Below, one piece after another: positions 1-64,000 of a DNA stretch of 64,000 nt. The position numbers were made by a program, and so were the translations under genes. The notes below the pieces were generated by a model. That model had not been told where the DNA came from. It searched no databases and saw nothing but the letters and a program-made list of their open reading frames with translations. The first letter of the stretch is position 1; each line of letters starts with the position of its first letter. Source of the DNA: Fodinibius halophilus (GTDB lineage Bacteria; Bacteroidota; Rhodothermia; Balneolales; Balneolaceae); the NCBI RefSeq assembly GCF_011059105.1, contig NZ_JAALLS010000001.1, positions 62,001 through 126,000 on the forward strand, in the 5' to 3' direction.

Positions 1-3000
1 TTTAACTCATTTTACGTCAATTTAGATAATTCACGGGTTATCTTAAATGGAGAAATTGACGGGGTTAATATTCTGGAGCCTGATTTTACTGCTCAACTAT
101 TAGAGGCTCATTACAATGTATGGGTGCGTTCTGAACAACTGCGTCCCCGTGATCTGCGTGATGTTATTCCCGCTCTGCCCAAAACTGATGCTTTGTTTAC
201 CTTAGATGTGGAAGCAGAAGGTACCACGGATTCTCTGGGCGTTGATTATGCATCCGTTGGTTTGGGAAAGAGTAGAATAAGTTTGAATGGTTCTTTTAAA
301 AAGTTGCAGAGTAAAGAAGCATTTTCATATGATATCTTTTTGGATGAGCTAACGTTGTACAAGAAGGATATTAATAAACTTACTCCTACGCTTTCTGCCC
401 CACAGTATCAGGCGTTAGAAAATCTTAGGGCTTCAGGTAAGGCCGCCGGTTCTTTAGATTCTGTAGAGGTTGACCTGCAGTTTGAGAGCCCACTTGGAGA
501 ACTGACTATGAAGGGACAGAGCGATTTAAAAGAGCCCTACGAGTACTCGGGTTCTCTTGAGGCTTCAAAGCTGGATGTTAGTCCACTGGTACCGGCTACA
601 TTTGATACTACATCTTTAAATTTTAGTGCTTCTCTGAGAGGCCGCGGGGTTACCCTTGGAAAAGCAAAAAGCTATTTTACTGCTACATTTACCAACAGTT
701 TTGCAGATCATATCCCTATTCAAGAGCTGGAGGTGACTTCGTCGTTGGCCAATAAGGTCTGGGAGCACGAATATAAATACAACAATGGTGATGAAAAGCT
801 GAGTGGTTCCGGTAATGTTGATTTCACCGAAAAGCCGTATGTATTGACAATGAGTGGCAGTGCCGACAATATGGATCTTGGAAAGCTGGTTAATAATACT
901 TCCGTAGTATCAACTAAGCTCAATTTTGATTATAACACAGAAATCGAAGATCTGCGGATCGATCACCTTCATGGGAGGGCAAACCTTGATGTTCGTCCCT
1001 CTGTAATTGGTGCCGACTCTGTACGTGCGCACCAGTTTTATGTAGATTTAAACGATGTGGATAAGGAGAATAGGTCTCTCCGGCTAACCAGTTCTGTGTT
1101 CGATATGAATGTATCCGGTGATATCAAGCCTAGAGCTATCATATCTCACAGCAAATTTTGGGTTCCTCTTTTGACGCAACAGTTTCGTAAAGAGGTATTG
1201 ATGGATACAACAGTTGTTACAGGTTCTGTACAACCTGAGCCTCCCCAAGAACCAATAGTACTGGAAGGGAGTATATCAGCAAAGGATCTGACGCTCATTA
1301 AACGATATATACCCAATTTCCCGACGATACAAACAGATTCCAAGATTTCATTCAGTGCCAATACCGATGGTACTCGTCTGCTGTTATCGGCCGAAGTGCA
1401 AGCTGATACCTTACACTATAATCAGTTTGATTTTAGCGACAGCCGTACACAAATGACAGCGAGTTTCAGAAGCGATCGTAGCTTCAAAGAGTTTTCGACA
1501 GTTGATCTCCAGACACGTATCGGAGAGGTGAAAACACCTTCTGTAGATATGGATTCCCTGGGATTTAATTTATCTGTCAAGCAAGATTCTGCACATTATA
1601 AACAATACGTAGGTAGTATTTCTGATAATGCCGAATTCAATATGACATTGAACTCATCATTATCAGATTCAACAATATCTGTGTCGATTCCCGAGTTTTA
1701 TGTAGGAAACAATAGATATGCATGGACAAACGAGCATCTGCCTTCTTTCTCTTACCATCGCAGCGGCGAGGTATCATTTCGAGATTTTAGTTTTCAGAAT
1801 CAAAATGAATATTTCAAACTGCAAGGAGTGCTCAGTAAAAACAGGACTGATTCGCTAACCTATATTTTACGTGATATTAAATTAGGGCGCATTTCGGAAT
1901 TAATTAAAGGAAAGATCAATTTCAGTGGTGTTTTGGATGGTACCCTTGTAACCCGATCTTTAACGCGCCGCCCGAGTATTCAGGGTGATCTCGATGTTGA
2001 GAAATTTCATTTAAATAATCGGTTGGTGGGCGATGTTACTTTCAACAGTGAGTTTAACCCAATAAACGAACAGTTCGACACCCAAATTGATATTAAAACT
2101 GACAGCACAAAATACAGTGATTATCTGAAATCTAACGATGGCATAGGGCAGGATATACGTCTTGATGGGTATTTCGTGACGCCCAAGCCAGAAGTAAAAC
2201 AGGATACCGTCTTCTATTTTGATGCGGATTTCAACCAAATCGATATGTGGGTGATTCCCCTTATTGTGGATAAGGTGTTTAAAAATATGGAGGGACAGGC
2301 TACCGGAGAGGGCTATATTACCGGTAACTTCGATGATTTTGACTTTAATGCCAATTTCGATACCAAAAATGTATTTGCCAAGCCCCGGTTTGTTAATACC
2401 AACTACTTTGTAAGTGGGCCTGTTGAATTTGATCGCCACAAGGGGGTAGTCCTCGATTCATTAGATGTTATGGATACAAAGGGAGGTACCGGAGTGGTTA
2501 CCGGGGTGGTAGATCTGAATGATTTTGATCCCATTACCTACCTTGATCTCACCCTTGATATGCAGCGGCTACAGTTCCTGAATAATACAATGGATCCCGA
2601 TGTGCCATTTTTTGGGAGTGTTTCGGGTACTGGCGTTGTTCGTCTCACAGGGTCCAATACCGATTTGTATATGAGAACGCAAAATCCGGTACGTGTGACC
2701 AGCGATTCGGAAGTTTCTATTCCATTACTCGAGGAAACGGAGCTGAGCAAGAACAGCAAATTTATTCGATTTGTAGAATCGTTTGATCAGTCAACGGAAG
2801 AAGCAGAAAATGGCAATAATGTAGATCCGGCCCAGATGGATGAAGAACAACTGGAGCTTGCTCTCGAAAATATGACATTTAGCGAGCGTTTTGATCTGGA
2901 TCTGCAATTTAATGCCCCTGAAAATATTACGGTAAATCTTATTTTTGATCCGGTATTGGGTGAGGTATTAACGGCACAGGGCACCGGGCAGATGCGTATT

Positions 3001-4014
3001 AGCATGCAAGACCAGGATGTTCAGATGTTTGGGCGCTATAATATTAATAGCGGGGATTATCAGTTTGTTACCGGTGAAATTATCAGTCGAAATCTAGAGT
3101 TGGAACCGGGAGGAACGATTGCGTGGGAAGGGCCGCCTGATAATGCACGGTTAGATATCAGTGCGGTTTATCGGGCCCGCCCCAATATTGCTACGCTCAC
3201 CTCAGAGACAACCCTGGAGTCTCAAAATCAAAGGAATGGGCAGCGTGTACCTATTGAACTTATTTTGGAGATTAACGGTACGCTAAACAGTGTAGAAAAT
3301 AATTACTACTTCCGCTTGCCGTCTTCAATTGATCTGTCTTCTAACTCAACAATGCAGTATACGATCAATCAAATAAATCGCGATGAAGAACAGAAATTAT
3401 TCCAAGCTACCAGTATTTTGCTTTCCGGGCAGTTTATTCCAACTGAAGGAACAGGTAGTGCAACGGCCTCACTGAGTCAAAACCTCACCAGGGGTTCAAC
3501 CGTAATAAATCCACTAATTTCTAACCAGGTAATAAGTCCATTATTATCTAACCAAATAAATGCGTTACTTAACAGTGATGTAAATCGGCTGGATGTAGAC
3601 TTTAATTTGAACGCCTATAATGAAGTCGATTTGGGAATTGCATTGCGATTGTATAACGATCGACTCATTTTACGGCGTGAAGGTCAGATTACAGGCGGTG
3701 GTTCACAACAGTCGTTTAGTGATCGTATAGGAGATATTAATGCAACCTACCGAATTCAGCGCGGATTATCGCTTACCGCTTTCCACCGCCAAGATCAGGT
3801 CTTGAACAGTCTGGGCAGCCCTGGAACACAAACCGGGGATGTTACGCCCAGTGTTGATGGCATTGGATTGGAATCCCAAGTACAATTTAATAGTTGGAAA
3901 GAGTTAATGGGAAGAATAAAAGATTTTTTTAACAGTATTTTTGGATCAAAGAAAAACAAAGAAAAAAGCAAAGAAGAATTATCTAATCAGAAAGCAGTAG
4001 AAGAAGAGAAGTAA
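1..4014 (+). CDS. TamB/DUF490-like translocation and assembly module protein (5' partial)
   Basis: The reading frame is open from base 1, so the gene starts before the window; about 1337 residues are visible. The visible part is long, repetitive and beta-rich (alternating hydrophobic residues, many D/N/T/S), as in the beta-taco groove of TamB/AsmA-like proteins. The last third, with conserved stretches such as GQMRISMQDQDVQMFGRYNI and then GDYQFVTGEI, corresponds to the TamB C-terminal (DUF490) domain that contacts the Omp85 partner. The C-terminus ends in a lysine/glutamate-rich tail. Family knowledge: TamB spans the periplasm from the inner membrane and works in outer-membrane assembly and lipid transport. 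RNase R follows 28 bp later. The family call rests on sequence pattern; the N-terminal anchor cannot be seen. Confidence 0.8.
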   Translation, partial: FNSFYVNLDNSRVILNGEIDGVNILEPDFTAQLLEAHYNVWVRSEQLRPRDLRDVIPALPKTDALFTLDVEAEGTTDSLGVDYASVGLGKSRISLNGSFKKLQSKEAFSYDIFLDELTLYKKDINKLTPTLSAPQYQALENLRASGKAAGSLDSVEVDLQFESPLGELTMKGQSDLKEPYEYSGSLEASKLDVSPLVPATFDTTSLNFSASLRGRGVTLGKAKSYFTATFTNSFADHIPIQELEVTSSLANKVWEHEYKYNNGDEKLSGSGNVDFTEKPYVLTMSGSADNMDLGKLVNNTSVVSTKLNFDYNTEIEDLRIDHLHGRANLDVRPSVIGADSVRAHQFYVDLNDVDKENRSLRLTSSVFDMNVSGDIKPRAIISHSKFWVPLLTQQFRKEVLMDTTVVTGSVQPEPPQEPIVLEGSISAKDLTLIKRYIPNFPTIQTDSKISFSANTDGTRLLLSAEVQADTLHYNQFDFSDSRTQMTASFRSDRSFKEFSTVDLQTRIGEVKTPSVDMDSLGFNLSVKQDSAHYKQYVGSISDNAEFNMTLNSSLSDSTISVSIPEFYVGNNRYAWTNEHLPSFSYHRSGEVSFRDFSFQNQNEYFKLQGVLSKNRTDSLTYILRDIKLGRISELIKGKINFSGVLDGTLVTRSLTRRPSIQGDLDVEKFHLNNRLVGDVTFNSEFNPINEQFDTQIDIKTDSTKYSDYLKSNDGIGQDIRLDGYFVTPKPEVKQDTVFYFDADFNQIDMWVIPLIVDKVFKNMEGQATGEGYITGNFDDFDFNANFDTKNVFAKPRFVNTNYFVSGPVEFDRHKGVVLDSLDVMDTKGGTGVVTGVVDLNDFDPITYLDLTLDMQRLQFLNNTMDPDVPFFGSVSGTGVVRLTGSNTDLYMRTQNPVRVTSDSEVSIPLLEETELSKNSKFIRFVESFDQSTEEAENGNNVDPAQMDEEQLELALENMTFSERFDLDLQFNAPENITVNLIFDPVLGEVLTAQGTGQMRISMQDQDVQMFGRYNINSGDYQFVTGEIISRNLELEPGGTIAWEGPPDNARLDISAVYRARPNIATLTSETTLESQNQRNGQRVPIELILEINGTLNSVENNYYFRLPSSIDLSSNSTMQYTINQINRDEEQKLFQATSILLSGQFIPTEGTGSATASLSQNLTRGSTVINPLISNQVISPLLSNQINALLNSDVNRLDVDFNLNAYNEVDLGIALRLYNDRLILRREGQITGGGSQQSFSDRIGDINATYRIQRGLSLTAFHRQDQVLNSLGSPGTQTGDVTPSVDGIGLESQVQFNSWKELMGRIKDFFNSIFGSKKNKEKSKEELSNQKAVEEEK

Positions 4015-4042
4015 GAATTTTTAAGAATTTAGAACATATTCA

Positions 4043-6202
4043 ATGAGTAAAAGTAAAAAAGAAACATTCGAGGAAATTATCCTCAAAATTCTTCGCAAGA
4101 ATCCGAATGCGCATCTGCCATTCGATGTTCTGAAGAATATTTTGCAAATAAACAGTGGACAAGACAATAAACGATTAAAGAGTGTAATCAACAGTCTGTT
4201 TGACCGAAACCTTATCGTTAAACGTAAGGGCGGATCTATTCAGCTGGCCGGCAATGGACAAGAACAAAGTAAAAATACCGTTACCGGTAAGCTCGATATA
4301 AGCAGACGTGGCACCGGATATTTAATTACGGATGCCTTCGACGAAGATGTGCGTATTCCTTCAAAACATCTGGGAACTGCTCTACAGGATGATAAAGTAA
4401 AGGTAGAGCTCTTTAGCAGGGGGCGGAAAGATCGTCAAGAAGGAAAAGTTATTGAAGTACTAGAGCGCGGCAAAAGTATTTTTGTTGGTACCCTCAACAA
4501 ACAGGGTAAACAAAATTACCTTATTAAACCCGATGAAAAATCAGCCCATACAGAATTCTTTATTCTTCCCGACAATATTGGCTATGCCCAACCGGGAGAT
4601 AAAGTTGTCTTCGAACTCGTAGACTGGGTGCATCCGCAATCTTTGCCGGAAGCTAATATCGTTGAAATTCTTGGAAAAGAGGGCAGCAACGATGCCAATG
4701 TACTTTCCATATTGGCAGAAAATGATATTAAAGCCGGTTTTCCTGAAGAGGTGGTAGATTATGCCGAAAATATGGAAACTGGCATTACAGAGCACGAAAT
4801 TAATCGTCGACGCGATATCCGCGATGAGACGGTCTTTACGATTGATCCCGATACGGCTAAAGATTTTGATGATGCTCTGAGTATTAAAGTCCTAAATAAT
4901 GGTAACTATTACCTGGGCGTGCATATTGCCGATGTTACTCACTATATGCCACGTAATACCGTTCTTGATGATGAAGCCTATAACCGGGGAACCAGTGTAT
5001 ATCTTGTGGATCGGGTGATACCGATGCTGCCGGAGAAGCTCAGTAATGGGGTATGTAGTTTAAGTCCTCATGATGATAAATTAGCTTACAGTTGTTTTAT
5101 GGAGATTGCTCCCAATGGTAAAATGGTGGATTACTCTATCGAAGAGACGGTTATCCATTCTGATAAACGATTTACTTATGAACAGGCGCAAGAGGTTATT
5201 GACGGAGCCGACAGTGAATTTGCCGTGGAGATACAGACTGCAGCCAAGCTTGCACATACGCTGATCGACAAACGTTTTGCCGAAGGTAGTATTAACTTTG
5301 AAACACCTGAGCCAAAATTCATTTTAGATGATGATGGCACGCCTATTGATGTGAAACTTAAAGAACGATTGTTTGCACACCGGCTTATTGAAGAGTGTAT
5401 GTTGATGGCAAACCAAACCGTAGCCAAACATATAGACAATCTACGGGAACAATCTCATAAGAAAAATAATGATGATTTGTATCCGTTCTTATACCGTATC
5501 CACGATCAACCGGATCTTGACAAACTCAGAAATATTGAAGAAAATGTGAAACCTATTGGGATCAACTTTCATATTGATAGCCCAACAGTGAGCTCAAAAG
5601 CGATTAATGTATTGCTGGAACAGATAAAAGATACCTCGCTTGAACTCACGGTTAATGACTTGATGTTGCGGGCGATGTCGAAGGCAGAGTACAGCCCTGA
5701 CAATATTGGGCACTTTGGGCTTGGCTTTGAAGATTATGCACACTTTACCAGCCCCATCCGTCGTTACCCAGATGTACTGGTCCACCGCTTGCTGAAAAGC
5801 TACGGTGCCGGTAAACCGAGTTATTCATATAATGAACTAAAAAAGATGGGCTCACATTGCAGTGAGCAAGAACGATCTGCTATTGATGCAGAACGTGATT
5901 CGGTTAAGTTAAAACAAGTTGAATACCTAAGCCAACACCTCGGTGAAGATTTCGACGGGGTCATAAGTGGTGTAATGAGCAGTGGTGTGTTTGTGGATCT
6001 GAAAGATCTGCACTGCGAAGGGATGGTACGAGTAAGTGATTTAACCGATGATTATTATGAATACAAGGAAAATCAACATTGCTTGGTTGGACGAAATAAA
6101 GGCAAAAAGTATCAGCTGGGGAAAGAAATTCGTGTGAAAGTTGTTAAAACTGACATAGAAGCACGACAAATTGATTTGAAGCTTGTTGATGACGGTGAAT
6201 AA
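4043..6202 (+). CDS. rnr: Ribonuclease R (RNB-family 3'-5' exoribonuclease)
   Basis: 719 residues, a usual length for RNase R. In order: an N-terminal winged-helix segment (about 1-70), cold-shock-type RNA-binding domains (about 75-230), the RNB catalytic domain, and a C-terminal S1 domain (about 635-715, from the stretch GVISGVMSSGVFVDL). The catalytic signature DPDTAKDFDDA lies at residues 268-278, supplying the Mg-binding aspartates. The motif FTSPIRRYPD, typical of RNase II/R, is also present. The enzyme degrades structured RNA processively from the 3' end and takes part in RNA quality control and rRNA turnover. It follows the TamB-like gene closely on the same strand, which suggests co-transcription. 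Confidence 0.97.
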   Translation: MSKSKKETFEEIILKILRKNPNAHLPFDVLKNILQINSGQDNKRLKSVINSLFDRNLIVKRKGGSIQLAGNGQEQSKNTVTGKLDISRRGTGYLITDAFDEDVRIPSKHLGTALQDDKVKVELFSRGRKDRQEGKVIEVLERGKSIFVGTLNKQGKQNYLIKPDEKSAHTEFFILPDNIGYAQPGDKVVFELVDWVHPQSLPEANIVEILGKEGSNDANVLSILAENDIKAGFPEEVVDYAENMETGITEHEINRRRDIRDETVFTIDPDTAKDFDDALSIKVLNNGNYYLGVHIADVTHYMPRNTVLDDEAYNRGTSVYLVDRVIPMLPEKLSNGVCSLSPHDDKLAYSCFMEIAPNGKMVDYSIEETVIHSDKRFTYEQAQEVIDGADSEFAVEIQTAAKLAHTLIDKRFAEGSINFETPEPKFILDDDGTPIDVKLKERLFAHRLIEECMLMANQTVAKHIDNLREQSHKKNNDDLYPFLYRIHDQPDLDKLRNIEENVKPIGINFHIDSPTVSSKAINVLLEQIKDTSLELTVNDLMLRAMSKAEYSPDNIGHFGLGFEDYAHFTSPIRRYPDVLVHRLLKSYGAGKPSYSYNELKKMGSHCSEQERSAIDAERDSVKLKQVEYLSQHLGEDFDGVISGVMSSGVFVDLKDLHCEGMVRVSDLTDDYYEYKENQHCLVGRNKGKKYQLGKEIRVKVVKTDIEARQIDLKLVDDGE

Positions 6203-6232
6203 TTTAATTTATCCATAAATATTGATTCTGCT

Positions 6233-9200
6233 ATGAACGCATCTCAAATATTACGGCGATCGTTACTGCTCATACTGCTATTAGCATTGGGAGGAAGCCT
6301 TGTGCAAGAGGCTTCTGCCCAGTACCTCTCTTTTGGAAAAAACAGGGTGCAATACAAAGATTTTGACTGGAAATATATTCAGTCAGAACATTTTGATATC
6401 TATTATTATGAGTCTAAAAATTACGACTTGGCTAACTTTACTGCCTACTCGCTGGAGGCGGCCCTTAAGCAGTATCGAGACGATTTCGACCATGAGATAG
6501 CTGATCGTATCCAGGTAATTATTTACGATTCTCATAATGATTTCTCACAGACCAATGTGGTACCGTTACCGGTAGACGCCGAAGGTATCGGAGGGGTTAC
6601 CGATCCCTATAAAAACCGCATAACCATGCCTTTTGGGGGCGATTGGACGAAGTTCAGAAGTACCTTGCACCACGAACTGGAGCATGCCGTTATTAATGAC
6701 ATGTTTTATGGCGGAAGTGTGCAATCGCGGCTAAGTGGCAATGCCCTGCAAATACCGCTTTGGTTTAACGAAGGGATGGCCGAATATACGTCACTCGGAT
6801 GGGATACTAATACAGACATGTTTATCAGAGATGCTGTTATTAATAACTACTTGCCTCCTATTCCACGACTGGGAGGTTTCTTCGCATACCGGGGCGGACA
6901 GTCTGTTTGGAATTTTATAGCGGAGGAATATGGTCGTCAAAAGATTACAGAAATCATGCAAAACCTGAAGTCGTCTCGCAATATCGAGTTGACTTTTGAG
7001 CGAACGATGGGATTAGACATGGAGGAATTAAGTGAACGGTGGAAAGATTACTATCGTAAACGTTATCTGCCCGAAGTAGCTAATAGAGAGAAGATTTCAA
7101 GTTTTGCTGAAAACCTTACGGAACGCGATAAAAGAGGGGTCTATGATACGAGTCCGGCAATTTCTCCACAAGGAGATAAAATTGCCATGATTACTAATGA
7201 GCGCGGTTATTTTGACGTGGTTGTTATTAGTGCTATAACCGGGAAAAAAATTAAAACGCTTATTAAAGGGGAGGACAATATTAATTTTGAAGAGCTTAAT
7301 ATTCTAAACCCTAATCTTACGTGGTCGCCGGATGGTACCAAGATCGCCCTTTCTACAAAATCGAAGGGAGAAGATAACCTGGCTATTGTTGATTATAATA
7401 CCGGGAAAGTAAAAATGATCAGGTTCCCTAAAGTGGATGCAATTGGCTCTGTGGCGTGGTCGCCAGATGGCGATAAAATTGCGTTTGATGGAAATATTGG
7501 TCCTTACCAGGATATTTATGTGTATAACTTGCAGAGTAAAGAGTTTAACAACGTAACGAATGATGTAATCTCCGATTATAACCCTGCATGGGGGGGCGAT
7601 TCAGAAACTATTTATTTTACTTCAACACGGGGTGATGAAGTAACCCTAAATTCAGTAAAGAATTCGTCGCGGTTGTTATTGGATGATGATCTCTACAGTA
7701 CTGATATTTATGCTGTTACAATGGGGGATGCCAAGGCAAAACGGTTAACCAAAACACCCAAATGGAATGAACAACAGCCCGCCACAACCCATGATGGCCG
7801 ACTATTTTATGTGTCAGATGAAAATGGTATTTCCAATATTTATCAAATTGATCTAAGTGATCGTACGTCTAATCCGATAACAGACTTGCAGACAGGGGTT
7901 CGGCAGATGTCAATAAGTGCTGATGGTAGTCGATTGGCAGTAAACTCTATTAACGAAGGCGATCTGGATATTTTTATGGTGCAGTCTCCGCTCTCTCGTA
8001 AAAAGAATGCTCCTTTAGAACCTAATCATTGGGCAAAGCGGAGAGCCCAGGAAACTGAAGCAGAACGTGTGCCGGCCACAGGGTATGTTCGGGCAATGTT
8101 AACAAGCAACTCCCTTAGTGAGACAAGCTTAACAGACAAGGTGGCCGATAAAGTTGATCCAATGCCGAAAGAAGCTGTTGTTGATACCTTGGCGAAAACT
8201 GCTGAAGCAAAACAGGATACGACCCAACAGACGGGGCAAGAGTCTGAAAATATCGATTTTAGAAACTATGTTTTTGAATCTTCGGTAGAAGAAGATTCTG
8301 TCTTCAAAGAAAAATATCTGGATGCAGCCAAGTTTGATCTTGAAGGCAATAAGACAGAGGATGGCCGGTATCAACCCCAAAAATACCGATTGAAATTCAG
8401 CACGGATCTTATTTTTGCAGGGGGTAATTTTTCAACCAGCTATGGAACATACGGAATTACCCAGATTCAGTTTAGTGATCTCTTAGGTAACCACCAGATA
8501 TCATTTGGTAGTAACCTCAACCTTGATCTGAGAAACAGTACCTACTTTTTACAGTATGGTTACCTAAAAGAGCGTACTGATTGGCTCTTTAGCTTTTTTC
8601 ATAACTCAAATAACTTCCAGGACTTTTCGGGTCGCTTATACCGGTTTCGATCGTATGGAGGCGCTATAAATATGCGATATCCTTTCGATAAATTCCGTCG
8701 TATTGATGTGAGTTTATCAATGCTTGGATTGGCACAAGATTACACCGTTGCATTTCAGGATATCTCAGAAAACTTAACTTCCACCTTTCTACATCCGCAG
8801 GTAACTTACACGACTGATAGAACGCTAAGAGGTTTTATTACCCCCAGGGCCGGGTCCAGATATTCACTAAGTATTACCGGTAGTCCACCACTGACAGGAA
8901 GTACGCCTGAGTTTATTTCTGTATTAGGTGACTATAGAAAATACTTTAACCTCGGGTCACGGTATTCTTTCGCTGTTAGGGGATCTGGGGCAGCATCTTT
9001 TGGTAAAGAGTCTCAAAATTTCTTTATGGGAGGAATGCTGGGCTGGATAAATCAAAAATATTCCAACCAGAGTTTGCCAATAGAAGAATTGAGTGATCAG
9101 TTTTTTACTCAACCGGCACTGCCCCTGCGAGGGCATCCGTATAATGCAACCTATGGAGACAAATATACGCTGCTAAATGCGGAATTTCGATTCCCTCTAT

Positions 9201-9619
9201 TTGCAGCACTCTTGCCGGGACCTGTTCCTATTTTACCACTCTATAATCTTACAGGGATTGCATTTGTAGATGCTGGTATGGCCTGGGGTAAAGATATTCC
9301 GTTAGAAGTGTTTAATTCTCAAGGTCAGAATGAAAAAATTGCAACATTAAATGATAAGGATCTTAATTTTGCAATTGGAGAACAAGTAACCTATTACGTT
9401 AATCGTGGAACCTCGGATATAAAGAAAGAACCTCCAGCCAATCCCGATGATTATTTTGAAGTACCAGCAGTTGAAGGAGATATACTGATGGGTGCCGGCT
9501 TTGGTTTACGAACAATCTTGTTTGGGTTCCCGCTCCGTTACGACGTGGGGTGGCCTTATTACCGCAACGGATTTGGTGATGATCCCATCCACTATGTTAC
9601 TATTGGAATAGATTTCTAA
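6233..9619 (+). CDS. Secreted peptidase-MA-like / TolB-type propeller / Omp85-like barrel protein
   Basis: 1128 residues with a clear signal peptide (hydrophobic 9-25, ending ASAQ). The N-terminal third looks like a gluzincin of the peptidase MA-like type: HELEH at 147-151 and a downstream NEGMAEY (about 179-185) as the probable third ligand region. Residues about 290-620 hold WD40-like/PD40 propeller repeats (repeated 'SPDG.K.A' units). A low-complexity linker follows. The last 350 or so residues are beta-strand rich, end in aromatic GIDF, and carry the RGHPYN and FVDAGMAWG patterns seen in BamA/Omp85-type barrels. This suggests an outer-membrane protein with a periplasmic protease/propeller part. 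Domain order is seen; a metal-dependent activity and its substrate are inference. It is the last gene of the run beginning with the TamB-like gene. Confidence 0.75.
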   Translation: MNASQILRRSLLLILLLALGGSLVQEASAQYLSFGKNRVQYKDFDWKYIQSEHFDIYYYESKNYDLANFTAYSLEAALKQYRDDFDHEIADRIQVIIYDSHNDFSQTNVVPLPVDAEGIGGVTDPYKNRITMPFGGDWTKFRSTLHHELEHAVINDMFYGGSVQSRLSGNALQIPLWFNEGMAEYTSLGWDTNTDMFIRDAVINNYLPPIPRLGGFFAYRGGQSVWNFIAEEYGRQKITEIMQNLKSSRNIELTFERTMGLDMEELSERWKDYYRKRYLPEVANREKISSFAENLTERDKRGVYDTSPAISPQGDKIAMITNERGYFDVVVISAITGKKIKTLIKGEDNINFEELNILNPNLTWSPDGTKIALSTKSKGEDNLAIVDYNTGKVKMIRFPKVDAIGSVAWSPDGDKIAFDGNIGPYQDIYVYNLQSKEFNNVTNDVISDYNPAWGGDSETIYFTSTRGDEVTLNSVKNSSRLLLDDDLYSTDIYAVTMGDAKAKRLTKTPKWNEQQPATTHDGRLFYVSDENGISNIYQIDLSDRTSNPITDLQTGVRQMSISADGSRLAVNSINEGDLDIFMVQSPLSRKKNAPLEPNHWAKRRAQETEAERVPATGYVRAMLTSNSLSETSLTDKVADKVDPMPKEAVVDTLAKTAEAKQDTTQQTGQESENIDFRNYVFESSVEEDSVFKEKYLDAAKFDLEGNKTEDGRYQPQKYRLKFSTDLIFAGGNFSTSYGTYGITQIQFSDLLGNHQISFGSNLNLDLRNSTYFLQYGYLKERTDWLFSFFHNSNNFQDFSGRLYRFRSYGGAINMRYPFDKFRRIDVSLSMLGLAQDYTVAFQDISENLTSTFLHPQVTYTTDRTLRGFITPRAGSRYSLSITGSPPLTGSTPEFISVLGDYRKYFNLGSRYSFAVRGSGAASFGKESQNFFMGGMLGWINQKYSNQSLPIEELSDQFFTQPALPLRGHPYNATYGDKYTLLNAEFRFPLFAALLPGPVPILPLYNLTGIAFVDAGMAWGKDIPLEVFNSQGQNEKIATLNDKDLNFAIGEQVTYYVNRGTSDIKKEPPANPDDYFEVPAVEGDILMGAGFGLRTILFGFPLRYDVGWPYYRNGFGDDPIHYVTIGIDF

Positions 9620-9667
9620 AGATCATAAATAAAATCTGGTCCCGTATTTCAGGATATATAAAATATT

Positions 9668-10996
9668 CTATCGGCCTATAACGCGTTTTACTTTGAGTAT
9701 CCGATCAAACTTTTTATCAGGATCTTTAAAGTAAACAAACGTCAAATACTCTTGTTGCGCCGATAGAAATCCATGATCCAGGGCGAGGTCGTAAATACGA
9801 TTTGAGCGTACAAGTACGTATTTATAGGCGTACTGCCCCTGCTTGACCAAGGCGTTACCTTCCCAAAGCTTTCGGTCGCTATTATATTGCATCTTATTAA
9901 GCGGGGTAATCATCCAGTTATTGAAATGCCCCACAATATAAATATTTGATGAGGCAGAAAATTTGGAGTTTGTTTCCAATGAAAATCTCACACGACCATA
10001 TTCGCTATTTCTATGGTTTTGAGGTCTTCCCAGAACAGATGCTGATCGATGTTGGGCGTTGGTATCCAGCGTTTGTGAGTCGCGACGAAGCAGTACCGAG
10101 GGCGGGGTTTTTCCGGGGGTGTACTCAATAATTTGTTGCCCGTCAGGGGTAAAGGATCTCAAATCAAGTACGTTAAATTCATAATTTCCGATATAAGTCT
10201 GGTTTCGCCTGAGATGCCCGTGTAATTGCCCCGGATCTATGGTATCAAGGAATCCGGCTTCTTTCATTCGCCCCCAAAAACGGTTTTGCACAAACGAGAT
10301 TGAAAGATCGAACTGGGGATACTCAACAAATTCGGGATAGTGATAGGTGCTAAACGGCTGGTCCAGGGGGCGGCCATCTTTACGTTTACTGTATAATCTT
10401 TCAATACGTGTGTCGAGACTCCCTTTATTTTCAGTAATAAAGAATGGAACAGAGAAAAGAAGCTCACCGCTTGTATAACTGTATATTTCTAACAGGTAAT
10501 TGCCACTTACCGCGGGGCGAAGTTTGCCGGGAAACTCATGCTCTACATGCCAATACGAGGTGCGCTGGCTAAAACTTTCCCGGGCACTCTGTATGTACGT
10601 GTGTGAAAAACTGTTGAGGTAGGTAGAAGGAGAGATAGTACTTTTTTTCCAGTCTTGAGTACGATGAGAAACCTGTATTCTAAACTGGCGGCTTTCTTCT
10701 GCCAGGTAATCGAAAGAGAGTACCAGCTTTTGTTGTGAGCCTAATGATAGTATCGGGGCTCCGTTGGGATTGCCTTTTGGGTGCAGTTGAATGCTTTGTA
10801 TATCTCTTGGGGGAGCTTTTTGCTGGGGTAGGGCAAGGCTGTTTTTCAGTCCATTAGAAACAGGGTGGGTATAGTTATTATCGCCGGAATATTCTTTTGA
10901 TGGCGCGCAACCCATCCCCAACAATAATACTAAAACTATAAAAATTGATTTGCTATAAGAATGTACCTTTGAAAACAAAATGGGCAGGACCTTCAA
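9668..10996 (-). CDS. DUF5103 family protein, type IX secretion system Plug
   Basis: Up to 442 residues. The body matches the DUF5103 family: the stretches YPQFDLSISFVQNRFW and GHLRRNQTYIGNYEFNV in the middle, then a C-terminal immunoglobulin/CBM48-like segment (VGHFNNWMITPLNKM... QGQYAYKYVL). In Flavobacterium, DUF5103 Plug closes the periplasmic side of the SprA translocon when PorV and substrate are absent. The N-terminus has a hydrophobic stretch ending LLLGMGC, a weak lipobox. The outermost start is TTG at 10996, inside the 3' end of dapF (44-nt overlap); a second in-frame TTG at 10978 is equally possible and there is no ATG before the signal. It is last in the ccmB-holB-dapF run, while its presumed partner sprA lies at 25290. 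Confidence 0.8.
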   Translation of the reverse strand: MKVLPILFSKVHSYSKSIFIVLVLLLGMGCAPSKEYSGDNNYTHPVSNGLKNSLALPQQKAPPRDIQSIQLHPKGNPNGAPILSLGSQQKLVLSFDYLAEESRQFRIQVSHRTQDWKKSTISPSTYLNSFSHTYIQSARESFSQRTSYWHVEHEFPGKLRPAVSGNYLLEIYSYTSGELLFSVPFFITENKGSLDTRIERLYSKRKDGRPLDQPFSTYHYPEFVEYPQFDLSISFVQNRFWGRMKEAGFLDTIDPGQLHGHLRRNQTYIGNYEFNVLDLRSFTPDGQQIIEYTPGKTPPSVLLRRDSQTLDTNAQHRSASVLGRPQNHRNSEYGRVRFSLETNSKFSASSNIYIVGHFNNWMITPLNKMQYNSDRKLWEGNALVKQGQYAYKYVLVRSNRIYDLALDHGFLSAQQEYLTFVYFKDPDKKFDRILKVKRVIGR

Positions 10997-11780
10997 GTTT
11001 TATATTTGAATATGTATTGGTATTACGATCAAAGGAGAAATGAATGTTCAGTGTTCCGCCTTCTGTTTTAACTTGGTATTTTGCATTTGGCTGATGCTGT
11101 TTTTGAATATGATGCCATGCCAAGGCAGAGGCGATAGCTCCGGTACCACAAGCCAATGTTAAATCTTCAACGCCCCGTTCGTAGGTTTGCAGCTCCAGGC
11201 TCTTAGAATTTGTGCCGCATATAAAATTAACATTGGTGCCTTTGGGTTGAAAATGTTCGTGATAGCGCAGTTTTTTTCCTTGCTTTTTAAGTAGATCGCT
11301 TTTTTTGAGATCGGCCTCTTCAACAGTTGTGACAATATGTTCTGTGCCGGTATGTATCTGGTACAGCCGGCGTTCATTGATTTGTTGTTCACTAATCGAT
11401 GCTTCCATCGGAAATGAGATGCTTACCGTATCTTCAGATATGATTTTTGCCTGGTATACCTGGTTGTGTACATTAAAAGTATGAGTGGCATCGAAGCCCA
11501 GGGAGTAGGCAAAAAGGGCAATACAGCGGGCCCCGTTACCGCACATTCCGGCGTTACTTCCATCCGGGTTGCGATAGATCATGGTATAGTCTGCCTCAGG
11601 TTTTTGAGGTATGGACAAAGCCAGGATACCATCAGAGCCAACCCCAAACTTTCTGTCGCATATATCAGGAGCTAATGAGGCAATATCTTCTTCTGAAAGC
11701 TGAAGCTTGCGGTTGTCAAATACGACAAAGTCGTTGCCGGCACCATGCATTTTAATAAATGGAAGGGCTGAGTTAAACAT
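10953..11780 (-). CDS. dapF: Diaminopimelate epimerase
   Basis: 275 residues, the usual length. It converts LL- to meso-diaminopimelate, for lysine and peptidoglycan synthesis, without cofactor, using two cysteines. Both are visible: C80 in MCGNGARC and C211 in ACGTGA. The N-terminal MHGAGNDFVVFD and NPDGSNAGMCGNG motifs are characteristic. Starts 9 bp after holB and its 3' end overlaps the start of the Plug gene. Start ATG at 11780 gives the normal N-terminus. Confidence 0.97.
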   Translation of the reverse strand: MFNSALPFIKMHGAGNDFVVFDNRKLQLSEEDIASLAPDICDRKFGVGSDGILALSIPQKPEADYTMIYRNPDGSNAGMCGNGARCIALFAYSLGFDATHTFNVHNQVYQAKIISEDTVSISFPMEASISEQQINERRLYQIHTGTEHIVTTVEEADLKKSDLLKKQGKKLRYHEHFQPKGTNVNFICGTNSKSLELQTYERGVEDLTLACGTGAIASALAWHHIQKQHQPNAKYQVKTEGGTLNIHFSFDRNTNTYSNIKLEGPAHFVFKGTFL

Positions 11781-11789
11781 AAGATATTG

Positions 11790-12992
11790 TTATTGGCTAA
11801 ATGCAGGTAAATGTTTCCAGGACTCATCATCAGAGATAACCGGATCCATATTACGCATCAAATTAGAAAACCGAAGGGCCAGAGAAGTAAAAATGAGTTT
11901 GGGTTGTACATTCTGGTAAATCATTGGTTTACAGTTGTTTACCTGGGCAATCATGTCTTCTAACCGGGCATCACTGAGCGTTTTGCAAAATTTCTTAATG
12001 ACATCAATCTGGTCGGCATTGGTAATTAATGACTTCTTTTGAGTAGATCGATATACAAGCAGATCGCGCAGAAATACTTCCATTACATTGAGTACGGCGA
12101 TCTGCCCTTCAAGATTTTGTTGGCTTTGCCAGTCTTGAGCTGTTTCTGTAATATTAACGGCATCCTGAACGTAGGCATAGCGCAGGTATTCGATAATCTC
12201 TTGCCTTGTTTGTTTGAGCGTATCAACATCAAAAAAGCGGGTCATAGCATAATTACCCCCCGATACCCGGGCAAGGTAAGCGGCATCGTCTTCGGGTAAC
12301 CCATCTTGCTGGATCAAGGCTTGCTCAATTTCGCCGGTTTTTAAAGCCGAAAGTTGAATGTGTTGGCATCGAGATATGATGGTAGGCAGTAAAGCCTCGG
12401 TATGATCGGTAGTTAACAGAAACATCAGGTCTTCGGCGGGTTCTTCTAATAACTTAAGAAAAGCATTTGCCGCCTCCTTTCTCATGTTTTCGATACCGGT
12501 CATAATGACAACCGTTTTTTGCCCCTCATTGGGTTTATAATATGCTGTTGGGCGTATCTCTTCCCTGAAATAGTCGATGGGATAAAACGCTCGCTTGTTT
12601 TTGGTGCTATCTTCGTTAGTGAGTGAAGGGCGAAGACTAAAGTCTACAATTTCGTAGGGATCTTTTTTTAGCAGTTCCAGCCGACTGCGAAGCTCATCCA
12701 CAGAAACGTTGGTGGGCACCGGTAAAAAAGCGTGAATGTCGGGGTGGTTAAACCATGAAGATTTTTTAGAAAATGCCTGGCTGCCCAGATTGGTTAAGTT
12801 ATCAATACCGTTGATAAGTTCTGCAAAGGCCAGGGCAAATGCAGTTTTCCCAATTCCCGGTGGCCCCGAAAATAGATAGGAATGGCTGATGCGTCCCGAT
12901 TTTAAAATTCGTTCAATTTGTTCTCGGGCAAAATCCTGTCCTACAAGACGCTGGTCGCCGAATTCAAATGTTAGCTCATTATAGTTTATCAT
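11790..12992 (-). CDS. holB: DNA polymerase III delta' subunit (clamp loader)
   Basis: 400 residues. AAA+ clamp-loader subunit: Walker A SGPPGIGKT at residues 42-50, a degenerate second motif followed by MRKEAANAFLKLLEEP and LLTTDHTEALLPTIISRCQ (sensor/SRC motif) typical of HolB. Works with DnaX and HolA to load the beta clamp. The zinc-binding cysteine cluster of E. coli delta' is not visible: the only cysteines are scattered in SRCQ, KKFCK and NNCKP. The C-terminal part is the helical collar. Separated from ccmB by 6 bp and from dapF by 9 bp, so it is surely co-transcribed with them. Confidence 0.88.
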   Translation of the reverse strand: MINYNELTFEFGDQRLVGQDFAREQIERILKSGRISHSYLFSGPPGIGKTAFALAFAELINGIDNLTNLGSQAFSKKSSWFNHPDIHAFLPVPTNVSVDELRSRLELLKKDPYEIVDFSLRPSLTNEDSTKNKRAFYPIDYFREEIRPTAYYKPNEGQKTVVIMTGIENMRKEAANAFLKLLEEPAEDLMFLLTTDHTEALLPTIISRCQHIQLSALKTGEIEQALIQQDGLPEDDAAYLARVSGGNYAMTRFFDVDTLKQTRQEIIEYLRYAYVQDAVNITETAQDWQSQQNLEGQIAVLNVMEVFLRDLLVYRSTQKKSLITNADQIDVIKKFCKTLSDARLEDMIAQVNNCKPMIYQNVQPKLIFTSLALRFSNLMRNMDPVISDDESWKHLPAFSQ

Positions 12993-12998
12993 GATGGT

Positions 12999-13667
12999 TT
13001 ATTCATCCCAAATAAAGTCAAAAAGTAAAATGCCGGCCGTGATGGTTACACCGGCATAACCGAACAGGGCCCAGAAATCGTTTAAGTAGTTTTCGGTAAA
13101 ACCTTCAATAAGGGCTGCTTTTGTTGTTCGTACGAGTATTAATATCAGAGGAAACAGCAATGGAATGCTTAAAACAGAAAAGATGGCCCCCTTGCGATCA
13201 GCCTGAGAGACGATGGCCGCAAGCATGGTTGCAATGCCAGAGAGGCCTGCCGTTCCCAGAATAAGTACCAACAGAAGTGCCCATCCGTCTGCGATCGGCA
13301 TCCCCAAAAGAAAAATATAGAGTAAAAAGGTGGCAATGTTTACCGAGAATGTAAATAGATAATTGTAGCACAATTTGCCTACAAAAACTTCGCTGGCTTT
13401 GCCGTGAAGCCGTAGCAAATCAAAGGTTTTGCGGTCGGTCTCCATCACAAAAGAACGTGATAAGCTGGAGAGTGCAGCAAAGAGAATGATAATCCAAACA
13501 AGGGCACTTTTTGGCGTCGGGGATAACTGTTGTGCATTTAATGCGAACAAAATTAGCAGTAAAGAAGCCCCTACGAATGCCAGAACGGTATTGATAGCAT
13601 ATCGTGAGCGGAGTTCAGTTTGTAAATCCTTGGCCAGTACAGCCGTTATTCCTTGTAAAAATTCCAT
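12999..13667 (-). CDS. ccmB: Heme exporter protein CcmB
   Basis: 222 residues with six predicted membrane spans (hydrophobic stretches near 25-45, 55-75, 100-125, 130-150, 160-180 and 195-215). The N-terminal cytoplasmic segment KDLQTELRSRYAINT and the RSFVMETDRKTFDLLRLHG stretch are typical of CcmB. Family role: membrane subunit of the CcmABC system that releases heme from CcmC to the chaperone CcmE during cytochrome c maturation. No ccmA, ccmC or ccmE gene is next to it in this window; it leads the holB-dapF-Plug operon instead. The partners, if present, are elsewhere. Confidence 0.88.
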   Translation of the reverse strand: MEFLQGITAVLAKDLQTELRSRYAINTVLAFVGASLLLILFALNAQQLSPTPKSALVWIIILFAALSSLSRSFVMETDRKTFDLLRLHGKASEVFVGKLCYNYLFTFSVNIATFLLYIFLLGMPIADGWALLLVLILGTAGLSGIATMLAAIVSQADRKGAIFSVLSIPLLFPLILILVRTTKAALIEGFTENYLNDFWALFGYAGVTITAGILLFDFIWDE

Positions 13668-13756
13668 CGACGAAGTTTACAAAATTTGTGATGAAGTAGT
13701 AAGCGTATGCTCTTTTTAATCCAAAAAAATAAGTTAAGATTCACTTACTAAAATAG

Positions 13757-13788
13757 TTGGATCACATCTTAAACGATGAGTATATTTG
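13757..13788 (+). promoter_or_regulatory. Probable Bacteroidota-type promoter of the PTS EIIA gene
   Basis: TATATTTG at 13781-13788 fits the -7 consensus TAnnTTTG. A TTG at 13757-13759 stands 21 bp upstream, near the usual place of the -33 element. The start codon at 13827 lies about 38 bp downstream. Matching is by eye. Confidence 0.5.
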
Positions 13789-13826
13789 AACAGCATTACA
13801 ATTAATAACTTAGTTTTTTTTGCCGA

Positions 13827-14297
13827 ATGAACATTTTCAGCTTGTTGGATCCCCAAACTGTATTTTCTGCTCTTGAAGTCAATGATAAAGCTGAAATTTT
13901 AAATAAACTAGTTTCATCACTGGAAGGTACCATATCAGAAGGGGAGATTGAACGAGTTCGGGAGGCTGTTATCGAACGAGAGAAAATAATGTCTACCGGC
14001 GTTGGCAAGGGGCTGGCCATACCTCACGGTAAAACAGCGGGTCTGCAAGAAACCTATGCAGCATTTGCTATCCTTGATGAACCGGTAGATTATGAGGCTA
14101 TTGATGATAAACCGGTAAATATGGTGTTTCTGCTCGTGGGGCCACAGTCTAGTAATAGTTTGCATATAAAACTATTGAGTAGAATATCGCGGTTAATGAA
14201 CAATAAGGATTTTCGGGATTCGCTGAGAGAATGTAAAACGTCAGAAGATATTATTGAACGCTTTAAAGATGAAGAACATGTCTCGTTCAGTGGTTGA
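13827..14297 (+). CDS. PTS EIIA domain protein, PtsN/fructose type
   Basis: 156 residues, a single EIIA domain of the mannitol/fructose/PtsN superfamily. The phosphorylatable histidine is H67 in LAIPHGKT, preceded by the typical STGVGKG. There is no EIIB or EIIC domain or neighbour, so sugar transport by this locus is unlikely. A regulatory (PtsN-like, phosphorelay output) role is the better inference. dacB begins 23 bp downstream and a response regulator follows it, suggesting a three-gene operon from the promoter at 13757-13788. Confidence 0.88.
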   Translation: MNIFSLLDPQTVFSALEVNDKAEILNKLVSSLEGTISEGEIERVREAVIEREKIMSTGVGKGLAIPHGKTAGLQETYAAFAILDEPVDYEAIDDKPVNMVFLLVGPQSSNSLHIKLLSRISRLMNNKDFRDSLRECKTSEDIIERFKDEEHVSFSG

Positions 14298-14320
14298 GAG
14301 AGAAATAAAAATGATACTGT

Positions 14321-15787
14321 ATGTCGCAAAATAAAATAATATATGTGGTAATATTTCTTTTGATGGTAATGGGGGCTGCAGATCCGGTAGTTGCCCAATC
14401 TAACTCTTCCCAACCGGATATTAGGCATACGATTGAACAAAGTCTTGCCAATGACGCGTTTTGGTCGGTGGTTGTACGCGATTCGACGGGACAAATTTTA
14501 GAACGATATAACGATGAAAAATTAGTACGACCGGCTTCAAACATTAAACTGTTGACCTCTGCAGCTATTCTTGATGAACTGGGGCCTGATTATACTTTTA
14601 AAACAAAAATATATGGAATTGGTTACCAGGCAGGGGGTACCTGGGAAGGGGATATTATTATTCGTGGTTCAGGTGATCCGTCAATAAGTGGCACTTTTTA
14701 TAATGAAGATCGCTTTCATGTATTTGATAAGTTTTATTCCGCCATTGATTCAATGGGTATCCAAAAGATTAATGGCAATCTCATCGGCAATACCGCTTTT
14801 TTTGATGAGCAACCCTATCCTGAAGGGTGGAGCTGGCAAGACCTGTCTTTTTATTACGGGGTAGAAATTAGTGCATTGTCATTTAATAATAATGCAGTTG
14901 ATCTGCGGGTATATGCAGATGTACAGATTGGAGAAAAGCCCCGTATCGAATGGTTCCCCTTTGATACAAAGTATGTTAGCTTCGTCAATGAGCAGGTTAT
15001 TACGCCACGCGGTACTGAGTATGATGAGTATTATCGGCGACTTTTGGGGACCAATACTATTTTATTGCGAAGTAAGTTGCCAAAGGGATATATAGAGAAA
15101 GAATCGTTATCCATATTAAATGCCCCGAGATTTTTTCTGGATACCTTTAAAAAATATCTCGAATATGGAGATGTTTCTGTAAACGGACGTATTATCGTGG
15201 ATCCCCAAGAAGTAAATTGGAATTCGAAACGATATAAATTGCTTACCCAGCATGAGTCAAAACCGTTAAAAAAACTGTTGACCCGTGTTAATAAGAAAAG
15301 CGACAACTTTTACACCGAAATGTTGTTGAAAACAGTGGCAGCCGAGCACTATAATGCGCGTGGCAATACAGAGCTGGGTCTTAGTTTGGTCGAAGATTTT
15401 GCCGTTGCTATGAAGATGGACACAACAAAGCTGGAAATGAATGACGGTTCCGGAATGGCAGCGAATACGTTGGTTTCGGTGGATGATTTGAGCCAAATGC
15501 TTATTAAAATGCAGGAGCATCCCCACTTTAATATATATAAAAAAAGTTTGTCCATAGCGGGGGTAGATGGATCTCTGAAAAATCGCTTTGTAAATACGCC
15601 CCTGGAAGGTAAGCTATTTGGAAAAACCGGTTATGTTTCAGGAGTTCGTTCTATAAGTGGTTACATGAATGCCAAATCCGGACAAACGTTGGCCTTTTCG
15701 GTAGTTACAAATAATTATACTGACAAGACTTCGTATATTGATTACGTTCAGGATAAGCTCATAAAACAACTGTATAAAAAATTTTAG
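14321..15787 (+). CDS. dacB: D-alanyl-D-alanine carboxypeptidase/endopeptidase, PBP4 (DacB) family
   Basis: 488 residues with a signal peptide (hydrophobic 7-22, cut near VVAQS). The three penicillin-binding motifs are intact: S73-NIK (SxxK), S327-DN (SxN) and K435-TG. The long insert between SxxK and SxN is typical of class C low-molecular-mass PBPs. It is a periplasmic serine hydrolase that trims pentapeptides or cuts crosslinks in peptidoglycan. The stop is only 3 bp before the response-regulator start, so the two are almost certainly co-transcribed. Confidence 0.95.
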   Translation: MSQNKIIYVVIFLLMVMGAADPVVAQSNSSQPDIRHTIEQSLANDAFWSVVVRDSTGQILERYNDEKLVRPASNIKLLTSAAILDELGPDYTFKTKIYGIGYQAGGTWEGDIIIRGSGDPSISGTFYNEDRFHVFDKFYSAIDSMGIQKINGNLIGNTAFFDEQPYPEGWSWQDLSFYYGVEISALSFNNNAVDLRVYADVQIGEKPRIEWFPFDTKYVSFVNEQVITPRGTEYDEYYRRLLGTNTILLRSKLPKGYIEKESLSILNAPRFFLDTFKKYLEYGDVSVNGRIIVDPQEVNWNSKRYKLLTQHESKPLKKLLTRVNKKSDNFYTEMLLKTVAAEHYNARGNTELGLSLVEDFAVAMKMDTTKLEMNDGSGMAANTLVSVDDLSQMLIKMQEHPHFNIYKKSLSIAGVDGSLKNRFVNTPLEGKLFGKTGYVSGVRSISGYMNAKSGQTLAFSVVTNNYTDKTSYIDYVQDKLIKQLYKKF

Positions 15788-15790
15788 CGA

Positions 15791-17158
15791 ATGGCCCAAC
15801 CTACGGTTTTAGTTACTGATGATGAACAAAGTATTCGGAATTCTCTCCGGGATATCCTTGAATTTGAAGGCTATACCGTTTTAGAGGCAGAGAGTGGAAA
15901 ACAGGTTTTTGAGCTTGTGGGGGAAAAGTCCATAGATCTGATGCTTTTGGATATCAAAATGAAGGGCATGGATGGAATGGAGATTCTGTCTAAAATCAAA
16001 GAGGAGAATTACCACTTCCCGGTTATTATGATTTCTGGACACGGTAATATCGAAATTGCCGTGGAGGCTACTAAAAAAGGGGCTTTTGATTTTATAGAGA
16101 AGCCTCCGGACTTAAACAGACTATTGGTAAGTGTGCGTAATGCGCTGGACCAGTATCAACTCTCAAAGGAGAATAAAACGATAAAATCGCGGCTGCCCCA
16201 GGTCCCCGAGATTATTGGAGAAAGCGATGCCATTCATCAGATAAAAAAGACGATAGACAAGGTGGCCCGTACAAACTCTCGAGTAATGGTTACGGGAGAG
16301 AACGGAACAGGAAAAGAACTGGTCGCTCGATGGATCCATGAGAAGAGTAAACGCAATAGTGGACCTTTTGTGGAGGTAAACTGTGCTGCTATTCCGGCTG
16401 ATTTGCTCGAAAGTGAACTGTTTGGACATGAAAAAGGGGCTTTTACCGGGGCCAGCAGTCAGCGTATTGGTAAGTTTGAGCAGGCAGACGGGGGCACACT
16501 ATTTCTCGATGAAGTGGGAGATATGAGTCCTGATGCGCAGGCAAAAGTACTTCGCGCTTTACAAGAAAATGTGATCACTCGGGTAGGGGGAAGTGAAAAA
16601 ATTCCTGTGGATGTTCGTGTTATAGCGGCAACAAATAAGGAGCTGCTGGATGAGATTAACGAAGGTAACTTCCGAGAAGATCTTTATCATCGCCTAAATG
16701 TAATTCCTATTCATGTTCCACCGCTGCGGAAGCGGAGAAAAGATATTCCACTTTTAGCCCAGAATTGGCTTAATCAGTTGGCAGAAAAAGATATTATGTT
16801 TTCTGGAATTTCTTTTGCCGATAAGGCTCTGAAAGCATTAAAGAAAGAAGACTGGTCGGGAAATGTACGAGAGCTGCAAAATGCTATTGAGCGGCTTGGG
16901 CTCTTGGCTGATGGTAATGAAATTACAGAAGAGGACGTTCAAAACCTGACGCTATCGGGACATAAAAAGACCGATGGGATAGATAATTTAGTAGAAGAAA
17001 TTAAACAGTTTAAGGATTTTAAAGAATCAGCAGAACGGTTATTTTTATTCCGGAAACTAGAAGAGCACGATTGGAATATATCACAGACGGCCAAATCTAT
17101 CGGTATTCAACGCAGCCATATGTACAACAAGATGAAGAAGTACGATATTGAAAGGTAA
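15791..17158 (+). CDS. Sigma-54-dependent NtrC-family response regulator
   Basis: 455 residues with three parts. Receiver domain (1-120): phospho-acceptor D54 in LMLLDIKMKG, with the acidic pair DDE near residue 11 and a lysine at about 104. AAA+ activator domain: Walker A GENGTGKE at 169-176, the sigma-54 contact loop GAFTGA at 216-221, and GGTLFLDEVGDM as Walker B. C-terminal Fis-type helix-turn-helix (about 420-455, ISQTAKSIGIQRSHMYNKM). The intact GAFTGA implies activation of sigma-54 promoters. No sensor kinase gene is adjacent. Its position 3 bp after dacB suggests an envelope-related input, which is inference. Confidence 0.95.
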   Translation: MAQPTVLVTDDEQSIRNSLRDILEFEGYTVLEAESGKQVFELVGEKSIDLMLLDIKMKGMDGMEILSKIKEENYHFPVIMISGHGNIEIAVEATKKGAFDFIEKPPDLNRLLVSVRNALDQYQLSKENKTIKSRLPQVPEIIGESDAIHQIKKTIDKVARTNSRVMVTGENGTGKELVARWIHEKSKRNSGPFVEVNCAAIPADLLESELFGHEKGAFTGASSQRIGKFEQADGGTLFLDEVGDMSPDAQAKVLRALQENVITRVGGSEKIPVDVRVIAATNKELLDEINEGNFREDLYHRLNVIPIHVPPLRKRRKDIPLLAQNWLNQLAEKDIMFSGISFADKALKALKKEDWSGNVRELQNAIERLGLLADGNEITEEDVQNLTLSGHKKTDGIDNLVEEIKQFKDFKESAERLFLFRKLEEHDWNISQTAKSIGIQRSHMYNKMKKYDIER

Positions 17159-17236
17159 CATAGGTTTTAGGCAGTGATTTTGACAGTGCTTTGTCTTTAA
17201 TAAGGGTTATTAATTTTTAATGAGTTAGTATAAAAG

Positions 17237-18130
17237 ATGTCAGCGAAAATTATTGACGGTAAAAAAGTGGCACAATTAACGCGTGATGAGGTCAAAAAAG
17301 ACGTAAATGATTGGGTGGAATCGGGCAATCGTGCACCCTTTTTACAGGTTGTTTTAGTTGGGAATAACCCTGCCTCGGATGTGTATGTAGGGGCAAAGAC
17401 CCGGGCCTGTAAAGAAGTTGGTATTGAAACCGATACCATGCGTTTGCCCGATACGATATCAGCTAAAGAGCTGGAGGCCACAATACAGGAGCTGAATAAT
17501 GATGATTCGGTAGATGGGATCTTGGTACAGTTGCCCTTACCCAACCATTTGTCATCTCACAATGTGATTGAATCTATCGATTATCGAAAAGATGTAGATG
17601 GGTTTCATCCTATGAACGTAGGAAGGTTAACAGTAGGGCAACCCAGCTTTCGGTCGTGTACACCGGCGGGAATTATTGAGTTGTTCAAGCACTATAGTAT
17701 CCCCACCAAAGGAAAGCATGCCGTTGTAGTGGGGGCCAGTAATATCGTGGGTCGTCCAATTTCGATTCTACTCAACAAAGAGAAGGGAGAAGAGGGCAAG
17801 GCTACAACTACCGTTTGCCATAAGTTTACCAAAGACTTAACCCAGCATACTATTTCTGCAGATATTCTTATTGTAGCAGCAGGGCAGCCCAACCTTATTA
17901 AAGGCGAAATGGTGAAAGAAGGAGTAGTAGTTGTTGATGTGGGGATCAATCGTGTAGCTGATGAAACCAAAGAGAAAGGTTACAGTCTGGTAGGCGACTG
18001 TGACTTTGAAAGCGTAAAAGAGAAAGCCAGTTGGATTACCCCGGTGCCCGGCGGAGTTGGCCCAATGACGGTGGCTATGTTGATGAAAAACACCTTGCTC
18101 GCCGCTAAAAAGTCAATCTATCCCCAATAG
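17237..18130 (+). CDS. folD: Bifunctional methylenetetrahydrofolate dehydrogenase/cyclohydrolase
   Basis: 297 residues, the normal FolD size. Interconverts 5,10-methylene-, 5,10-methenyl- and 10-formyl-tetrahydrofolate with NADP. Motifs: VGNNPASDVYVGAKTRAC, with the catalytic Tyr-x-x-x-Lys, near residues 38-55; VDGILVQLPLP near 93-103; the dinucleotide-binding GASNIVGRP near 170-178; and PVPGGVGPMTVAML near 272-285. Starts 78 bp after the response regulator; convergent with the GH97 gene. Confidence 0.97.
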   Translation: MSAKIIDGKKVAQLTRDEVKKDVNDWVESGNRAPFLQVVLVGNNPASDVYVGAKTRACKEVGIETDTMRLPDTISAKELEATIQELNNDDSVDGILVQLPLPNHLSSHNVIESIDYRKDVDGFHPMNVGRLTVGQPSFRSCTPAGIIELFKHYSIPTKGKHAVVVGASNIVGRPISILLNKEKGEEGKATTTVCHKFTKDLTQHTISADILIVAAGQPNLIKGEMVKEGVVVVDVGINRVADETKEKGYSLVGDCDFESVKEKASWITPVPGGVGPMTVAMLMKNTLLAAKKSIYPQ

Positions 18131-18145
18131 TTCTACTATAGCATA

Positions 18146-18190
18146 GCTCTGTAACTCTGGGACGTCTGGAATTACAGGGCCAGCTTATTA
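18146..18190 (+). terminator. Possible intrinsic terminator after folD
   Basis: Imperfect 12-bp inverted repeat, GCTCTGTAACTC (18146-18157) with GAATTACAGGGC (18169-18180), two mismatched pairs, 11-nt loop. A T-rich run follows some bases later (TTATTATTTTTTATTT) and overlaps the stop of the convergent GH97 gene. Weak but well placed. Confidence 0.4.
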
Positions 18191-18194
18191 TTTT

Positions 18195-20303
18195 TTATTT
18201 TTGGTTTTCAATGGATATTGCTGTTCCGCCACCAGGCGCCAGCCAGAGTTTCAGCGTAGTATTACTGCTAACCTCTCGATTTTCAATGTCATAATCGGTA
18301 GGGTTGCTTTGCCAATGGGCTTTTTTTCCATCGCGATAGATGGTAGCGTTGTAAGATTTTCCTTTTTGCAAAAAGTCCAGAGATATATTGATGGTTCGCT
18401 CTTGTTCATCTGTTACGGCTCCCAGATACCAATTTGCCGTGTCTTTCTGTTTTCGGGCGGTTACAACATAATCTCCGATAGCTGCCATGGGGGTTATAGA
18501 TTCTGACCAGTTTACAGGTACATCTTGAATGAATTGGAACATAGGATGTATTTCACCTCCTTCAGTAGTATAATTTTCAGGAAGATCTGCAGCCATCTGC
18601 ATGGGACTATACAGGATAACATATAGTGCCAATTGGTTGGCCAGGGTGGAATGGACCTGTTCTTTATCACGGAATTGATCAAAAGTAATATCAAAAATAC
18701 CGGGCGTATAATCTACCGGACCGCCCAGGACCCGGGTAAATGGTAAAATAGTGGTATGCTCCGGCGGCATGCCATCGCTCCAGGCATTGTACTCCATGCC
18801 CCGTACACCTTCACGGGTCATCATGTTGGGATACGTTCTGCGAATTCCAGTCGCTTTTATAGGTTCGTGAGCATTAATACCGATCTGATATTTCGCAGCG
18901 GTTTCAACGACTTTACGATAGTGCTGTACCATCCACTGCCCATGGTGATATTCTCCTTTGGGAATAATTCCTCCCGCGTAGCCTGTTTTTATATGATGGA
19001 TGCCATGCTTTTGATATAATTGAAAAGCGGTATCCAATCTAGTTTCGTAGTGAGCTGCCTGCCCGGATGTCTCATGATGACCAATAAGAGCAATATCATT
19101 TTTACGGGCATAGGTTGCTACCTTTTGGAGATCAAAATCAGGGTAGGGGGTGGTAAAGTCGAAGAATCCCAACGAATCTGTTCCCCAATATTCCCAGCCG
19201 GTATTCCATCCCTCTACAAGCAACCCTTTGATATTAACCCGGTCATTAAAATCGATATACTTCTTTACATTTTCAGTAGTTGCACCATGAGCGGTACCAC
19301 CTTGTTGACCAAACGAGTCTTCAGCCTGATCGCTGTAATTCCAGCTTGTTTTCCCGATATGTAGCTCCCACCAGACCCCGGTGTACTTCAAGGGAGTAAT
19401 CCAATCGGTGTCTTGAAGTTTATTGGGCGCATTCAGATTCAGGATCATGGAAGATTCTGCCAGATCGCCGGCTGTTGTAGCTATTTGTACCGTTCGCCAC
19501 GGGCTATGAAAAGGAGCCTCGGTTTTGACTTTTGTACCATCTGCCCAGGGTACCAGTTCACTTTTTAGTGTTAGACCGTCAGCAATTCCCAGAGTCATTC
19601 CGGCATAATCCGTAAGGTCTGCTTCGTGCAAGCTGAGATAAATACCGTTATCTGTTTTTAGGGTAACAGGAGTGTTAACTGCTTTAAAATTGTCTATCTG
19701 TCGATCTACCCGCTCATTTTCACTCTTAAACTCAGAAGCATCAATTTCGCTTACGAGGCTCTGTTTATAGTTGTATTCATAGCTGTCATAGTCGGCCGGT
19801 ATCCACCATGCGGTATGGTCATTGGTAAGCGTAAATTCAGTATGCTCATTCATGATATGCACACTGTCGGCAAGTGCTTCTTGCTCAGGAAATTCATACC
19901 GGAAGCCGAGACCATCATCAAACAACCTAAACCGAATATTAAATCTACGGTGTGGTTCTTTTTGTTCCTGCAATTCAACAAGAAGCTCTTTGTAATGATT
20001 ACGAATTGTTTCTTGTTCTCCCCAAACTGGTTTCCAGCTATTGTCCACCGTATTGTGTGCTGTGTTTTTGATCTGAATTCCCTCTTTAAGAGCCGCTTGA
20101 TTCTTGAATTCAAAACCAAAGCTCGAACTATCAATAACGATATTACCGTTATATACGACGGCATATTGAGCTTGGCCTTGGTCAGAGAGAAAAAAGTTTA
20201 ACTCTACCACGCCATTGGGGGAAGTGATGGTTGTTTGTGGCTGGGTATTACATGCTACTGTTAAAAGGGTGAGAACAAAGACTACAAATGTAAGCGCTTT
20301 CAT
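18195..20303 (-). CDS. Glycoside hydrolase family 97, inverting (alpha-glucosidase type) lipoprotein
   Basis: 702 residues. Signal peptide with lipobox LTVAC followed by N, so probably an outer-membrane-attached lipoprotein. Domains: N-terminal beta-supersandwich (about 25-280), (beta/alpha)8 barrel (about 290-580), C-terminal beta domain. The catalytic residues line up with Bacteroides SusB (E439, E508, E532): E411 in HHETS, E480 in NAHEP and E504 in RGMEYN, with the same 69- and 24-residue spacings. E498 matches the calcium ligand E526. Having Glu at all these places marks the inverting alpha-glucosidase branch rather than the retaining alpha-galactosidase branch. There is no SusC/SusD pair beside it; it stands alone between folD and an orphan gene. 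Confidence 0.93.
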   Translation of the reverse strand: MKALTFVVFVLTLLTVACNTQPQTTITSPNGVVELNFFLSDQGQAQYAVVYNGNIVIDSSSFGFEFKNQAALKEGIQIKNTAHNTVDNSWKPVWGEQETIRNHYKELLVELQEQKEPHRRFNIRFRLFDDGLGFRYEFPEQEALADSVHIMNEHTEFTLTNDHTAWWIPADYDSYEYNYKQSLVSEIDASEFKSENERVDRQIDNFKAVNTPVTLKTDNGIYLSLHEADLTDYAGMTLGIADGLTLKSELVPWADGTKVKTEAPFHSPWRTVQIATTAGDLAESSMILNLNAPNKLQDTDWITPLKYTGVWWELHIGKTSWNYSDQAEDSFGQQGGTAHGATTENVKKYIDFNDRVNIKGLLVEGWNTGWEYWGTDSLGFFDFTTPYPDFDLQKVATYARKNDIALIGHHETSGQAAHYETRLDTAFQLYQKHGIHHIKTGYAGGIIPKGEYHHGQWMVQHYRKVVETAAKYQIGINAHEPIKATGIRRTYPNMMTREGVRGMEYNAWSDGMPPEHTTILPFTRVLGGPVDYTPGIFDITFDQFRDKEQVHSTLANQLALYVILYSPMQMAADLPENYTTEGGEIHPMFQFIQDVPVNWSESITPMAAIGDYVVTARKQKDTANWYLGAVTDEQERTINISLDFLQKGKSYNATIYRDGKKAHWQSNPTDYDIENREVSSNTTLKLWLAPGGGTAISIENQK

Positions 20304-20448
20304 ATGCGGTTAAACGATTTATATGCGGGTTTAGGAAAATATAATACTTAAAATTGATCCTTTTGAGCACAAAAACAACTGCTGTTTTACCTGTATTCTT
20401 TCTTTTTACTAATAGCAGATAAGAATGGCGGGAAAGTTTTTTTTAAAG

Positions 20449-20475
20449 AAGGGTGACATAAGGGTGTCAGTGTCA
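20449..20475. promoter_or_regulatory. Tandem 11-bp repeat, possible operator upstream of the 20520 gene
   Basis: AAGGGTGACAT (20449-20459) is followed directly by AAGGGTGTCAG (20460-20470), 9 of 11 bases the same. The unit also makes an inverted pair TGACA-N6-TGTCA (20454-20469) and a further TGTCA at 20471-20475. Spacing of one helical turn is what a dimeric regulator site often shows. It ends 45 bp before the start codon at 20520. Function is inference. Confidence 0.35.
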
Positions 20476-20519
20476 TCATGTATACTACAGATGAACACTA
20501 ATTAAACGACCGGAAAATT

Positions 20520-20849
20520 ATGAATACTGCAACCAAACTTACGCACCAAGAGTCCACAACAAATCTTGAACCTGTACTTCGTAAAGTATTAAAAGAAGCA
20601 GAACGCGAACATTGCGAACTGCAGGAGATGTTTGAGGTGATGGGATGGAGTGAGTTGCCCGATGCTTTAAAGATTGAAATTAAAGATGATGTATCAGCGA
20701 TGGCTGATGAGCTTCGAGGTCAGTATTCCAGTTGTGATCCACATGTAGCACGTCGCCGGCAGCGGGTAGTATATTGGGTAAACAGCTTTATGGATGGTAT
20801 TTGCTCATTAAAAACGGCTATTGACGCTCTACGCGTTAAACCATTATGA
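20520..20849 (+). CDS. Small hypothetical protein, alpha-helical
   Basis: 109 residues that I do not recognise. No signal peptide or membrane span. It is charged and mostly helical: an acidic first half (LRKVLKEAEREHCELQEMF near 24-42), then KIEIKDDVSAMADELRGQY, then a basic RRRQRVVYWVNSFMDG. Two cysteines (one in EHCEL, one in SSCDP) and one near the end (GICSL). ATG start and coding character look real: it has a full frame with a tandem repeat upstream and normal spacing to guaB (174 bp to the chosen guaB start). It could be a small cytosolic regulator or a protein-binding helical bundle; nothing in the neighbourhood fixes a function. Confidence 0.6.
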   Translation: MNTATKLTHQESTTNLEPVLRKVLKEAEREHCELQEMFEVMGWSELPDALKIEIKDDVSAMADELRGQYSSCDPHVARRRQRVVYWVNSFMDGICSLKTAIDALRVKPL

Positions 20850-20975
20850 GTAAGAAATAGTGTTAGAAAAACCGGATATTTGAGAGCGCTGCCAGGAGCG
20901 AGCAATGAAAGTGTGAGTAGACTTGTGGAGAAATTTTATCCCAAAAAGGGTTAAGCAGGTCGCTCACATTTTTTT

Positions 20976-20983
20976 TATCTTTG
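20976..20983 (+). promoter_or_regulatory. Candidate -7 promoter element of guaB
   Basis: TATCTTTG fits TAnnTTTG and lies 39 bp before the ATG at 21023. No clear TTTG is seen at the -33 place, so support is partial. Confidence 0.35.
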
Positions 20984-21022
20984 CCCAAACCAGAAATCCA
21001 ATACCTGCAGACTTTATCAATC

Positions 21023-22501
21023 ATGCAAAATTCCTCTCCTTTCGATCGAATAACACGGCAAGGACTTACCTATGACGATGTACTCCTTGTACCCGCATAC
21101 TCAGAAACGCTGCCTCGCGAGGTTGACACGAGTGTTAAGTTAACTGATAATCTAACTTTGAACGTGCCCGTTATTAGTGCGGCGATGGATACGGTCTCGG
21201 AATACCGATTGGCTATTGCATTGGCTAGAGAGGGCGGTATTGCAATGCTGCATAAAAATATGTCTATTCAGGATCAGGCTGATCAGGTGCGCATGGTAAA
21301 GCGCAGTGAGAGTGGTATGATTGTAGATCCGGTTACACTTGGAAAAGATTCTACCGTTCGGGAGGCACGGGGATTGATGAAGAAGCATAAAATTGGTGGT
21401 ATCCCTATCGTCAAAGAGGATAATACTCTTATCGGTATTGTGACCAATCGTGACCTGCGTTTTGAGCACTATGTGGATAAAAAGCTCAGTACCATCATGA
21501 CGACAGATAATTTGATTACGGCTCGTGAAGGAACCACCCTCGAGGAAGCCGAAAAATTATTACAAGAGCACAAGGTCGAGAAGTTGCCCATTGTGGATGC
21601 TAATATGAAATTAGTAGGGCTTATTACCTTTAAGGATATTGAGAAGAAGATGAACTTCCCCAATGCCTGTAAAGATGAGATGGGGCGTTTGCGTGTTGGA
21701 GCAGCAGTAGGAGTTACCGAAGATACGCTTGATCGGGTTGAAGCACTGGTAGATTCAGGGGTAGATGCTATTACGGTTGATACTGCGCATGGCCACTCTT
21801 CCGGGGTGCTGGGCATGATTAAAGAAATTCGAAACGAATATCCTGATCTTAATCTTATTGCCGGTAATATTGCGACCAAATCGGCGGCAGAGGCGTTGGT
21901 AGAAGCCGGTGCCGATATTTTGAAAGTAGGAGTTGGACCCGGATCAATATGTACTACACGAGTGGTAACGGGTGTGGGTGTGCCACAGCTTAGCGCGGTA
22001 ATGGAAGTGGCTGAATTTGCGCAAGATGCAAATATTGGCCTTATCGCTGACGGTGGTATTAAGCAGACCGGTGACATCCCGAAAGCGATTGCCGGCGGAG
22101 CTGATGCTGTAATGATGGGGTCAATGTTTGCCGGAGTGGATGAGAGTCCCGGTGAGACGATCATTTATGAGTCACGAAAGTATAAATCGTATCGTGGCAT
22201 GGGAAGTCTTGGAGCGATGGAGCAGGGCTCTAAGGACCGCTATTTCCAGGATGTCGAAGATAATATCAACAAGCTGGTACCTGAAGGTATAGAAGGACGT
22301 GTACCGTACAAAGGATATTTAAGTGAGGTTGTTCATCAGATGACCGGTGGCCTGCGGGCTGCAATGGGCTATGTTGGAGCCGAAGATATTGGATCTCTAC
22401 AGAAGTCAGAATTTGTACAAATTTCTGCAGCAGCTTACAAAGAAAGCCATCCGCATTCAGTTCAAATTACTAAAGAGTCTCCGAACTATTCAGTAAGCTA
22501 G
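21023..22501 (+). CDS. guaB: IMP dehydrogenase
   Basis: 492 residues from ATG 21023. A frame extension to TTG 20981 exists, but that TTG lies inside a promoter-like TATCTTTG, and ATG gives the family N-terminus (FDRITRQGLTYDDVLLVPAYSE). Oxidises IMP to XMP with NAD, the committed step to GMP. The catalytic barrel is interrupted by two CBS domains (about 95-215). Active-site C310 is in GPGSICTTRVVTGVG; the mobile-flap region has YRGMGSLGAM. Cytosolic tetramer in known relatives. Convergent with the LptG-like gene and followed by a terminator. Confidence 0.97.
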   Translation: MQNSSPFDRITRQGLTYDDVLLVPAYSETLPREVDTSVKLTDNLTLNVPVISAAMDTVSEYRLAIALAREGGIAMLHKNMSIQDQADQVRMVKRSESGMIVDPVTLGKDSTVREARGLMKKHKIGGIPIVKEDNTLIGIVTNRDLRFEHYVDKKLSTIMTTDNLITAREGTTLEEAEKLLQEHKVEKLPIVDANMKLVGLITFKDIEKKMNFPNACKDEMGRLRVGAAVGVTEDTLDRVEALVDSGVDAITVDTAHGHSSGVLGMIKEIRNEYPDLNLIAGNIATKSAAEALVEAGADILKVGVGPGSICTTRVVTGVGVPQLSAVMEVAEFAQDANIGLIADGGIKQTGDIPKAIAGGADAVMMGSMFAGVDESPGETIIYESRKYKSYRGMGSLGAMEQGSKDRYFQDVEDNINKLVPEGIEGRVPYKGYLSEVVHQMTGGLRAAMGYVGAEDIGSLQKSEFVQISAAAYKESHPHSVQITKESPNYSVS

Positions 22502-22530
22502 TTACTTTTGTAAACAAAGATTCTTTTTAC

Positions 22531-22563
22531 AGGTCTGTCTCAACCAAGAGGCAGGCCTTTTTA
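22531..22563 (+). terminator. Intrinsic terminator of guaB
   Basis: Stem AGGTCTGTCTC (22531-22541) / GAGGCAGGCCT (22548-22558), 11 bp with two G-T wobbles and a 6-nt loop, followed by a T run to 22562. The T run overlaps the stop codon of the convergent LptG-like gene. Confidence 0.8.
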
Positions 22564-23643
22564 TTTGCGGCTATTGAGAAGAATACCCACACCAAGAACC
22601 AGAAAGATAAGATGTGGCAGTGCAGCAGCAAGTAGTGGATCAATTTCTCCCTTTCCGCCAAAAGGTTCTATGACTTTCATCATAACCAAATAAAGAAAAC
22701 TGACCGCGAGGCCGGCTGCTATATAGAACCCTTTGCCTCCACTGCGTTTTACCGAAGCCAGGGCAAAGCCCACAATCATGACTACGATAATAGAGAAAGG
22801 ATAGGCGTATCGGCCATATAGTTGTATTTTGGGAAGGTCAACATTACCAGCCCCGCTGCGTTCTATTGACGCAATGTAACTTTCTGCTTCCGGGTAGGTG
22901 AGCTGGTAAACATCAGAGGTTTTACGGGCCAGATCGCGTGGTAAAATATTAAGGGTAGTGTCAACAGAATCTATATGAGTAGTTTTATATCCTGTTCGGG
23001 TAAACTGTTTTTCTTCGATATTCTCGAGCTTCCAGCTTTTACTCTTGTGTTGCCAGATTATTTTTTGAATATACAGCGTTTTACTGATGCTGTCGCCTTT
23101 AAAGTTAGTAACTTCCACGCGGTGTCCAATGCTATCGTCGGGGTTAAAATAATTGATTTTAAAAATAGATTGTTCTGATTCTTGACGAAAGATCTGATTG
23201 CGATCTACGCGGTCGTCATTACCACGCAGATATTTAGATTCAAATGTAATACGGTTTTCGTTGGCGTCGGGTATCACAAACCCATCGAGGTAACTGATGG
23301 ATATAGCTGCGATAGAAGCAAAAATAAGATATGGAATCAATAGTCTGTACAGACTAATACCGGCGGCTTTTAGGGCAATAATCTCAAGTCTTTCAGTCAT
23401 TTGGCCGGTAAGGTACAGGCAGGCAATAAATGCTGCTACCGGGGTTATAAGTCTCACCATTTCGGGAATATAGTTTAGGTAGTATACGCCGAATATTTGG
23501 GCAAAAGTGGCTCCCTTGTCGGTAAAATCTTCACTGTTTTCTGAAAAATCGATGACAATAAAAATAATTACTAGTGCAACAATCACGAAAAGAGTGATCA
23601 CCAAAAGCCGGGAAAATATATATTTATCTATTTTTTTAGCCAC
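22561..23643 (-). CDS. LptF/LptG (YjgP/YjgQ) family permease, second copy
   Basis: 360 residues, the family's normal size. Two or three membrane helices at the N-terminal end (about 10-32, 50-72, 100-120), a periplasmic beta-jellyroll (about 125-260), and three helices at the C-terminal end (about 268-355), as in LptF/LptG. Family role: transmembrane half of the LptB2FG transporter that pulls LPS out of the inner membrane. The start overlaps the end of the other permease gene by 8 bp, so the two halves are co-translated. More LptG-like by length, but paralogue assignment by eye is uncertain. Confidence 0.88.
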   Translation of the reverse strand: MAKKIDKYIFSRLLVITLFVIVALVIIFIVIDFSENSEDFTDKGATFAQIFGVYYLNYIPEMVRLITPVAAFIACLYLTGQMTERLEIIALKAAGISLYRLLIPYLIFASIAAISISYLDGFVIPDANENRITFESKYLRGNDDRVDRNQIFRQESEQSIFKINYFNPDDSIGHRVEVTNFKGDSISKTLYIQKIIWQHKSKSWKLENIEEKQFTRTGYKTTHIDSVDTTLNILPRDLARKTSDVYQLTYPEAESYIASIERSGAGNVDLPKIQLYGRYAYPFSIIVVMIVGFALASVKRSGGKGFYIAAGLAVSFLYLVMMKVIEPFGGKGEIDPLLAAALPHLIFLVLGVGILLNSRK

Positions 23644-25063
23644 GATTTTTCCACAGATTTGAAAACTTAAAGGAGGTACAGAACCGAATTGTCAAGTAGA
23701 GTCCAATAATGCCCAGTAAAATATTAGAAAACCACATTCCGGTAAATGGGGTGATAAAAAGTCGGTCGGCAAGTTTTTCGCCTTGAATAATTGAAATCCA
23801 ATAAAATGTTAGAAAAATAGTACCAATGAGGGCGGCATAACCTAAATTTCCTTTTTTAGTATACATGCCGATAGGAGCTCCAATTAATACAAATACGATA
23901 CATGCAATTGGTATGGAGAACTTTTTATGAACTTCTACCAAGTATTGCGCAATTTTGCTAATTCTCCATTCGGTATTAGTAGCAATATCACTGAGCTTAG
24001 ATTTATAGTTGCGCAAGAAAGTAAGTGCATTGGATTTAAGGTGCTTTTGCTCACTTCTTGTTTCTAAGTGTTGTAGAGCTATAAATTCACTTTTAACTTT
24101 TTTTTCTAAAGTATCAGTAGTAATAGCTCGATTAGGTATTCTATTGTTTGTACTTTCTTTATATGGGATTATGTGAGATTTGTCATCCAATATTGATTGT
24201 TTTTGTGCTACTATTGCTTTTTGTAGAGAATCAACAACCGTCATCATGGCTTTAATATCCATTGTACGATCGTTGCGAGAGCGATTTTCTGGATTTGACC
24301 TAGAAAATGCTAATTCAGACAAATCAAAGCTGATGCGATAACGATTGAAATCAGTTTCTTCGAATACTTTAATGGATTTCTGGTCTCGTCTGTGATCCAT
24401 TTTTCGCAGTATACTCCCATCTTTCAAATAAAGAGTGAGTGTTTGACCGTCTGCTTCACTGTTAAGGTTTCCTTTTTGGGCTTTGATAATCGCTTCTTTG
24501 CGGTTTCTGGTAGCATGCTGAAAAATTGTAACATCATGTAGAGAATCAGATTCATGAGTAATGCGTTCGACCAGAAAAGTATAGTTGTCGATGCCTTCAT
24601 AAAATTCTTCAGGTTTTAGGTCGAAGCCGGGCTTTTTGAGTCGAATATCGATAAACAGGGAACGAGCCCGTTGGTTGGCATCGGGTAAAACATCATTAGA
24701 GAACCACACCAAGAAGATGGAGAGTAAGGTTGCAGCAGTTAAAACCGGGGTGATCACGTGGAAAGGGTTAATACCGGCAGCACGGATGGCCGTAAGCTCA
24801 TTGAGTTCGGTAAATTTACCATAGGCCATAAGACAGGCGACAAGTACAGCCATGGGTACGGCCAACACTACCATTGAAGCCAAGTTCGTGACAATAAGTT
24901 CGAGAATAATACCCAAGGGCAGCCCTTTACCGACCAACATGTCGATATATAAAATTAAAAACTGCATCAGCAGCAAAAACATCAGGGTAAAGAAACAGAA
25001 AACAAATGGGCCTAAATGTCGCCGAAGTACGTCAAGTTGTAGCTTATTCGGAATAAATCTCAT
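23636..25063 (-). CDS. LptF/LptG family permease, first copy with extended linker
   Basis: 475 residues. N-terminal membrane helices (about 18-40, 55-80, 105-125), jellyroll domain (about 130-265), then C-terminal helices (about 375-470). Between the jellyroll and the last helices is an extra, charged, helix/coiled-coil-like stretch of roughly 100 residues (about 270-370, MDIKAMMTVVDSLQKAIVAQ...), absent from the 360-residue partner. Family role: inner-membrane half of the LPS exporter. Paired with the next gene through an 8-bp overlap. The upstream intergenic region (25064-25289) is shared with the divergent sprA; I see no clear consensus promoter in it. Confidence 0.85.
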   Translation of the reverse strand: MRFIPNKLQLDVLRRHLGPFVFCFFTLMFLLLMQFLILYIDMLVGKGLPLGIILELIVTNLASMVVLAVPMAVLVACLMAYGKFTELNELTAIRAAGINPFHVITPVLTAATLLSIFLVWFSNDVLPDANQRARSLFIDIRLKKPGFDLKPEEFYEGIDNYTFLVERITHESDSLHDVTIFQHATRNRKEAIIKAQKGNLNSEADGQTLTLYLKDGSILRKMDHRRDQKSIKVFEETDFNRYRISFDLSELAFSRSNPENRSRNDRTMDIKAMMTVVDSLQKAIVAQKQSILDDKSHIIPYKESTNNRIPNRAITTDTLEKKVKSEFIALQHLETRSEQKHLKSNALTFLRNYKSKLSDIATNTEWRISKIAQYLVEVHKKFSIPIACIVFVLIGAPIGMYTKKGNLGYAALIGTIFLTFYWISIIQGEKLADRLFITPFTGMWFSNILLGIIGLYLTIRFCTSFKFSNLWKNRG

Positions 25064-25289
25064 AGTATTGATCTGTTGAAGAACCCTTAAATTAGGCCTA
25101 TACTCCTATTTTACAAAACAAATAATTAAGATGATTTTTTAACTTTTATCAAAAGTATTTATCCATTATAATATTGCGACGACATTTAGTACAGATCAAA
25201 TCTTTTAAGTAAAAAGGAGCTGTGTATAGGAAAACGCTATTACTGATTTATTGACGTTTTAATACGTAAATTTATTCTACAACCGTTTC

Positions 25290-28200
25290 GTGCAGCTCAA
25301 AGTTAATACATCAACTTTTATATATTCTTTTCTGTGCCTGGGAATACTGTATCTGTATCCACAGGTGGGGTATGCACAGCAGCCAGATTCTTTAGGTTCG
25401 GTTTCCCAGGATTCCCTGGGCCGGGTTATTCGCTTGCCGAAGGCTTCATACCCATTTCCGAAGCAGCCGCCTAAGTTGTTTTACATTCAAAATCCGCAAG
25501 AAAAAACGTATATACAACGCGATTCTGCCGGAACCTATTATAGCCAGCGTTTGCTCTATCAGATGCAAGTGGCTCATCCCTATGTAATGAGTTTTGATGA
25601 GTATGCAGCGCGCAATAAAGAGCATGCTTTGCAAAACAACTGGGAACAGCTAATTAATGAAAGAGAATCCCGCGAGCAGAAAAAAAGGGGGTTGTTAGAT
25701 TTTAACCTCGACATCCCCGGCGCCGAAGAGTCGGCTTTTACTACAATTTTCGGAAAGCCGAAGGTTAACCTCAGTATTAACGGGACGGCCAATATGAATG
25801 TTGGGGCTTCTATCCAAAAAACCGAGAATACAGAAATTCCGGAAGATCAACGTACCCAGGTTGATCCTACTTTTGAACAGAGTTTAAAACTAAATATTCA
25901 GGGAACGATAGGAGATAAACTTTCTATCCAGACAGATTGGGATACTGAACGGGATTTCGATTTTATGAACCGGCTCAATATTGTTTATGACGGTTATGAT
26001 GATGAAATTATACAACGTCTGGAGTTGGGGAATGTCTCGATGCAGACAGGAAATTCTCTTATTCGCGGAGGTAATGCCCTTTTCGGGGTAAAATCAATTG
26101 CTCAACTCGGCTCGTTTAAGCTTACATCGGTACTATCGCAACAAGAAGGTGAGGGGAAAACAGAAACAATTACGGGTGGTGCCCAGGAACAAGATATCTC
26201 AATTCGTCCCGGTGATTATGAAACAGATCGACACTTTTTTCTCGATTTCTTTACTCGCCAGGAGTTTGAGAAGAACGTATCGAATCCACAACAGACAGGC
26301 CAGGCCCTGCAGCTCGTGGAAGTTAACCTCTGGGCCTTGCGTGAGGCTTCACAATCTGTTGAGGGTGAACGGCAGGCCATAGCATTGGGGCCGTTGGGGG
26401 TAGATGAGGGACCGCCAGGCCAGTTTGCTCGCCCTGATGATGAACAAGACCAATTTTCTGATGCTCTCCTAAACCAATATCGGGATCCGGCCGAAGGGGT
26501 TTCTGCTTCAGATTTTGGGGTGGATCCTTCACAATTTGTGGAAGGTTATTTTGTGCCTCTCCAAAAAGGAACCGATTACGAGCTGCGAGCAGATCTTGGT
26601 TATATTTCATTAAAACGGAATTTAGGGGCACGGCAGGCGTTAGCAGTGTCATTCAAATATCGCGATCCACAGAGTGGTCGAACAATAAGCGTGGGTGATG
26701 TGAGTCAAGGTGGCGGAGGTCGTATATACCTTAAATTGTTGCGCCCCCAGACGGTTACAACAACCAATGATTTGTGGGACCTGATGATGAAAAATGTATA
26801 TTCTCTCGGGGTCTCAAATATCACTGCCGATGGATTAAATATTGATGTAAAATTCACCGAACAAAATGTTCCCAGCAGTTCGTTGCCGGGGCGCAATACC
26901 GTGTTATTACAAGATCTGGGCTTAGACCGCGTAGATCAGCAGGGGGCACTAAACCCGGACAATAAAATTGATTTTAGCACGAATGTGTTGAACCCGGCCA
27001 CGGGGACCTTGACTTTTCCCTATTTACAGCCCTTTGGTGATCGAATAGAGGAGCTACTTACAGAGGCTGGAATGGGGAATAATAGAATCCAGGCGCTCAC
27101 TTTTAATGAGTTATATGAAGAGAAAAAAGTGAACGCTAACCAAGAGTCTAAAAACAACTTTTATGTTGTTGAAGGAATTTCGAAAGGGAGTATATCTGCC
27201 AGCTATTCTCTGGGATATTCGTTAGTTGAAGGATCCGTCAAAGTTTTTGCAAATGGTCGCGAGCTCCAAGAGGGTACCGACTACGCAGTAGATTACTCCA
27301 TTGGCAGTATCACAATTTTAAATGATCAATATCTGCGGCAGGGGCAAGAGATTAAAATTGAATATGAAAATAATCAGCTTACCCAAATTGGTCAGAAATC
27401 GTTTACGGGAATTAGGGCAGAATATGAGTTTACGGATAACATTTCTTTGGGCAGTACCTTTTTTAAGCTGAAAGAGAAACCGCTGCAAGATAAAATACGC
27501 ATCGGAGATGAACCGGTTAATAACTCAGTTATTGGTGTAGATGCAAATGCTCATTTTGATACTCCCTGGCTTACGCGCTTAGTTGACGGGATACCCTTTC
27601 TGCAGACAAAAGAACGTTCGATGATGTCTTTTAGCGGTGAGTTTGCGCAGTTGCGTCCGGGTATTGCACAGACCAGTGCCGTAAATGATGCAATAGAGAA
27701 TAACAGGTTATTTGAAGATGAGGAAAATGGGCTTTCTTTTATCGATGATTTTGAAGGATCGGATATTGGGCTGAGTTTTAAAAACCCTTCGCGATGGTCT
27801 TTGGCGGCTGCTCCTGCTGCGGTACCGGGGTATGGGCCGGATGAAATATATTTCGAAGATGATCCGCCGGAAAATCCATCTACCAATTTGGTTGATAAAA
27901 GAGCACGTTCAGATCTTCGTAGTCAGCTGGCGTGGTATAGTATTCCTCAAAATATTGATAAGATTTTAGGCGGCGTTTCTTTTACGCCCGAATCGGAGCC
28001 GGTAAGTGTTAAGGATGTTTTTCCTAACAGGGATGTGTTACGGGAAGAAAATTTTATTCGAACGATGGATGTATATTTTGATCCCACCGAGCGCGGGCCT
28101 TATAACTATAATGATAACCTTAAAAACCTTCTTGAAAATGAAGAAGAACGCACCTGGGGGGGAATGACAACCACACTGCCTTCGGGACAAGAGGATCTAA

Positions 28201-31200
28201 GCCAGAATAATATAGAGTTTTTAGAATTTTGGGTACAATCGGTATTGCCCGACGGTAAAAGTCCAACGGCCCAGGATCTGCAGGATTATGAGGGTAAAAT
28301 ATATATCGATATAGGGGTGGTTTCGGAAGATGTAATACCAAACTTTAAGACCAATACCGAAGATGGGTTGGTGCGCAATCCCAATGATCTGCAAGAGGAT
28401 AATATCGGGGGCGATGCCCGCTCTTTTATCCCGGTTCCACCACCGGCCCCAGAGGGGCAGTTTGCAAATGAAACGCAAGAAGAGGCCGATGTGGGGTTAG
28501 ATGGAGCACCTAATTCGGAGGGAGTTGACAATAAAAATGAACAAAACCTCTTTTCCGATTTTATAAATAATATGAAGTCGCAATATGGGGGAGCAAGCAA
28601 AGAGTTTAGCAGAATAGTGACGGACCCCTCAAATGATGATTATTTCTATTATGGGCAAGATGAGGTGGATGGGAAACCATTGCATAAACGATTTCACCGG
28701 ATGTTTGGCTACCACGATGGAAACTCTCCACCAAATGAAGGTGATAAACGTGCCGTAACCAATAAGCCTGATACCGAAGGGTTGATTACCCCATCGATTG
28801 TAGAGCAGAATAATGCTTATTTCCAGTATGAAATTGATTGGAATCCCGCTGATTTTTCTGAGCTTGAACCGGGTACAGAGGGAACTTTTATTGTTGATAA
28901 AGTAGACGGTCCTAAACAGCAAGATCGCTGGTACCAGGTTCGTTTACCACTTGAAGATTGGGTGCGAAAAGTGGGAGGTATCCAGAATTTTCAGAATATC
29001 TCGTATATCCGGGTTTGGCTTTCGGGATATGAAAAACCGTTTACTTTGCGTTTTGCCACCTTTGAACTGGTTGGTAGCCAGTGGCGAAGAGCCGAAAATG
29101 TGGGAGATGAACAAGGACCATTGCAGGGGGAATTTAATATATCATCTGTCAACATTGAGGAAAACAGCCAGCGTGAACCAATTCCTTACCGGCAGCCAGA
29201 AGGGGCTATTCGTGCAAAAAACAGGGGGCGACAGCGCCAAACGATTGAAAATGAACAATCCATTGTAATGGATGTTGAGAACCTGGGCCCCGGAGAGTTG
29301 ACCATGATGAAGCGGGTGTACCCCGGTGGGCTAAATATGGTGAACTACTCCAATGTTCGCATGTTTATTCATGGAGAGGGATATAAGAACAGGGAGGATG
29401 CTGAGCTGGTTATGCGTTTTGGTACCGATTTAACAAATAACTATTACGAGTACCGGCAACCTATTTCACCTACAAACAAAAACTTTCCATTCAGTTCAGA
29501 TCCTATCGGAGAGCTGGGACAAGCAGAGGTTGAGCTCGAGGCCGAAAAAGTATGGCTCTACGACCAAAATAGCATGAATATTTTGTTGAGGGCCTTTAAT
29601 GAATTAAAACAGCTGAGAGATCAGCAGGGGGGAGATACAGGCGAGCTGTTTAGCTGTACAAACTGTAGTAAACTCTTGAAGAATGCAGCACCGGGTGCCA
29701 GTATAGCCATAAAAGGGAATCCTTCGTTAGATCGTATCGGGGAAATTGGTATGGGGATTCGTAATCCGTTTAACCCCGAAAATCCCTCGGATGGGGGAAT
29801 ATCATCATTAAGCGGGCAGTTTTGGTTTAATGAACTCCGGGTATCCGGCTTTGACAACAAGAAAGGATGGGCAGCAAAAGCTAAGGGCGAAATACAGTTT
29901 GCTGATTTTGCCACCTTTAATGCTAATTTTAACCGTGAAACGGACGGTTTCGGTTCATTAAGTTCGGGACTGGGGCAACGTCGGCTATCGGATGTATTGG
30001 CCTACGACCTTAATTCAACGGTGAATATTCATAAATTTATCCCAGAACGTTTTGGATGGAATATTCCCGTTTCCCTTTCAACCCGGCAGTCATCATCTAC
30101 GCCTCGCTATTTACCTAATGCAGGGGATGTTCGACTTTCTGATTTTAAAAATGCGGTAAATGCCAGAAATGATATCGGGGAGCAAGAAAAGCAGCGGCTT
30201 ATCAATCAAAAAATAAAGCAAAGCCAAACAGTTACAGAAAGTTATTCGGTCAATATTTCCAATGTCTCGAAATCTCGGTCGAAGTCTGATTTCGCCCAGT
30301 ATACTCTGGATAAGACAACGTTGAATTATGTATATAACACTACGAAACGGCGTAATCCTCAGTATTCTTTTCAAGATAATTGGAATTACAGCAGCTCGCT
30401 GCGCTACGATGTAAATTTTCCGAATACAAGGCTCTTTCGGCCATTTGGGTTCCTCGGGGAAGTACCCATATTGCACCCGCTTGCAGGGTTGCAATTAGGG
30501 TATACGCCGGCCTCTATTAATGCTTCGCTAGGTATTGATCGCGAATATGATGAGCAGCTTCGCCGATTCACTGCGGGTGAAACCGAGTCGAAAGTACAAC
30601 AGTCGCATAGCTTTACGTACGATACAGAATTTGGGCTCGGATATAATTTTACGCCCTCTATAAAAACCACTTTCCAAAGCCGATCGGTATTTGACCTTTC
30701 CAGGGCAGGTATCAATGGGGCGGGGACGGGGGATCCGCTTTCTGATTCAACAAAATATTCGGTCAGGCCTACCTTCGATGTGCTTAGTGATGTTGCCTTT
30801 GATACCCTTTCACCAAGAAGAAGTAACTATGAGGAGGGATATACGGCCGGCTGGCAACCACGGTTAGGGTCTATTAAAGCAATTAACTGGATCAGTTATT
30901 CGGCGAACTACGGAGGGGGCTATCAATGGCGAAATAGTTCCAGGGGATCGCAGCTGGGAGCCAATGTGTCGAATAATCTGACGCTAAATCAGTCGTTGGA
31001 TTTCGACATACGGAGCCTCTTTAATAAAATGGACTGGTATGAAAACCTGCAAAACGACGATAGAAATAAGCTGCAACAACCAGTTGAATCCGATACTACG
31101 GAGGCGGGGTACTCACAGAATGATTTCGGCGAAACGTTAGCTGAAATTGGCAAGAAGAGTCTGGCAGCCCTATTGAGCATACAGTCGCTTGAGTTTTCTT

Positions 31201-32522
31201 TTGATATTTCTAAGAGCTCGCGGCAAAGCGGGTATGCCGGTAGTTCCCAGTTTTTTCAAATGTTTTCAAATTCGGACCAGAATTATTCGCCGCCTTTTTC
31301 TTATCGTACCGGTTTGGGGGATAAAATTGCCCGGTCACAACTCATTGATAATCCCAGTGACAATTCCAGTCTTCAGTTACCATCTAACCGAAATTTAACT
31401 GATAATCTAACCGTAGGATCGCGTTTTCAGCCGTTTAAAAATTTATCTATCGATTTAACATGGAACTCTGAATGGCAAAAAAACAGATCTTCTTCAATTA
31501 CGATAGATCCCAATGAAAATATTAGCACTGTTAATTCTAAAAATGGGACGATCCGGTCTAGTGTTTGGGCTTTCGGCGGAGGGTACAAAGATTTCTTCAG
31601 AACACAATTAAAAACTGCTTTTAAGGATATTAACAAAGGGTCAACAGTTATCAGCGATTCTTCCGGTAATAGTGACGGACGCTCTGTATTAGACCGTAAC
31701 ACGTTACAGGAAGATTTCCGGCGAGCATATTTGAGTGTGGGGAATGGAGGTGTTGGCAAACAGCATTTTACACCATTTCCTTTACCCAATTGGCGGGTTA
31801 CCCTAACAGGAATAGAATCGGTGATTCCTTTTTTGGGTAACTTGATGTCACGCGCTTCTTTAACACATAACTACAGTGGGCTGTACCGTTTAGGATGGGA
31901 ATTTAATTCTGACACAAGTCAGCTGCCAGCCCTTTCTTTAGGAGCCTATTCGATTGTAAATAAACGCCCTGCATATGAGCCGAAAAGCATTAATATTGAA
32001 CAACGATTTAGGCCTTTACTGGGATTAAATATTACCTGGAAGTCAAATTTGCGTACTAATTTACAATACGAACAGAGCAAAGTGACAAGCTTGACCTTAT
32101 CGAACTCTACGGTTATCGAACGCATATCGAAAGGCCTGAAGTTATCATTATCCTATACTATCAGAGGGTTTAAGCTCCCGTTTTTTCCGCGTATCGACAA
32201 CGCAGTAGACTTCAGTTTAAATGGCAGCTATATCGAAGATGAGGAGAAAAAATATCAGCTGAGTTCTGATCTCGATCAATCATTATCAGCAGGGCCTGAT
32301 GATATTGTAAAGGATGCTGCTGATGCTGATTTTTCCGGAACGGTTACCGGGGGACAGTCGAGAGTTAAGGGAGCGGCAGTAATCGGATATCGTTTTTCAC
32401 AAACCATTCAAGCCAACTTTGAGTACAATTACAGCAAGTTAATCCCCAAAACATCAGGGGTTTACGGCCGCACTGACCACGATATTCGTTTTAACATTGT
32501 GGTATCTATCCGTTCTAATTAA
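25290..32522 (+). CDS. sprA: T9SS outer-membrane translocon protein SprA
   Basis: 2410 residues, very close to the size of known SprA proteins. Start is GTG at 25290, which places a signal peptide at once (hydrophobic about 8-28, cut after GYAQ). The protein is beta-rich all through, with the N-terminal SprA motif region (KPKVNLSINGTANMNVGASIQ; then IGDKLSIQTDWDTERDFDFM), a mid-protein WWW-poor periplasmic/cap part, and a C-terminal barrel ending in DIRFNIVVSIRSN. In Flavobacterium johnsoniae SprA is a 36-strand barrel that forms the type IX secretion pore. The Plug partner is at 9668-10996. No PorU, PorV or GldKLMN gene lies in the window. Divergent from the lptF-like pair. Confidence 0.95.
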   Translation: MQLKVNTSTFIYSFLCLGILYLYPQVGYAQQPDSLGSVSQDSLGRVIRLPKASYPFPKQPPKLFYIQNPQEKTYIQRDSAGTYYSQRLLYQMQVAHPYVMSFDEYAARNKEHALQNNWEQLINERESREQKKRGLLDFNLDIPGAEESAFTTIFGKPKVNLSINGTANMNVGASIQKTENTEIPEDQRTQVDPTFEQSLKLNIQGTIGDKLSIQTDWDTERDFDFMNRLNIVYDGYDDEIIQRLELGNVSMQTGNSLIRGGNALFGVKSIAQLGSFKLTSVLSQQEGEGKTETITGGAQEQDISIRPGDYETDRHFFLDFFTRQEFEKNVSNPQQTGQALQLVEVNLWALREASQSVEGERQAIALGPLGVDEGPPGQFARPDDEQDQFSDALLNQYRDPAEGVSASDFGVDPSQFVEGYFVPLQKGTDYELRADLGYISLKRNLGARQALAVSFKYRDPQSGRTISVGDVSQGGGGRIYLKLLRPQTVTTTNDLWDLMMKNVYSLGVSNITADGLNIDVKFTEQNVPSSSLPGRNTVLLQDLGLDRVDQQGALNPDNKIDFSTNVLNPATGTLTFPYLQPFGDRIEELLTEAGMGNNRIQALTFNELYEEKKVNANQESKNNFYVVEGISKGSISASYSLGYSLVEGSVKVFANGRELQEGTDYAVDYSIGSITILNDQYLRQGQEIKIEYENNQLTQIGQKSFTGIRAEYEFTDNISLGSTFFKLKEKPLQDKIRIGDEPVNNSVIGVDANAHFDTPWLTRLVDGIPFLQTKERSMMSFSGEFAQLRPGIAQTSAVNDAIENNRLFEDEENGLSFIDDFEGSDIGLSFKNPSRWSLAAAPAAVPGYGPDEIYFEDDPPENPSTNLVDKRARSDLRSQLAWYSIPQNIDKILGGVSFTPESEPVSVKDVFPNRDVLREENFIRTMDVYFDPTERGPYNYNDNLKNLLENEEERTWGGMTTTLPSGQEDLSQNNIEFLEFWVQSVLPDGKSPTAQDLQDYEGKIYIDIGVVSEDVIPNFKTNTEDGLVRNPNDLQEDNIGGDARSFIPVPPPAPEGQFANETQEEADVGLDGAPNSEGVDNKNEQNLFSDFINNMKSQYGGASKEFSRIVTDPSNDDYFYYGQDEVDGKPLHKRFHRMFGYHDGNSPPNEGDKRAVTNKPDTEGLITPSIVEQNNAYFQYEIDWNPADFSELEPGTEGTFIVDKVDGPKQQDRWYQVRLPLEDWVRKVGGIQNFQNISYIRVWLSGYEKPFTLRFATFELVGSQWRRAENVGDEQGPLQGEFNISSVNIEENSQREPIPYRQPEGAIRAKNRGRQRQTIENEQSIVMDVENLGPGELTMMKRVYPGGLNMVNYSNVRMFIHGEGYKNREDAELVMRFGTDLTNNYYEYRQPISPTNKNFPFSSDPIGELGQAEVELEAEKVWLYDQNSMNILLRAFNELKQLRDQQGGDTGELFSCTNCSKLLKNAAPGASIAIKGNPSLDRIGEIGMGIRNPFNPENPSDGGISSLSGQFWFNELRVSGFDNKKGWAAKAKGEIQFADFATFNANFNRETDGFGSLSSGLGQRRLSDVLAYDLNSTVNIHKFIPERFGWNIPVSLSTRQSSSTPRYLPNAGDVRLSDFKNAVNARNDIGEQEKQRLINQKIKQSQTVTESYSVNISNVSKSRSKSDFAQYTLDKTTLNYVYNTTKRRNPQYSFQDNWNYSSSLRYDVNFPNTRLFRPFGFLGEVPILHPLAGLQLGYTPASINASLGIDREYDEQLRRFTAGETESKVQQSHSFTYDTEFGLGYNFTPSIKTTFQSRSVFDLSRAGINGAGTGDPLSDSTKYSVRPTFDVLSDVAFDTLSPRRSNYEEGYTAGWQPRLGSIKAINWISYSANYGGGYQWRNSSRGSQLGANVSNNLTLNQSLDFDIRSLFNKMDWYENLQNDDRNKLQQPVESDTTEAGYSQNDFGETLAEIGKKSLAALLSIQSLEFSFDISKSSRQSGYAGSSQFFQMFSNSDQNYSPPFSYRTGLGDKIARSQLIDNPSDNSSLQLPSNRNLTDNLTVGSRFQPFKNLSIDLTWNSEWQKNRSSSITIDPNENISTVNSKNGTIRSSVWAFGGGYKDFFRTQLKTAFKDINKGSTVISDSSGNSDGRSVLDRNTLQEDFRRAYLSVGNGGVGKQHFTPFPLPNWRVTLTGIESVIPFLGNLMSRASLTHNYSGLYRLGWEFNSDTSQLPALSLGAYSIVNKRPAYEPKSINIEQRFRPLLGLNITWKSNLRTNLQYEQSKVTSLTLSNSTVIERISKGLKLSLSYTIRGFKLPFFPRIDNAVDFSLNGSYIEDEEKKYQLSSDLDQSLSAGPDDIVKDAADADFSGTVTGGQSRVKGAAVIGYRFSQTIQANFEYNYSKLIPKTSGVYGRTDHDIRFNIVVSIRSN

Positions 32523-32623
32523 CAGGAGGCTTTGAAAATCTGATAAGTAACAGCTTTGAGGGTGCTATGTTCACGTAAAAAATTGAAACTACCCTTGGTA
32601 AAGAGGTACATTTTCTAAAGGCT

Positions 32624-34195
32624 TTAAGAGTCTTTATTGATAATGGTAATTCCAATACCAATGGTCGAAAGAGTCATCATTAGATAGGGCAGCCAATCTC
32701 CAAAACGGGTATAAAACGTTTGGGATGTTAATACCGGCACATCGTAGCGGAAGGCAGTTTGTTGCCAGTAGGGCGTTTCCACTTTAATGGATCCGTCGGG
32801 GGCAATAATGCCCGAAATGCCGTTATTGGCACTGCGTACTACCCAACGGTCGAACTCTATAGCCCGCAGACGGGCGTAGGCAAAATGTTGTTCATGTCCG
32901 CTGGTATTGCCCCACCAGCCGTCGTTGGTGATAATGGTTAGGTAGCCGGCATCTTTTTGAACATACTTTCGAATCCAGCTGGGATATACCGAATCATAAC
33001 AGATAAGGGCGGGGGTTTTGGTCACCCCAACGTTAAACTGTTTTGCCTGATATCCTTTGCCATAGCTTTGGTTCTGTGCCCAATCTACCCATCCGAAGAT
33101 ATCGATAGCGTTAAGAAAGTGGACAAAGGGGACACGTTCAACAATAGGTACTAAATTATGCTTTTTATAGACCTCAACCGTACTGTCCGGCTGGAAAGCG
33201 AGAGCGGCATTAAAAGGTAGGAATGGTCCGTATTCTGATTTATACGGAAGCGGGGGTTTTTGGGCTTCACTGTAGAATTCATAAAATGTCGCTCCACTGA
33301 TAATAGAAGCATTCCAACGGTCGGCTTTTCTTTTAAGCTGCCCTTTTGTGTAATTTGATGTTCTGCTGTACGAAGGAATATTGGCTATATCAGCTTGGAT
33401 CGCATTTTCCGGCCAAACCACTACTGATGTGCTATCAGTACGGGTAGAATCGGTGATCTTCAGAAGATGGTCTTGGGCTTTTAACGAGCTTGAAAAACCA
33501 CCATAGCGTTCGTAGGAGTCAAAATTAGGTTGTACTACAACTACCTCTTGTGTGGTCTGAGGATTGGTTTCCGTTTCAAACAGAACAAAGCCCAGCGACC
33601 AGAGGGGGAAAAGTAGTACAGCAGCAATTCCAATTCTAAGACTGGTGCTGTCAGATTTTTTGATGAACTGATATGCGAGAGCAGTACTAAATATCACCCA
33701 GAAAGAAATACCCCAGAATCCGGTTATGGAAATATATTGAACCAGATCAGGAACGTTGGACCAGGCATTGGCTATTGTAAGCCACGGCCAGGCCAAATCC
33801 CAATGGTGGTGCAGGTATTCAAAGCTCATCCAAAAAGCCGTTTGGAACAGCGCAATAAGCCAGGGAGCAATATCCTTTTGCTGTACCTTATACTGCAGTA
33901 TAACGGGGATCGTCATGACCGCACTATTTGCTAATATCGCTGCTACTCCGCCCCCAATAGTGGCCATCACCAACCAATAAGTAGTAATGATATTCCAGAT
34001 CAGAAACGCCGGGTAGGTCCAATAAGCAGCTTCGCGAGCCGAGTTAGAAAGATCTATAAGACGAAAGATCAGTAAGAAAGCCGGGAACACGAGGAAGGGC
34101 ATAGGTACCGGGGGGTAGCTAAGTCCGAGTAAAATACCCGCAGTTAGGATTAAACTCCATTTCAAATTCCAGAAATTTTCTAATGATGACTTCAT
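32624..34195 (-). CDS. lnt: Apolipoprotein N-acyltransferase
   Basis: 523 residues: an N-terminal membrane part with about six helices (to about residue 205) and a C-terminal nitrilase domain. The Glu-Lys-Cys triad is visible: E263 in WPENAIQ, K345 in YKKHNLVP and C399 in ICYDSVYP (E. coli E267, K335, C387). Adds the third acyl chain to lipoproteins at the inner membrane, which agrees with the several lipobox proteins here. The ATG overlaps the rsmI stop by 4 bp (ATGA), so the two are translationally coupled. Confidence 0.95.
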   Translation of the reverse strand: MKSSLENFWNLKWSLILTAGILLGLSYPPVPMPFLVFPAFLLIFRLIDLSNSAREAAYWTYPAFLIWNIITTYWLVMATIGGGVAAILANSAVMTIPVILQYKVQQKDIAPWLIALFQTAFWMSFEYLHHHWDLAWPWLTIANAWSNVPDLVQYISITGFWGISFWVIFSTALAYQFIKKSDSTSLRIGIAAVLLFPLWSLGFVLFETETNPQTTQEVVVVQPNFDSYERYGGFSSSLKAQDHLLKITDSTRTDSTSVVVWPENAIQADIANIPSYSRTSNYTKGQLKRKADRWNASIISGATFYEFYSEAQKPPLPYKSEYGPFLPFNAALAFQPDSTVEVYKKHNLVPIVERVPFVHFLNAIDIFGWVDWAQNQSYGKGYQAKQFNVGVTKTPALICYDSVYPSWIRKYVQKDAGYLTIITNDGWWGNTSGHEQHFAYARLRAIEFDRWVVRSANNGISGIIAPDGSIKVETPYWQQTAFRYDVPVLTSQTFYTRFGDWLPYLMMTLSTIGIGITIINKDS

Positions 34196-34875
34196 TCACT
34201 ATAGCTTTTTGGGGCGATGACGACCACAATTTCGCCCTTAATTTCATCTCGCAGTTCAAAAGTATCGGATACATGTTTTAATGATCCTCGGACAACCTCC
34301 TCAAACTTTTTGGTAAGTTCACGACAAACAGCCGCCATACGGTGGTCACCCATATATTTGCGCAGCTCTCCCAACAGTTTTTTTAGCCTGTAAGGACTCT
34401 CGTACAGTATAATTGATCGTTCTTCATCCACTAGCTGTTTAAGCTGTTTTTGACGTCCTTTCTTTTGTGGAAGGAATCCCTCATACACATATTTATCGCA
34501 GGGCAGGCCGCTTGCTACAAGAGCTGTTGTTGCTGCATCGGGACCCGGAATAACGGAAACCGTGTGCCCTGCTTTGTGTGCTGCTCTTACTGCTAAAAAG
34601 CCTGGATCGGAAATCCCAGGCATGCCGGCATCAGAGATAATAGCAACATGTTGTCGGGCATCCAGTATATTCAGTACATGTTCTACCTTTTGGTGTTCAT
34701 TATGAGCATGAAATGAAAAAGTCTGAGCTTCTATACCCAAGTGGTTTAGTAAAACACCGGAGGTGCGGGTATCTTCACATGCTATATATGAAACTTCACT
34801 TAACACTTTTCGAGCACGCTCAGAGATATCTTCAAGATTTCCAATAGGGGTAGCAACAATGTAGAGAGTACTCAA
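34192..34875 (-). CDS. rsmI: 16S rRNA (cytidine1402-2'-O)-methyltransferase
   Basis: 227 residues. Tetrapyrrole-methylase fold with the RsmI signature: MSTLYIVATPIGNLEDISERA at the start, ACEDTR near 33-38, and ISDAGMPGISDPG near 79-91, with the SAM-binding loop VIPGPDAATTALVASGLP near 107-124. Shorter than E. coli RsmI (286 residues): the C-terminal extension is missing, which is common in some lineages. First gene of the rsmI-lnt pair. Confidence 0.95.
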   Translation of the reverse strand: MSTLYIVATPIGNLEDISERARKVLSEVSYIACEDTRTSGVLLNHLGIEAQTFSFHAHNEHQKVEHVLNILDARQHVAIISDAGMPGISDPGFLAVRAAHKAGHTVSVIPGPDAATTALVASGLPCDKYVYEGFLPQKKGRQKQLKQLVDEERSIILYESPYRLKKLLGELRKYMGDHRMAAVCRELTKKFEEVVRGSLKHVSDTFELRDEIKGEIVVVIAPKSYSE

Positions 34876-35092
34876 TGGTTATTTTGGATAAATATTAGCG
34901 GTTGTGTTAAAATCCCACAGAAAGTAACAAAAACTAACACACTATTTCGACTGTTAGGCCAAAAACCTTAGGCTGAATTTTAGGTGCAAAAGGTCTATAC
35001 TTAATGGTGGTGTTTTTGATGAAATGATAAGACCGTTATTTATTGTTATCACGCTTTTCAAACAGTATTAACCAACAATATTTAAAAGTATT

Positions 35093-35482
35093 ATGGCAGA
35101 TTTTAATCCTTCGGGACTTAATCATATCACTATTCGTGTTAATGAGATTGAACGGGCAGAAGAGTTTTATGGCGATGTATTAGGTTTTGAGCTTATTAGG
35201 AAGATGGGGAAAAGCATGGCGGTGTACCAGGTAGGCGATGAAGATACGTTGGTACTCGTTGAAGCTGAAACCAGTTATGATCCATCATCCCGTGATTACC
35301 GGGTCGACCATTTCGGTTTTTACCTGGAGTCGGAAGAAAAAGTGGATGAAATGGCCGAATATTTCCGCGAAAAAGAGATATCTATTCTTAGTGGACCGGC
35401 GAATAGAAAGCGAGGACGGTTTTTATTTATCTCAGATCCCGACGGAAATATGATTGAATTCTTTTACGAAGAGGATGAGTAA
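35093..35482 (+). CDS. VOC (glyoxalase/bleomycin-resistance) superfamily protein
   Basis: 129 residues, one vicinal-oxygen-chelate domain made of two beta-alpha-beta3 modules. Metal-ligand-like residues: the His in LNHITIRV near residue 9, the His in VDHFGFYLES, and the Glu in DPDGNMIEFFYE near the C-terminus. This DPDGN-x-[IL]-E-[FL] ending is the hallmark of the family. Substrate cannot be told from sequence; glyoxalase, dioxygenase and fosfomycin-resistance types share the fold. Stands alone between rsmI (divergent) and grpE. Confidence 0.85.
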   Translation: MADFNPSGLNHITIRVNEIERAEEFYGDVLGFELIRKMGKSMAVYQVGDEDTLVLVEAETSYDPSSRDYRVDHFGFYLESEEKVDEMAEYFREKEISILSGPANRKRGRFLFISDPDGNMIEFFYEEDE

Positions 35483-35568
35483 TAGTGGAAAAGAGTGCCT
35501 TTTATGACTAGGAAGGGAATATAACTGACACTCTGAATCTTTTTATTACAGCAAATTACATTCTTCCG

Positions 35569-35576
35569 TAACTTTG
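35569..35576 (+). promoter_or_regulatory. Candidate -7 promoter element of grpE-dnaJ
   Basis: TAACTTTG fits TAnnTTTG and lies about 95 bp before the grpE ATG. No CIRCE inverted repeat (HrcA site) is visible between it and the gene. Confidence 0.35.
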
Positions 35577-35670
35577 TCACCAGACAGGGGGTGGGAGCGC
35601 TGTGGCATGCTATTTGCATTTTTCAGCACACAGAAACAAAAAGTATTTTATAACGACAGAAACAGAATAC

Positions 35671-36255
35671 ATGAGCGAATCGAACGAAAAAGTAACTGAA
35701 GAACAAAAAAACGACGAAGAGCAACAGTCGGCAGAAGAACAGATTGCTAAGTATAAAGACTACGAAGCTGATGAACTTCGTGAGTTATTAGTTGCACGAG
35801 ATAATGAGGTTGAAGAATTAGAGCAAGCCCTCAATGAAGCAAAAGATTCACACCTCCGCAAAGCTGCTGAGCTTGAAAACTATCGGAAGCGTGTGAAGCG
35901 AGAACGCTCACAGATTTATGAGCAGGCCCGTGCAAAAGCTCTTGAAGATTTTCTTGATATCAACGATGATCTCCAACGTACCCTGACTGCTGCTGAAGAT
36001 CTGGATGTTAATGAGACATTTATGGATGGCGTACTCTTAGTAGCAAACAAATTCAACGAAGTGCTCGACAAGCACGGTGTTGTGCGTATTGATGAAGAAG
36101 GAGTACCGTTTGACGTGGATCTGCACGATGCTATGATGCGTCAAAAGCCACAAGATGATGATATCGGCAGCGATGTAGTACTCAATGTCGTGGAGAGCGG
36201 ATATCGTATTGGAGATCGTACCATCCGTCATGCAAAAGTAATTGTAAGCGAATAA
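35671..36255 (+). CDS. grpE: Nucleotide exchange factor GrpE
   Basis: 194 residues from ATG 35671. The frame is open to 35602, but the extra residues (MACYLHFSAHRNKK...) do not look like GrpE, while the ATG gives the usual acidic disordered start (MSESNEKVTEEQKNDEEQQS). Then a long coiled coil (about 25-85, with LRKAAELENYRKRVKRER) and the C-terminal beta-wing domain (about 135-194) ending in IRHAKVIVSE. Speeds ADP release from DnaK. dnaJ starts 24 bp later; dnaK is not in the window. Confidence 0.96.
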   Translation: MSESNEKVTEEQKNDEEQQSAEEQIAKYKDYEADELRELLVARDNEVEELEQALNEAKDSHLRKAAELENYRKRVKRERSQIYEQARAKALEDFLDINDDLQRTLTAAEDLDVNETFMDGVLLVANKFNEVLDKHGVVRIDEEGVPFDVDLHDAMMRQKPQDDDIGSDVVLNVVESGYRIGDRTIRHAKVIVSE

Positions 36256-36279
36256 TTTAAGGTTAAGTACACTCAATTC

Positions 36280-37434
36280 ATGTCTAAACGAGACTATTAC
36301 GAAGTACTCGGTGTCAGTAAAGACGCCTCAGAAAGCGAAATTAAAAAGGCCTATCGAAAAAAGGCCATGAAATTCCATCCGGATAGGAATTCGGATGATC
36401 CCAATGCTGAGAAAAAGTTTAAACAGGCCTCCGAAGCCTATGAAGTGCTGGGAGACTCAGAAAAACGGCAGCGATACGACCAATTTGGTCACCGTGGTGT
36501 AAATGGAAGTAATGGCTTTGGTGGCCGGGGAGCTGGATTCGAAGATATCGGATTTGAAGATATATTTAGCCGATTCAGTGATATTTTTGGCGGTGAATTT
36601 GGAGGAGGCGGTCGTTCGCGCGGACGTCGTTCTACGGGACAGCCCGGTGCTGATATGAAGCTGCGCATTGAACTTTCTCTTGAAGAAATTGCATTCGGTA
36701 CCGAGAAAAAACTAAAGGTCAAAAAGCAGATTAAGTGCGACGAATGCAACGGCACCGGTGCTGAGACTGAAGAGGATTTTGAGACCTGTGGCACCTGTAA
36801 TGGTATGGGAGAAGTACGACAGGTACGTAAGACCATGCTGGGACAGATGGTAAATGTACAACCTTGTCCCGAATGTAACGGCGATGGCCGAATCATCCGC
36901 AATAAATGTTCTAAGTGTAAGGGCGAAGGGCGTTATCAAGGCAAGGAAACGGTGAAGGTAAAAGTACCTTCTGGAGTTTCTAAAGGGAATTATATTACCC
37001 TGCGCGGTAAAGGAAATGCCGGAAAGCGCGGTGGCGAAGCCGGTGCTCTCGTCGTATTAATTGAAGAAAAAGAGCACGAGCACTTTGAGCGAGATGGCAA
37101 TGACATCTACTACGATCTTGTGTTAAGTGTACCTGATGCTATCCTGGGAACGGAAGTTGAAGTGCCCACTTTGAAAGGCAAGGCCAAGATAAATATTGAA
37201 GAAGGTATCCAGCCCGGTAAGCTGCTCCGAATGAGTGGTAAGGGCATCCATGGACTCAATCGTTCAGGTGTTGGCGATCAATATGTGCGTGTTAATGTGT
37301 ATATCCCCAAGAATCTGACTGATGAGGAGTTGGAGCATGTTGAGGCCCTGAAAGGAACGGAGCACTTTGATGCAGAAAATAAAGAAGATGACGGGAAAGG
37401 ATTCTTTAACAAAATTAAGGATGTCTTTACTTAA
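36280..37434 (+). CDS. dnaJ: Chaperone protein DnaJ
   Basis: 384 residues. J domain (1-70) with the DnaK-activating HPD in KFHPDRN near residue 33. A Gly/Phe-rich stretch (about 75-125). A zinc-finger region with four CxxCxGxG-type repeats: [32 protein letters not shown]. Then two C-terminal substrate-binding domains. This is the type-I (full-length) DnaJ layout. Works with DnaK and GrpE. Followed by a strong terminator. Confidence 0.97.
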
Positions 37435-37468
37435 CTGTTGGTAATCATAAATTTGATTAGCACACTAT

Positions 37469-37508
37469 AACTGGTTGCAATGCTCTGCGTTGCAACCAGT
37501 TGTTTTTT
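37469..37508 (+). terminator. Intrinsic terminator of grpE-dnaJ
   Basis: Perfect 12-bp stem AACTGGTTGCAA (37469-37480) / TTGCAACCAGTT (37490-37501), 9-nt loop, then GTTTTTT. 35 bp after the dnaJ stop. Confidence 0.93.
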
Positions 37509-37777
37509 GGCCCCCTTGTTGTTTTTTCCTTGTGCTGACTCCACCTTGTTGTTACCCTGCAAGCATGGAAAGAGACTTTTTTATCAAGAAATTAGCTAGA
37601 AATATAGCTGGGATTCTCCGATTGGTTATATCTGTTTTGTCCAGCACAGTCAGTAGATAGGCGTCCCTCTCCCTGCGAACAGTAGGGAGAGGCCAGGAGT
37701 GGGTCAGCCTGCCCGTAATAACAGTTTTTGGACTTGTGGTGAGTGGTAGATCAATTTGGTTTCTTTTCAACGTAGTT
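37509..37777. other. Non-coding stretch between dnaJ and the ATP-grasp gene
   Basis: With the terminator before it, this makes about 340 bp without a credible gene. It holds one hairpin repeat (37659-37709, listed apart). A short open frame at 37475-37660 overlaps the terminator, is low in coding character and is not believed. No promoter, tRNA or attachment site is seen. Confidence 0.6.
37659..37709 (+). repeat. Dispersed hairpin repeat, copy 1
   Basis: AGGCGTC, then a 9-bp stem CCTCTCCCT (37666-37674) / AGGGAGAGG (37684-37692), then CCAGGAGTGGGTCAGCC. A diverged relative sits on the other strand at 51502-51542, with the same order: AGGTGTC, CTC-rich stem, GGGAGG arm, then AAGAGGTGGGTC. The form resembles the CTCTCC...GGAGAGG intergenic repeats known in many bacteria. 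Confidence 0.55.
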
Positions 37778-38665
37778 TTAGGTAGTACCGGTTAACCGCT
37801 TGTTCATCCATTCATCAAAAACATCGGCAAAACGTTCAGGAGATTCCGGATCCATGTTAAAATAGAGAGATGGTTCAATGAGCTCCAGCTCCATCAGGGC
37901 AAAACTGTTTTTAGCAGTGCGTACATAATCAGCGCGTGTGTAAAGGGGCAGGGGAGTAATGTTATTGAGTGTCTTACGAGCAATCGTCAGCAGCGATTTT
38001 TCAGGTTCTACTTTGTTTAGGCGCCCTCCGTGTTCTTCTTGCACGCGAAAATCATCTGTTTTAGGAGTTTTGAGAATGGTATGGCTGTAGGTATCCCCAA
38101 AAAAGAATACCGAAAACTCTCCTTCTTCAACGATGTTTTGCATAAAAGGCTGTACCAAAAAGGGACGATCTTCAAAAACTTCTGCCAGTTCTTCAAGATA
38201 TTCGGACTGATTTTTTTGTTTAATCCAATAGGTATTGTCAGCTCCGGCGCTGATTGTGGGTTTAACTACAATTTCATCGGTCTCAAGCTCATCAAAGAAA
38301 GATGGTAGCTGCTCTTTATGAAATTCGTCTTTCCACAAGGTAGGTACAATTTCGATTCCATCCCTATGTAAGTCTTGCAAATATCGTTTGTCAATATTCC
38401 ATTTCACGGTATCCAGGCTGTTTTCAAGAATAGCCGATGAGGCGTCAATATCTTTCAATACCTCGATAAATGCTTTTGGGGCATCTTGGTAGTCCCAGGG
38501 AGTGCGAATTATAACAGCATCATATTGATCCCAATCTGTTTCTTCGTTGCGCCACGAAACTTCATCAACCTCCCAGCCTCGATTTTTCAGAGGTTCATAA
38601 AGCAGTTCATCATAGACTTCAAAATCGTCGAGGTTATCCATCGACAGAAATGCGCAGCGTTTCAT
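37778..38665 (-). CDS. ATP-grasp domain protein
   Basis: 295 residues, cytosolic. An N-terminal Rossmann-like part (VDEVSWRNEETDWDQYDAVIIRTPWDY, about 32-60) leads into an ATP-grasp fold: the nucleotide-binding lysine region EIVVKPTISAGADNTYWI (about 150-168), FLVQPFMQNIVEEGEFSVFFFG (about 192-213), and a late metal-ligand region FALMELELIEPSLYFN (about 252-270). Such proteins join a carboxylate to an amine or thiol through an acyl-phosphate; relatives include RimK-like and DcsG-like ligases. No partner biosynthetic gene adjoins, so the substrate is unknown. It has the best-matched promoter in the window. Confidence 0.8.
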   Translation of the reverse strand: MKRCAFLSMDNLDDFEVYDELLYEPLKNRGWEVDEVSWRNEETDWDQYDAVIIRTPWDYQDAPKAFIEVLKDIDASSAILENSLDTVKWNIDKRYLQDLHRDGIEIVPTLWKDEFHKEQLPSFFDELETDEIVVKPTISAGADNTYWIKQKNQSEYLEELAEVFEDRPFLVQPFMQNIVEEGEFSVFFFGDTYSHTILKTPKTDDFRVQEEHGGRLNKVEPEKSLLTIARKTLNNITPLPLYTRADYVRTAKNSFALMELELIEPSLYFNMDPESPERFADVFDEWMNKRLTGTT

Positions 38666-38700
38666 GATAGTGGCAGTGATTCAAATTTAGAAATTAGAGC

Positions 38701-38731
38701 CAAATATAATAGGTGGTTACTGAAGGGCAAA
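38701..38731 (-). promoter_or_regulatory. Bacteroidota-type promoter of the ATP-grasp gene
   Basis: Read on the minus strand: TTTG (38731-38728), 19 bp, TATATTTG (38708-38701). Both boxes fit TTTG-N19-TAnnTTTG without mismatch. The start codon is 35 bp downstream. A second TAnnTTTG (TAAATTTG, 38689-38682) lies nearer the gene, without a good -33 box. Confidence 0.6.
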
Positions 38732-38832
38732 GAAAAGATCGGGTGATTAGGATAAAAGTTTGAGAAAGGTCTCAGGGTGAGCGTTATTTTTTATACTTTA
38801 AGTCAAATTATTTTGAACCAGAAGATTGAGTT

Positions 38833-41800
38833 ATGAGAAAACTTTTATCAGCAGTTTTTGTTTTTTTGTTAATCTCATCGGCCTATGCGCAAGATGAGAA
38901 GGATGAATGGGATGTGAATGATCCCGGCGGACCTCATAAAGAGATTGAATTCTCTACCACCGAAGGAACGTGGATGAATGTCGATGTAAGTCCGGACGGC
39001 GAGAAAGTGGTTTTCGATATGTTGGGCGATATCTACATAATGTCTATTGACGGTGGTGAGGCCGAGGTGCTGCGCGAGAACCTAGCCTATGAGCTTCAGC
39101 CGCGCTTTAGTCCCGATGGCAGCAAGATCTCTTTTACCAGTGATGCCGGCGGTGGTGATAATATCTGGGTGATGGACGCAGACGGTTCTGATGCTCACCA
39201 AGTAACTGATGAGAGTTTTCGATTGCTCAATAACGCCGTTTGGACGCCTGACGGTGATTACCTGATTGCACGAAAACACTACACTTCAACGCGTTCTTTG
39301 GGCGCAGGGGAACTTTGGATGTATCATCGATCAGGTGGATCCGGAATTCAGTTGGTGGAGAAAGCTAATGACCAACAGGATTTAGGTCAGCCTTATCTTT
39401 CGCCTGATGGACGATATCTGTATTACAGCCAGAGTGTGTATCCCGGGGGGTATTTCCAGTATAACAAAGATCCCAACAGCCAGATCTATGTGGTTAATCG
39501 GTATGATCGCGAAACGGGAGAGATTGATCGTATTACGGGTGGTCCCGGTGGTGCTATCAGTCCCACTATTTCGCCGGACGGTTCCAAAATGGCCTTTATA
39601 AAACGCGTTCGTACCCAAAGCGTGCTCTATGTCCGTGATATGGAGTCCGGTATTGAGCGGCCGATTTACGATGATTTGAGCAGAGATCAGCAGGAAGCAT
39701 GGGCTATTTTCGGTCCTTATACAAATATCGACTGGACGCCTGACAGCGAAGAGCTGGTATTTTGGTCAAAAGGAAAGATTCGAAGGATAGATGTAGAGAG
39801 CCAAAAAACAGAAGTGATTCCGTTTGAGGCAGAGATCAAGCAGAAGATTTACGAGGCCGTAACATTTAAGCAAAATCCGGCCCCGGATACGTTTACTGCG
39901 AAGGCGATTCGTCATGCGGTAACCTCTCCCGATGGAGAATATCTCGTTTTTAATGCGGCTGGTTATCTGTGGAAAAAAGAGTTACCAAATGGCACGCCTG
40001 AACGGTTAACTGACGAGCAGAATTTTGAATTTGGTCCCGCTTTTTCTCCCGATGGAGATAAGCTTGTTTATGTGACATGGAGTGATACTGACCTTGGTGC
40101 CATCAAAACGCTAGACTGGAAAGATGGTGATGCCGAGCCGAAGAAGCTGACCAGTCGTAAAGGTATTTATCGAAATCCGTCGTATTCACCGGATGGAAAT
40201 ACTATCGTTTATCGACGTGAAAGTGGAAACAACCATCAGGGTTTTGCCTATACTACCAAACCGGGTGTGTATACGATGTCTGCTTCGGGTGGAGAGGGAG
40301 AACTATTGTTTGAAGGCGGTTCAGATGCGATCTTTAGTGCCAATGGAGAGCGCGTCTTCTATCTTGGCGGAAGTTATCTGGATAACTCCTACGAAAGTGT
40401 GGATCTGACGGGGAATGATAAGCGTGTCCATTTCACTTCCAAATATGCAAATAATTTTGTACCCAGCCCCGATAACAAGTGGATAGCCTTTAATCACTTG
40501 TTCAAAGTGTATATCGCCCCTATGCCGAAAGCAGGGACAGATATTACACTTGGCCCCGATACAAAAGCAATTCCGGTGGCACATGTGGCCGAAGATGCGG
40601 GAATGAATTTGCACTGGTCGGCTGACGGACAAAAATTACACTGGACGCTCGGACAGGAGTACTTCTCTGTAGAAGTGCAGGATGCCTTTGAGTTTTTGAA
40701 TGGGGATTCTGGCAAAGAGTTGCCATTAGATTATAAAGAAGGCGTGGATATAGACCTGGAACTGGCCCTGGATAAACCAGAGGGCGTATTAGCCTTTACC
40801 AATGCCCGTGTGATTACCATGAATAAAGATCGCCGTGTGATCGACAATGGGACGGTGGTCGTTCGTGATAACCGCATAGAAACCGTTGGCAACAGCAGCG
40901 AAGTTGAGATCCCATCTGATGCAAAGGTTATTGATGTGGAGGGCAAAACGGTAATGCCGGGTATTGTGGATGTGCATGCCCATATTGGAAACTTCCGGCA
41001 AGGATTAAGTCCCCAGCAGCAGTGGGAGTATTTCGCAAATCTGGCATACGGCGTCACTACGGCACATGATCCGTCCTCTAATACGGATATGATCTTTTCG
41101 CAAGCAGAGGCTATTAAGGCCGGGAATATGGTAGGTCCCCGTATCTTTTCAACAGGACATATTTTGTATGGAGCTGATGCTGAGTTTAAGGCCCCCATCA
41201 ACAGTTATGAAGATGCGAAGTCTGCTATTGAGCGAACGAAAGCCTATGGTGCATTTTCGGTGAAGAGTTATAATCAGCCACGACGAAATCAGCGTCAACA
41301 GGTGATAAAAGCGGCGCGCGAGCTCGAAGTAATGGTTATGCCGGAAGGAGGTTCGACCTTTACACATAATATGAGCATGATTATGGACGGGCACACAGGC
41401 ATCGAGCATAATATCCCTATTTTTCCCGTTTACAAAGATGTACATCGCTTTTGGAGTGAAAGTAATACCGGATATACGCCAACATTGGTGGTAAACTATG
41501 GGAGTGTAACGGGTGAATACTACTGGTATCAAAACACCAAAGTATGGGAAAAAGAACGCTTGCTTAATTTTACTCCTCGAGGTGTTGTGGATGCCCGTTC
41601 TCGTCATCGCAAGATGATACCGCAGGAAGAATATGAAGCCGGACATATCAAAAGTGCCGAGATGACAAAGAACTTCCTCCGTAATGGGGTAAATGTAAAT
41701 CTGGGAGCTCACGGGCAGTTGCAGGGACTCGGGGCTCACTGGGAACTTTGGATGATGCACCAGGGAGATATGAGCAATATGGAAGCCCTGCAGGTAGCCA

Positions 41801-42120
41801 CTATTAACGGGGCCAAGTATCTTGGGATGGATCATGAGCTCGGTTCTGTAGAAGAGGGCAAGCTGGCCGATCTAATCGTGATTGACGGTAACCCGCTTGA
41901 AGATATCCGTGTTACTGAGCAGGTAACACATACCATGGTAAATGGTCGTCTGTACGACGCTGCTACTATGAACGAAATTGGATTGCGCCAAAAAGAACGA
42001 ATGCCATTTTGGTGGGAACAGCACGGGTATCCTTCCAACTACGATTGGCATGCCCAGAGTCATGGACATAGCCGCCTACAGTGTGGTTTCGGTTTCCAGC
42101 CGACATACCTGGCTGAGTAA
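38833..42120 (+). CDS. Secreted propeller-amidohydrolase fusion protein
   Basis: 1095 residues with a signal peptide (MRKLLSAVFVFLLISSAYAQ). Residues about 35-630 hold TolB/WD40-like PD40 repeats (many SPDG units), forming one or two propellers. Residues about 655-1070 are an amidohydrolase-superfamily domain: the paired ligands H715-A-H717 in VDVHAHIG, TAHDPSS soon after, then FTHNMSMIMDGHTGIEHN and GAHGQLQGLGAH, and the closing GSVEEGKLADLIVIDGNPLEDI. The domain order is that of the TolB-repeat amidohydrolases common in Bacteroidota and marine bacteria. Substrate unknown; likely periplasmic dipeptide- or imide-type hydrolysis, by inference. Followed by a terminator. Confidence 0.87.
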   Translation: MRKLLSAVFVFLLISSAYAQDEKDEWDVNDPGGPHKEIEFSTTEGTWMNVDVSPDGEKVVFDMLGDIYIMSIDGGEAEVLRENLAYELQPRFSPDGSKISFTSDAGGGDNIWVMDADGSDAHQVTDESFRLLNNAVWTPDGDYLIARKHYTSTRSLGAGELWMYHRSGGSGIQLVEKANDQQDLGQPYLSPDGRYLYYSQSVYPGGYFQYNKDPNSQIYVVNRYDRETGEIDRITGGPGGAISPTISPDGSKMAFIKRVRTQSVLYVRDMESGIERPIYDDLSRDQQEAWAIFGPYTNIDWTPDSEELVFWSKGKIRRIDVESQKTEVIPFEAEIKQKIYEAVTFKQNPAPDTFTAKAIRHAVTSPDGEYLVFNAAGYLWKKELPNGTPERLTDEQNFEFGPAFSPDGDKLVYVTWSDTDLGAIKTLDWKDGDAEPKKLTSRKGIYRNPSYSPDGNTIVYRRESGNNHQGFAYTTKPGVYTMSASGGEGELLFEGGSDAIFSANGERVFYLGGSYLDNSYESVDLTGNDKRVHFTSKYANNFVPSPDNKWIAFNHLFKVYIAPMPKAGTDITLGPDTKAIPVAHVAEDAGMNLHWSADGQKLHWTLGQEYFSVEVQDAFEFLNGDSGKELPLDYKEGVDIDLELALDKPEGVLAFTNARVITMNKDRRVIDNGTVVVRDNRIETVGNSSEVEIPSDAKVIDVEGKTVMPGIVDVHAHIGNFRQGLSPQQQWEYFANLAYGVTTAHDPSSNTDMIFSQAEAIKAGNMVGPRIFSTGHILYGADAEFKAPINSYEDAKSAIERTKAYGAFSVKSYNQPRRNQRQQVIKAARELEVMVMPEGGSTFTHNMSMIMDGHTGIEHNIPIFPVYKDVHRFWSESNTGYTPTLVVNYGSVTGEYYWYQNTKVWEKERLLNFTPRGVVDARSRHRKMIPQEEYEAGHIKSAEMTKNFLRNGVNVNLGAHGQLQGLGAHWELWMMHQGDMSNMEALQVATINGAKYLGMDHELGSVEEGKLADLIVIDGNPLEDIRVTEQVTHTMVNGRLYDAATMNEIGLRQKERMPFWWEQHGYPSNYDWHAQSHGHSRLQCGFGFQPTYLAE

Positions 42121-42184
42121 GTATATCATTTAACTCGTTTAGCAGTTTGATAAATGGCTAAAACCGATATATACCCTTCTTGTC

Positions 42185-42205
42185 ATCCCGGACTTGATCC
42201 GGGAT
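42185..42205. repeat. Short perfect palindrome of a widespread intergenic repeat type
   Basis: ATCCCGGA (42185-42192), loop CTTGA, TCCGGGAT (42198-42205), within the wider text GTCATCCCGGACTTGATCC. This CCCGGACTTGATCCGGG form is a familiar interspersed hairpin in many bacterial genomes. Only one copy is seen here. Confidence 0.55.
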
Positions 42206-42271
42206 CTCGTGGTGGTATCCAATCTTGATTTGTTGTAAACGCTAAACGTGTTATCATTTAACGTCATTTCA

Positions 42272-42305
42272 GGGGGATCACAAAGCAATTTGTGGTCCCT
42301 TTTTT
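42272..42305 (+). terminator. Intrinsic terminator after the amidohydrolase gene
   Basis: Stem GGGATCACAAA / TTTGTGGTCCC (one G-T wobble, loop GCAA) followed by six T. The T run reaches the stop codon of the convergent GNAT gene. It fits plus-strand termination; no T run exists on the other side. Confidence 0.8.
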
Positions 42306-42807
42306 ATTGGGATGGGATGTTCAGCTTTTTAAACATATACAGGTGATCTCGAAATTCACCTTCGTAATGGATGGCATCGGGGATGCGCCCGCCTTCAACA
42401 AAGCCAAACTTTTCAAGGAGTTTAATACTTGTTTCATTACTGTTGATGAGGATAGCTACCACAATACGATAGGGAGCCGAAGAGCAGAAATCCAGCCCGT
42501 ACTGCATAAGCTTCGAACCAATGCCCTCACCGTGATGATTGTAATCTACATAGTAGCTGATCTCCACAACATCATCGAGGGCTTCGCGATCGGATCGGTA
42601 GGGAGAGATTGAAAGCCAGCCTATAACGTCGTCATCCTGCTGATAAACAAAAACGGGATATAAAGTAGAAGAATGGTTATTAAACCAACGTTTTCTTTCC
42701 TGAAGTGATAGTGGTTGAGTATGAGCAGTGCGTAATCCGTCTTCAACAGCTTGATTATAGATCTTGTTGATAGCGTTGAGGTGCTCAGACTGTGCAAGAC
42801 GGATCAT
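42304..42807 (-). CDS. GNAT family N-acetyltransferase, phosphinothricin-acetyltransferase-like
   Basis: 167 residues, one GNAT domain. Start MIRLAQSEHLNAINKIYNQAVEDG resembles the PAT/YncA-type group. The acetyl-CoA-binding loop is YNHHGEGIGSKLMQY (about 93-107; Q/R-x-x-G-x-G/A type), followed by the late VEGGRIPDAIHYEGEFRDHLYM stretch (about 140-161) usual in phosphinothricin/methionine-sulfone acetyltransferases. True substrate unknown. 43 bp downstream of the Fur-type gene on the same strand. Confidence 0.85.
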   Translation of the reverse strand: MIRLAQSEHLNAINKIYNQAVEDGLRTAHTQPLSLQERKRWFNNHSSTLYPVFVYQQDDDVIGWLSISPYRSDREALDDVVEISYYVDYNHHGEGIGSKLMQYGLDFCSSAPYRIVVAILINSNETSIKLLEKFGFVEGGRIPDAIHYEGEFRDHLYMFKKLNIPSQ

Positions 42808-42850
42808 AATTCAAAGTTCACACTGCAAAAAGTGAGACGTTAAATCACGA

Positions 42851-43354
42851 TTATTTAACGCTAGATCCTTTTTTGTCTTTGATTTCTTCTTTGCGGCTAC
42901 AATTTTCGATATCATTACAAGCACCAAAAAAGTGCAGGGAATGTCCCGAGATATTGAAATCGTGCATCTTTTCCATCATCGTTTTTATCTCTTGGATACG
43001 GGGATCACAAAATTCCATTACGGCTCCACATTCTTTGCAGATGATGTGATCATGCTGTTGGTAGGCATAAGCACGTTCGTAATAATATTGGTTTTTACCG
43101 AACTGGTGGCGTTGAACCAAGCCGCATTCAACCAGCAGATCCAGCGTGTTATAAACAGTAGCACGAGAAACACGCGTACCGCCATCTTTCATGTTAAAGA
43201 AGATATCGTCGGCATCGAAATGGCCGTCGGCCTGGTAGATCTCTTTAAGAACCATAAAACGTTCGGGCGTTTGCCGTTGGTTATGTTCTTTGAGATATGA
43301 GCTGAATATCTCTTTTACTAAATCAATTGTTTCTTCTTTCGCTGGATGCGCCAT
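42851..43354 (-). CDS. Fur family metalloregulator
   Basis: 167 residues. N-terminal winged helix (about 15-90: RQTPERFMVLKEIYQADGHFDADDIFFNM, then GTRVSRATVYNTLDLLVECGLV). C-terminal dimer domain with the metal motif QQHDHIICKECGAVMEFCD (about 105-123), where HDH and CxxC supply sensor and structural zinc ligands, and a last HSLHFFGACNDIENC. These features fit Fur/PerR-type repressors. Which metal it senses (Fe, Zn, or peroxide through Fe/Mn) cannot be decided by eye. No iron-uptake gene adjoins. Confidence 0.92.
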   Translation of the reverse strand: MAHPAKEETIDLVKEIFSSYLKEHNQRQTPERFMVLKEIYQADGHFDADDIFFNMKDGGTRVSRATVYNTLDLLVECGLVQRHQFGKNQYYYERAYAYQQHDHIICKECGAVMEFCDPRIQEIKTMMEKMHDFNISGHSLHFFGACNDIENCSRKEEIKDKKGSSVK

Positions 43355-43523
43355 AGGTCAAAATTTTTTTCTTTAATATAAGGATTTGGAATCCCTAAAA
43401 AAATAAGATCGAATCCTCTTTTGAGAAGCTGTACTGAATTTTCGTTTCAGAATGTTATATTCGAACAGTGTTTTTCAAAATGATAGGGGTATCTACGATT
43501 TTAAAAGTAAAATAGGTGACTTT

Positions 43524-45398
43524 ATGCCAACAGTTGTAGCTTTCGAAACGTTGACTGAATTATTTTTAAATTTAAGAAAGAAATATGAGGGTACACAAAA
43601 AACAGCTTTTGCCCGAAAACCTACCAATGACTCTGATTATGAGACCATAAGCTGGGATCAGGTTTCTGAAGACGTGAATACTATGGCTGCATATCTTGTA
43701 AGGCATGGTGTTGAGGCAGGAGACCGGGTAGCCCTTTTGAGCGAAAACCGCTACGAGTGGGCCGTTGTAGATTTAGCGTTGCAGCTTATAGGCGGCATTA
43801 ATGTATCGCTGTATACCTCGTTGCCTCCCAATCAATGTGAATATATTTTACAGGACTCCGAGGCAAAAGTTTTTTTTGTTTCTACCGGTATACAGTTAAA
43901 AAAGGCGAGCCAGGTGTTCGATAATTGTGAGCATTTAAATCAAGTTATTGCTTTCGATACGCCTAATATCGAAAGCTACTTGGATGATCCCTATGTAAAG
44001 CTCTACGAAGAGGCTATGAGCGAAGGGCTTAAGATTTTTCCAAAGGAGGAGCAAGAAATCCATGATCGCAGTAAATCTATCACTCCCGAGGATCTGGCTA
44101 CGCTTATATATACCTCAGGAACAACAGGTAAGCCCAAAGGAGTAATGCTGACACATCGCAATATTGTCAGCAATATTAAAGCTGCGCACCAACGTATTGG
44201 TATTAACGATGACGATCGTTGCCTGTCGTTCTTACCATTGTGCCACTCTTTTGAACGTACGGCCGGATATTATGCTATGATGGCGGGGGGAGCCGAGATA
44301 TACTATGCTGAAAGTGTAGATACTGTGGCGGCAAATATGACCGAAGCGCATCCTACTATTATCATCAGTGTGCCACGCTTATTTGAAAAAATCTATAACC
44401 TGGTAGCAAAAAGTATTGAAGAGGGTACGGTAGTAAAGAAGAAAATTTTTGAATGGGCACAGAATGTTGGTCAAAAGTATGCCGATGGAAAACGAGGCTT
44501 GGTATCAATACAGAAAAAATTGGCTGATAAACTGGTATTTGATAAACTCAAAGAGCGTACCGGCGGGCGTATTCGCTTTTTTGTTTCCGGTGGAGCTGCC
44601 CTCCAGGCAGAAATAGGTCAATTCTTTATGGCTGCAGGGTTGCATATTATTGAGGGATATGGTCTTACGGAAACTTCACCCGTTATGTGCTGTAATACCT
44701 ATGGCGATGAAAAGATGGGAACAGTAGGCAAGGTATTGCCCGGGGTTACTGTAGCGATTCAGCGGTTAGAGGACAGTACGATTATCTCGGAATTAAGTGG
44801 TGAAGATTACCCCACCGATCAAAGTTCTGAGCAGGGCGAAATTCTCTGCAAAGGTCCCAATGTAATGGAAGGGTACTGGAAAAAGGAGGAGGAAACTCGC
44901 GAGATGGTTGATGAAGAGGGGTACCTGCACACTGGAGACGTCGGAAAGTTTGTGGATGGGAAACTAAAAATTACTGATCGCATTAAGCATATGATCTTAA
45001 ATGCCGGGGGGAAGAATATTTATCCCGGCCCCATTGAAGATATGTTTAAAACCAGTAAATGGATCGATCAGTTGGTTGTGGTGGGAGAGAAACAGCCCTA
45101 CATGGCGGCCCTTATTGTTCCTGATTTTGAGGCTCTTGAAGCCCATGCCGAAGAGCAAGGCATTGAGTATGATGCCATAGAAGAACTTTTAGAGAAAGAG
45201 GAAATTCAGAATATCTATCGTAAAGAAACACGAAGCAGATCGCGTGAGCTTGCTTCGCACGAAAAAATACGGGATTTCCGCTTGGTTAGTAATGAATTTA
45301 CGGTAGAGACCGGAGAGCTAACACCTACGCTTAAAATTAAACGTAGGATTGTGGAAGATAAATACGGACATCTTATTGATGACATCTTTTCCGACTAG
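43524..45398 (+). CDS. Long-chain fatty-acid-CoA ligase (AMP-forming)
   Basis: 624 residues from ATG 43524 (MPTVVAFETLTELFLNL). An in-frame ATG exists at 43452, but the added 24 residues look non-family. ANL-superfamily adenylation enzyme: P-loop IYTSGTTGKPKG near 195-206, VSGGAALQAEIGQFF and GYGLTETSP in the middle, the YLHTGDVGKF hinge region, then a C-terminal domain with the catalytic lysine in LTPTLKIKRR. Converts fatty acid, ATP and CoA to acyl-CoA; membrane-associated in relatives. Divergent from fur. Confidence 0.93.
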   Translation: MPTVVAFETLTELFLNLRKKYEGTQKTAFARKPTNDSDYETISWDQVSEDVNTMAAYLVRHGVEAGDRVALLSENRYEWAVVDLALQLIGGINVSLYTSLPPNQCEYILQDSEAKVFFVSTGIQLKKASQVFDNCEHLNQVIAFDTPNIESYLDDPYVKLYEEAMSEGLKIFPKEEQEIHDRSKSITPEDLATLIYTSGTTGKPKGVMLTHRNIVSNIKAAHQRIGINDDDRCLSFLPLCHSFERTAGYYAMMAGGAEIYYAESVDTVAANMTEAHPTIIISVPRLFEKIYNLVAKSIEEGTVVKKKIFEWAQNVGQKYADGKRGLVSIQKKLADKLVFDKLKERTGGRIRFFVSGGAALQAEIGQFFMAAGLHIIEGYGLTETSPVMCCNTYGDEKMGTVGKVLPGVTVAIQRLEDSTIISELSGEDYPTDQSSEQGEILCKGPNVMEGYWKKEEETREMVDEEGYLHTGDVGKFVDGKLKITDRIKHMILNAGGKNIYPGPIEDMFKTSKWIDQLVVVGEKQPYMAALIVPDFEALEAHAEEQGIEYDAIEELLEKEEIQNIYRKETRSRSRELASHEKIRDFRLVSNEFTVETGELTPTLKIKRRIVEDKYGHLIDDIFSD

Positions 45399-45423
45399 GA
45401 TAGTTGAGTGAAAAAATCGTTTT

Positions 45424-45906
45424 ATGTCTTATCAATTTTACTTTTGGTTACATATCATTTCTTATGTGATCTGGCTAGTGGCTTTTGCAGGTAGTTTGAT
45501 TTGTGGTATAAAAATAAGAATTGAGGATAGCACCCCTGTACAAAAACGATTGATACGCTACGAACGCTTGCTTTCTGCTATTGGCAGTTACACAGGAGCA
45601 ATTGGAATCATTATCTCGGGTAGCATTATGAGTTCAATGTCAGTGGGCCCTCCATGGGGATGGTTTGATGTTCAGTTGTATCCATGGCTTGCGCTCAAAC
45701 AGTTGCTTTTTGGTATCATTATACTCTTTCTCGCTATTGAAATTAAAAGAAACATCATCTTAAAAAAGTACTTGTCTCAGCAAAAAGAGATATTATATAG
45801 CAAGATTAAGAAAAGGTGGAGGAATGCTTACCGAATATCGATGATAATTTATGCTCTTGTGGTACTAAGTATCTTTTTAGGGATTTTGAAACCGGCTTTG
45901 AGCTAG
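45424..45906 (+). CDS. Small four-helix integral membrane protein
   Basis: 160 residues with four hydrophobic stretches (about 5-27, 50-73, 85-107, 133-156). An N-terminal LHIISYVIWLVAFAGSL and later LALKQLLFGIIILFLAIEIKR recall the HemJ/CopD/DUF2269-type membrane proteins, in which a helix-1 histidine binds heme or metal. Here H10 is the candidate. The match is only by pattern, so I leave the function open. It lies 25 bp after the acyl-CoA ligase and ends 1 bp from the convergent DUF1499 gene. Confidence 0.6.
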   Translation: MSYQFYFWLHIISYVIWLVAFAGSLICGIKIRIEDSTPVQKRLIRYERLLSAIGSYTGAIGIIISGSIMSSMSVGPPWGWFDVQLYPWLALKQLLFGIIILFLAIEIKRNIILKKYLSQQKEILYSKIKKRWRNAYRISMIIYALVVLSIFLGILKPALS

Positions 45907-45907
45907 T

Positions 45908-46423
45908 TTATTGTCCGGTATTTAAATTACTACTAGCCATCTTGTCTGTAGTGTTCGTTAGCTGATCCCGAAGGTTCTTAATAAATGTATTAACCCTTCG
46001 CCTGTTTACGCCCAAGTCACTTTGACCGACCCGACTCGCGCTGCGCAGATGTACAAGGGTTGTTGCCGAGTCGCGCTGTGTGAGTTTGATAGTCATATCA
46101 TCATTAAAAAACATCACCTTGAAAACGCTTTTGATGGTATACTCTTCTTGGGGAAGTATTAGTTTCTTGGGATTCAATTCACAGAGAGAATCGATAGCCA
46201 CCGGAAAGAGTTTGGCGGCAGGAACCTCAAAAACCTTTGTTGTACGAATACAGTTGGGAGACCCCGGACAGGCTGGCAATGGATTTTCTGAGAGAGGTAC
46301 ATCACTGGGGATATCCCGGGATTGAGAACCACATCCTATGGTTAAAAGCGATCCAAGAATAGCCATAAGGAATAAACTATGTTTCGAAAAATGGCAAATA
46401 CGATAAACACTGGTCAACATCAT
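45908..46423 (-). CDS. DUF1499 family lipoprotein
   Basis: Up to 171 residues. Hydrophobic stretch ending in a lipobox, LTIGC (C31 with the longest start). The DUF1499 signature CPGSPNCIRT follows near 53-62, and FNDDMTIKLTQ plus VHLRSASRVGQSDLGVNRRR are typical of the family core. Family function is not established. The longest start (ATG 46423 or the next at 46420) overlaps the LOG gene by 44-47 bp; a later ATG at 46366 would leave a signal peptide with no basic residue, so the longer form is preferred. Confidence 0.82.
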   Translation of the reverse strand: MMLTSVYRICHFSKHSLFLMAILGSLLTIGCGSQSRDIPSDVPLSENPLPACPGSPNCIRTTKVFEVPAAKLFPVAIDSLCELNPKKLILPQEEYTIKSVFKVMFFNDDMTIKLTQRDSATTLVHLRSASRVGQSDLGVNRRRVNTFIKNLRDQLTNTTDKMASSNLNTGQ

Positions 46424-46931
46424 CAGCTACTTTTAATAAGGCTCTATTTTCTTCGGTTATAAAGCCATTATCGACCGAGTGATCAAGAAAGTTAATTAAT
46501 TTATCGTAATAGCCATCAATATTGAAGAGAATAACGGTTTTGTGGTGGATTCCCAGCTGTTTCCAGGTGATAACTTCCATCAGTTCTTCGAAGGTGCCAA
46601 AACCACCGGGCAGGGCAATAAAGGCATCCGAAAGCTCTGCCATCATTGCCTTACGTTCGTGCATAGTATCGGTAATATGGAGGGCCGTGAGCTGTTCGTG
46701 GGCAACTTCTAAATCATAAAGATGCTGTGGAATAACACCGTGAACCTGTCCGCCACGGCTGAGGGTAGCGTCGGCAATTTCATTCATGAGGCCAACCGAC
46801 CCACCTCCATAGACCAAGCCAATGTGGTTGGATGCCAGTTGATGTCCCAACTGTTGCGCTATGGTTTTAAAGGATCCGTTTGTGCCGGTTTTAGACCCGC
46901 AGTAGACGCAAACTCTTTTTTTAAGACTCAT
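46377..46931 (-). CDS. LOG family protein (TIGR00730-type)
   Basis: 184 residues, a full LOG domain. VCVYCGSKTG at the start is the nucleotide-binding loop; GLVYGGGSVGLMNEIADA and the signature PGGFGTFEELMEVITWKQLG (about 108-127) carry the family residues. LOG proteins hydrolyse the N-glycosidic bond of nucleoside 5'-monophosphates (cytokinin riboside 5'-phosphate in plants). The natural bacterial substrate here is unknown. Its start overlaps the stop of the cysteine desulfurase gene by 4 bp. Confidence 0.93.
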   Translation of the reverse strand: MSLKKRVCVYCGSKTGTNGSFKTIAQQLGHQLASNHIGLVYGGGSVGLMNEIADATLSRGGQVHGVIPQHLYDLEVAHEQLTALHITDTMHERKAMMAELSDAFIALPGGFGTFEELMEVITWKQLGIHHKTVILFNIDGYYDKLINFLDHSVDNGFITEENRALLKVADDVDQCLSYLPFFET

Positions 46932-48091
46932 GCTTCAGCAGTTGACATCATACGGTTTACTACCAGCTCAATCTTTTCAAGGAAGTAATCGATCTCTTCA
47001 GCAGTGTTGTCTTTTCCAAGACTCAGGCGAATACTGGAGTTTGCAGTCTTATTATTGAGGCCAATACCCTCAAGTACGTGCGAAGGTTCCATAGCCCCGG
47101 AAGTGCAGGCCGAGCCGTTGGATACACAGATACCTTCTACATCAAGATTAAGTAACAACATCTCACCATCGAGACCGTCACCTTGTGGATCAAGGAAGGC
47201 GATATTTATGATATGGGGAACACCATTTTCTTTGTCTCCATTTATTTGATATCGATCTCCAAAAATACCATCAAGTCCGGCGATCAGGCGCTTGCGCAAT
47301 GATTGGAAATGCTTTTTATGTTCTTCCATCTCATCTACAGCAAGTTCCATAGCTTTTGCCAAGCCGATAATGCCGGGTACGTTTAACGTACCTCCGCGAC
47401 GTCTTCGCTCTTGTGAGCCGCCGTGCATCCATGGTAGCCAGGGAGTAGCATGACGCATATAAAATACGCCAATTCCTTTGGGCCCGTATATCTTATGGCC
47501 ACTGATACTGAGAAAATCGAGTCCCAGCTCGTCAACATCCACTGGAATTTTACCCACACTCTGGACCGTATCAGAGTGGAAGGGAATGTCGTGTTTTTTG
47601 CAGACTTCGCTAATCTCTTTAAGCGGGTTAATGGTCCCAATCTCATTGTTTACATGCATGAGCGATACCAGGGCGGTATCATCATTAATCGCTTCTTCTA
47701 CTTTTGCAGGATCGATATATCCTTCTGAATCTGCTTCTACATAGACAGGTTTGCCGCCATTTCGTTTCATCGCTTCTGAGGTATGTAACACGGCATGGTG
47801 TTCCAGGGAAGAGGTGATAATTTCTGAGCCGCCAGTAGCACTTAATGCTCCTTTGATGGCAGTGTTATCACTTTCTGTACCGCCGCTGGTAAAAATGATT
47901 TCAGCAGGCTCTGCACCGATTATTTCCGCAATGGTTTCCCGGGCCTCTTCAACAGCTACTTTGGCGTTATTACCCAGTTGGTGAGGGGAGTTAGCATTCC
48001 CATAGTGTTCGGTAAAGTAAGGAGTCATTGCTTCCAGTACACGCTCATCTACCGGTGTGGTTGCGGCGTGGTCGAAATAAACGGTCTTCAT
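46928..48091 (-). CDS. Cysteine desulfurase, NifS/IscS family
   Basis: 387 residues. Fold-type I PLP enzyme: MKTVYFDHAATTPVD start, PLP lysine K200 in SGHKIYGPKG, and active-site C329 in GSACTSG, preceded by the long mobile loop of group I (NifS/IscS) enzymes. Moves sulfur from cysteine to a protein persulfide for Fe-S clusters and thiolated tRNA. No iscU, iscA or fdx gene adjoins. A TATCTTTG box on the minus strand (48130-48123) may be its -7 element. Leads the desulfurase-LOG-DUF1499 run, with ATGA coupling to LOG. Confidence 0.95.
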   Translation of the reverse strand: MKTVYFDHAATTPVDERVLEAMTPYFTEHYGNANSPHQLGNNAKVAVEEARETIAEIIGAEPAEIIFTSGGTESDNTAIKGALSATGGSEIITSSLEHHAVLHTSEAMKRNGGKPVYVEADSEGYIDPAKVEEAINDDTALVSLMHVNNEIGTINPLKEISEVCKKHDIPFHSDTVQSVGKIPVDVDELGLDFLSISGHKIYGPKGIGVFYMRHATPWLPWMHGGSQERRRRGGTLNVPGIIGLAKAMELAVDEMEEHKKHFQSLRKRLIAGLDGIFGDRYQINGDKENGVPHIINIAFLDPQGDGLDGEMLLLNLDVEGICVSNGSACTSGAMEPSHVLEGIGLNNKTANSSIRLSLGKDNTAEEIDYFLEKIELVVNRMMSTAEA

Positions 48092-48122
48092 ATCTTAATT
48101 TTGGATTTAGAATTTCATCAAT

Positions 48123-48130
48123 CAAAGATA
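48123..48130 (-). promoter_or_regulatory. Candidate -7 promoter element of the cysteine desulfurase operon
   Basis: TATCTTTG on the minus strand fits TAnnTTTG and stands 31 bp before the start codon. TTTG boxes upstream lie farther than the ideal 19-21 bp. Confidence 0.35.
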
Positions 48131-48295
48131 TCTAAAAATGAATAGAAAAAAAGGTTCAAACAAATCGTTTTACAGGGTATAATCTTCTATGGAATTTGGT
48201 TTAGTTTCAATGTCTGGTTTGGACGAATTACAATAAGCTGGTAAATTCCGACTCTTAAATTATTTATAAAAAACCGAGCAAAATTTTGTTGACTC

Positions 48296-49489
48296 ATGGA
48301 TAAGATGACGTTGAAAGATGTAGATATTGAAGGCCAAAAAGTATTAATGCGCGTAGACTTTAACGTGCCTATTGAAGATGGGCGGATTGGAGATGACAAC
48401 CGTATTATACAGGCTTTACCCTCTATAAAATATGTAATTGAGCAAGGCGGAAAGCTTATTTTGATGAGTCATCTCGGGCGACCGGGAGGGGCGGTTGATA
48501 AGTCATTGAGTTTGAAACCGGTAGCAGAGCATCTTCGGACATTGGTAGATACAGAGGTATATTTTGCAGAAGATTGCATTGGCGAAGAAGCAGCATCAGT
48601 AATTAATAAGGCTGCTGATGGTGAAATAGTACTGCTAGAAAATGTTCGTTTCCATCCCGGCGAAAAAGGAAATGACGAGAGTTTCTGTAAAAAATTGGCT
48701 GATCACGGCGATCTGTTTTGTAATGATGCATTTGGAAGTAGTCATCGGGCCCACTCATCGGTAGCAGGGGTTACACGTTATCTGCAGCCGGCAGTATCAG
48801 GATACTTGCTCGAGAAAGAGATTAAATATCTGAGTGGATCTATCAATAATCCGAATCGTCCCTTTGTGGCTATTTTAGGTGGGGCCAAAGTGTCAGATAA
48901 AATTGGCGTTATCGAAAACCTGCTCGACAAAGTCGATACCATTATTGTGGGCGGTGGCATGACCTATACATTCTATAAAGCCAAGGATCTGCCTATTGGT
49001 GATTCATTGGTAGAAGAGGATAAAGTTGAATTAGCCGGAAATCTGATAGAAAAAGCCAAAAAGAAAGGGGTAAGATTTGTATTACCGGCGGATTCTGTTA
49101 TCGCTGATGAGTTTAAAAATGATGCCGAACATAAGGTCGTGGGGATGAATGGTATTGAGGATGGCTGGATGGCCGTTGATATCGGTCCCCAGTCGGCTAT
49201 TTCATTTGGGAATATTATTAAAAATGCTCGAACTGTCGTTTGGAATGGGCCCATGGGCGTTTTTGAAATGGAAAACTTCGCTGATGGGACTAATGCTGTA
49301 GCAGAAGCACTGGCAGAAGCCACCGAGATGGGGGCTACTACGATCATTGGCGGGGGAGATTCTGCGGCCGCTATCAAACAGGCTGGACTTGAGGATGCCG
49401 TATCCCACGTTTCTACCGGGGGCGGGGCCAGCTTAATGTTCCTCGAAGGAGAAGATCTGCCCGGTGTGGTTGCTCTTACTGATAAGTAA
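48296..49489 (+). CDS. pgk: Phosphoglycerate kinase
   Basis: 397 residues, the standard length. Substrate-binding N-domain: [11 protein letters not shown] (about 17-27), [10 protein letters not shown] (about 60-69), and [13 protein letters not shown] (about 146-158). Nucleotide-binding C-domain: [19 protein letters not shown] (about 192-210), [15 protein letters not shown] and [11 protein letters not shown] near 350-360, [17 protein letters not shown] at the end. Makes ATP and 3-phosphoglycerate in glycolysis. Divergent from the cysteine desulfurase; has its own terminator. Confidence 0.97.
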
Positions 49490-49517
49490 TTATCGGCCTC
49501 TCATATTTCAATGTTAA

Positions 49518-49553
49518 TCTGCATCCGTAGTTCTGCTGCGGATGCAGAATTTT
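49518..49553 (+). terminator. Intrinsic terminator of pgk
   Basis: Perfect 10-bp stem TCTGCATCCG (49518-49527, reading from the T at 49518) / CGGATGCAGA (49539-49548), 11-nt loop, followed by ATTTTC. Confidence 0.8.
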
Positions 49554-49672
49554 CTACCTTCCTTTTCAGTTTGCCGATATCAATTTGCAGGGATATTTAT
49601 TTTGTACTTTGAGGATGAAAATAGGCAAGTTGCTGGTAACCATATTAGTAATAAAAAAGAGAGGGTTATCGT

Positions 49673-51359
49673 ATGTCATCCTCCAAAAACAGTGTACTAA
49701 CCGAGGAGTATCGCAGGAACAAAAATTTTTATACCAGTGATCGCATACTGCATTCATATTTAAACAGGTATGTGTCAGAAGACGACCGCCGGTTTATTGG
49801 ATCAACGTTGGTGACACTGGGGAAAGTGGCTGCTGTTACAATGGATTCACTTTCGATGGCTGCAGACCAGAATCCACCTAAACTTAAAAAGAGAGATCAA
49901 CTGGGCAACGATATTAATGAGGTTGAATTTCATCCGGCTTATTGGGAACTGATGGATATTGCTGCCAGGTCGAAAATGTTTTACTTAAAATACCATCCCA
50001 ACAAAAAAAGAGAGTTTAAAGGAAGCAGACACAGACTTAGCTTTGCAATCGGCCAGCTATATGCGATGAGTGAACTGGGACAATACTGTCCCCATTGTAT
50101 GACGGATGGCGCTGCCTATTTGATTGAGCAAGTTAGCTCCTGCAGAAGTACAAGAACGACTACTGCCCAAACTGGGGGCCAAGCAGGGAGAGGAGTTATA
50201 TTCGGGGGCGATGTTTTTAACAGAGAAATCCGGGGGTTCCGATGTTGGAGCGAATCTAACGAGGGCAGAACAAGTTGAGGGCGATAAGTATGTATTAAAT
50301 GGAGAAAAGTGGTTCTGTAGTAACGTAAATGCTGATGTGATTATGGCTCTGGCACGAACGGGGCCCATTAAAGAAGGTACCAGAGGACTTTCTTTATTCC
50401 TGGTAGAGAAAACACTGCCGAACGGTGATAGGAATTCCATGGATATTGTCCGCCTGAAGGATAAGCTGGGCGTGCGATCTATGGCTACCGGAGAAGTGCT
50501 ATTCGATGATACAGTGGGCCAACGCCTGGGAGAAGAGGGCGAAGGATTTAAGCTAATGGCTCGTATGATTAATATCTCACGTAATTACAATTCTGTAGCT
50601 GCTTTGGCGGCTAATAGACGTGCTATTATTGAAGCTTGGCAATATTTGAATCATCGCAGAACATTTGGAAAGCAGGCCACAAAACATGCTCTTATTAGGG
50701 AGAAGTTTTATGAGTTGGGTGCGCAATACTTGGCGAATTTTCTGTTGGTCTGGCGAGGGTTACAAGCTATGGATGCTTCTGAAAATGGAGATGAAAGCGA
50801 AAGAGATCTACTGCGGATAATTACTCCAATGGCGAAGTGGTGCTCGGCGGAGCATGCTGTGTACGCAGTTCGCGAATGTATGGAGCTGATGGGCGGCAAC
50901 GGCTATATTGAGGATTTTGTGATGCCCAAACTGTTGCGTGATGTCAATGTGCTACCTATTTGGGAGGGTTCGGGAAATATTATTGTGTTGGATATGCTGC
51001 GGGCAGCACGGAAATCAGATGGGTTGAAGCTTATATTTAAGCATATCGCTGATACAGCAGCGACCTCTGAAGAGTATGGCAGTCTATTGAACAAACAGCT
51101 TTCTGAGGTAAAAAGTGTGTGGCAGTTAATAGGAGAGATGGAAGACCGAGATCAGGTTGAGGCTACAGCAAAGCCACTCTTTAAAAAGCTGATCACACTT
51201 TTTCAGATAACGTTATTGATTCGTGAAAAAAAGGATAGTAGTTCTGACCGTTTTGATACTGCCTTGTCATATTTGACCGGTACATTCAGTAATTCATTGA
51301 GGACCCGGACGCCGCCTTCATTAGATAATATTGAGGAGCTTATAGGATGGGATTATTAA
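49673..51359 (+). pseudogene. AidB-like acyl-CoA dehydrogenase gene with a frameshift
   Basis: Two frames together make one flavoprotein of about 560 residues. The first (from ATG 49673) holds the N-terminal helical part through HCMTDGAAYLIEQ; after that it turns to nonsense and stops at 50278. The second frame is open from just after a TGA at 50121-50123 and continues with LAPAEVQERLLPKL, FLTEKSGGSDVGANL (FAD-domain signature), RRTFGK, MGGNGYIEDF and WEGSGNIIVLDMLRA. The join lies in 50124-50136 and behaves as one extra base (the G of GTT after CAA). The long C-terminus and WEGSGN motif match the AidB/acyl-CoA dehydrogenase branch. Either the gene is broken or the base is a sequencing error; no slippery run is seen that would argue for programmed shifting. 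Confidence 0.85.
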
Positions 51360-51447
51360 TTAGCCGAGAGGATGCATGGTTAAAATGGAGTAATAATAAA
51401 AGATGGACGACACATGTATTGGTGAGTTGTATCAATTGTGCAATAAT

Positions 51448-51480
51448 ATACTGTCACAAGTTGCAAACTTGCGACAGTAT
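51448..51480. repeat. Inverted repeat hairpin
   Basis: ATACTGTCACAAGTT (51448-51462) / AACTTGCGACAGTAT (51466-51480): 15-bp arms with one mismatch and a 3-nt loop GCA. No T run follows, so a terminator is unlikely; a REP-like element or the scar of a mobile palindrome is possible. Confidence 0.6.
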
Positions 51481-51501
51481 GGGGCACTCATGTTGATATG
51501 G

Positions 51502-51542
51502 GCGACCCACCTCTTGTTCTCCTCCCTGGAGGAGAGACACCT
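51502..51542 (-). repeat. Dispersed hairpin repeat, copy 2
   Basis: On the minus strand: AGGTGTCTCTCCTCC, then AGGGAGGAGAACAAGAGG and TGGGTC. The CTCCTCC/GGGAGGAG arms form a short stem. Order and sense match copy 1 at 37659-37709, with several base differences and a shorter loop. Confidence 0.5.
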
Positions 51543-52001
51543 TACTGTGGGATATTATTCAAGCAATATTTATACTGACTCCTGAGTTTTGAACTTGCAC
51601 TAGCTCCAAGGGAGTTACACTCCCGGCATGACCAAAGGTTATGACTCACAGATGATCTATTATGCCAGCTGGATTGGACATCCTTCGACTGCTTTAGATG
51701 ATTCCCCGGACGCCCTCCCAGTCGCCCGACGAGAGATAGGAATTTATCCAAAATAAGGAGTCAAGTATTCCAAAATAAACTTAAATTCCGATCCTTAATT
51801 TTGGATATTATTCAAGAAACAGCACCATTTATCCACCAGGAGGAGAAAAAAGGGGGAGCGCTTTTGAGATTTTTCTTGGCAATATCCCTTCTGATTCCTG
51901 AGTTCTGATTTCTAACTATCCCCTTCTGAGCTCCGAGAGACATAGTTTTTTCTTACTGGAATATGAGACGAGGCTCCAATCGTCTGATATGGAACAGTTG
52001 A

Positions 52002-53756
52002 TTACCCCGCACTGGCAGAGGCTCCACCTCCGGCAGCACTGGCAGAGGCTCCTGCACCACCACCGGCTCCTGGAAAGGATGCTCCACCCGTAGCACTTAG
52101 AGAACTAAAGCTATTTGCCACATCTGCCACTGAGGTAGTGTCTGAACTGAAAGCGATCCATGCAAATGCCGGGATCATTTCTGTATTAGTAGTAATTAGC
52201 GTCTCAATATTTTTACCTTTCAGGCCAAAGGCCATAGCGTAGATAAAATGTTTGTCTAACTTGTCAGAAGAGATATTGTGTTCCTTCGCCTTTTTAAGGC
52301 CTTTTTCATAGTTTTTCCACTGGTGATAAACTTCTTCTCCCTTCGGCGTACGGCGGACAATCCCAAAAGAAAAGATAAAAGCTAAAAAAGTGATCAAGAG
52401 ACTTGCCAGGGCTTCCGGCCCAGTAAATACTAAGGCAACGATGCTGAGGCTCATCAATAAGAATTGAATGGATAGATTCCAATACAAGCCGGTATAACTT
52501 TCTTGATCAACCCAGCCTTTATCTTTGCAGTATGCTTTAAAGCTATTTTTCCATTCCGTAAACCATGAGGTGACTTTCGAATTACCGCTTTTAAAAATGT
52601 TGTGCAGCTTTTGTTTGTCCTCTTCCTGTATTCTTCTTTCAATAAAGTTGACAAGCAGTTTCTCCCACTTTGTTACTCTTTCATCAATTTCTTTACTGGT
52701 TCTTGTAATGGAAAAAGTGGGTTTATTATCCGATAAAAACGCCTCTTCAGGATCCTCTTCACGCAGTTTGAAATATCCGCGGCGGGCCAGGTCAAGAACG
52801 GTGGCCATCAGAAGGTGACTTGAAATATTGCGCCCTTGAAGTAACCAACCCACAGTAGCCGGACGTAGACGACCGGGAATCATAATTGTTTCAGTAGAAG
52901 ATAGATGCGAGGTCGAGTGTCTTTTACCGTATCTATTATAGAGAAAGTAGGAAAATCCGATGCTCAAAATAATGAACAGGTATACCAGCTTTTCCCACAG
53001 GGCTGCAAGGTATGCATCCTGTTTTCTCTGCTTGGTTATTTTTTCTTGGTATGCTTGTTCTTCTTGTTTGGCCTGGGCCAGTGCAAATTGTTGGTCATTG
53101 ACCTCAACACGCGATTTATATAACAATCGGGTAGGAAAGACAGCCCGAACTTTGGCAAAGTCATGGTCATTAATGTCTGTTGCAGTAGCCTTATAGCTAC
53201 CTGTTGACTTTTGTAGCACTATTTGATCTTGAGGTCCCCGGCTCCAACCGTAAAGAGAATCTACCGTTGTTGTGTTCGGGAGTATAATCTTGGCAACTAA
53301 TTGATCGGTAGATTTATCCCGATCATCCGAAAGAAAATTCCAGTAGAATTGTGACCACTCGGGACCGACCGTTAATGCTCCTTCCAGGGTATAGGAGATG
53401 GTGAAAACGCGTTTTTCGTCCTCTGCATTATAATGCCACTTGAGTTTAACCGCATCATTATTCTTTGCTACACTAAAGGTTCCGGGCGCTTCTGAATTTT
53501 CATTCGTATAGTTTTGCCCCTTTTCTGAAATCTCAATATTGGAGATTGAGGCAAACCCTTTCATAAGAAGCTTATATTCGGCCCAGGAAAAGTCGCCGTC
53601 AAAATCGTAGGTGAGATGTTCAGTAACCTGCACCGTGCCATCCGGGTTGATCGAGACTTCTACCTTAATATAAGGAATTTCATACTCCTTAGCGTTACTG
53701 CTAGCAAATCCCAAGCAACACAAAAGAATACTTAAAGAAAGAGTTCTAAGCCACAT
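52002..53756 (-). CDS. DUF2207 family predicted membrane protein
   Basis: 584 residues from ATG 53756, which puts a signal sequence first (MWLRTLSLSILLCCLGFASS). The frame reaches 53822 with other ATGs, but these add a hydrophilic leader. Layout: signal peptide, a large extracytoplasmic beta domain (about 25-230: the DUF2207 start EIPYIKVEVSINPDGTVQVTEHLTYDF), one membrane helix near 255-275, a cytoplasmic stretch with ATVLDLARRGYFKLRE typical of the family, two more helices (about 425-465), and a C-terminal Gly/Ser/Ala-rich tail with repeated GGGASAS. Function of the family is unknown. The Gly-rich tail is common in DUF2207 proteins. Confidence 0.85.
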   Translation of the reverse strand: MWLRTLSLSILLCCLGFASSNAKEYEIPYIKVEVSINPDGTVQVTEHLTYDFDGDFSWAEYKLLMKGFASISNIEISEKGQNYTNENSEAPGTFSVAKNNDAVKLKWHYNAEDEKRVFTISYTLEGALTVGPEWSQFYWNFLSDDRDKSTDQLVAKIILPNTTTVDSLYGWSRGPQDQIVLQKSTGSYKATATDINDHDFAKVRAVFPTRLLYKSRVEVNDQQFALAQAKQEEQAYQEKITKQRKQDAYLAALWEKLVYLFIILSIGFSYFLYNRYGKRHSTSHLSSTETIMIPGRLRPATVGWLLQGRNISSHLLMATVLDLARRGYFKLREEDPEEAFLSDNKPTFSITRTSKEIDERVTKWEKLLVNFIERRIQEEDKQKLHNIFKSGNSKVTSWFTEWKNSFKAYCKDKGWVDQESYTGLYWNLSIQFLLMSLSIVALVFTGPEALASLLITFLAFIFSFGIVRRTPKGEEVYHQWKNYEKGLKKAKEHNISSDKLDKHFIYAMAFGLKGKNIETLITTNTEMIPAFAWIAFSSDTTSVADVANSFSSLSATGGASFPGAGGGAGASASAAGGGASASAG

Positions 53757-53854
53757 AATTGTCATCCATTGTATGTTATTAACCATATGATCCCATTCTT
53801 TCATGTTAACAGACAAGATCATACGGATGAATATAGCATAAGTTATGGATTAAT

Positions 53855-53887
53855 AGTGATTCCATCACTTGGAGTGATGGAATCACT
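53855..53887. repeat. RAYT-associated hairpin A
   Basis: Perfect 15-bp inverted repeat AGTGATTCCATCACT (53855-53869) / AGTGATGGAATCACT (53873-53887), loop TGG. It touches the last base of the transposase stop codon. The same plan is found at 54469-54501 and 54581-54613. Confidence 0.85.
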
Positions 53888-54441
53888 CAGTTCAATTCGT
53901 CTTGTAATTTTTTTATGTCTATTTCTTTATTTTGCTGATGAAAGTTAATGAATGCCGTTCGCCCGCCAAACCAGCCGTGAACGCTTTCTCTATCCAGGTA
54001 GGTCATTTTTTGAGATGCCAATGCGTTGTATGAACTCCATCTATAATCCAATTGATTATCTAACCCATGGTGAATTGGGTTTCTATGAATGTAATATAGA
54101 AGCCAGGTGAGCTGCGTTTGGGTCTCTACTTTTTTTCGCTTGAAATTCTTTTGGAATAAACTGCCGGTCCGACGCTCTTGTTTGTTAATAGCTTGCGCAT
54201 AAGAGATAAAGAGTTTTCGGAACTGTTCCGATACTTTTTTGCCAGTATCTATCTCATCTTTTGTTCCAATCATTAAATGGAAGTGATTTGGTAGCAGACA
54301 GTATGCAAAGGTTTGGATATATTCATTAAGGTATTTTTTATAACGGTCCAGAAAAAATTGGTAATTCCCAGGCTTAAAGAAAATTTTTTCTCTGTTATTA
54401 CCTCTGTTATAGACATGATATAAATTGCCAGGCTCAAACAT
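53887..54441 (-). mobile_element. REP-associated tyrosine transposase (RAYT, Y1/IS200-like HUH family)
   Basis: 184 residues, the usual RAYT size. HUH-type metal motif H53-F-H55 in LLPNHFHLMIG, and catalytic Y81 in SYAQAINKQERRTGSLFQ, the Y...N...R-x-G-x-L-[FW]-Q signature of RAYTs. N-terminus MFEPGNLYHVYNRGNNREKIF is typical. RAYTs cut single-stranded palindromic REP sequences and are thought to be domesticated transposases that spread REP elements. Three hairpins of one sequence family flank this gene (53855, 54469, 54581), which supports an active or recently active RAYT-REP pair. Start ATG 54441. Confidence 0.93.
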
Positions 54442-54468
54442 AAGATTCTCTCTTTTTCTTGAAAAAAT

Positions 54469-54501
54469 AGTGTTTCCATCACTTCAAGTGATGAAAACAC
54501 T
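54469..54501. repeat. RAYT-associated hairpin B
   Basis: AGTGTTTCCATCACTT (54469-54484) / AAGTGATGAAAACACT (54486-54501): 16-bp arms, one mismatch, one-base loop C. 27 bp upstream of the transposase start. Relative to hairpin A, the pair at the fifth position is swapped (A-T to T-A) so pairing is kept. Confidence 0.82.
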
Positions 54502-54580
54502 TAGTAAGTAAATTAAAATCCGGAAATAATGCTATTGTTATCTGAACACAAGTAAAAGAGATAGGCAAAACATTAGTACG

Positions 54581-54613
54581 AGTGATGCTATCGCTCGGAG
54601 CGATAGCATCACT
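54581..54613. repeat. RAYT-associated hairpin C
   Basis: Perfect 15-bp inverted repeat AGTGATGCTATCGCT (54581-54595) / AGCGATAGCATCACT (54599-54613), loop CGG. Compared with hairpin A, three stem pairs differ and all three are compensated. It lies 9 bp from the stop of the S9 peptidase gene and could also end its transcript. Confidence 0.83.
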
Positions 54614-54622
54614 AATAACCCA

Positions 54623-57343
54623 CTATTCTTTAATGACTCGAAAACCGGTATAGTGTTTAGGAACCGAAGGAATTTCACTTCGGTCATCAACATAGCTTAC
54701 TGCCGAATATCCATATGCTTGAGGTTCATTTTCAGTAGTATACCATTCGGCAGTGTTGCCGCCAAGGTCATAAATATGTGCTTCTCCAATAGAAACACCG
54801 GGATAGCTGCCTACTTCTTTAAGCATCGTATGATCCAGTTTATCCAGTTTCTTACGAAATTCTGATACCTCGTCGATCGTAATGTCATATCCCGCCCAGT
54901 AGTTGAGGGTATTCTCATTTGCTGCTACTTTCTTTGCTTTTTTATTGAGCTCTTTGGCTTCGCTCTTGTTAGGCAGACGGTAATTATGACCTGTTTGCTT
55001 GCTCAACCAACGAACGTATTGTTGGGCCTTATCCAAGCTTAACCCGGATACGGGATAATTAGCACGTACTTTCGGGTAACTGTGTTCTTGATCAAATTCA
55101 GCATATTGGGCATTGGTGACTTCAAATCGCCCGATCGCTATGGAATCTTCTTTGATACTAACGGTTTCGGGGATCAAGGTGTCATTCGTCAATATACCGT
55201 ACCGTCCATCTTCAGTTTGGGCATTATCCTTTTTCAGGAGTTCAGCAAGCGGACTTTCTTCTTTGAAAGCTTCATTCTCGGCTTCGTAGGTCCCAAATAA
55301 ATGTTTGTCGAACCAACGAATTTCTTCTTCCATTTTGCGAGTCTGGTGGGTGATCTTTTGAAGTCCATGAGGTTGATCCGGGAACCAGAGGAAGCGAACC
55401 GGAGCTTTGCCAATTTGTTGCAGTGCCCGATAATATTCCCAGCCCTGATCTCGAGGTACCGCCCGATCTTTACTGCCATGGAAGATGATGGTAGGAGTTT
55501 TAACCTTTTCCATCTCAAAAAGGGGAGATTTCTGGATATATGCCTCATTAAATATCTTTCCATTGGTATTATCCCATGGAGCACCGCCGAAATAGCTTTG
55601 GTCAAAAGAGACCCCAAAAGCACAGGTCCCATAATCAGAGGTCCAGTTAACATCTCCGGCTCCCGGTGCTGCAGCTTTAAATAGATCGGGGTGTTCAACG
55701 GTGAGCATTGTCGTAAGAATAGCCCCGTTGGACCATCCCTTGACGCCCAGCGAATCGCGATCAATCATTCCTTTCTCTTCCAGCATATCAATACCGGCAA
55801 TGATATCGGGGAGCTCATATTCGTAGTAATGGCCTTTTATGGATTCCACGAACTCTTGCCCGTGATTTGAGGAGCCGTGATAATTGGGATTTAGCACAAA
55901 AGCTCCTTTCTGAGAATAGATATTGGGGAAATAGGCCCAGGATTCGCTCCATCGGTCGGTATCTACGCCCGAGGGTCCGCCATGTATAGAAACAATAAGC
56001 GGATACTCGCGACCTTCTTCATAATTTTCGGGATAAAAAAGGATTCCTGTCACTTCATCTCCTTTGGCACCGGTCCAGCTAATCACTTCACTTTTAGCTT
56101 TCGGCTTTTTGTCGAGATACTCATTGAGGGTAATAACTTCGGTTCCTTCCGAAATGTTGACTTTGCGTCTTTTTATGTTAAGATCACCCAGTCGGTATTC
56201 GGGAGGGGTAGAGGCGGTTGAGTAAACATACACCAGTTTTTTGTGGTTATTGCCCACTACAGTCACAGTGAGATGTTCATTCATCTCGCCGGCATCTACA
56301 GATTTTTTATCCCATTCATCTCCATCTTTCTGCAAGTAAGCCAGTTTAGTAGTAGCACCGTTGGCAAGCCCAACCATTACATCGTTGCCGAATACATCAA
56401 AACCGGAACCTAATCCCCAATTCCAGTCAATGGGTACATCAATGACTTTATTGTTTGCTATGCTGTAATAATGTAACATACTGATGCCGGCGCCATTCCA
56501 TTGGGGGTCAGATGATTTCACTGATACAAAATAGAAACCGTTATTATTCTCGGTGAACTCAAAATTACCGGGCGTTTGGTAGCCCTCTTCCAGGATCTCC
56601 TCTTTTGTACCCTTTTCCAGGTTCCAAAGATAGTAATTGGGTTTAGGATTGGCATCGCCCCGGTAGTCGGGACTGGTGATATGCGAACTCACCAACCATT
56701 TGCCATTTTCAGAGACCGTGTATTCTCCCAACGGGTATTCGTTATCCGTAAGGCGGGTAATTTCTTTCTCTTTCAGGTCAAAAGAATAAATACGGCTGGG
56801 TTTAAAATGGGCCGTATCCTCAACAACAATCGTATTATCTTTTTCCTCTTCCAACTTTTGCTCGTAAAGAGTTTTGCCCTCCTTAGATTCAAAAGCCAGC
56901 TTTTTGTCATCAAGCCATTGAATGTCAGAAATTCCCGTTTCAAATGTATGGATTTCATAGGGTTCCCCGCCATACACACTCATCGCCCAAAGCTTTTTTC
57001 CTTTCTCGCGCGATGAAAGAAAGTATATGGTTTCACCGTCTTTTGAGAAAAGAGGACTATAGTCCGATTCTTTACCCCGTGTCAATTGAATGGTTTTGTA
57101 CGTTCCATCGTCTTTAACATCGAGGCGAGTGAGGTAAAGATCACTTTCACTGCGGTCTTTTTCCTCATTTGGTTTGGACTTAACCCAAACCAGCAAATTA
57201 CCATCCGGCGAAAATTGCAAGCCCGACGCCCGTTCTTGATTTATGACATCGGCAACGGTCCAATCATTCGATTGGCCATATGCCAGTGAAGCATTAATGA
57301 AGAGAGTAATGAGTAAAATACAAGAAAGACGAAGTATTTTCAT
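54623..57343 (-). CDS. S9 family prolyl-oligopeptidase-like protein fused to an FGE/SUMF1-like domain
   Basis: 906 residues from ATG 57343, which gives a signal peptide (MKILRLSCILLITLFINASLAYGQ); the frame is open to 57415 but the extra part is not family-like. An N-terminal TolB/DPP-IV-like beta-propeller (about 25-415, with SPDG units) precedes an alpha/beta-hydrolase domain (about 440-690). Catalytic triad: S538 in GWSNGA, D626 in HGSKDRAVP, H659 in DQPHGLQK. After a linker, residues about 745-905 form an FGE-sulfatase (PF03781-type) domain: IGRFEVTNAQYAEF, YRLPNKSEAKELNKKA, YDLGGNTAEWY and KHYTGFRVIKE. No cysteine is seen in that domain, so it cannot make formylglycine by the usual way and is likely a binding module. 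The fusion is unusual. Confidence 0.88.
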   Translation of the reverse strand: MKILRLSCILLITLFINASLAYGQSNDWTVADVINQERASGLQFSPDGNLLVWVKSKPNEEKDRSESDLYLTRLDVKDDGTYKTIQLTRGKESDYSPLFSKDGETIYFLSSREKGKKLWAMSVYGGEPYEIHTFETGISDIQWLDDKKLAFESKEGKTLYEQKLEEEKDNTIVVEDTAHFKPSRIYSFDLKEKEITRLTDNEYPLGEYTVSENGKWLVSSHITSPDYRGDANPKPNYYLWNLEKGTKEEILEEGYQTPGNFEFTENNNGFYFVSVKSSDPQWNGAGISMLHYYSIANNKVIDVPIDWNWGLGSGFDVFGNDVMVGLANGATTKLAYLQKDGDEWDKKSVDAGEMNEHLTVTVVGNNHKKLVYVYSTASTPPEYRLGDLNIKRRKVNISEGTEVITLNEYLDKKPKAKSEVISWTGAKGDEVTGILFYPENYEEGREYPLIVSIHGGPSGVDTDRWSESWAYFPNIYSQKGAFVLNPNYHGSSNHGQEFVESIKGHYYEYELPDIIAGIDMLEEKGMIDRDSLGVKGWSNGAILTTMLTVEHPDLFKAAAPGAGDVNWTSDYGTCAFGVSFDQSYFGGAPWDNTNGKIFNEAYIQKSPLFEMEKVKTPTIIFHGSKDRAVPRDQGWEYYRALQQIGKAPVRFLWFPDQPHGLQKITHQTRKMEEEIRWFDKHLFGTYEAENEAFKEESPLAELLKKDNAQTEDGRYGILTNDTLIPETVSIKEDSIAIGRFEVTNAQYAEFDQEHSYPKVRANYPVSGLSLDKAQQYVRWLSKQTGHNYRLPNKSEAKELNKKAKKVAANENTLNYWAGYDITIDEVSEFRKKLDKLDHTMLKEVGSYPGVSIGEAHIYDLGGNTAEWYTTENEPQAYGYSAVSYVDDRSEIPSVPKHYTGFRVIKE

Positions 57344-57563
57344 GGGAGATAGATTCAGTTTTTTGTCGACAGTTAGAAGTTGAAAAAGAACATTACCAGT
57401 GTGAACAGATAGCAATAGCCGGGCTTACTTTCAACCCTTAATAATTTTTTTTACCTATTTATTAATAGGTAATAGGGTTTTGAGCAAATTTTTCTGTAAG
57501 GAATTCCTCCGAAATATATCTTACCTTTAGACAGAAATGATAAAATAAAATGAGGAATATATT

Positions 57564-58010
57564 ATGAGTTCACTCAATAAAGCAATGATAATCGGTCGGT
57601 TGGGACAAGATCCTGACGTACGTTATACACAGTCGAACACAGCTGTAGCAAACTTATCCGTAGCGACATCCGAGCGCTATAAAGATAACATGGGCGAGTG
57701 GAAAGAGAATACCGAATGGCACCGCGTGGTTGCCTGGGGACGCTTAGCTGAAATTTGCCAGGAATATCTTAAGAAAGGTTCACAAGTATATATCGAAGGA
57801 CCTATACAAACACGAAAGTGGGAAGATAAAGAAGGTCAAACACGATATACCACCGAAATTAAGGCTTTAACAATGACGATGCTCGACAGCAAAGGAGACA
57901 GCTCAGGCGGCGGAAATGTCCCCAGCAAACCGGATAGCACACAGCCGGTCTCTAGCAGTGTAGATCTGAACGAAGATTTTGATGATATCGATGATGATCT
58001 GCCATTTTAG
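57564..58010 (+). CDS. ssb: Single-stranded DNA-binding protein
   Basis: 148 residues. OB fold in the first 105 residues ([75 protein letters not shown]). Then a Ser/Gly/Pro-rich linker and the acidic tip DDIDDDLPF, the SSB-Ct peptide that recruits repair and replication proteins. Coats single-stranded DNA as a tetramer in relatives. Its own terminator follows. Confidence 0.97.
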
Positions 58011-58028
58011 ATAAAAAATGGATACATT

Positions 58029-58064
58029 AAAAAGCGGTAGGGCAGTTTTGCTTTACCGCTTTTT
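58029..58064. terminator. Intrinsic terminator after ssb, possibly bidirectional
   Basis: AAAAAGCGGTA (58029-58039) pairs perfectly with TACCGCTTTTT (58054-58064), with a short inner pairing GGCA/TTGC-like in the loop. A T run closes the plus-strand form and the A run would do so for the minus strand. Confidence 0.85.
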
Positions 58065-58070
58065 CTATTC

Positions 58071-58101
58071 TTGCACCACAGTCGTACAGTACATAGCTTT
58101 A
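58071..58101 (+). promoter_or_regulatory. Possible promoter of the gldE-like operon
   Basis: TTG (58071-58073), 20 bp, TAGCTTTA (58094-58101), which matches TAnnTTTG at all but the last base. The start codon is 27 bp downstream and the ssb terminator just upstream, so a promoter is expected here. Confidence 0.4.
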
Positions 58102-58128
58102 AACAAAATTAAGTATAAAACCAGGTAA

Positions 58129-59526
58129 TTGGACGACCCGAGTAGTTTACTTTTTATTGTCGACTTTTTGATACAGGCCGAAGAGAACTTTCTTTTTGAG
58201 CCTACCATTAATCCTATTGAATTCACTATTCAAATTGGTTGCATATTGTTGGGGTTGTTTTTCTCTGCTCTTTTCTCGGGATCAGAGGTTGCATTCTTTT
58301 CACTGTCTAACCAAGAAGATTTACTTACAGAGGGAGATATTGAAGGCACAGCAGATCGGTTAATTGTTCGTATGCTCGAACAGCCACGTCAACTATTGGC
58401 CACCATTCTTATCGGCAACACCTTTGCCAATATTATTGCCTCGGTTTTGGCAGCAGTAGTAGCCGGTAACATAATGGCCTATTATGGATTAGGTGAGTTT
58501 CTGGTTTACCTTATTGAGGTGATCGTATTAACGTTTATGATTTTGATTCTCAGTGAAATCACTCCCAAGATTATTGCTATCAATAATCCATTAAAGGCCA
58601 CTCGGCGCATGAGTCGGTTTATCTATACCTTTTTTATACTCTTTAAACCTCTTTCAAAATTGATTGCGAGCAGTACCCTGAGTTTAGAGGAACGGCTACC
58701 CAAACTTACCAGTAAAATGACCTCTGAAGATATTATGACAATGGCGGAAGTTAGCGAGCAGGAGGGGTCTATCAAAAGTGATGAGCGCGAGATTATTGAA
58801 AACGTTATTGAGTTTGGCAGTACCACAGTACGAGAAATTATGACTTCCCGCGTTGATATTGTAGCAATTTCTATGGGTAATTCTCTTGATGAAGTGTTAA
58901 GTTTGATCCGCAAAGAGGGACTCTCGCGCATGCCGATCTATGAAAATGATCTGGATAATATTTTAGGTGTTATCCATTCTAAAGATGTGTTGCCCTACAT
59001 TAATTCAGATATAGAGCGTACAACCATTAATTGGCGAACTATTGCCCGAAAGGCGCTCTTTATTCCGGCTACTAAAAAGCTGGATGACCTACTTCGTGAT
59101 TTCCAACAGGAAAAAACCCATATCGCTATTGTAGTAGATGAGTACGGCGGTACAGAGGGGCTGATTACCCTGGATGATATTCTCGAAGAGATCGTGGGTG
59201 ATATTTCTGATGAATACGATGAGGATGAAGATAAACTCTATACCAAATTCAAAAGCGGGGTATATATTTTTGATGCCCGTATTGATCTGGATGATATGGA
59301 AGATATTCTGGACCGGGAACTGACCTCCGATGATGATCAGTACGAGACATTAGGTGGATTGGTCTATCATTTAACAGAACGTATTCCAAATGTTGGAGAA
59401 CGTGTTTACTACAAAAACCTGGAGTTGACGATCCATTCTGTACAAAATAATCGGGTCCGCAAGCTACGAGTTAAAGTGCAAGACCGCCCGGCCTCCTCTA
59501 AAGAACACCAACAAACCAAGGAATAA
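58129..59526 (+). CDS. GldE-like CNNM/CBS/CorC-HlyC membrane protein
   Basis: 465 residues. Start is TTG at 58129, with AGG a few bases upstream; no nearer ATG gives the whole domain. An N-terminal CNNM (DUF21) domain with about four membrane helices (about 30-195), starting with LGLFFSALFSGSEVAFFSLSNQ; a pair of CBS domains (about 220-345, TSRVDIVAISMGNSLDEV and HSKDVLPYI); then the CorC/HlyC domain (about 375-455). This is the plan of GldE, a protein required for gliding and found beside GldD in Bacteroidota, and of CorC-type ion transporters. I prefer GldE-like because of lineage, but no gldD adjoins. murB follows 19 bp later. Confidence 0.82.
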   Translation: MDDPSSLLFIVDFLIQAEENFLFEPTINPIEFTIQIGCILLGLFFSALFSGSEVAFFSLSNQEDLLTEGDIEGTADRLIVRMLEQPRQLLATILIGNTFANIIASVLAAVVAGNIMAYYGLGEFLVYLIEVIVLTFMILILSEITPKIIAINNPLKATRRMSRFIYTFFILFKPLSKLIASSTLSLEERLPKLTSKMTSEDIMTMAEVSEQEGSIKSDEREIIENVIEFGSTTVREIMTSRVDIVAISMGNSLDEVLSLIRKEGLSRMPIYENDLDNILGVIHSKDVLPYINSDIERTTINWRTIARKALFIPATKKLDDLLRDFQQEKTHIAIVVDEYGGTEGLITLDDILEEIVGDISDEYDEDEDKLYTKFKSGVYIFDARIDLDDMEDILDRELTSDDDQYETLGGLVYHLTERIPNVGERVYYKNLELTIHSVQNNRVRKLRVKVQDRPASSKEHQQTKE

Positions 59527-59545
59527 AAGCTAAACTGATACTTTA

Positions 59546-60583
59546 ATGGTACAGCCGTTCGACACATTGGTCGACTCCAATGTTGATTTACAGCCCTACA
59601 ATACGTTACATATTTCTGCAGTGGCACAACATTTTGCGGCTATAAAAACCCCATCTCATTTAAAAGAGGTTTTAAACCATCCCCGGGCCAAAGAAAACAA
59701 CCTGCTGGTCTTGGGAGGCGGGAGTAATATGTTATTTACCGGTGATTTTAATGGACTGGTGCTTCATATAGAAATTGAGGGACGGGAGGTTGTTAAAGAA
59801 ACCCAAGATAATATTTGGTTAAAAGTCGGTGCCGGAGAGAACTGGCATCAAACAGTTCGTTATTGTGTGGAACAGGGATGGGGCGGTATCGAAAACCTTT
59901 CTCTTATTCCCGGCACGGTAGGGGCCGCGCCTATACAAAATATCGGGGCGTATGGTGTAGAGCTTGAGGAAGTATTTGAAGAGTTGGAGGCTGTTAATCT
60001 TGTTAGTGGCGAAAAACAGCGGTTCAATAAAGCTGATTGCCAGTTTGGGTATCGTGACAGCATTTTCAAAAATGAACTCAAGGGGCAGGTGATTGTGACT
60101 GAGGTGGTTTTGAAATTATCGAAAAAACCTGAGCTCAATACTTCATATGGCGCTATCCAAACGGAATTGGAGAAGCGAGAAATCAGTAAACCAACTATCA
60201 AAGATATCAGTGATATTGTAATTGATATCCGCAATAGTAAGCTGCCCGATCCCAAAGAAATAGGTAATGCAGGCAGTTTCTTTAAAAACCCCATTGTGGA
60301 CCGGTCAATTTTTGATCAAATTAAAGAAAATTACCCCCAGGCCCCGGGTTATGATATGGGGAATGATAAAATTAAAGTACCGGCCGGTTGGCTGATTGAG
60401 GAGGCCGGTTGGAAGGGAAAGGCTGTAGGTAATACCGGGACCTATCGACAACAGGCTTTGGTTATTGTAAATCACGGCGGGGCTACCGGACAAGAAATAT
60501 TAGCGTTAGCAAAAATGATACAGGCATCAGTAGCCAAAGAATTTAAAATAGATCTCGTACCTGAAGTAAATATCATCAGTTGA
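59546..60583 (+). CDS. murB: UDP-N-acetylenolpyruvoylglucosamine reductase
   Basis: 345 residues, type I MurB length. FAD-binding parts: LVLGGGSNMLFTGDF (about 50-64) and ENLSLIPGTVGAAPIQNIGAYG (about 112-133). The catalytic serine lies in GNAGSFFKNP (about 240-249), and the catalytic Glu in LVPEVNIIS at the C-terminus. Reduces the enolpyruvyl group to make UDP-MurNAc, using NADPH. Cytosolic. The next gene starts 1 bp after the stop. Confidence 0.96.
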   Translation: MVQPFDTLVDSNVDLQPYNTLHISAVAQHFAAIKTPSHLKEVLNHPRAKENNLLVLGGGSNMLFTGDFNGLVLHIEIEGREVVKETQDNIWLKVGAGENWHQTVRYCVEQGWGGIENLSLIPGTVGAAPIQNIGAYGVELEEVFEELEAVNLVSGEKQRFNKADCQFGYRDSIFKNELKGQVIVTEVVLKLSKKPELNTSYGAIQTELEKREISKPTIKDISDIVIDIRNSKLPDPKEIGNAGSFFKNPIVDRSIFDQIKENYPQAPGYDMGNDKIKVPAGWLIEEAGWKGKAVGNTGTYRQQALVIVNHGGATGQEILALAKMIQASVAKEFKIDLVPEVNIIS

Positions 60584-60584
60584 T

Positions 60585-62489
60585 ATGGCAAAAAAATCTG
60601 CGGAGACCACTTATTTCACCAAACACTTGTTTGGGGCAGGTATTCAGTGTGCTACGAAGTTATACTATAAGTCTCGGGACTTTGCAGAAAGTAAAACTGC
60701 CATTCCATTTATCCGCCACGCTGTTTTTAATAAAAGACTGTTAAAGGCTCTGGCCCGCTCCGTTTACCCCCAGGGAATTTTTGTTAAGGAAAGTTCAATT
60801 CAAGATGCTGCCGAAAAAACTCAAAAGCTACTTGAGCAGGAAGATAGTGTACTGTTTGATGCCATCTTTGAGCATGATCAGATGATGGCTCGCCTGCCTA
60901 TTGTAGCCAAAAAGGGTGATACGCTGACGGTCTTTCATATCCAAACAAAGGCATTTGACTCACGCAGAGATCGCCTCATTACAAGTTCAGGTAATATATA
61001 CAGCAAATGGAGAAAGTACCTGCTTGATTTTGCCTACCAGCTGTATATGGTTCAAAATAACTGGCCGGATTTTAAAATTGTGCCGATACTGGTGATGCCC
61101 GAAAAGAGTGGAGAAGCCCATACGGGGAACCTTCCTTTTAAACTTAAACCGTTGGATAAAAGGAAACAACCTATTTTGGTTCCTGCTGAAAACCAAGAGT
61201 TGCTGGCTAAGATAGAGGTTTCGGACCTTATTTCAGTGGTTTGGGATGAGACGGACTTTGCCACTGAACATTTACCCCGATCTAGTTTTCAGGAGTCTTT
61301 GTATTACCTGCGAGATCTGTATTTAAATAAAAAGAAAGAAGCTCCTGTTGTTGGCACAAAATGCAAAGACTGCGAATTTCGTATTGAGTCGGAGCGCATC
61401 CAGGAAGGAGAAGAGAGTGGTTTTAATAACTGCTGGGCCCCAGAAATGGCCCAGAAAACCCCATCCGAGCAGCATGTTTTTGATCTTATTGGGCCGGGGG
61501 TAAACCAGTGGGTTGAAGAGGGGGTGTATAGTAAACAAGAGATTGAGCAAGCTGATATTTTTGATATTACTACCATTGTTAATAGCAGGGGAGGAATTAG
61601 TCACAAAATGCGCCAGGCACTGCAGATATATAAAGCGCAGGGTCAACCGGTACCGACAGAAATTATGCGTCCGGAGTTGATAGATGAGCTGGATAGGTGG
61701 CAATATCCACTTCATTTCCTGGATTTTGAGGCCGGTAATTATACGGTGCCCATCCGCGCTGGTCGTTCTCCTTATCAGTTGATTGTATTTCAATACTCGT
61801 GCCACACCTTACATCAAAATGGAGAATGGGAGCACCACCAGTGGATTGACAGTAATAACGGGCAGTATCCCAACTATGAACTGGTACGACAGCTCATGCA
61901 GATCCCAAATATAACTAAGGGGACCATTGTACAGTATTCAAACTTTGAGCGTACGGCCCTGAAGACCATACGTCGTGAGCTTATGAATGAGGAGACTGAG
62001 GTAGAAGGCAGTGAACAGTTATTGGAGTGGACTACTAGGATTATTCGACGGAATGACTCATCACATCATCATCCCCCATATGTCGCTGATTTGAGCAGGT
62101 TGGTGAAGAATTACTATTATAACAGGGAGATGAATAACTCTTTGAGTATCAAAGGGGTGTTACAGTCGGTAATGAGCCATAGCAATTATTTGAAAGAACT
62201 GTATTCTAAACCGTACTCAAGCGATAATTTCAGCAATATAAAATGGTGGCAAGATGATGGAGAGGGGGGCGCTCGAAATCCCTATACCATACTGACCGAA
62301 ACCGGGGATTCTCCCATTCGTCGGGGCACTGAAGCGATGGTGGTATATGGTAAACTTCGTGCAACGGAATTCAGAGATGAACAAGTGCAGGCCTATCAAC
62401 ATGCATTGCTTAAATATTGTGAGCTCGATACGTTAGCTATGGTGATGATTTACCAGCATTGGAAGAATAAAATTGCCGAAGAGCAGTAA
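60585..62489 (+). CDS. RecB-like nuclease with DUF2779 domain and Cas4-like cysteines
   Basis: 634 residues. The N-terminal half (about 10-290) looks like a PD-(D/E)xK/RecB-type nuclease: FDAIFEHDQMMARLPIV, then LTVFHIQTKAF with the lysine of the QxK-like motif. Four cysteines are placed as in Cas4/AddB: C22 (GIQCATKLYY), C260, C263 (TKCKDCEF) and C283 (NNCW), so an Fe-S cluster is likely. The C-terminal half is DUF2779 (about 375-630): FLDFEAGNY with D380-F-E382, VQYSNFERTALK and YCELDTLAMV, which recalls DEDD-type 3'-5' exonucleases. Substrate is unknown; DNA or RNA processing are both possible. It sits directly after murB, with no visible defence gene near. Confidence 0.78.
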   Translation: MAKKSAETTYFTKHLFGAGIQCATKLYYKSRDFAESKTAIPFIRHAVFNKRLLKALARSVYPQGIFVKESSIQDAAEKTQKLLEQEDSVLFDAIFEHDQMMARLPIVAKKGDTLTVFHIQTKAFDSRRDRLITSSGNIYSKWRKYLLDFAYQLYMVQNNWPDFKIVPILVMPEKSGEAHTGNLPFKLKPLDKRKQPILVPAENQELLAKIEVSDLISVVWDETDFATEHLPRSSFQESLYYLRDLYLNKKKEAPVVGTKCKDCEFRIESERIQEGEESGFNNCWAPEMAQKTPSEQHVFDLIGPGVNQWVEEGVYSKQEIEQADIFDITTIVNSRGGISHKMRQALQIYKAQGQPVPTEIMRPELIDELDRWQYPLHFLDFEAGNYTVPIRAGRSPYQLIVFQYSCHTLHQNGEWEHHQWIDSNNGQYPNYELVRQLMQIPNITKGTIVQYSNFERTALKTIRRELMNEETEVEGSEQLLEWTTRIIRRNDSSHHHPPYVADLSRLVKNYYYNREMNNSLSIKGVLQSVMSHSNYLKELYSKPYSSDNFSNIKWWQDDGEGGARNPYTILTETGDSPIRRGTEAMVVYGKLRATEFRDEQVQAYQHALLKYCELDTLAMVMIYQHWKNKIAEEQ

Positions 62490-62493
62490 TTTA

Positions 62494-62527
62494 TTTGAGC
62501 GGAACTTCTTGGTAATTCTTATCTTTA
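62494..62527 (+). promoter_or_regulatory. Possible promoter of the M48 protease gene
   Basis: TTTG (62494-62497), 22 bp, TATCTTTA (62520-62527), one mismatch from TAnnTTTG. It lies 35 bp before the ATG at 62563. Confidence 0.4.
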
Positions 62528-62562
62528 TATATTCTAATGATTGCTAACCTATACTATTCGTT

Positions 62563-64000
62563 ATGGTAATATCATATTTCAAGAAAGTTATTCTACTCTT
62601 ATTTGTTGTACTTTTTACTGCTTCATGTGTTGTTCAGCGAAGCCCGGTTTCCGGTTCAAAAAGAGCTTATGGTTATAGTTGGGAAAAGGAGATAAAAATT
62701 GGTAAACAGGCAGATAAACAGATCCAGCAGCAATATGGGGTGTATGATGATGAAAATGTGCTTGAGTATGTAAAAGGCGTTGGACACAGCGTGTTAGAGG
62801 TGAGCCATATGAGGCGCGATGATACCCCTCAAAAATATCGGGAAACAGAATTTCATTTCAGAGTATTAAATAGTCCCGTTGTCAATGCTTTTGCGTTGCC
62901 GGGTGGCTATGTATATGTAACACGAGGGTTGTTGGCTCACTTGGAGAATGAAGCACAACTGGCTGTTGTATTGGGACATGAGATCGGGCACGTGGCAGCA
63001 AGGCATGCTTCTCAACGGGCCCTTGAGCAACAGATAGGTCAGATAGCCCTTATCGGCGGAGCTGTGGCAGGAGAGGAGCTTCTGGGCGTACCGGGCGGCA
63101 GTGTGTTGCAATTGGGTAGCCAGGCTGCTCAGTTCTTGTTTTTAAGTTATGGTCGCGATGATGAACGTGAATCAGATCGCCTGGGCGTGGAATATGCAGC
63201 GATGAAAAATTATGAGGCTGCCGAGGGAGCCGGATTCTTTGGAGCTTTACAGCGTATATCCAAACAGTCGGGGCAGGACATTCCTGACTGGCAATCAACG
63301 CACCCGGATCCTTCAGAGCGTGCTAATACGATCCCGGAGCTGGCAGAGAAATGGAAAGAAAAAGGATACGATCAGACCATAGAAGATACGGATGAGTATA
63401 TGGGTATGGTTGACGGTATGATTTATGGGAACAATCCCAGAGAAGGTTTTGCAGAAGAGGGTACCTTTTACCACCCCGAGTTGGCTTTTAAATTTAGCTA
63501 CCCTGAAAGCTGGAAAATTGTAAATCGACCTACATTGGTTGCTGCTGTCAATGAAGATCAGGATGCGGTTTCTGTGATGGAAATTGATGGGGAAGCTGAA
63601 ACCCCCAAAAGTTCAGTGATTAATTATGTAAGCCAAGAGGGTTTTACGGTGGTATCCCAAGAAGCGACCCAGAATAATGGATTAAGTGCCTATAAGGCTA
63701 ATGCTACAGCAATGACTAAAGATAGTACCCAGTATCGTTTCCATGTATATGCTGTTTCTTATGATGATAATATTTATCGATTTACTTCGTATAGTCTTGC
63801 CGATAAATTTGCCGCATACCAACCGCAGTTTGTTGATATCAGCAGCTCATTTGCTGAACTGAATGATCCGGACATTCTCAATATTAAGCCCGTTCGTTTG
63901 CAGGCGGTAAGGGCAGATCGTACCGGTGATTTCCGATCATTTTTACCACAAGATTTACCAATGGATATTGAACCGGAAGATATCGCTATTATAAATCAGG
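62563..64000 (+). CDS. M48 family metalloprotease lipoprotein (3' partial)
   Basis: 479 codons are visible and no stop is reached. A signal peptide with lipobox LFTASC marks a lipoprotein. The peptidase domain follows: LNSPVVNAFALPGGYVYVTRGLL, the zinc motif H139-EIGH-143 followed by VAARHASQRA, and a downstream DERESDRLGVEYAA (the third ligand, Glu in the ESD motif). Then STHPDPSERA. These are BepA/Oma1-type M48 traits; such proteins do quality control of the outer membrane or periplasm. The remaining C-terminal part (from about 300) is not a known repeat; a beta domain is likely. Start ATG 62563 is 73 bp after the nuclease gene. Confidence 0.9.
   Translation, partial: MVISYFKKVILLLFVVLFTASCVVQRSPVSGSKRAYGYSWEKEIKIGKQADKQIQQQYGVYDDENVLEYVKGVGHSVLEVSHMRRDDTPQKYRETEFHFRVLNSPVVNAFALPGGYVYVTRGLLAHLENEAQLAVVLGHEIGHVAARHASQRALEQQIGQIALIGGAVAGEELLGVPGGSVLQLGSQAAQFLFLSYGRDDERESDRLGVEYAAMKNYEAAEGAGFFGALQRISKQSGQDIPDWQSTHPDPSERANTIPELAEKWKEKGYDQTIEDTDEYMGMVDGMIYGNNPREGFAEEGTFYHPELAFKFSYPESWKIVNRPTLVAAVNEDQDAVSVMEIDGEAETPKSSVINYVSQEGFTVVSQEATQNNGLSAYKANATAMTKDSTQYRFHVYAVSYDDNIYRFTSYSLADKFAAYQPQFVDISSSFAELNDPDILNIKPVRLQAVRADRTGDFRSFLPQDLPMDIEPEDIAIINQ

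Follow-up and report, generated by a model that had tools for sequence, protein, structure and literature searches.

A gluzincin-type peptidase, TolB-type propeller and Omp85 barrel in one chain, encoded near tamB in Fodinibius halophilus

Barrels of the Omp85 superfamily share a lock made up of the RG of loop 6 and the FxDxG of strand 13. Omp85 proteins without POTRA domains have been known from sequence since 2014, with functions only proposed in the parts of the survey drawn on here (PMC4104836), and fusions of a propeller to an Omp85 barrel, described in that year, are already known. These form the WD40-Omp85 subfamily of Heinz and Lithgow, in which, by the main text of that paper (PMC4104836), a TolB-like propeller is N-terminal to the barrel and POTRA domains are missing. 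A precedent exists in BepA, a zinc peptidase that works on clients at the BAM complex, as outlined in portions of PMC8423444. The protein described here is the product of 6233..9619 (+) of the window, the whole stretch of 64,000 nucleotides that was analysed. It is referred to as PPO, for protease-propeller-Omp85 protein; in it, too, a TolB-like propeller precedes an Omp85 barrel and POTRA is missing.

Architecture and conserved motifs

The PPO gene starts with ATG and encodes a single chain of 1128 aa in the order zinc peptidase, TolB propeller, linker and Omp85 barrel. This architecture, with a signal peptide at its head, had been proposed in an earlier note on this DNA and is confirmed by Pfam, AlphaFold2 and structure matches; the model of the full chain has a pLDDT of 81.2 and a pTM of 0.77. 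The putative signal peptide (aa 1-29, ending in ASA; 6233..6319, +) was read by eye and has no lipobox cysteine, and the N-terminus is modelled as a helix at 3-24, with low confidence over 20-36.

The gluzincin-type domain (aa 31-295, as folded alone; 6323..7117, +) opens with a family signature, FGKNRVQYKDFDW, and its slice matches Peptidase_MA_2 (PF13485; E 3.3e-14, 53.6 bits against a cut-off of 32.4). Folded alone it gives a pLDDT of 84.8, and its structure matches are gluzincins, the best being M9 collagenases (Z 17.6, rmsd 3.8, 231 aligned, 13% identity). A profile search of solved structures returned two matches only, both at chance level (E 0.53 and 0.67), so that the peptidase is placed by fold comparison. 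HELEH (aa 147-151; 6671..6685, +) is followed by E180-G-M-A-E184 (6770..6784, +), from which E180 is presumed to be the third zinc ligand. The HExxH and downstream Glu, in a predicted gluzincin fold, are thus those of the Peptidase MA group. Pfam scans of the whole chain and of slices found no M9 domain, which leaves the fold match as the link to M9. Nor did these scans find an M48 domain, a patatin domain or PF00149, the domain of the Omp85 'Metallo' subfamily, and PPO is not counted among the members of those three families; the functional analogy to BepA, an M48 peptidase, is untouched by this.

The TolB-type propeller (about aa 300-590; 7130..8002, +) is recognized by PD40 repeats on the whole chain (E 2e-16) and by a match of aa 315-591 to TolB 1c5k (Z 28.2, rmsd 2.2, 243 aligned); the TolB equivalog TIGR02800 scores 110 bits, below its cut-off of 343, so this is not a full-length TolB. 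A partly helical linker (aa 591-717; 8003..8383, +), with pLDDT <50 at 628-698, contains the motif IDFRNYVF (aa 674-681; 8252..8275, +), which is roughly 40 residues ahead of the barrel's first strand, at a place that hardly varies. The barrel (aa 718-1128; 8384..9616, +) ends in Phe and carries RGHPYN in loop 6 (aa 966-971; 9128..9145, +) and FVDAGMAWG in strand 13 (aa 1011-1019; 9263..9289, +). The Omp85 domain (PF01103) was matched in the slice aa 700-1128 (E 4.1e-13, 50 bits against a cut-off of 24) and is not listed in the whole-chain scan. AlphaFold2 predicts 16 strands, by our assignment from the strand listing without coordinates, and aa 723-1128 match BamA (Z 23.0, 306 residues, rmsd 4.3), which bears out the earlier prediction of an Omp85 barrel for this part. 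Profile, predicted fold and the RG and FxDxG motifs together place PPO in the Omp85 superfamily. No POTRA (PF07244) was found in PPO by Pfam or NCBIfam scans; the same Pfam scan detects it in the C34, C56 and C10 proteins of the same genome.

Among 51 aligned relatives, H147, E148, H151, E180, E184, R966, G967, F1011, D1013 and G1015 are either invariant or conserved to 90% or more, and G35, Q40 and W46 of the peptidase domain are invariant, while the remaining letters of the motifs first picked out vary. HExxH is present in 82 of 86 family members (27/32 phylum loci), the loop-6 RG in 85/86 and the full FxDxG in 82/86, its F and D occurring in all 85 rows that have those columns. In all six groups compared, conservation is highest in the peptidase domain; in the clade of the window the peptidase reaches 73%, against 59% for the propeller and 58% for the barrel. 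The linker pattern is found in 34/34 own-clade proteins, 6/10 from Ignavibacteria, 13/19 from the same class outside the order and 4/4 from Bacteroidota, but in 0/14 paralogues and 0/5 others. The Bacteroidota branch lacks HExxH in 9/9 sampled copies, yet has kept its length and, in the four copies counted, both the RG and FxDxG motifs (4/4), which indicates that proteolysis is not the sole role of the family.

Distribution and the TamB-RNase R neighbourhood

PPO is not a local oddity. Of the genomes sampled, its profile matches in 192/296 across the phylum and, paralogues included, in 146/146 of its own class, and a tree of 86 rows has the minimum possible number of changes between groups.

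Upstream of PPO lie RNase R (719 aa; 4043..6202, +; TIGR02063, E 1.2e-228) and the 3' part of a TamB-type gene (1..4014, +), with gaps of 28 bp between TamB and RNase R and 30 bp between RNase R and PPO. The start of the TamB-type gene is 723 bases ahead of the window, and its full frame of 1578 aa has a hydrophobic N-terminus, as judged by eye. Its TamB-like character, suggested earlier, was confirmed by PF04357 (E 9.3e-37 in a genome search, 1.5e-36 on a C-terminal slice); whole-protein Pfam scans do not list the domain, which the slice scan recovered. Promoter-like sites (12, against 15.7 in shuffles) and terminator-like sites (7, against 4.4) have little bearing on an operon.

The suggestion that this gene order might be kept in relatives held for many of them. 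The order TamB-RNase R-PPO occurs in 33 of 35 loci of the clade, the other two being cut by contig ends, in 9 of 10 loci from Ignavibacteria, and in 10 of 32 further loci of a phylum sample, one of them a duplicate. That sample was picked by us from listed places and covers 24 families; families f22, f25, f33, f37 and f52, whose matches are weaker and lack a listed place, lie outside it. As some of the 42 linked named loci are near-copies, they do not count as independent. The one miss in Ignavibacteria, L082, includes RNase R, and the 1.1 kb remaining before its contig ends shows no TamB; a tblastn search of the locus with two TamBs as queries yielded a single chance-level match (E 0.63). Conservation did not extend to 19/19 loci of the same class outside the order, 9/9 distant named loci and 20/32 phylum loci, where PPO is not adjacent to TamB, nor to the nine sampled Bacteroidota-branch copies, where the order is absent.

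In 8 of 12 loci where PPO is not beside TamB, TamB and RNase R occur together without it; these 12, out of 15, are the loci holding a C1-type TamB, with L149 and L150, where RNase R stands alone, and L151, where the TamB is a different one, left out. Since TamB and RNase R pair without PPO, the link of PPO to TamB may be inherited or may run through RNase R. RNase R was considered as a meaningful partner of PPO in its own right, and no mechanism was found. Only one, longer TamB is present in 2 of 14 genomes.

Function and competing readings

We tentatively favour, at somewhat less than an even chance, a role for PPO as an outer membrane assembly and quality-control station near TamB, where its peptidase would cut failed clients; the analogy is to BepA. 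In PPO, an Omp85 barrel bears, in place of a POTRA chain, a gluzincin-type peptidase and a TolB-type propeller that are flexibly tethered to it. In this proposal, the propeller and the peptidase groove would catch unfolded or stalled outer membrane clients, the barrel, its loop-6/strand-13 lock kept, would remain at the membrane to anchor the protein or serve as a platform for assembly, and failing clients might be cut by the peptidase in the way that BepA acts at BAM. The periplasmic side, the proteolysis, the clients and any contact with TamB are what we infer. Several observations count towards this assembly and quality-control role: the HEH-E-E zinc-site letters are complete in 81 of 86 family members, PPO has no cysteines, loci with TamB-linked PPO fall in four separate groups on the tree, and the genes upstream of the cluster differ between the clade of the window and Ignavibacteria. 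Counting against it are the Bacteroidota copies without HExxH, the many loci where PPO and TamB lie apart, the near-copies among the linked loci, the missing Pfam TamB match in Ignavibacteria and a Salinibacter plasmid homologue confined to peptidase and propeller. Put more generally, and just as tentatively, PPO may be an outer membrane-anchored periplasmic protease with an insertase-like barrel, at or near TamB. A bolder version is doubtful: a single-chain assembly-and-disposal machine, fed through or beside TamB, combining an Omp85 insertase barrel, a client-binding propeller and a zinc protease, with the linker motif as a docking or gating peptide and the protease of the Bacteroidota branch as a dead-enzyme, client-binding module.

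The barrel could instead be an anchor only, without any insertase or transport role, for a periplasmic peptidase whose targets are of a general housekeeping kind. That the peptidase is the best conserved domain agrees with this, as does a Salinibacter plasmid homologue of 634 aa that spans just the peptidase and the propeller. However, the near-constant retention of the Omp85 lock goes beyond the needs of a plain anchor, and the barrel motifs persist in the branch that lost HExxH; we regard an anchor-only barrel as rather unlikely. A self-displaying enzyme, whose barrel would carry the peptidase-propeller head out to the cell surface in the manner proposed for the patatin-Omp85 protein PlpD (type Vd; PMC4104836), is very improbable. 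The N-terminal enzyme and C-terminal Omp85 barrel do follow the order seen in PlpD, and the linker is long and flexible in the AlphaFold2 model. Against this, no part of PPO is better conserved than the head, which seems unlike a fast-evolving surface passenger, and the linker contains a conserved motif. PlpD-type proteins, moreover, retain POTRA domains, whereas PPO has none.

The earlier note had also drawn an analogy to TamA. On a fuller reading of this kind, PPO would be the outer membrane partner of the adjacent TamB and the equivalent of TamA/TamL, its propeller and peptidase replacing POTRA. The conserved gene order fits, and in 6/6 Ignavibacteria genomes the one match to the TamB profile is located in the PPO cluster. 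These TamBs, named from phmmer matches to the TamBs of the window's genome and from profile comparison, have a Pfam AsmA match rather than a Pfam TamB match; the cluster TamB aligns end to end with that of the window (hhalign probability 99.9, 1407 columns) and less fully with the C34 TamB (985 columns). One Ignavibacteria PPO also matches the TamL model weakly (E 2.1e-9; 36 bits, where the cut-off is 400). The genome of the window, however, has a POTRA-Omp85 (C34) in an operon with a second TamB and a full-length TamL-like Omp85 (C56), which scores 322 bits on the TamL model, whose cut-off is 400. The C34 Omp85 owes its TamA-type label to the neighbouring TamB and to the tree; its NCBIfam scores (BamA 232 bits, the best; TamL 154; TamA 136) are all below cut-offs. 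Two Ignavibacteria Omp85 proteins that were examined have POTRA and group with it. In the barrel tree, in which long branches are flagged, PPO barrels form their own branch (support 100/99) apart from BamA, TamA and TamL, and the gene order is not retained in loci of the same class outside the order. The TamA analogy is therefore unsupported, and PPO as the TamA/TamL equivalent is improbable.

If the protease of PPO does act on outer membrane clients, one molecule would combine assembly with quality control, and the branch that naturally lacks HExxH would be a ready-made means of comparing these two roles. The family is widespread, keeps its active-site and barrel-lock residues and is clustered with TamB in several deep lineages, and the conserved TamB and RNase R neighbourhood hints at a protease built into an outer membrane assembly site.

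Relation to known systems

A literature search, its scope stopping short of preprints and most subscription papers, found nothing on a peptidase-propeller-Omp85 protein or its peptidase head, its TamB neighbourhood or the HExxH-less branch. The WD40-Omp85 subfamily differs from PPO, as compared by the main text of PMC4104836, in that no peptidase is named for it; no word beginning 'peptidase' occurs in that main text. Like PPO as proposed here, BepA is a periplasmic zinc peptidase that acts on clients at an Omp85 protein, in the portions of PMC8423444 that deal with it, but it is a separate protein of the M48 family, whereas PPO has peptidase and Omp85 barrel in one chain. BamA with BamB also brings together an Omp85 barrel and a propeller on the periplasmic side; BamB, however, is a separate eight-bladed lipoprotein (in the account given in parts of PMC8292188), the propeller of PPO is of the TolB type and fused, and BamA has POTRA domains.

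The closest solved fold for the peptidase domain is the catalytic unit of M9 bacterial collagenases, although PPO has no M9 Pfam match. From patatin-Omp85 proteins such as PlpD, PPO is set apart by having neither patatin nor POTRA. TamA and TamL share with PPO an Omp85 barrel and a gene that can lie with tamB, but the linkage of PPO to tamB has RNase R in between and does not occur in all lineages. In contrast to TamA/TamL, PPO lacks POTRA and belongs to a separate barrel branch, and it is encoded in a genome that has POTRA-Omp85 and TamL-type proteins elsewhere.

A three-part chain with a predicted Omp85 barrel

The protease-propeller-Omp85 protein (PPO) is encoded by an intact ORF (6233-9619, + strand) of 1128 aa, the single chain described in the earlier note. 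The signal peptide, gluzincin motif, TolB-type repeats and barrel also described there are supported by an N-terminal signal sequence that by eye ends in ASA, by Pfam matches of the whole chain to PD40 propeller repeats and Peptidase_MA_2, and by an Omp85 match of a C-terminal slice (50 bits, cut-off 24); an N-terminal slice matches Peptidase_MA_2 at 53.6 bits (cut-off 32.4). The chain contains no cysteine. PPO was ruled out as a TolB or a BamA, since its NCBIfam scores (110 and 46.8 bits, respectively) are far below the equivalog cut-offs.

AlphaFold2, run on a 51-sequence alignment of PPO with 50 relatives, produced a full-chain model with pLDDT 81.2 and pTM 0.77, in which aa 628-698 fall below pLDDT 50. 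The barrel strands span 722 to 1124 and number 16 by our assignment; RGHPYN precedes strand 12 and FVDAG lies within strand 13, the placement seen in known Omp85 proteins. Among solved structures, aa 315-591 match TolB (Z 28.2, rmsd 2.2, 243 residues) and aa 723-1128 match Deinococcus BamA (Z 23.0, rmsd 4.3, 306 residues), so that the Omp85 fold proposed for the C-terminus is also what the model predicts. The peptidase domain, modelled alone (pLDDT 84.8), resembles only gluzincins among the 50 matches listed, at 10-16% identity: M9 collagenases reach Z 17.6, M30 matches reach 15.5, and M1 aminopeptidases range over 12.6-13.9 (values below about 13 may be chance for helical folds). A sequence search for solved relatives of this domain found none.

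Mean identity within the Balneolales, the order of the host, is 73% for the peptidase, 59% for the propeller, 58% for the barrel and 36% for the linker between propeller and barrel; between Balneolales and Ignavibacteria the values are 50%, 41%, 38% and 9%. The otherwise variable linker contains a conserved patch, IDFRNYVF (aa 674-681), about 40 residues ahead of the first barrel strand. The linker pattern was composed after the alignment was seen, so its figures are descriptive and not a test: it is present in 34/34 Balneolales, 6/10 Ignavibacteria, 13/19 same-class loci outside the order, 4/4 Bacteroidota, 0/14 paralogues and 0/5 others, with a chance rate in shuffled linkers of at most 0.009 per sequence, and it ends 28-31 residues upstream of the column of aa 712 in Balneolales and Ignavibacteria, 28-37 in same-class loci and 28-64 in Bacteroidota.

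Gene order, family spread and the zinc site

NFACT, shikimate kinase and DHQ synthase genes lie upstream of the cluster, followed by TamB (1578 aa, with its start 723 bases upstream of the window), RNase R (after a gap of 28 bp) and PPO (after 30 bp). Conservation of the order TamB-RNase R-PPO, the point raised in the earlier note, holds for part of the relatives. Among 54 named loci it is found in 33 of 35 from Balneolales (assigned on the tree among other grounds, L064 and L096 by identity alone; two loci are cut by contig ends), in 9 of 10 from Ignavibacteria (the exception lies close to a contig end, and the short stretch left there has no TamB) and in none of nine others. Ten of 32 further phylum loci have it (L202 being identical to L076); one has RNase R only, one has an RNase R gene where the contig stops, and 20 have neither gene directly upstream of PPO. 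Within the class but outside the order, in genomes that are presumably Rhodothermales, PPO is sited elsewhere in 19/19 loci; TamB follows DHQ synthase in 12/12 and RNase R directly follows TamB in 8/12. The linked loci occupy four groups on the PPO tree (six changes for three states), which fits an old arrangement with several losses, on a quick, midpoint-rooted tree that has no bootstrap values and whose deep branches are weak.

Other neighbours vary. In Ignavibacteria other genes, an RfaE-like pair by eye, precede TamB. Among the same-class loci outside the order, PPO comes after an ABC-2 exporter permease gene in L110, L112, L113, L115, L116 and L118, with an ATPase gene ahead of the permease in five of the six, and PPO lies before a trigger-factor-like gene in L112, L113 and L118 (all by eye). 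A YicC-like ORF, also by eye, neighbours PPO directly in L095 and is separated from it by one gene in L090; another adjoins a POTRA-Omp85 gene in Ignavibacteria L166. In the window, a gene for a type 9 secretion plug-like protein (9668-10996, - strand) is convergent to PPO and 28560-30143 (+) has an SprA_N match (T9SS translocon), so the organism may have a T9SS.

A PPO homologue at E 1e-20 or better occurs in 57 of 58 genomes searched, the host's included; the remaining genome is 78% complete. The profile matches, paralogues included, in 146/146 genomes of the class (at least 90% completeness), and at phylum level in 192/296 genomes (121/139 genera). Extra copies are common in the class and form a paralogue clade. 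Its 14 rows (L104, L105, L106, L126-L136) are mostly about 1040 aa, usually end in PGW, and keep HExxH and RG without the linker pattern; no TamB is labelled near them in the fetched stretches. A 1902-base gene on Salinibacter ruber plasmid pSR116 (L204, 2929-4830), annotated 'basic secretory protein-like protein', matches PPO query 24-614 only, that is, peptidase and propeller without barrel.

Of 86 aligned family members, 81 have the full HEH-E-E set, one has its second Glu altered, and four, all Bacteroidota, have lost the set. HExxH is kept in 27 of the 32 further phylum loci and absent from five. The nine HExxH-less copies (4 + 5) form one branch on the PPO tree and retain full length, from which the head (peptidase plus propeller) seems to be of use without catalysis.

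TamB partnership and possible role

The earlier note raised, as an unproven idea, a functional link between PPO and the adjacent TamB by analogy with TamA. In favour of a partnership, each of six Ignavibacteria genomes has one TamB-profile match, the TamB of the PPO cluster. However, PPO barrels form a separate branch of the barrel tree (support 100/99), apart from the TamL and BamA groups, and the host genome has five Omp85 matches and two TamBs. The second TamB, at C34, is preceded by a 663-aa POTRA-Omp85 that clusters with other TamB-linked POTRA-Omp85 proteins; the C56 protein (802 aa, with POTRA; 322 bits to the TamL model, cut-off 400) is sister to TamL/TamL2 (99/96), and C10 joins BamA. 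An unrooted TamB tree splits (100/100) into a side with the Bacteroidota, which includes the window's TamB, and a side with C34 and the Ignavibacteria TamBs; yet the Ignavibacteria TamB profile can be aligned from end to end to the TamB of the window (1407 columns, E 1.3e-32) but over 985 columns only to that of C34 (E 7.8e-22). The Ignavibacteria cluster TamBs do not reach Pfam TamB. The window's TamB (1-4014, +) ends in a charged tail, like Bacteroidota rows, and the C34 TamB (L100) in an aromatic residue. In F. johnsoniae a TamB-TamL interaction is predicted although the genes are apart (PMC12045153). Given this prediction and the C34, C56 and barrel-tree data, a TamL-type protein encoded elsewhere may well be the partner of the adjacent TamB; PPO would then be an extra component, and its being the outer-membrane partner of that TamB is unlikely.

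The N-terminus of an Omp85 barrel is on the periplasmic side, as established for BamA and TamA, and the PPO head is most likely periplasmic for that reason. A barrel serving as an anchor only is rather doubtful, since the retained RG and FxDxG residues argue that it is more than this, and a self-displayed enzyme is an improbable reading. We tentatively regard PPO as a possible quality-control station, in which a periplasmic peptidase head would act at the site of Omp85 clients.

Relation to known systems

The fusion of propeller and Omp85 is already known; for the peptidase head, the gene order and the catalytic loss, literature searches found no paper on the three-part protein, on the TamB/RNase R order or on such a loss. 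Heinz and Lithgow described a WD40-Omp85 subfamily (PMC4104836) whose TolB-like propeller and Omp85 barrel are shared with PPO, and compared it with a fusion of BamA and BamB; the main text of that paper has no word beginning 'peptidase'. Their metalloprotease Omp85 group contains PF00149, which is not present in PPO. BepA offers a precedent for a zinc peptidase stationed where an Omp85 protein meets its clients; it is described as aiding LptD assembly on BAM or degrading LptD when assembly fails (PMC8423444).
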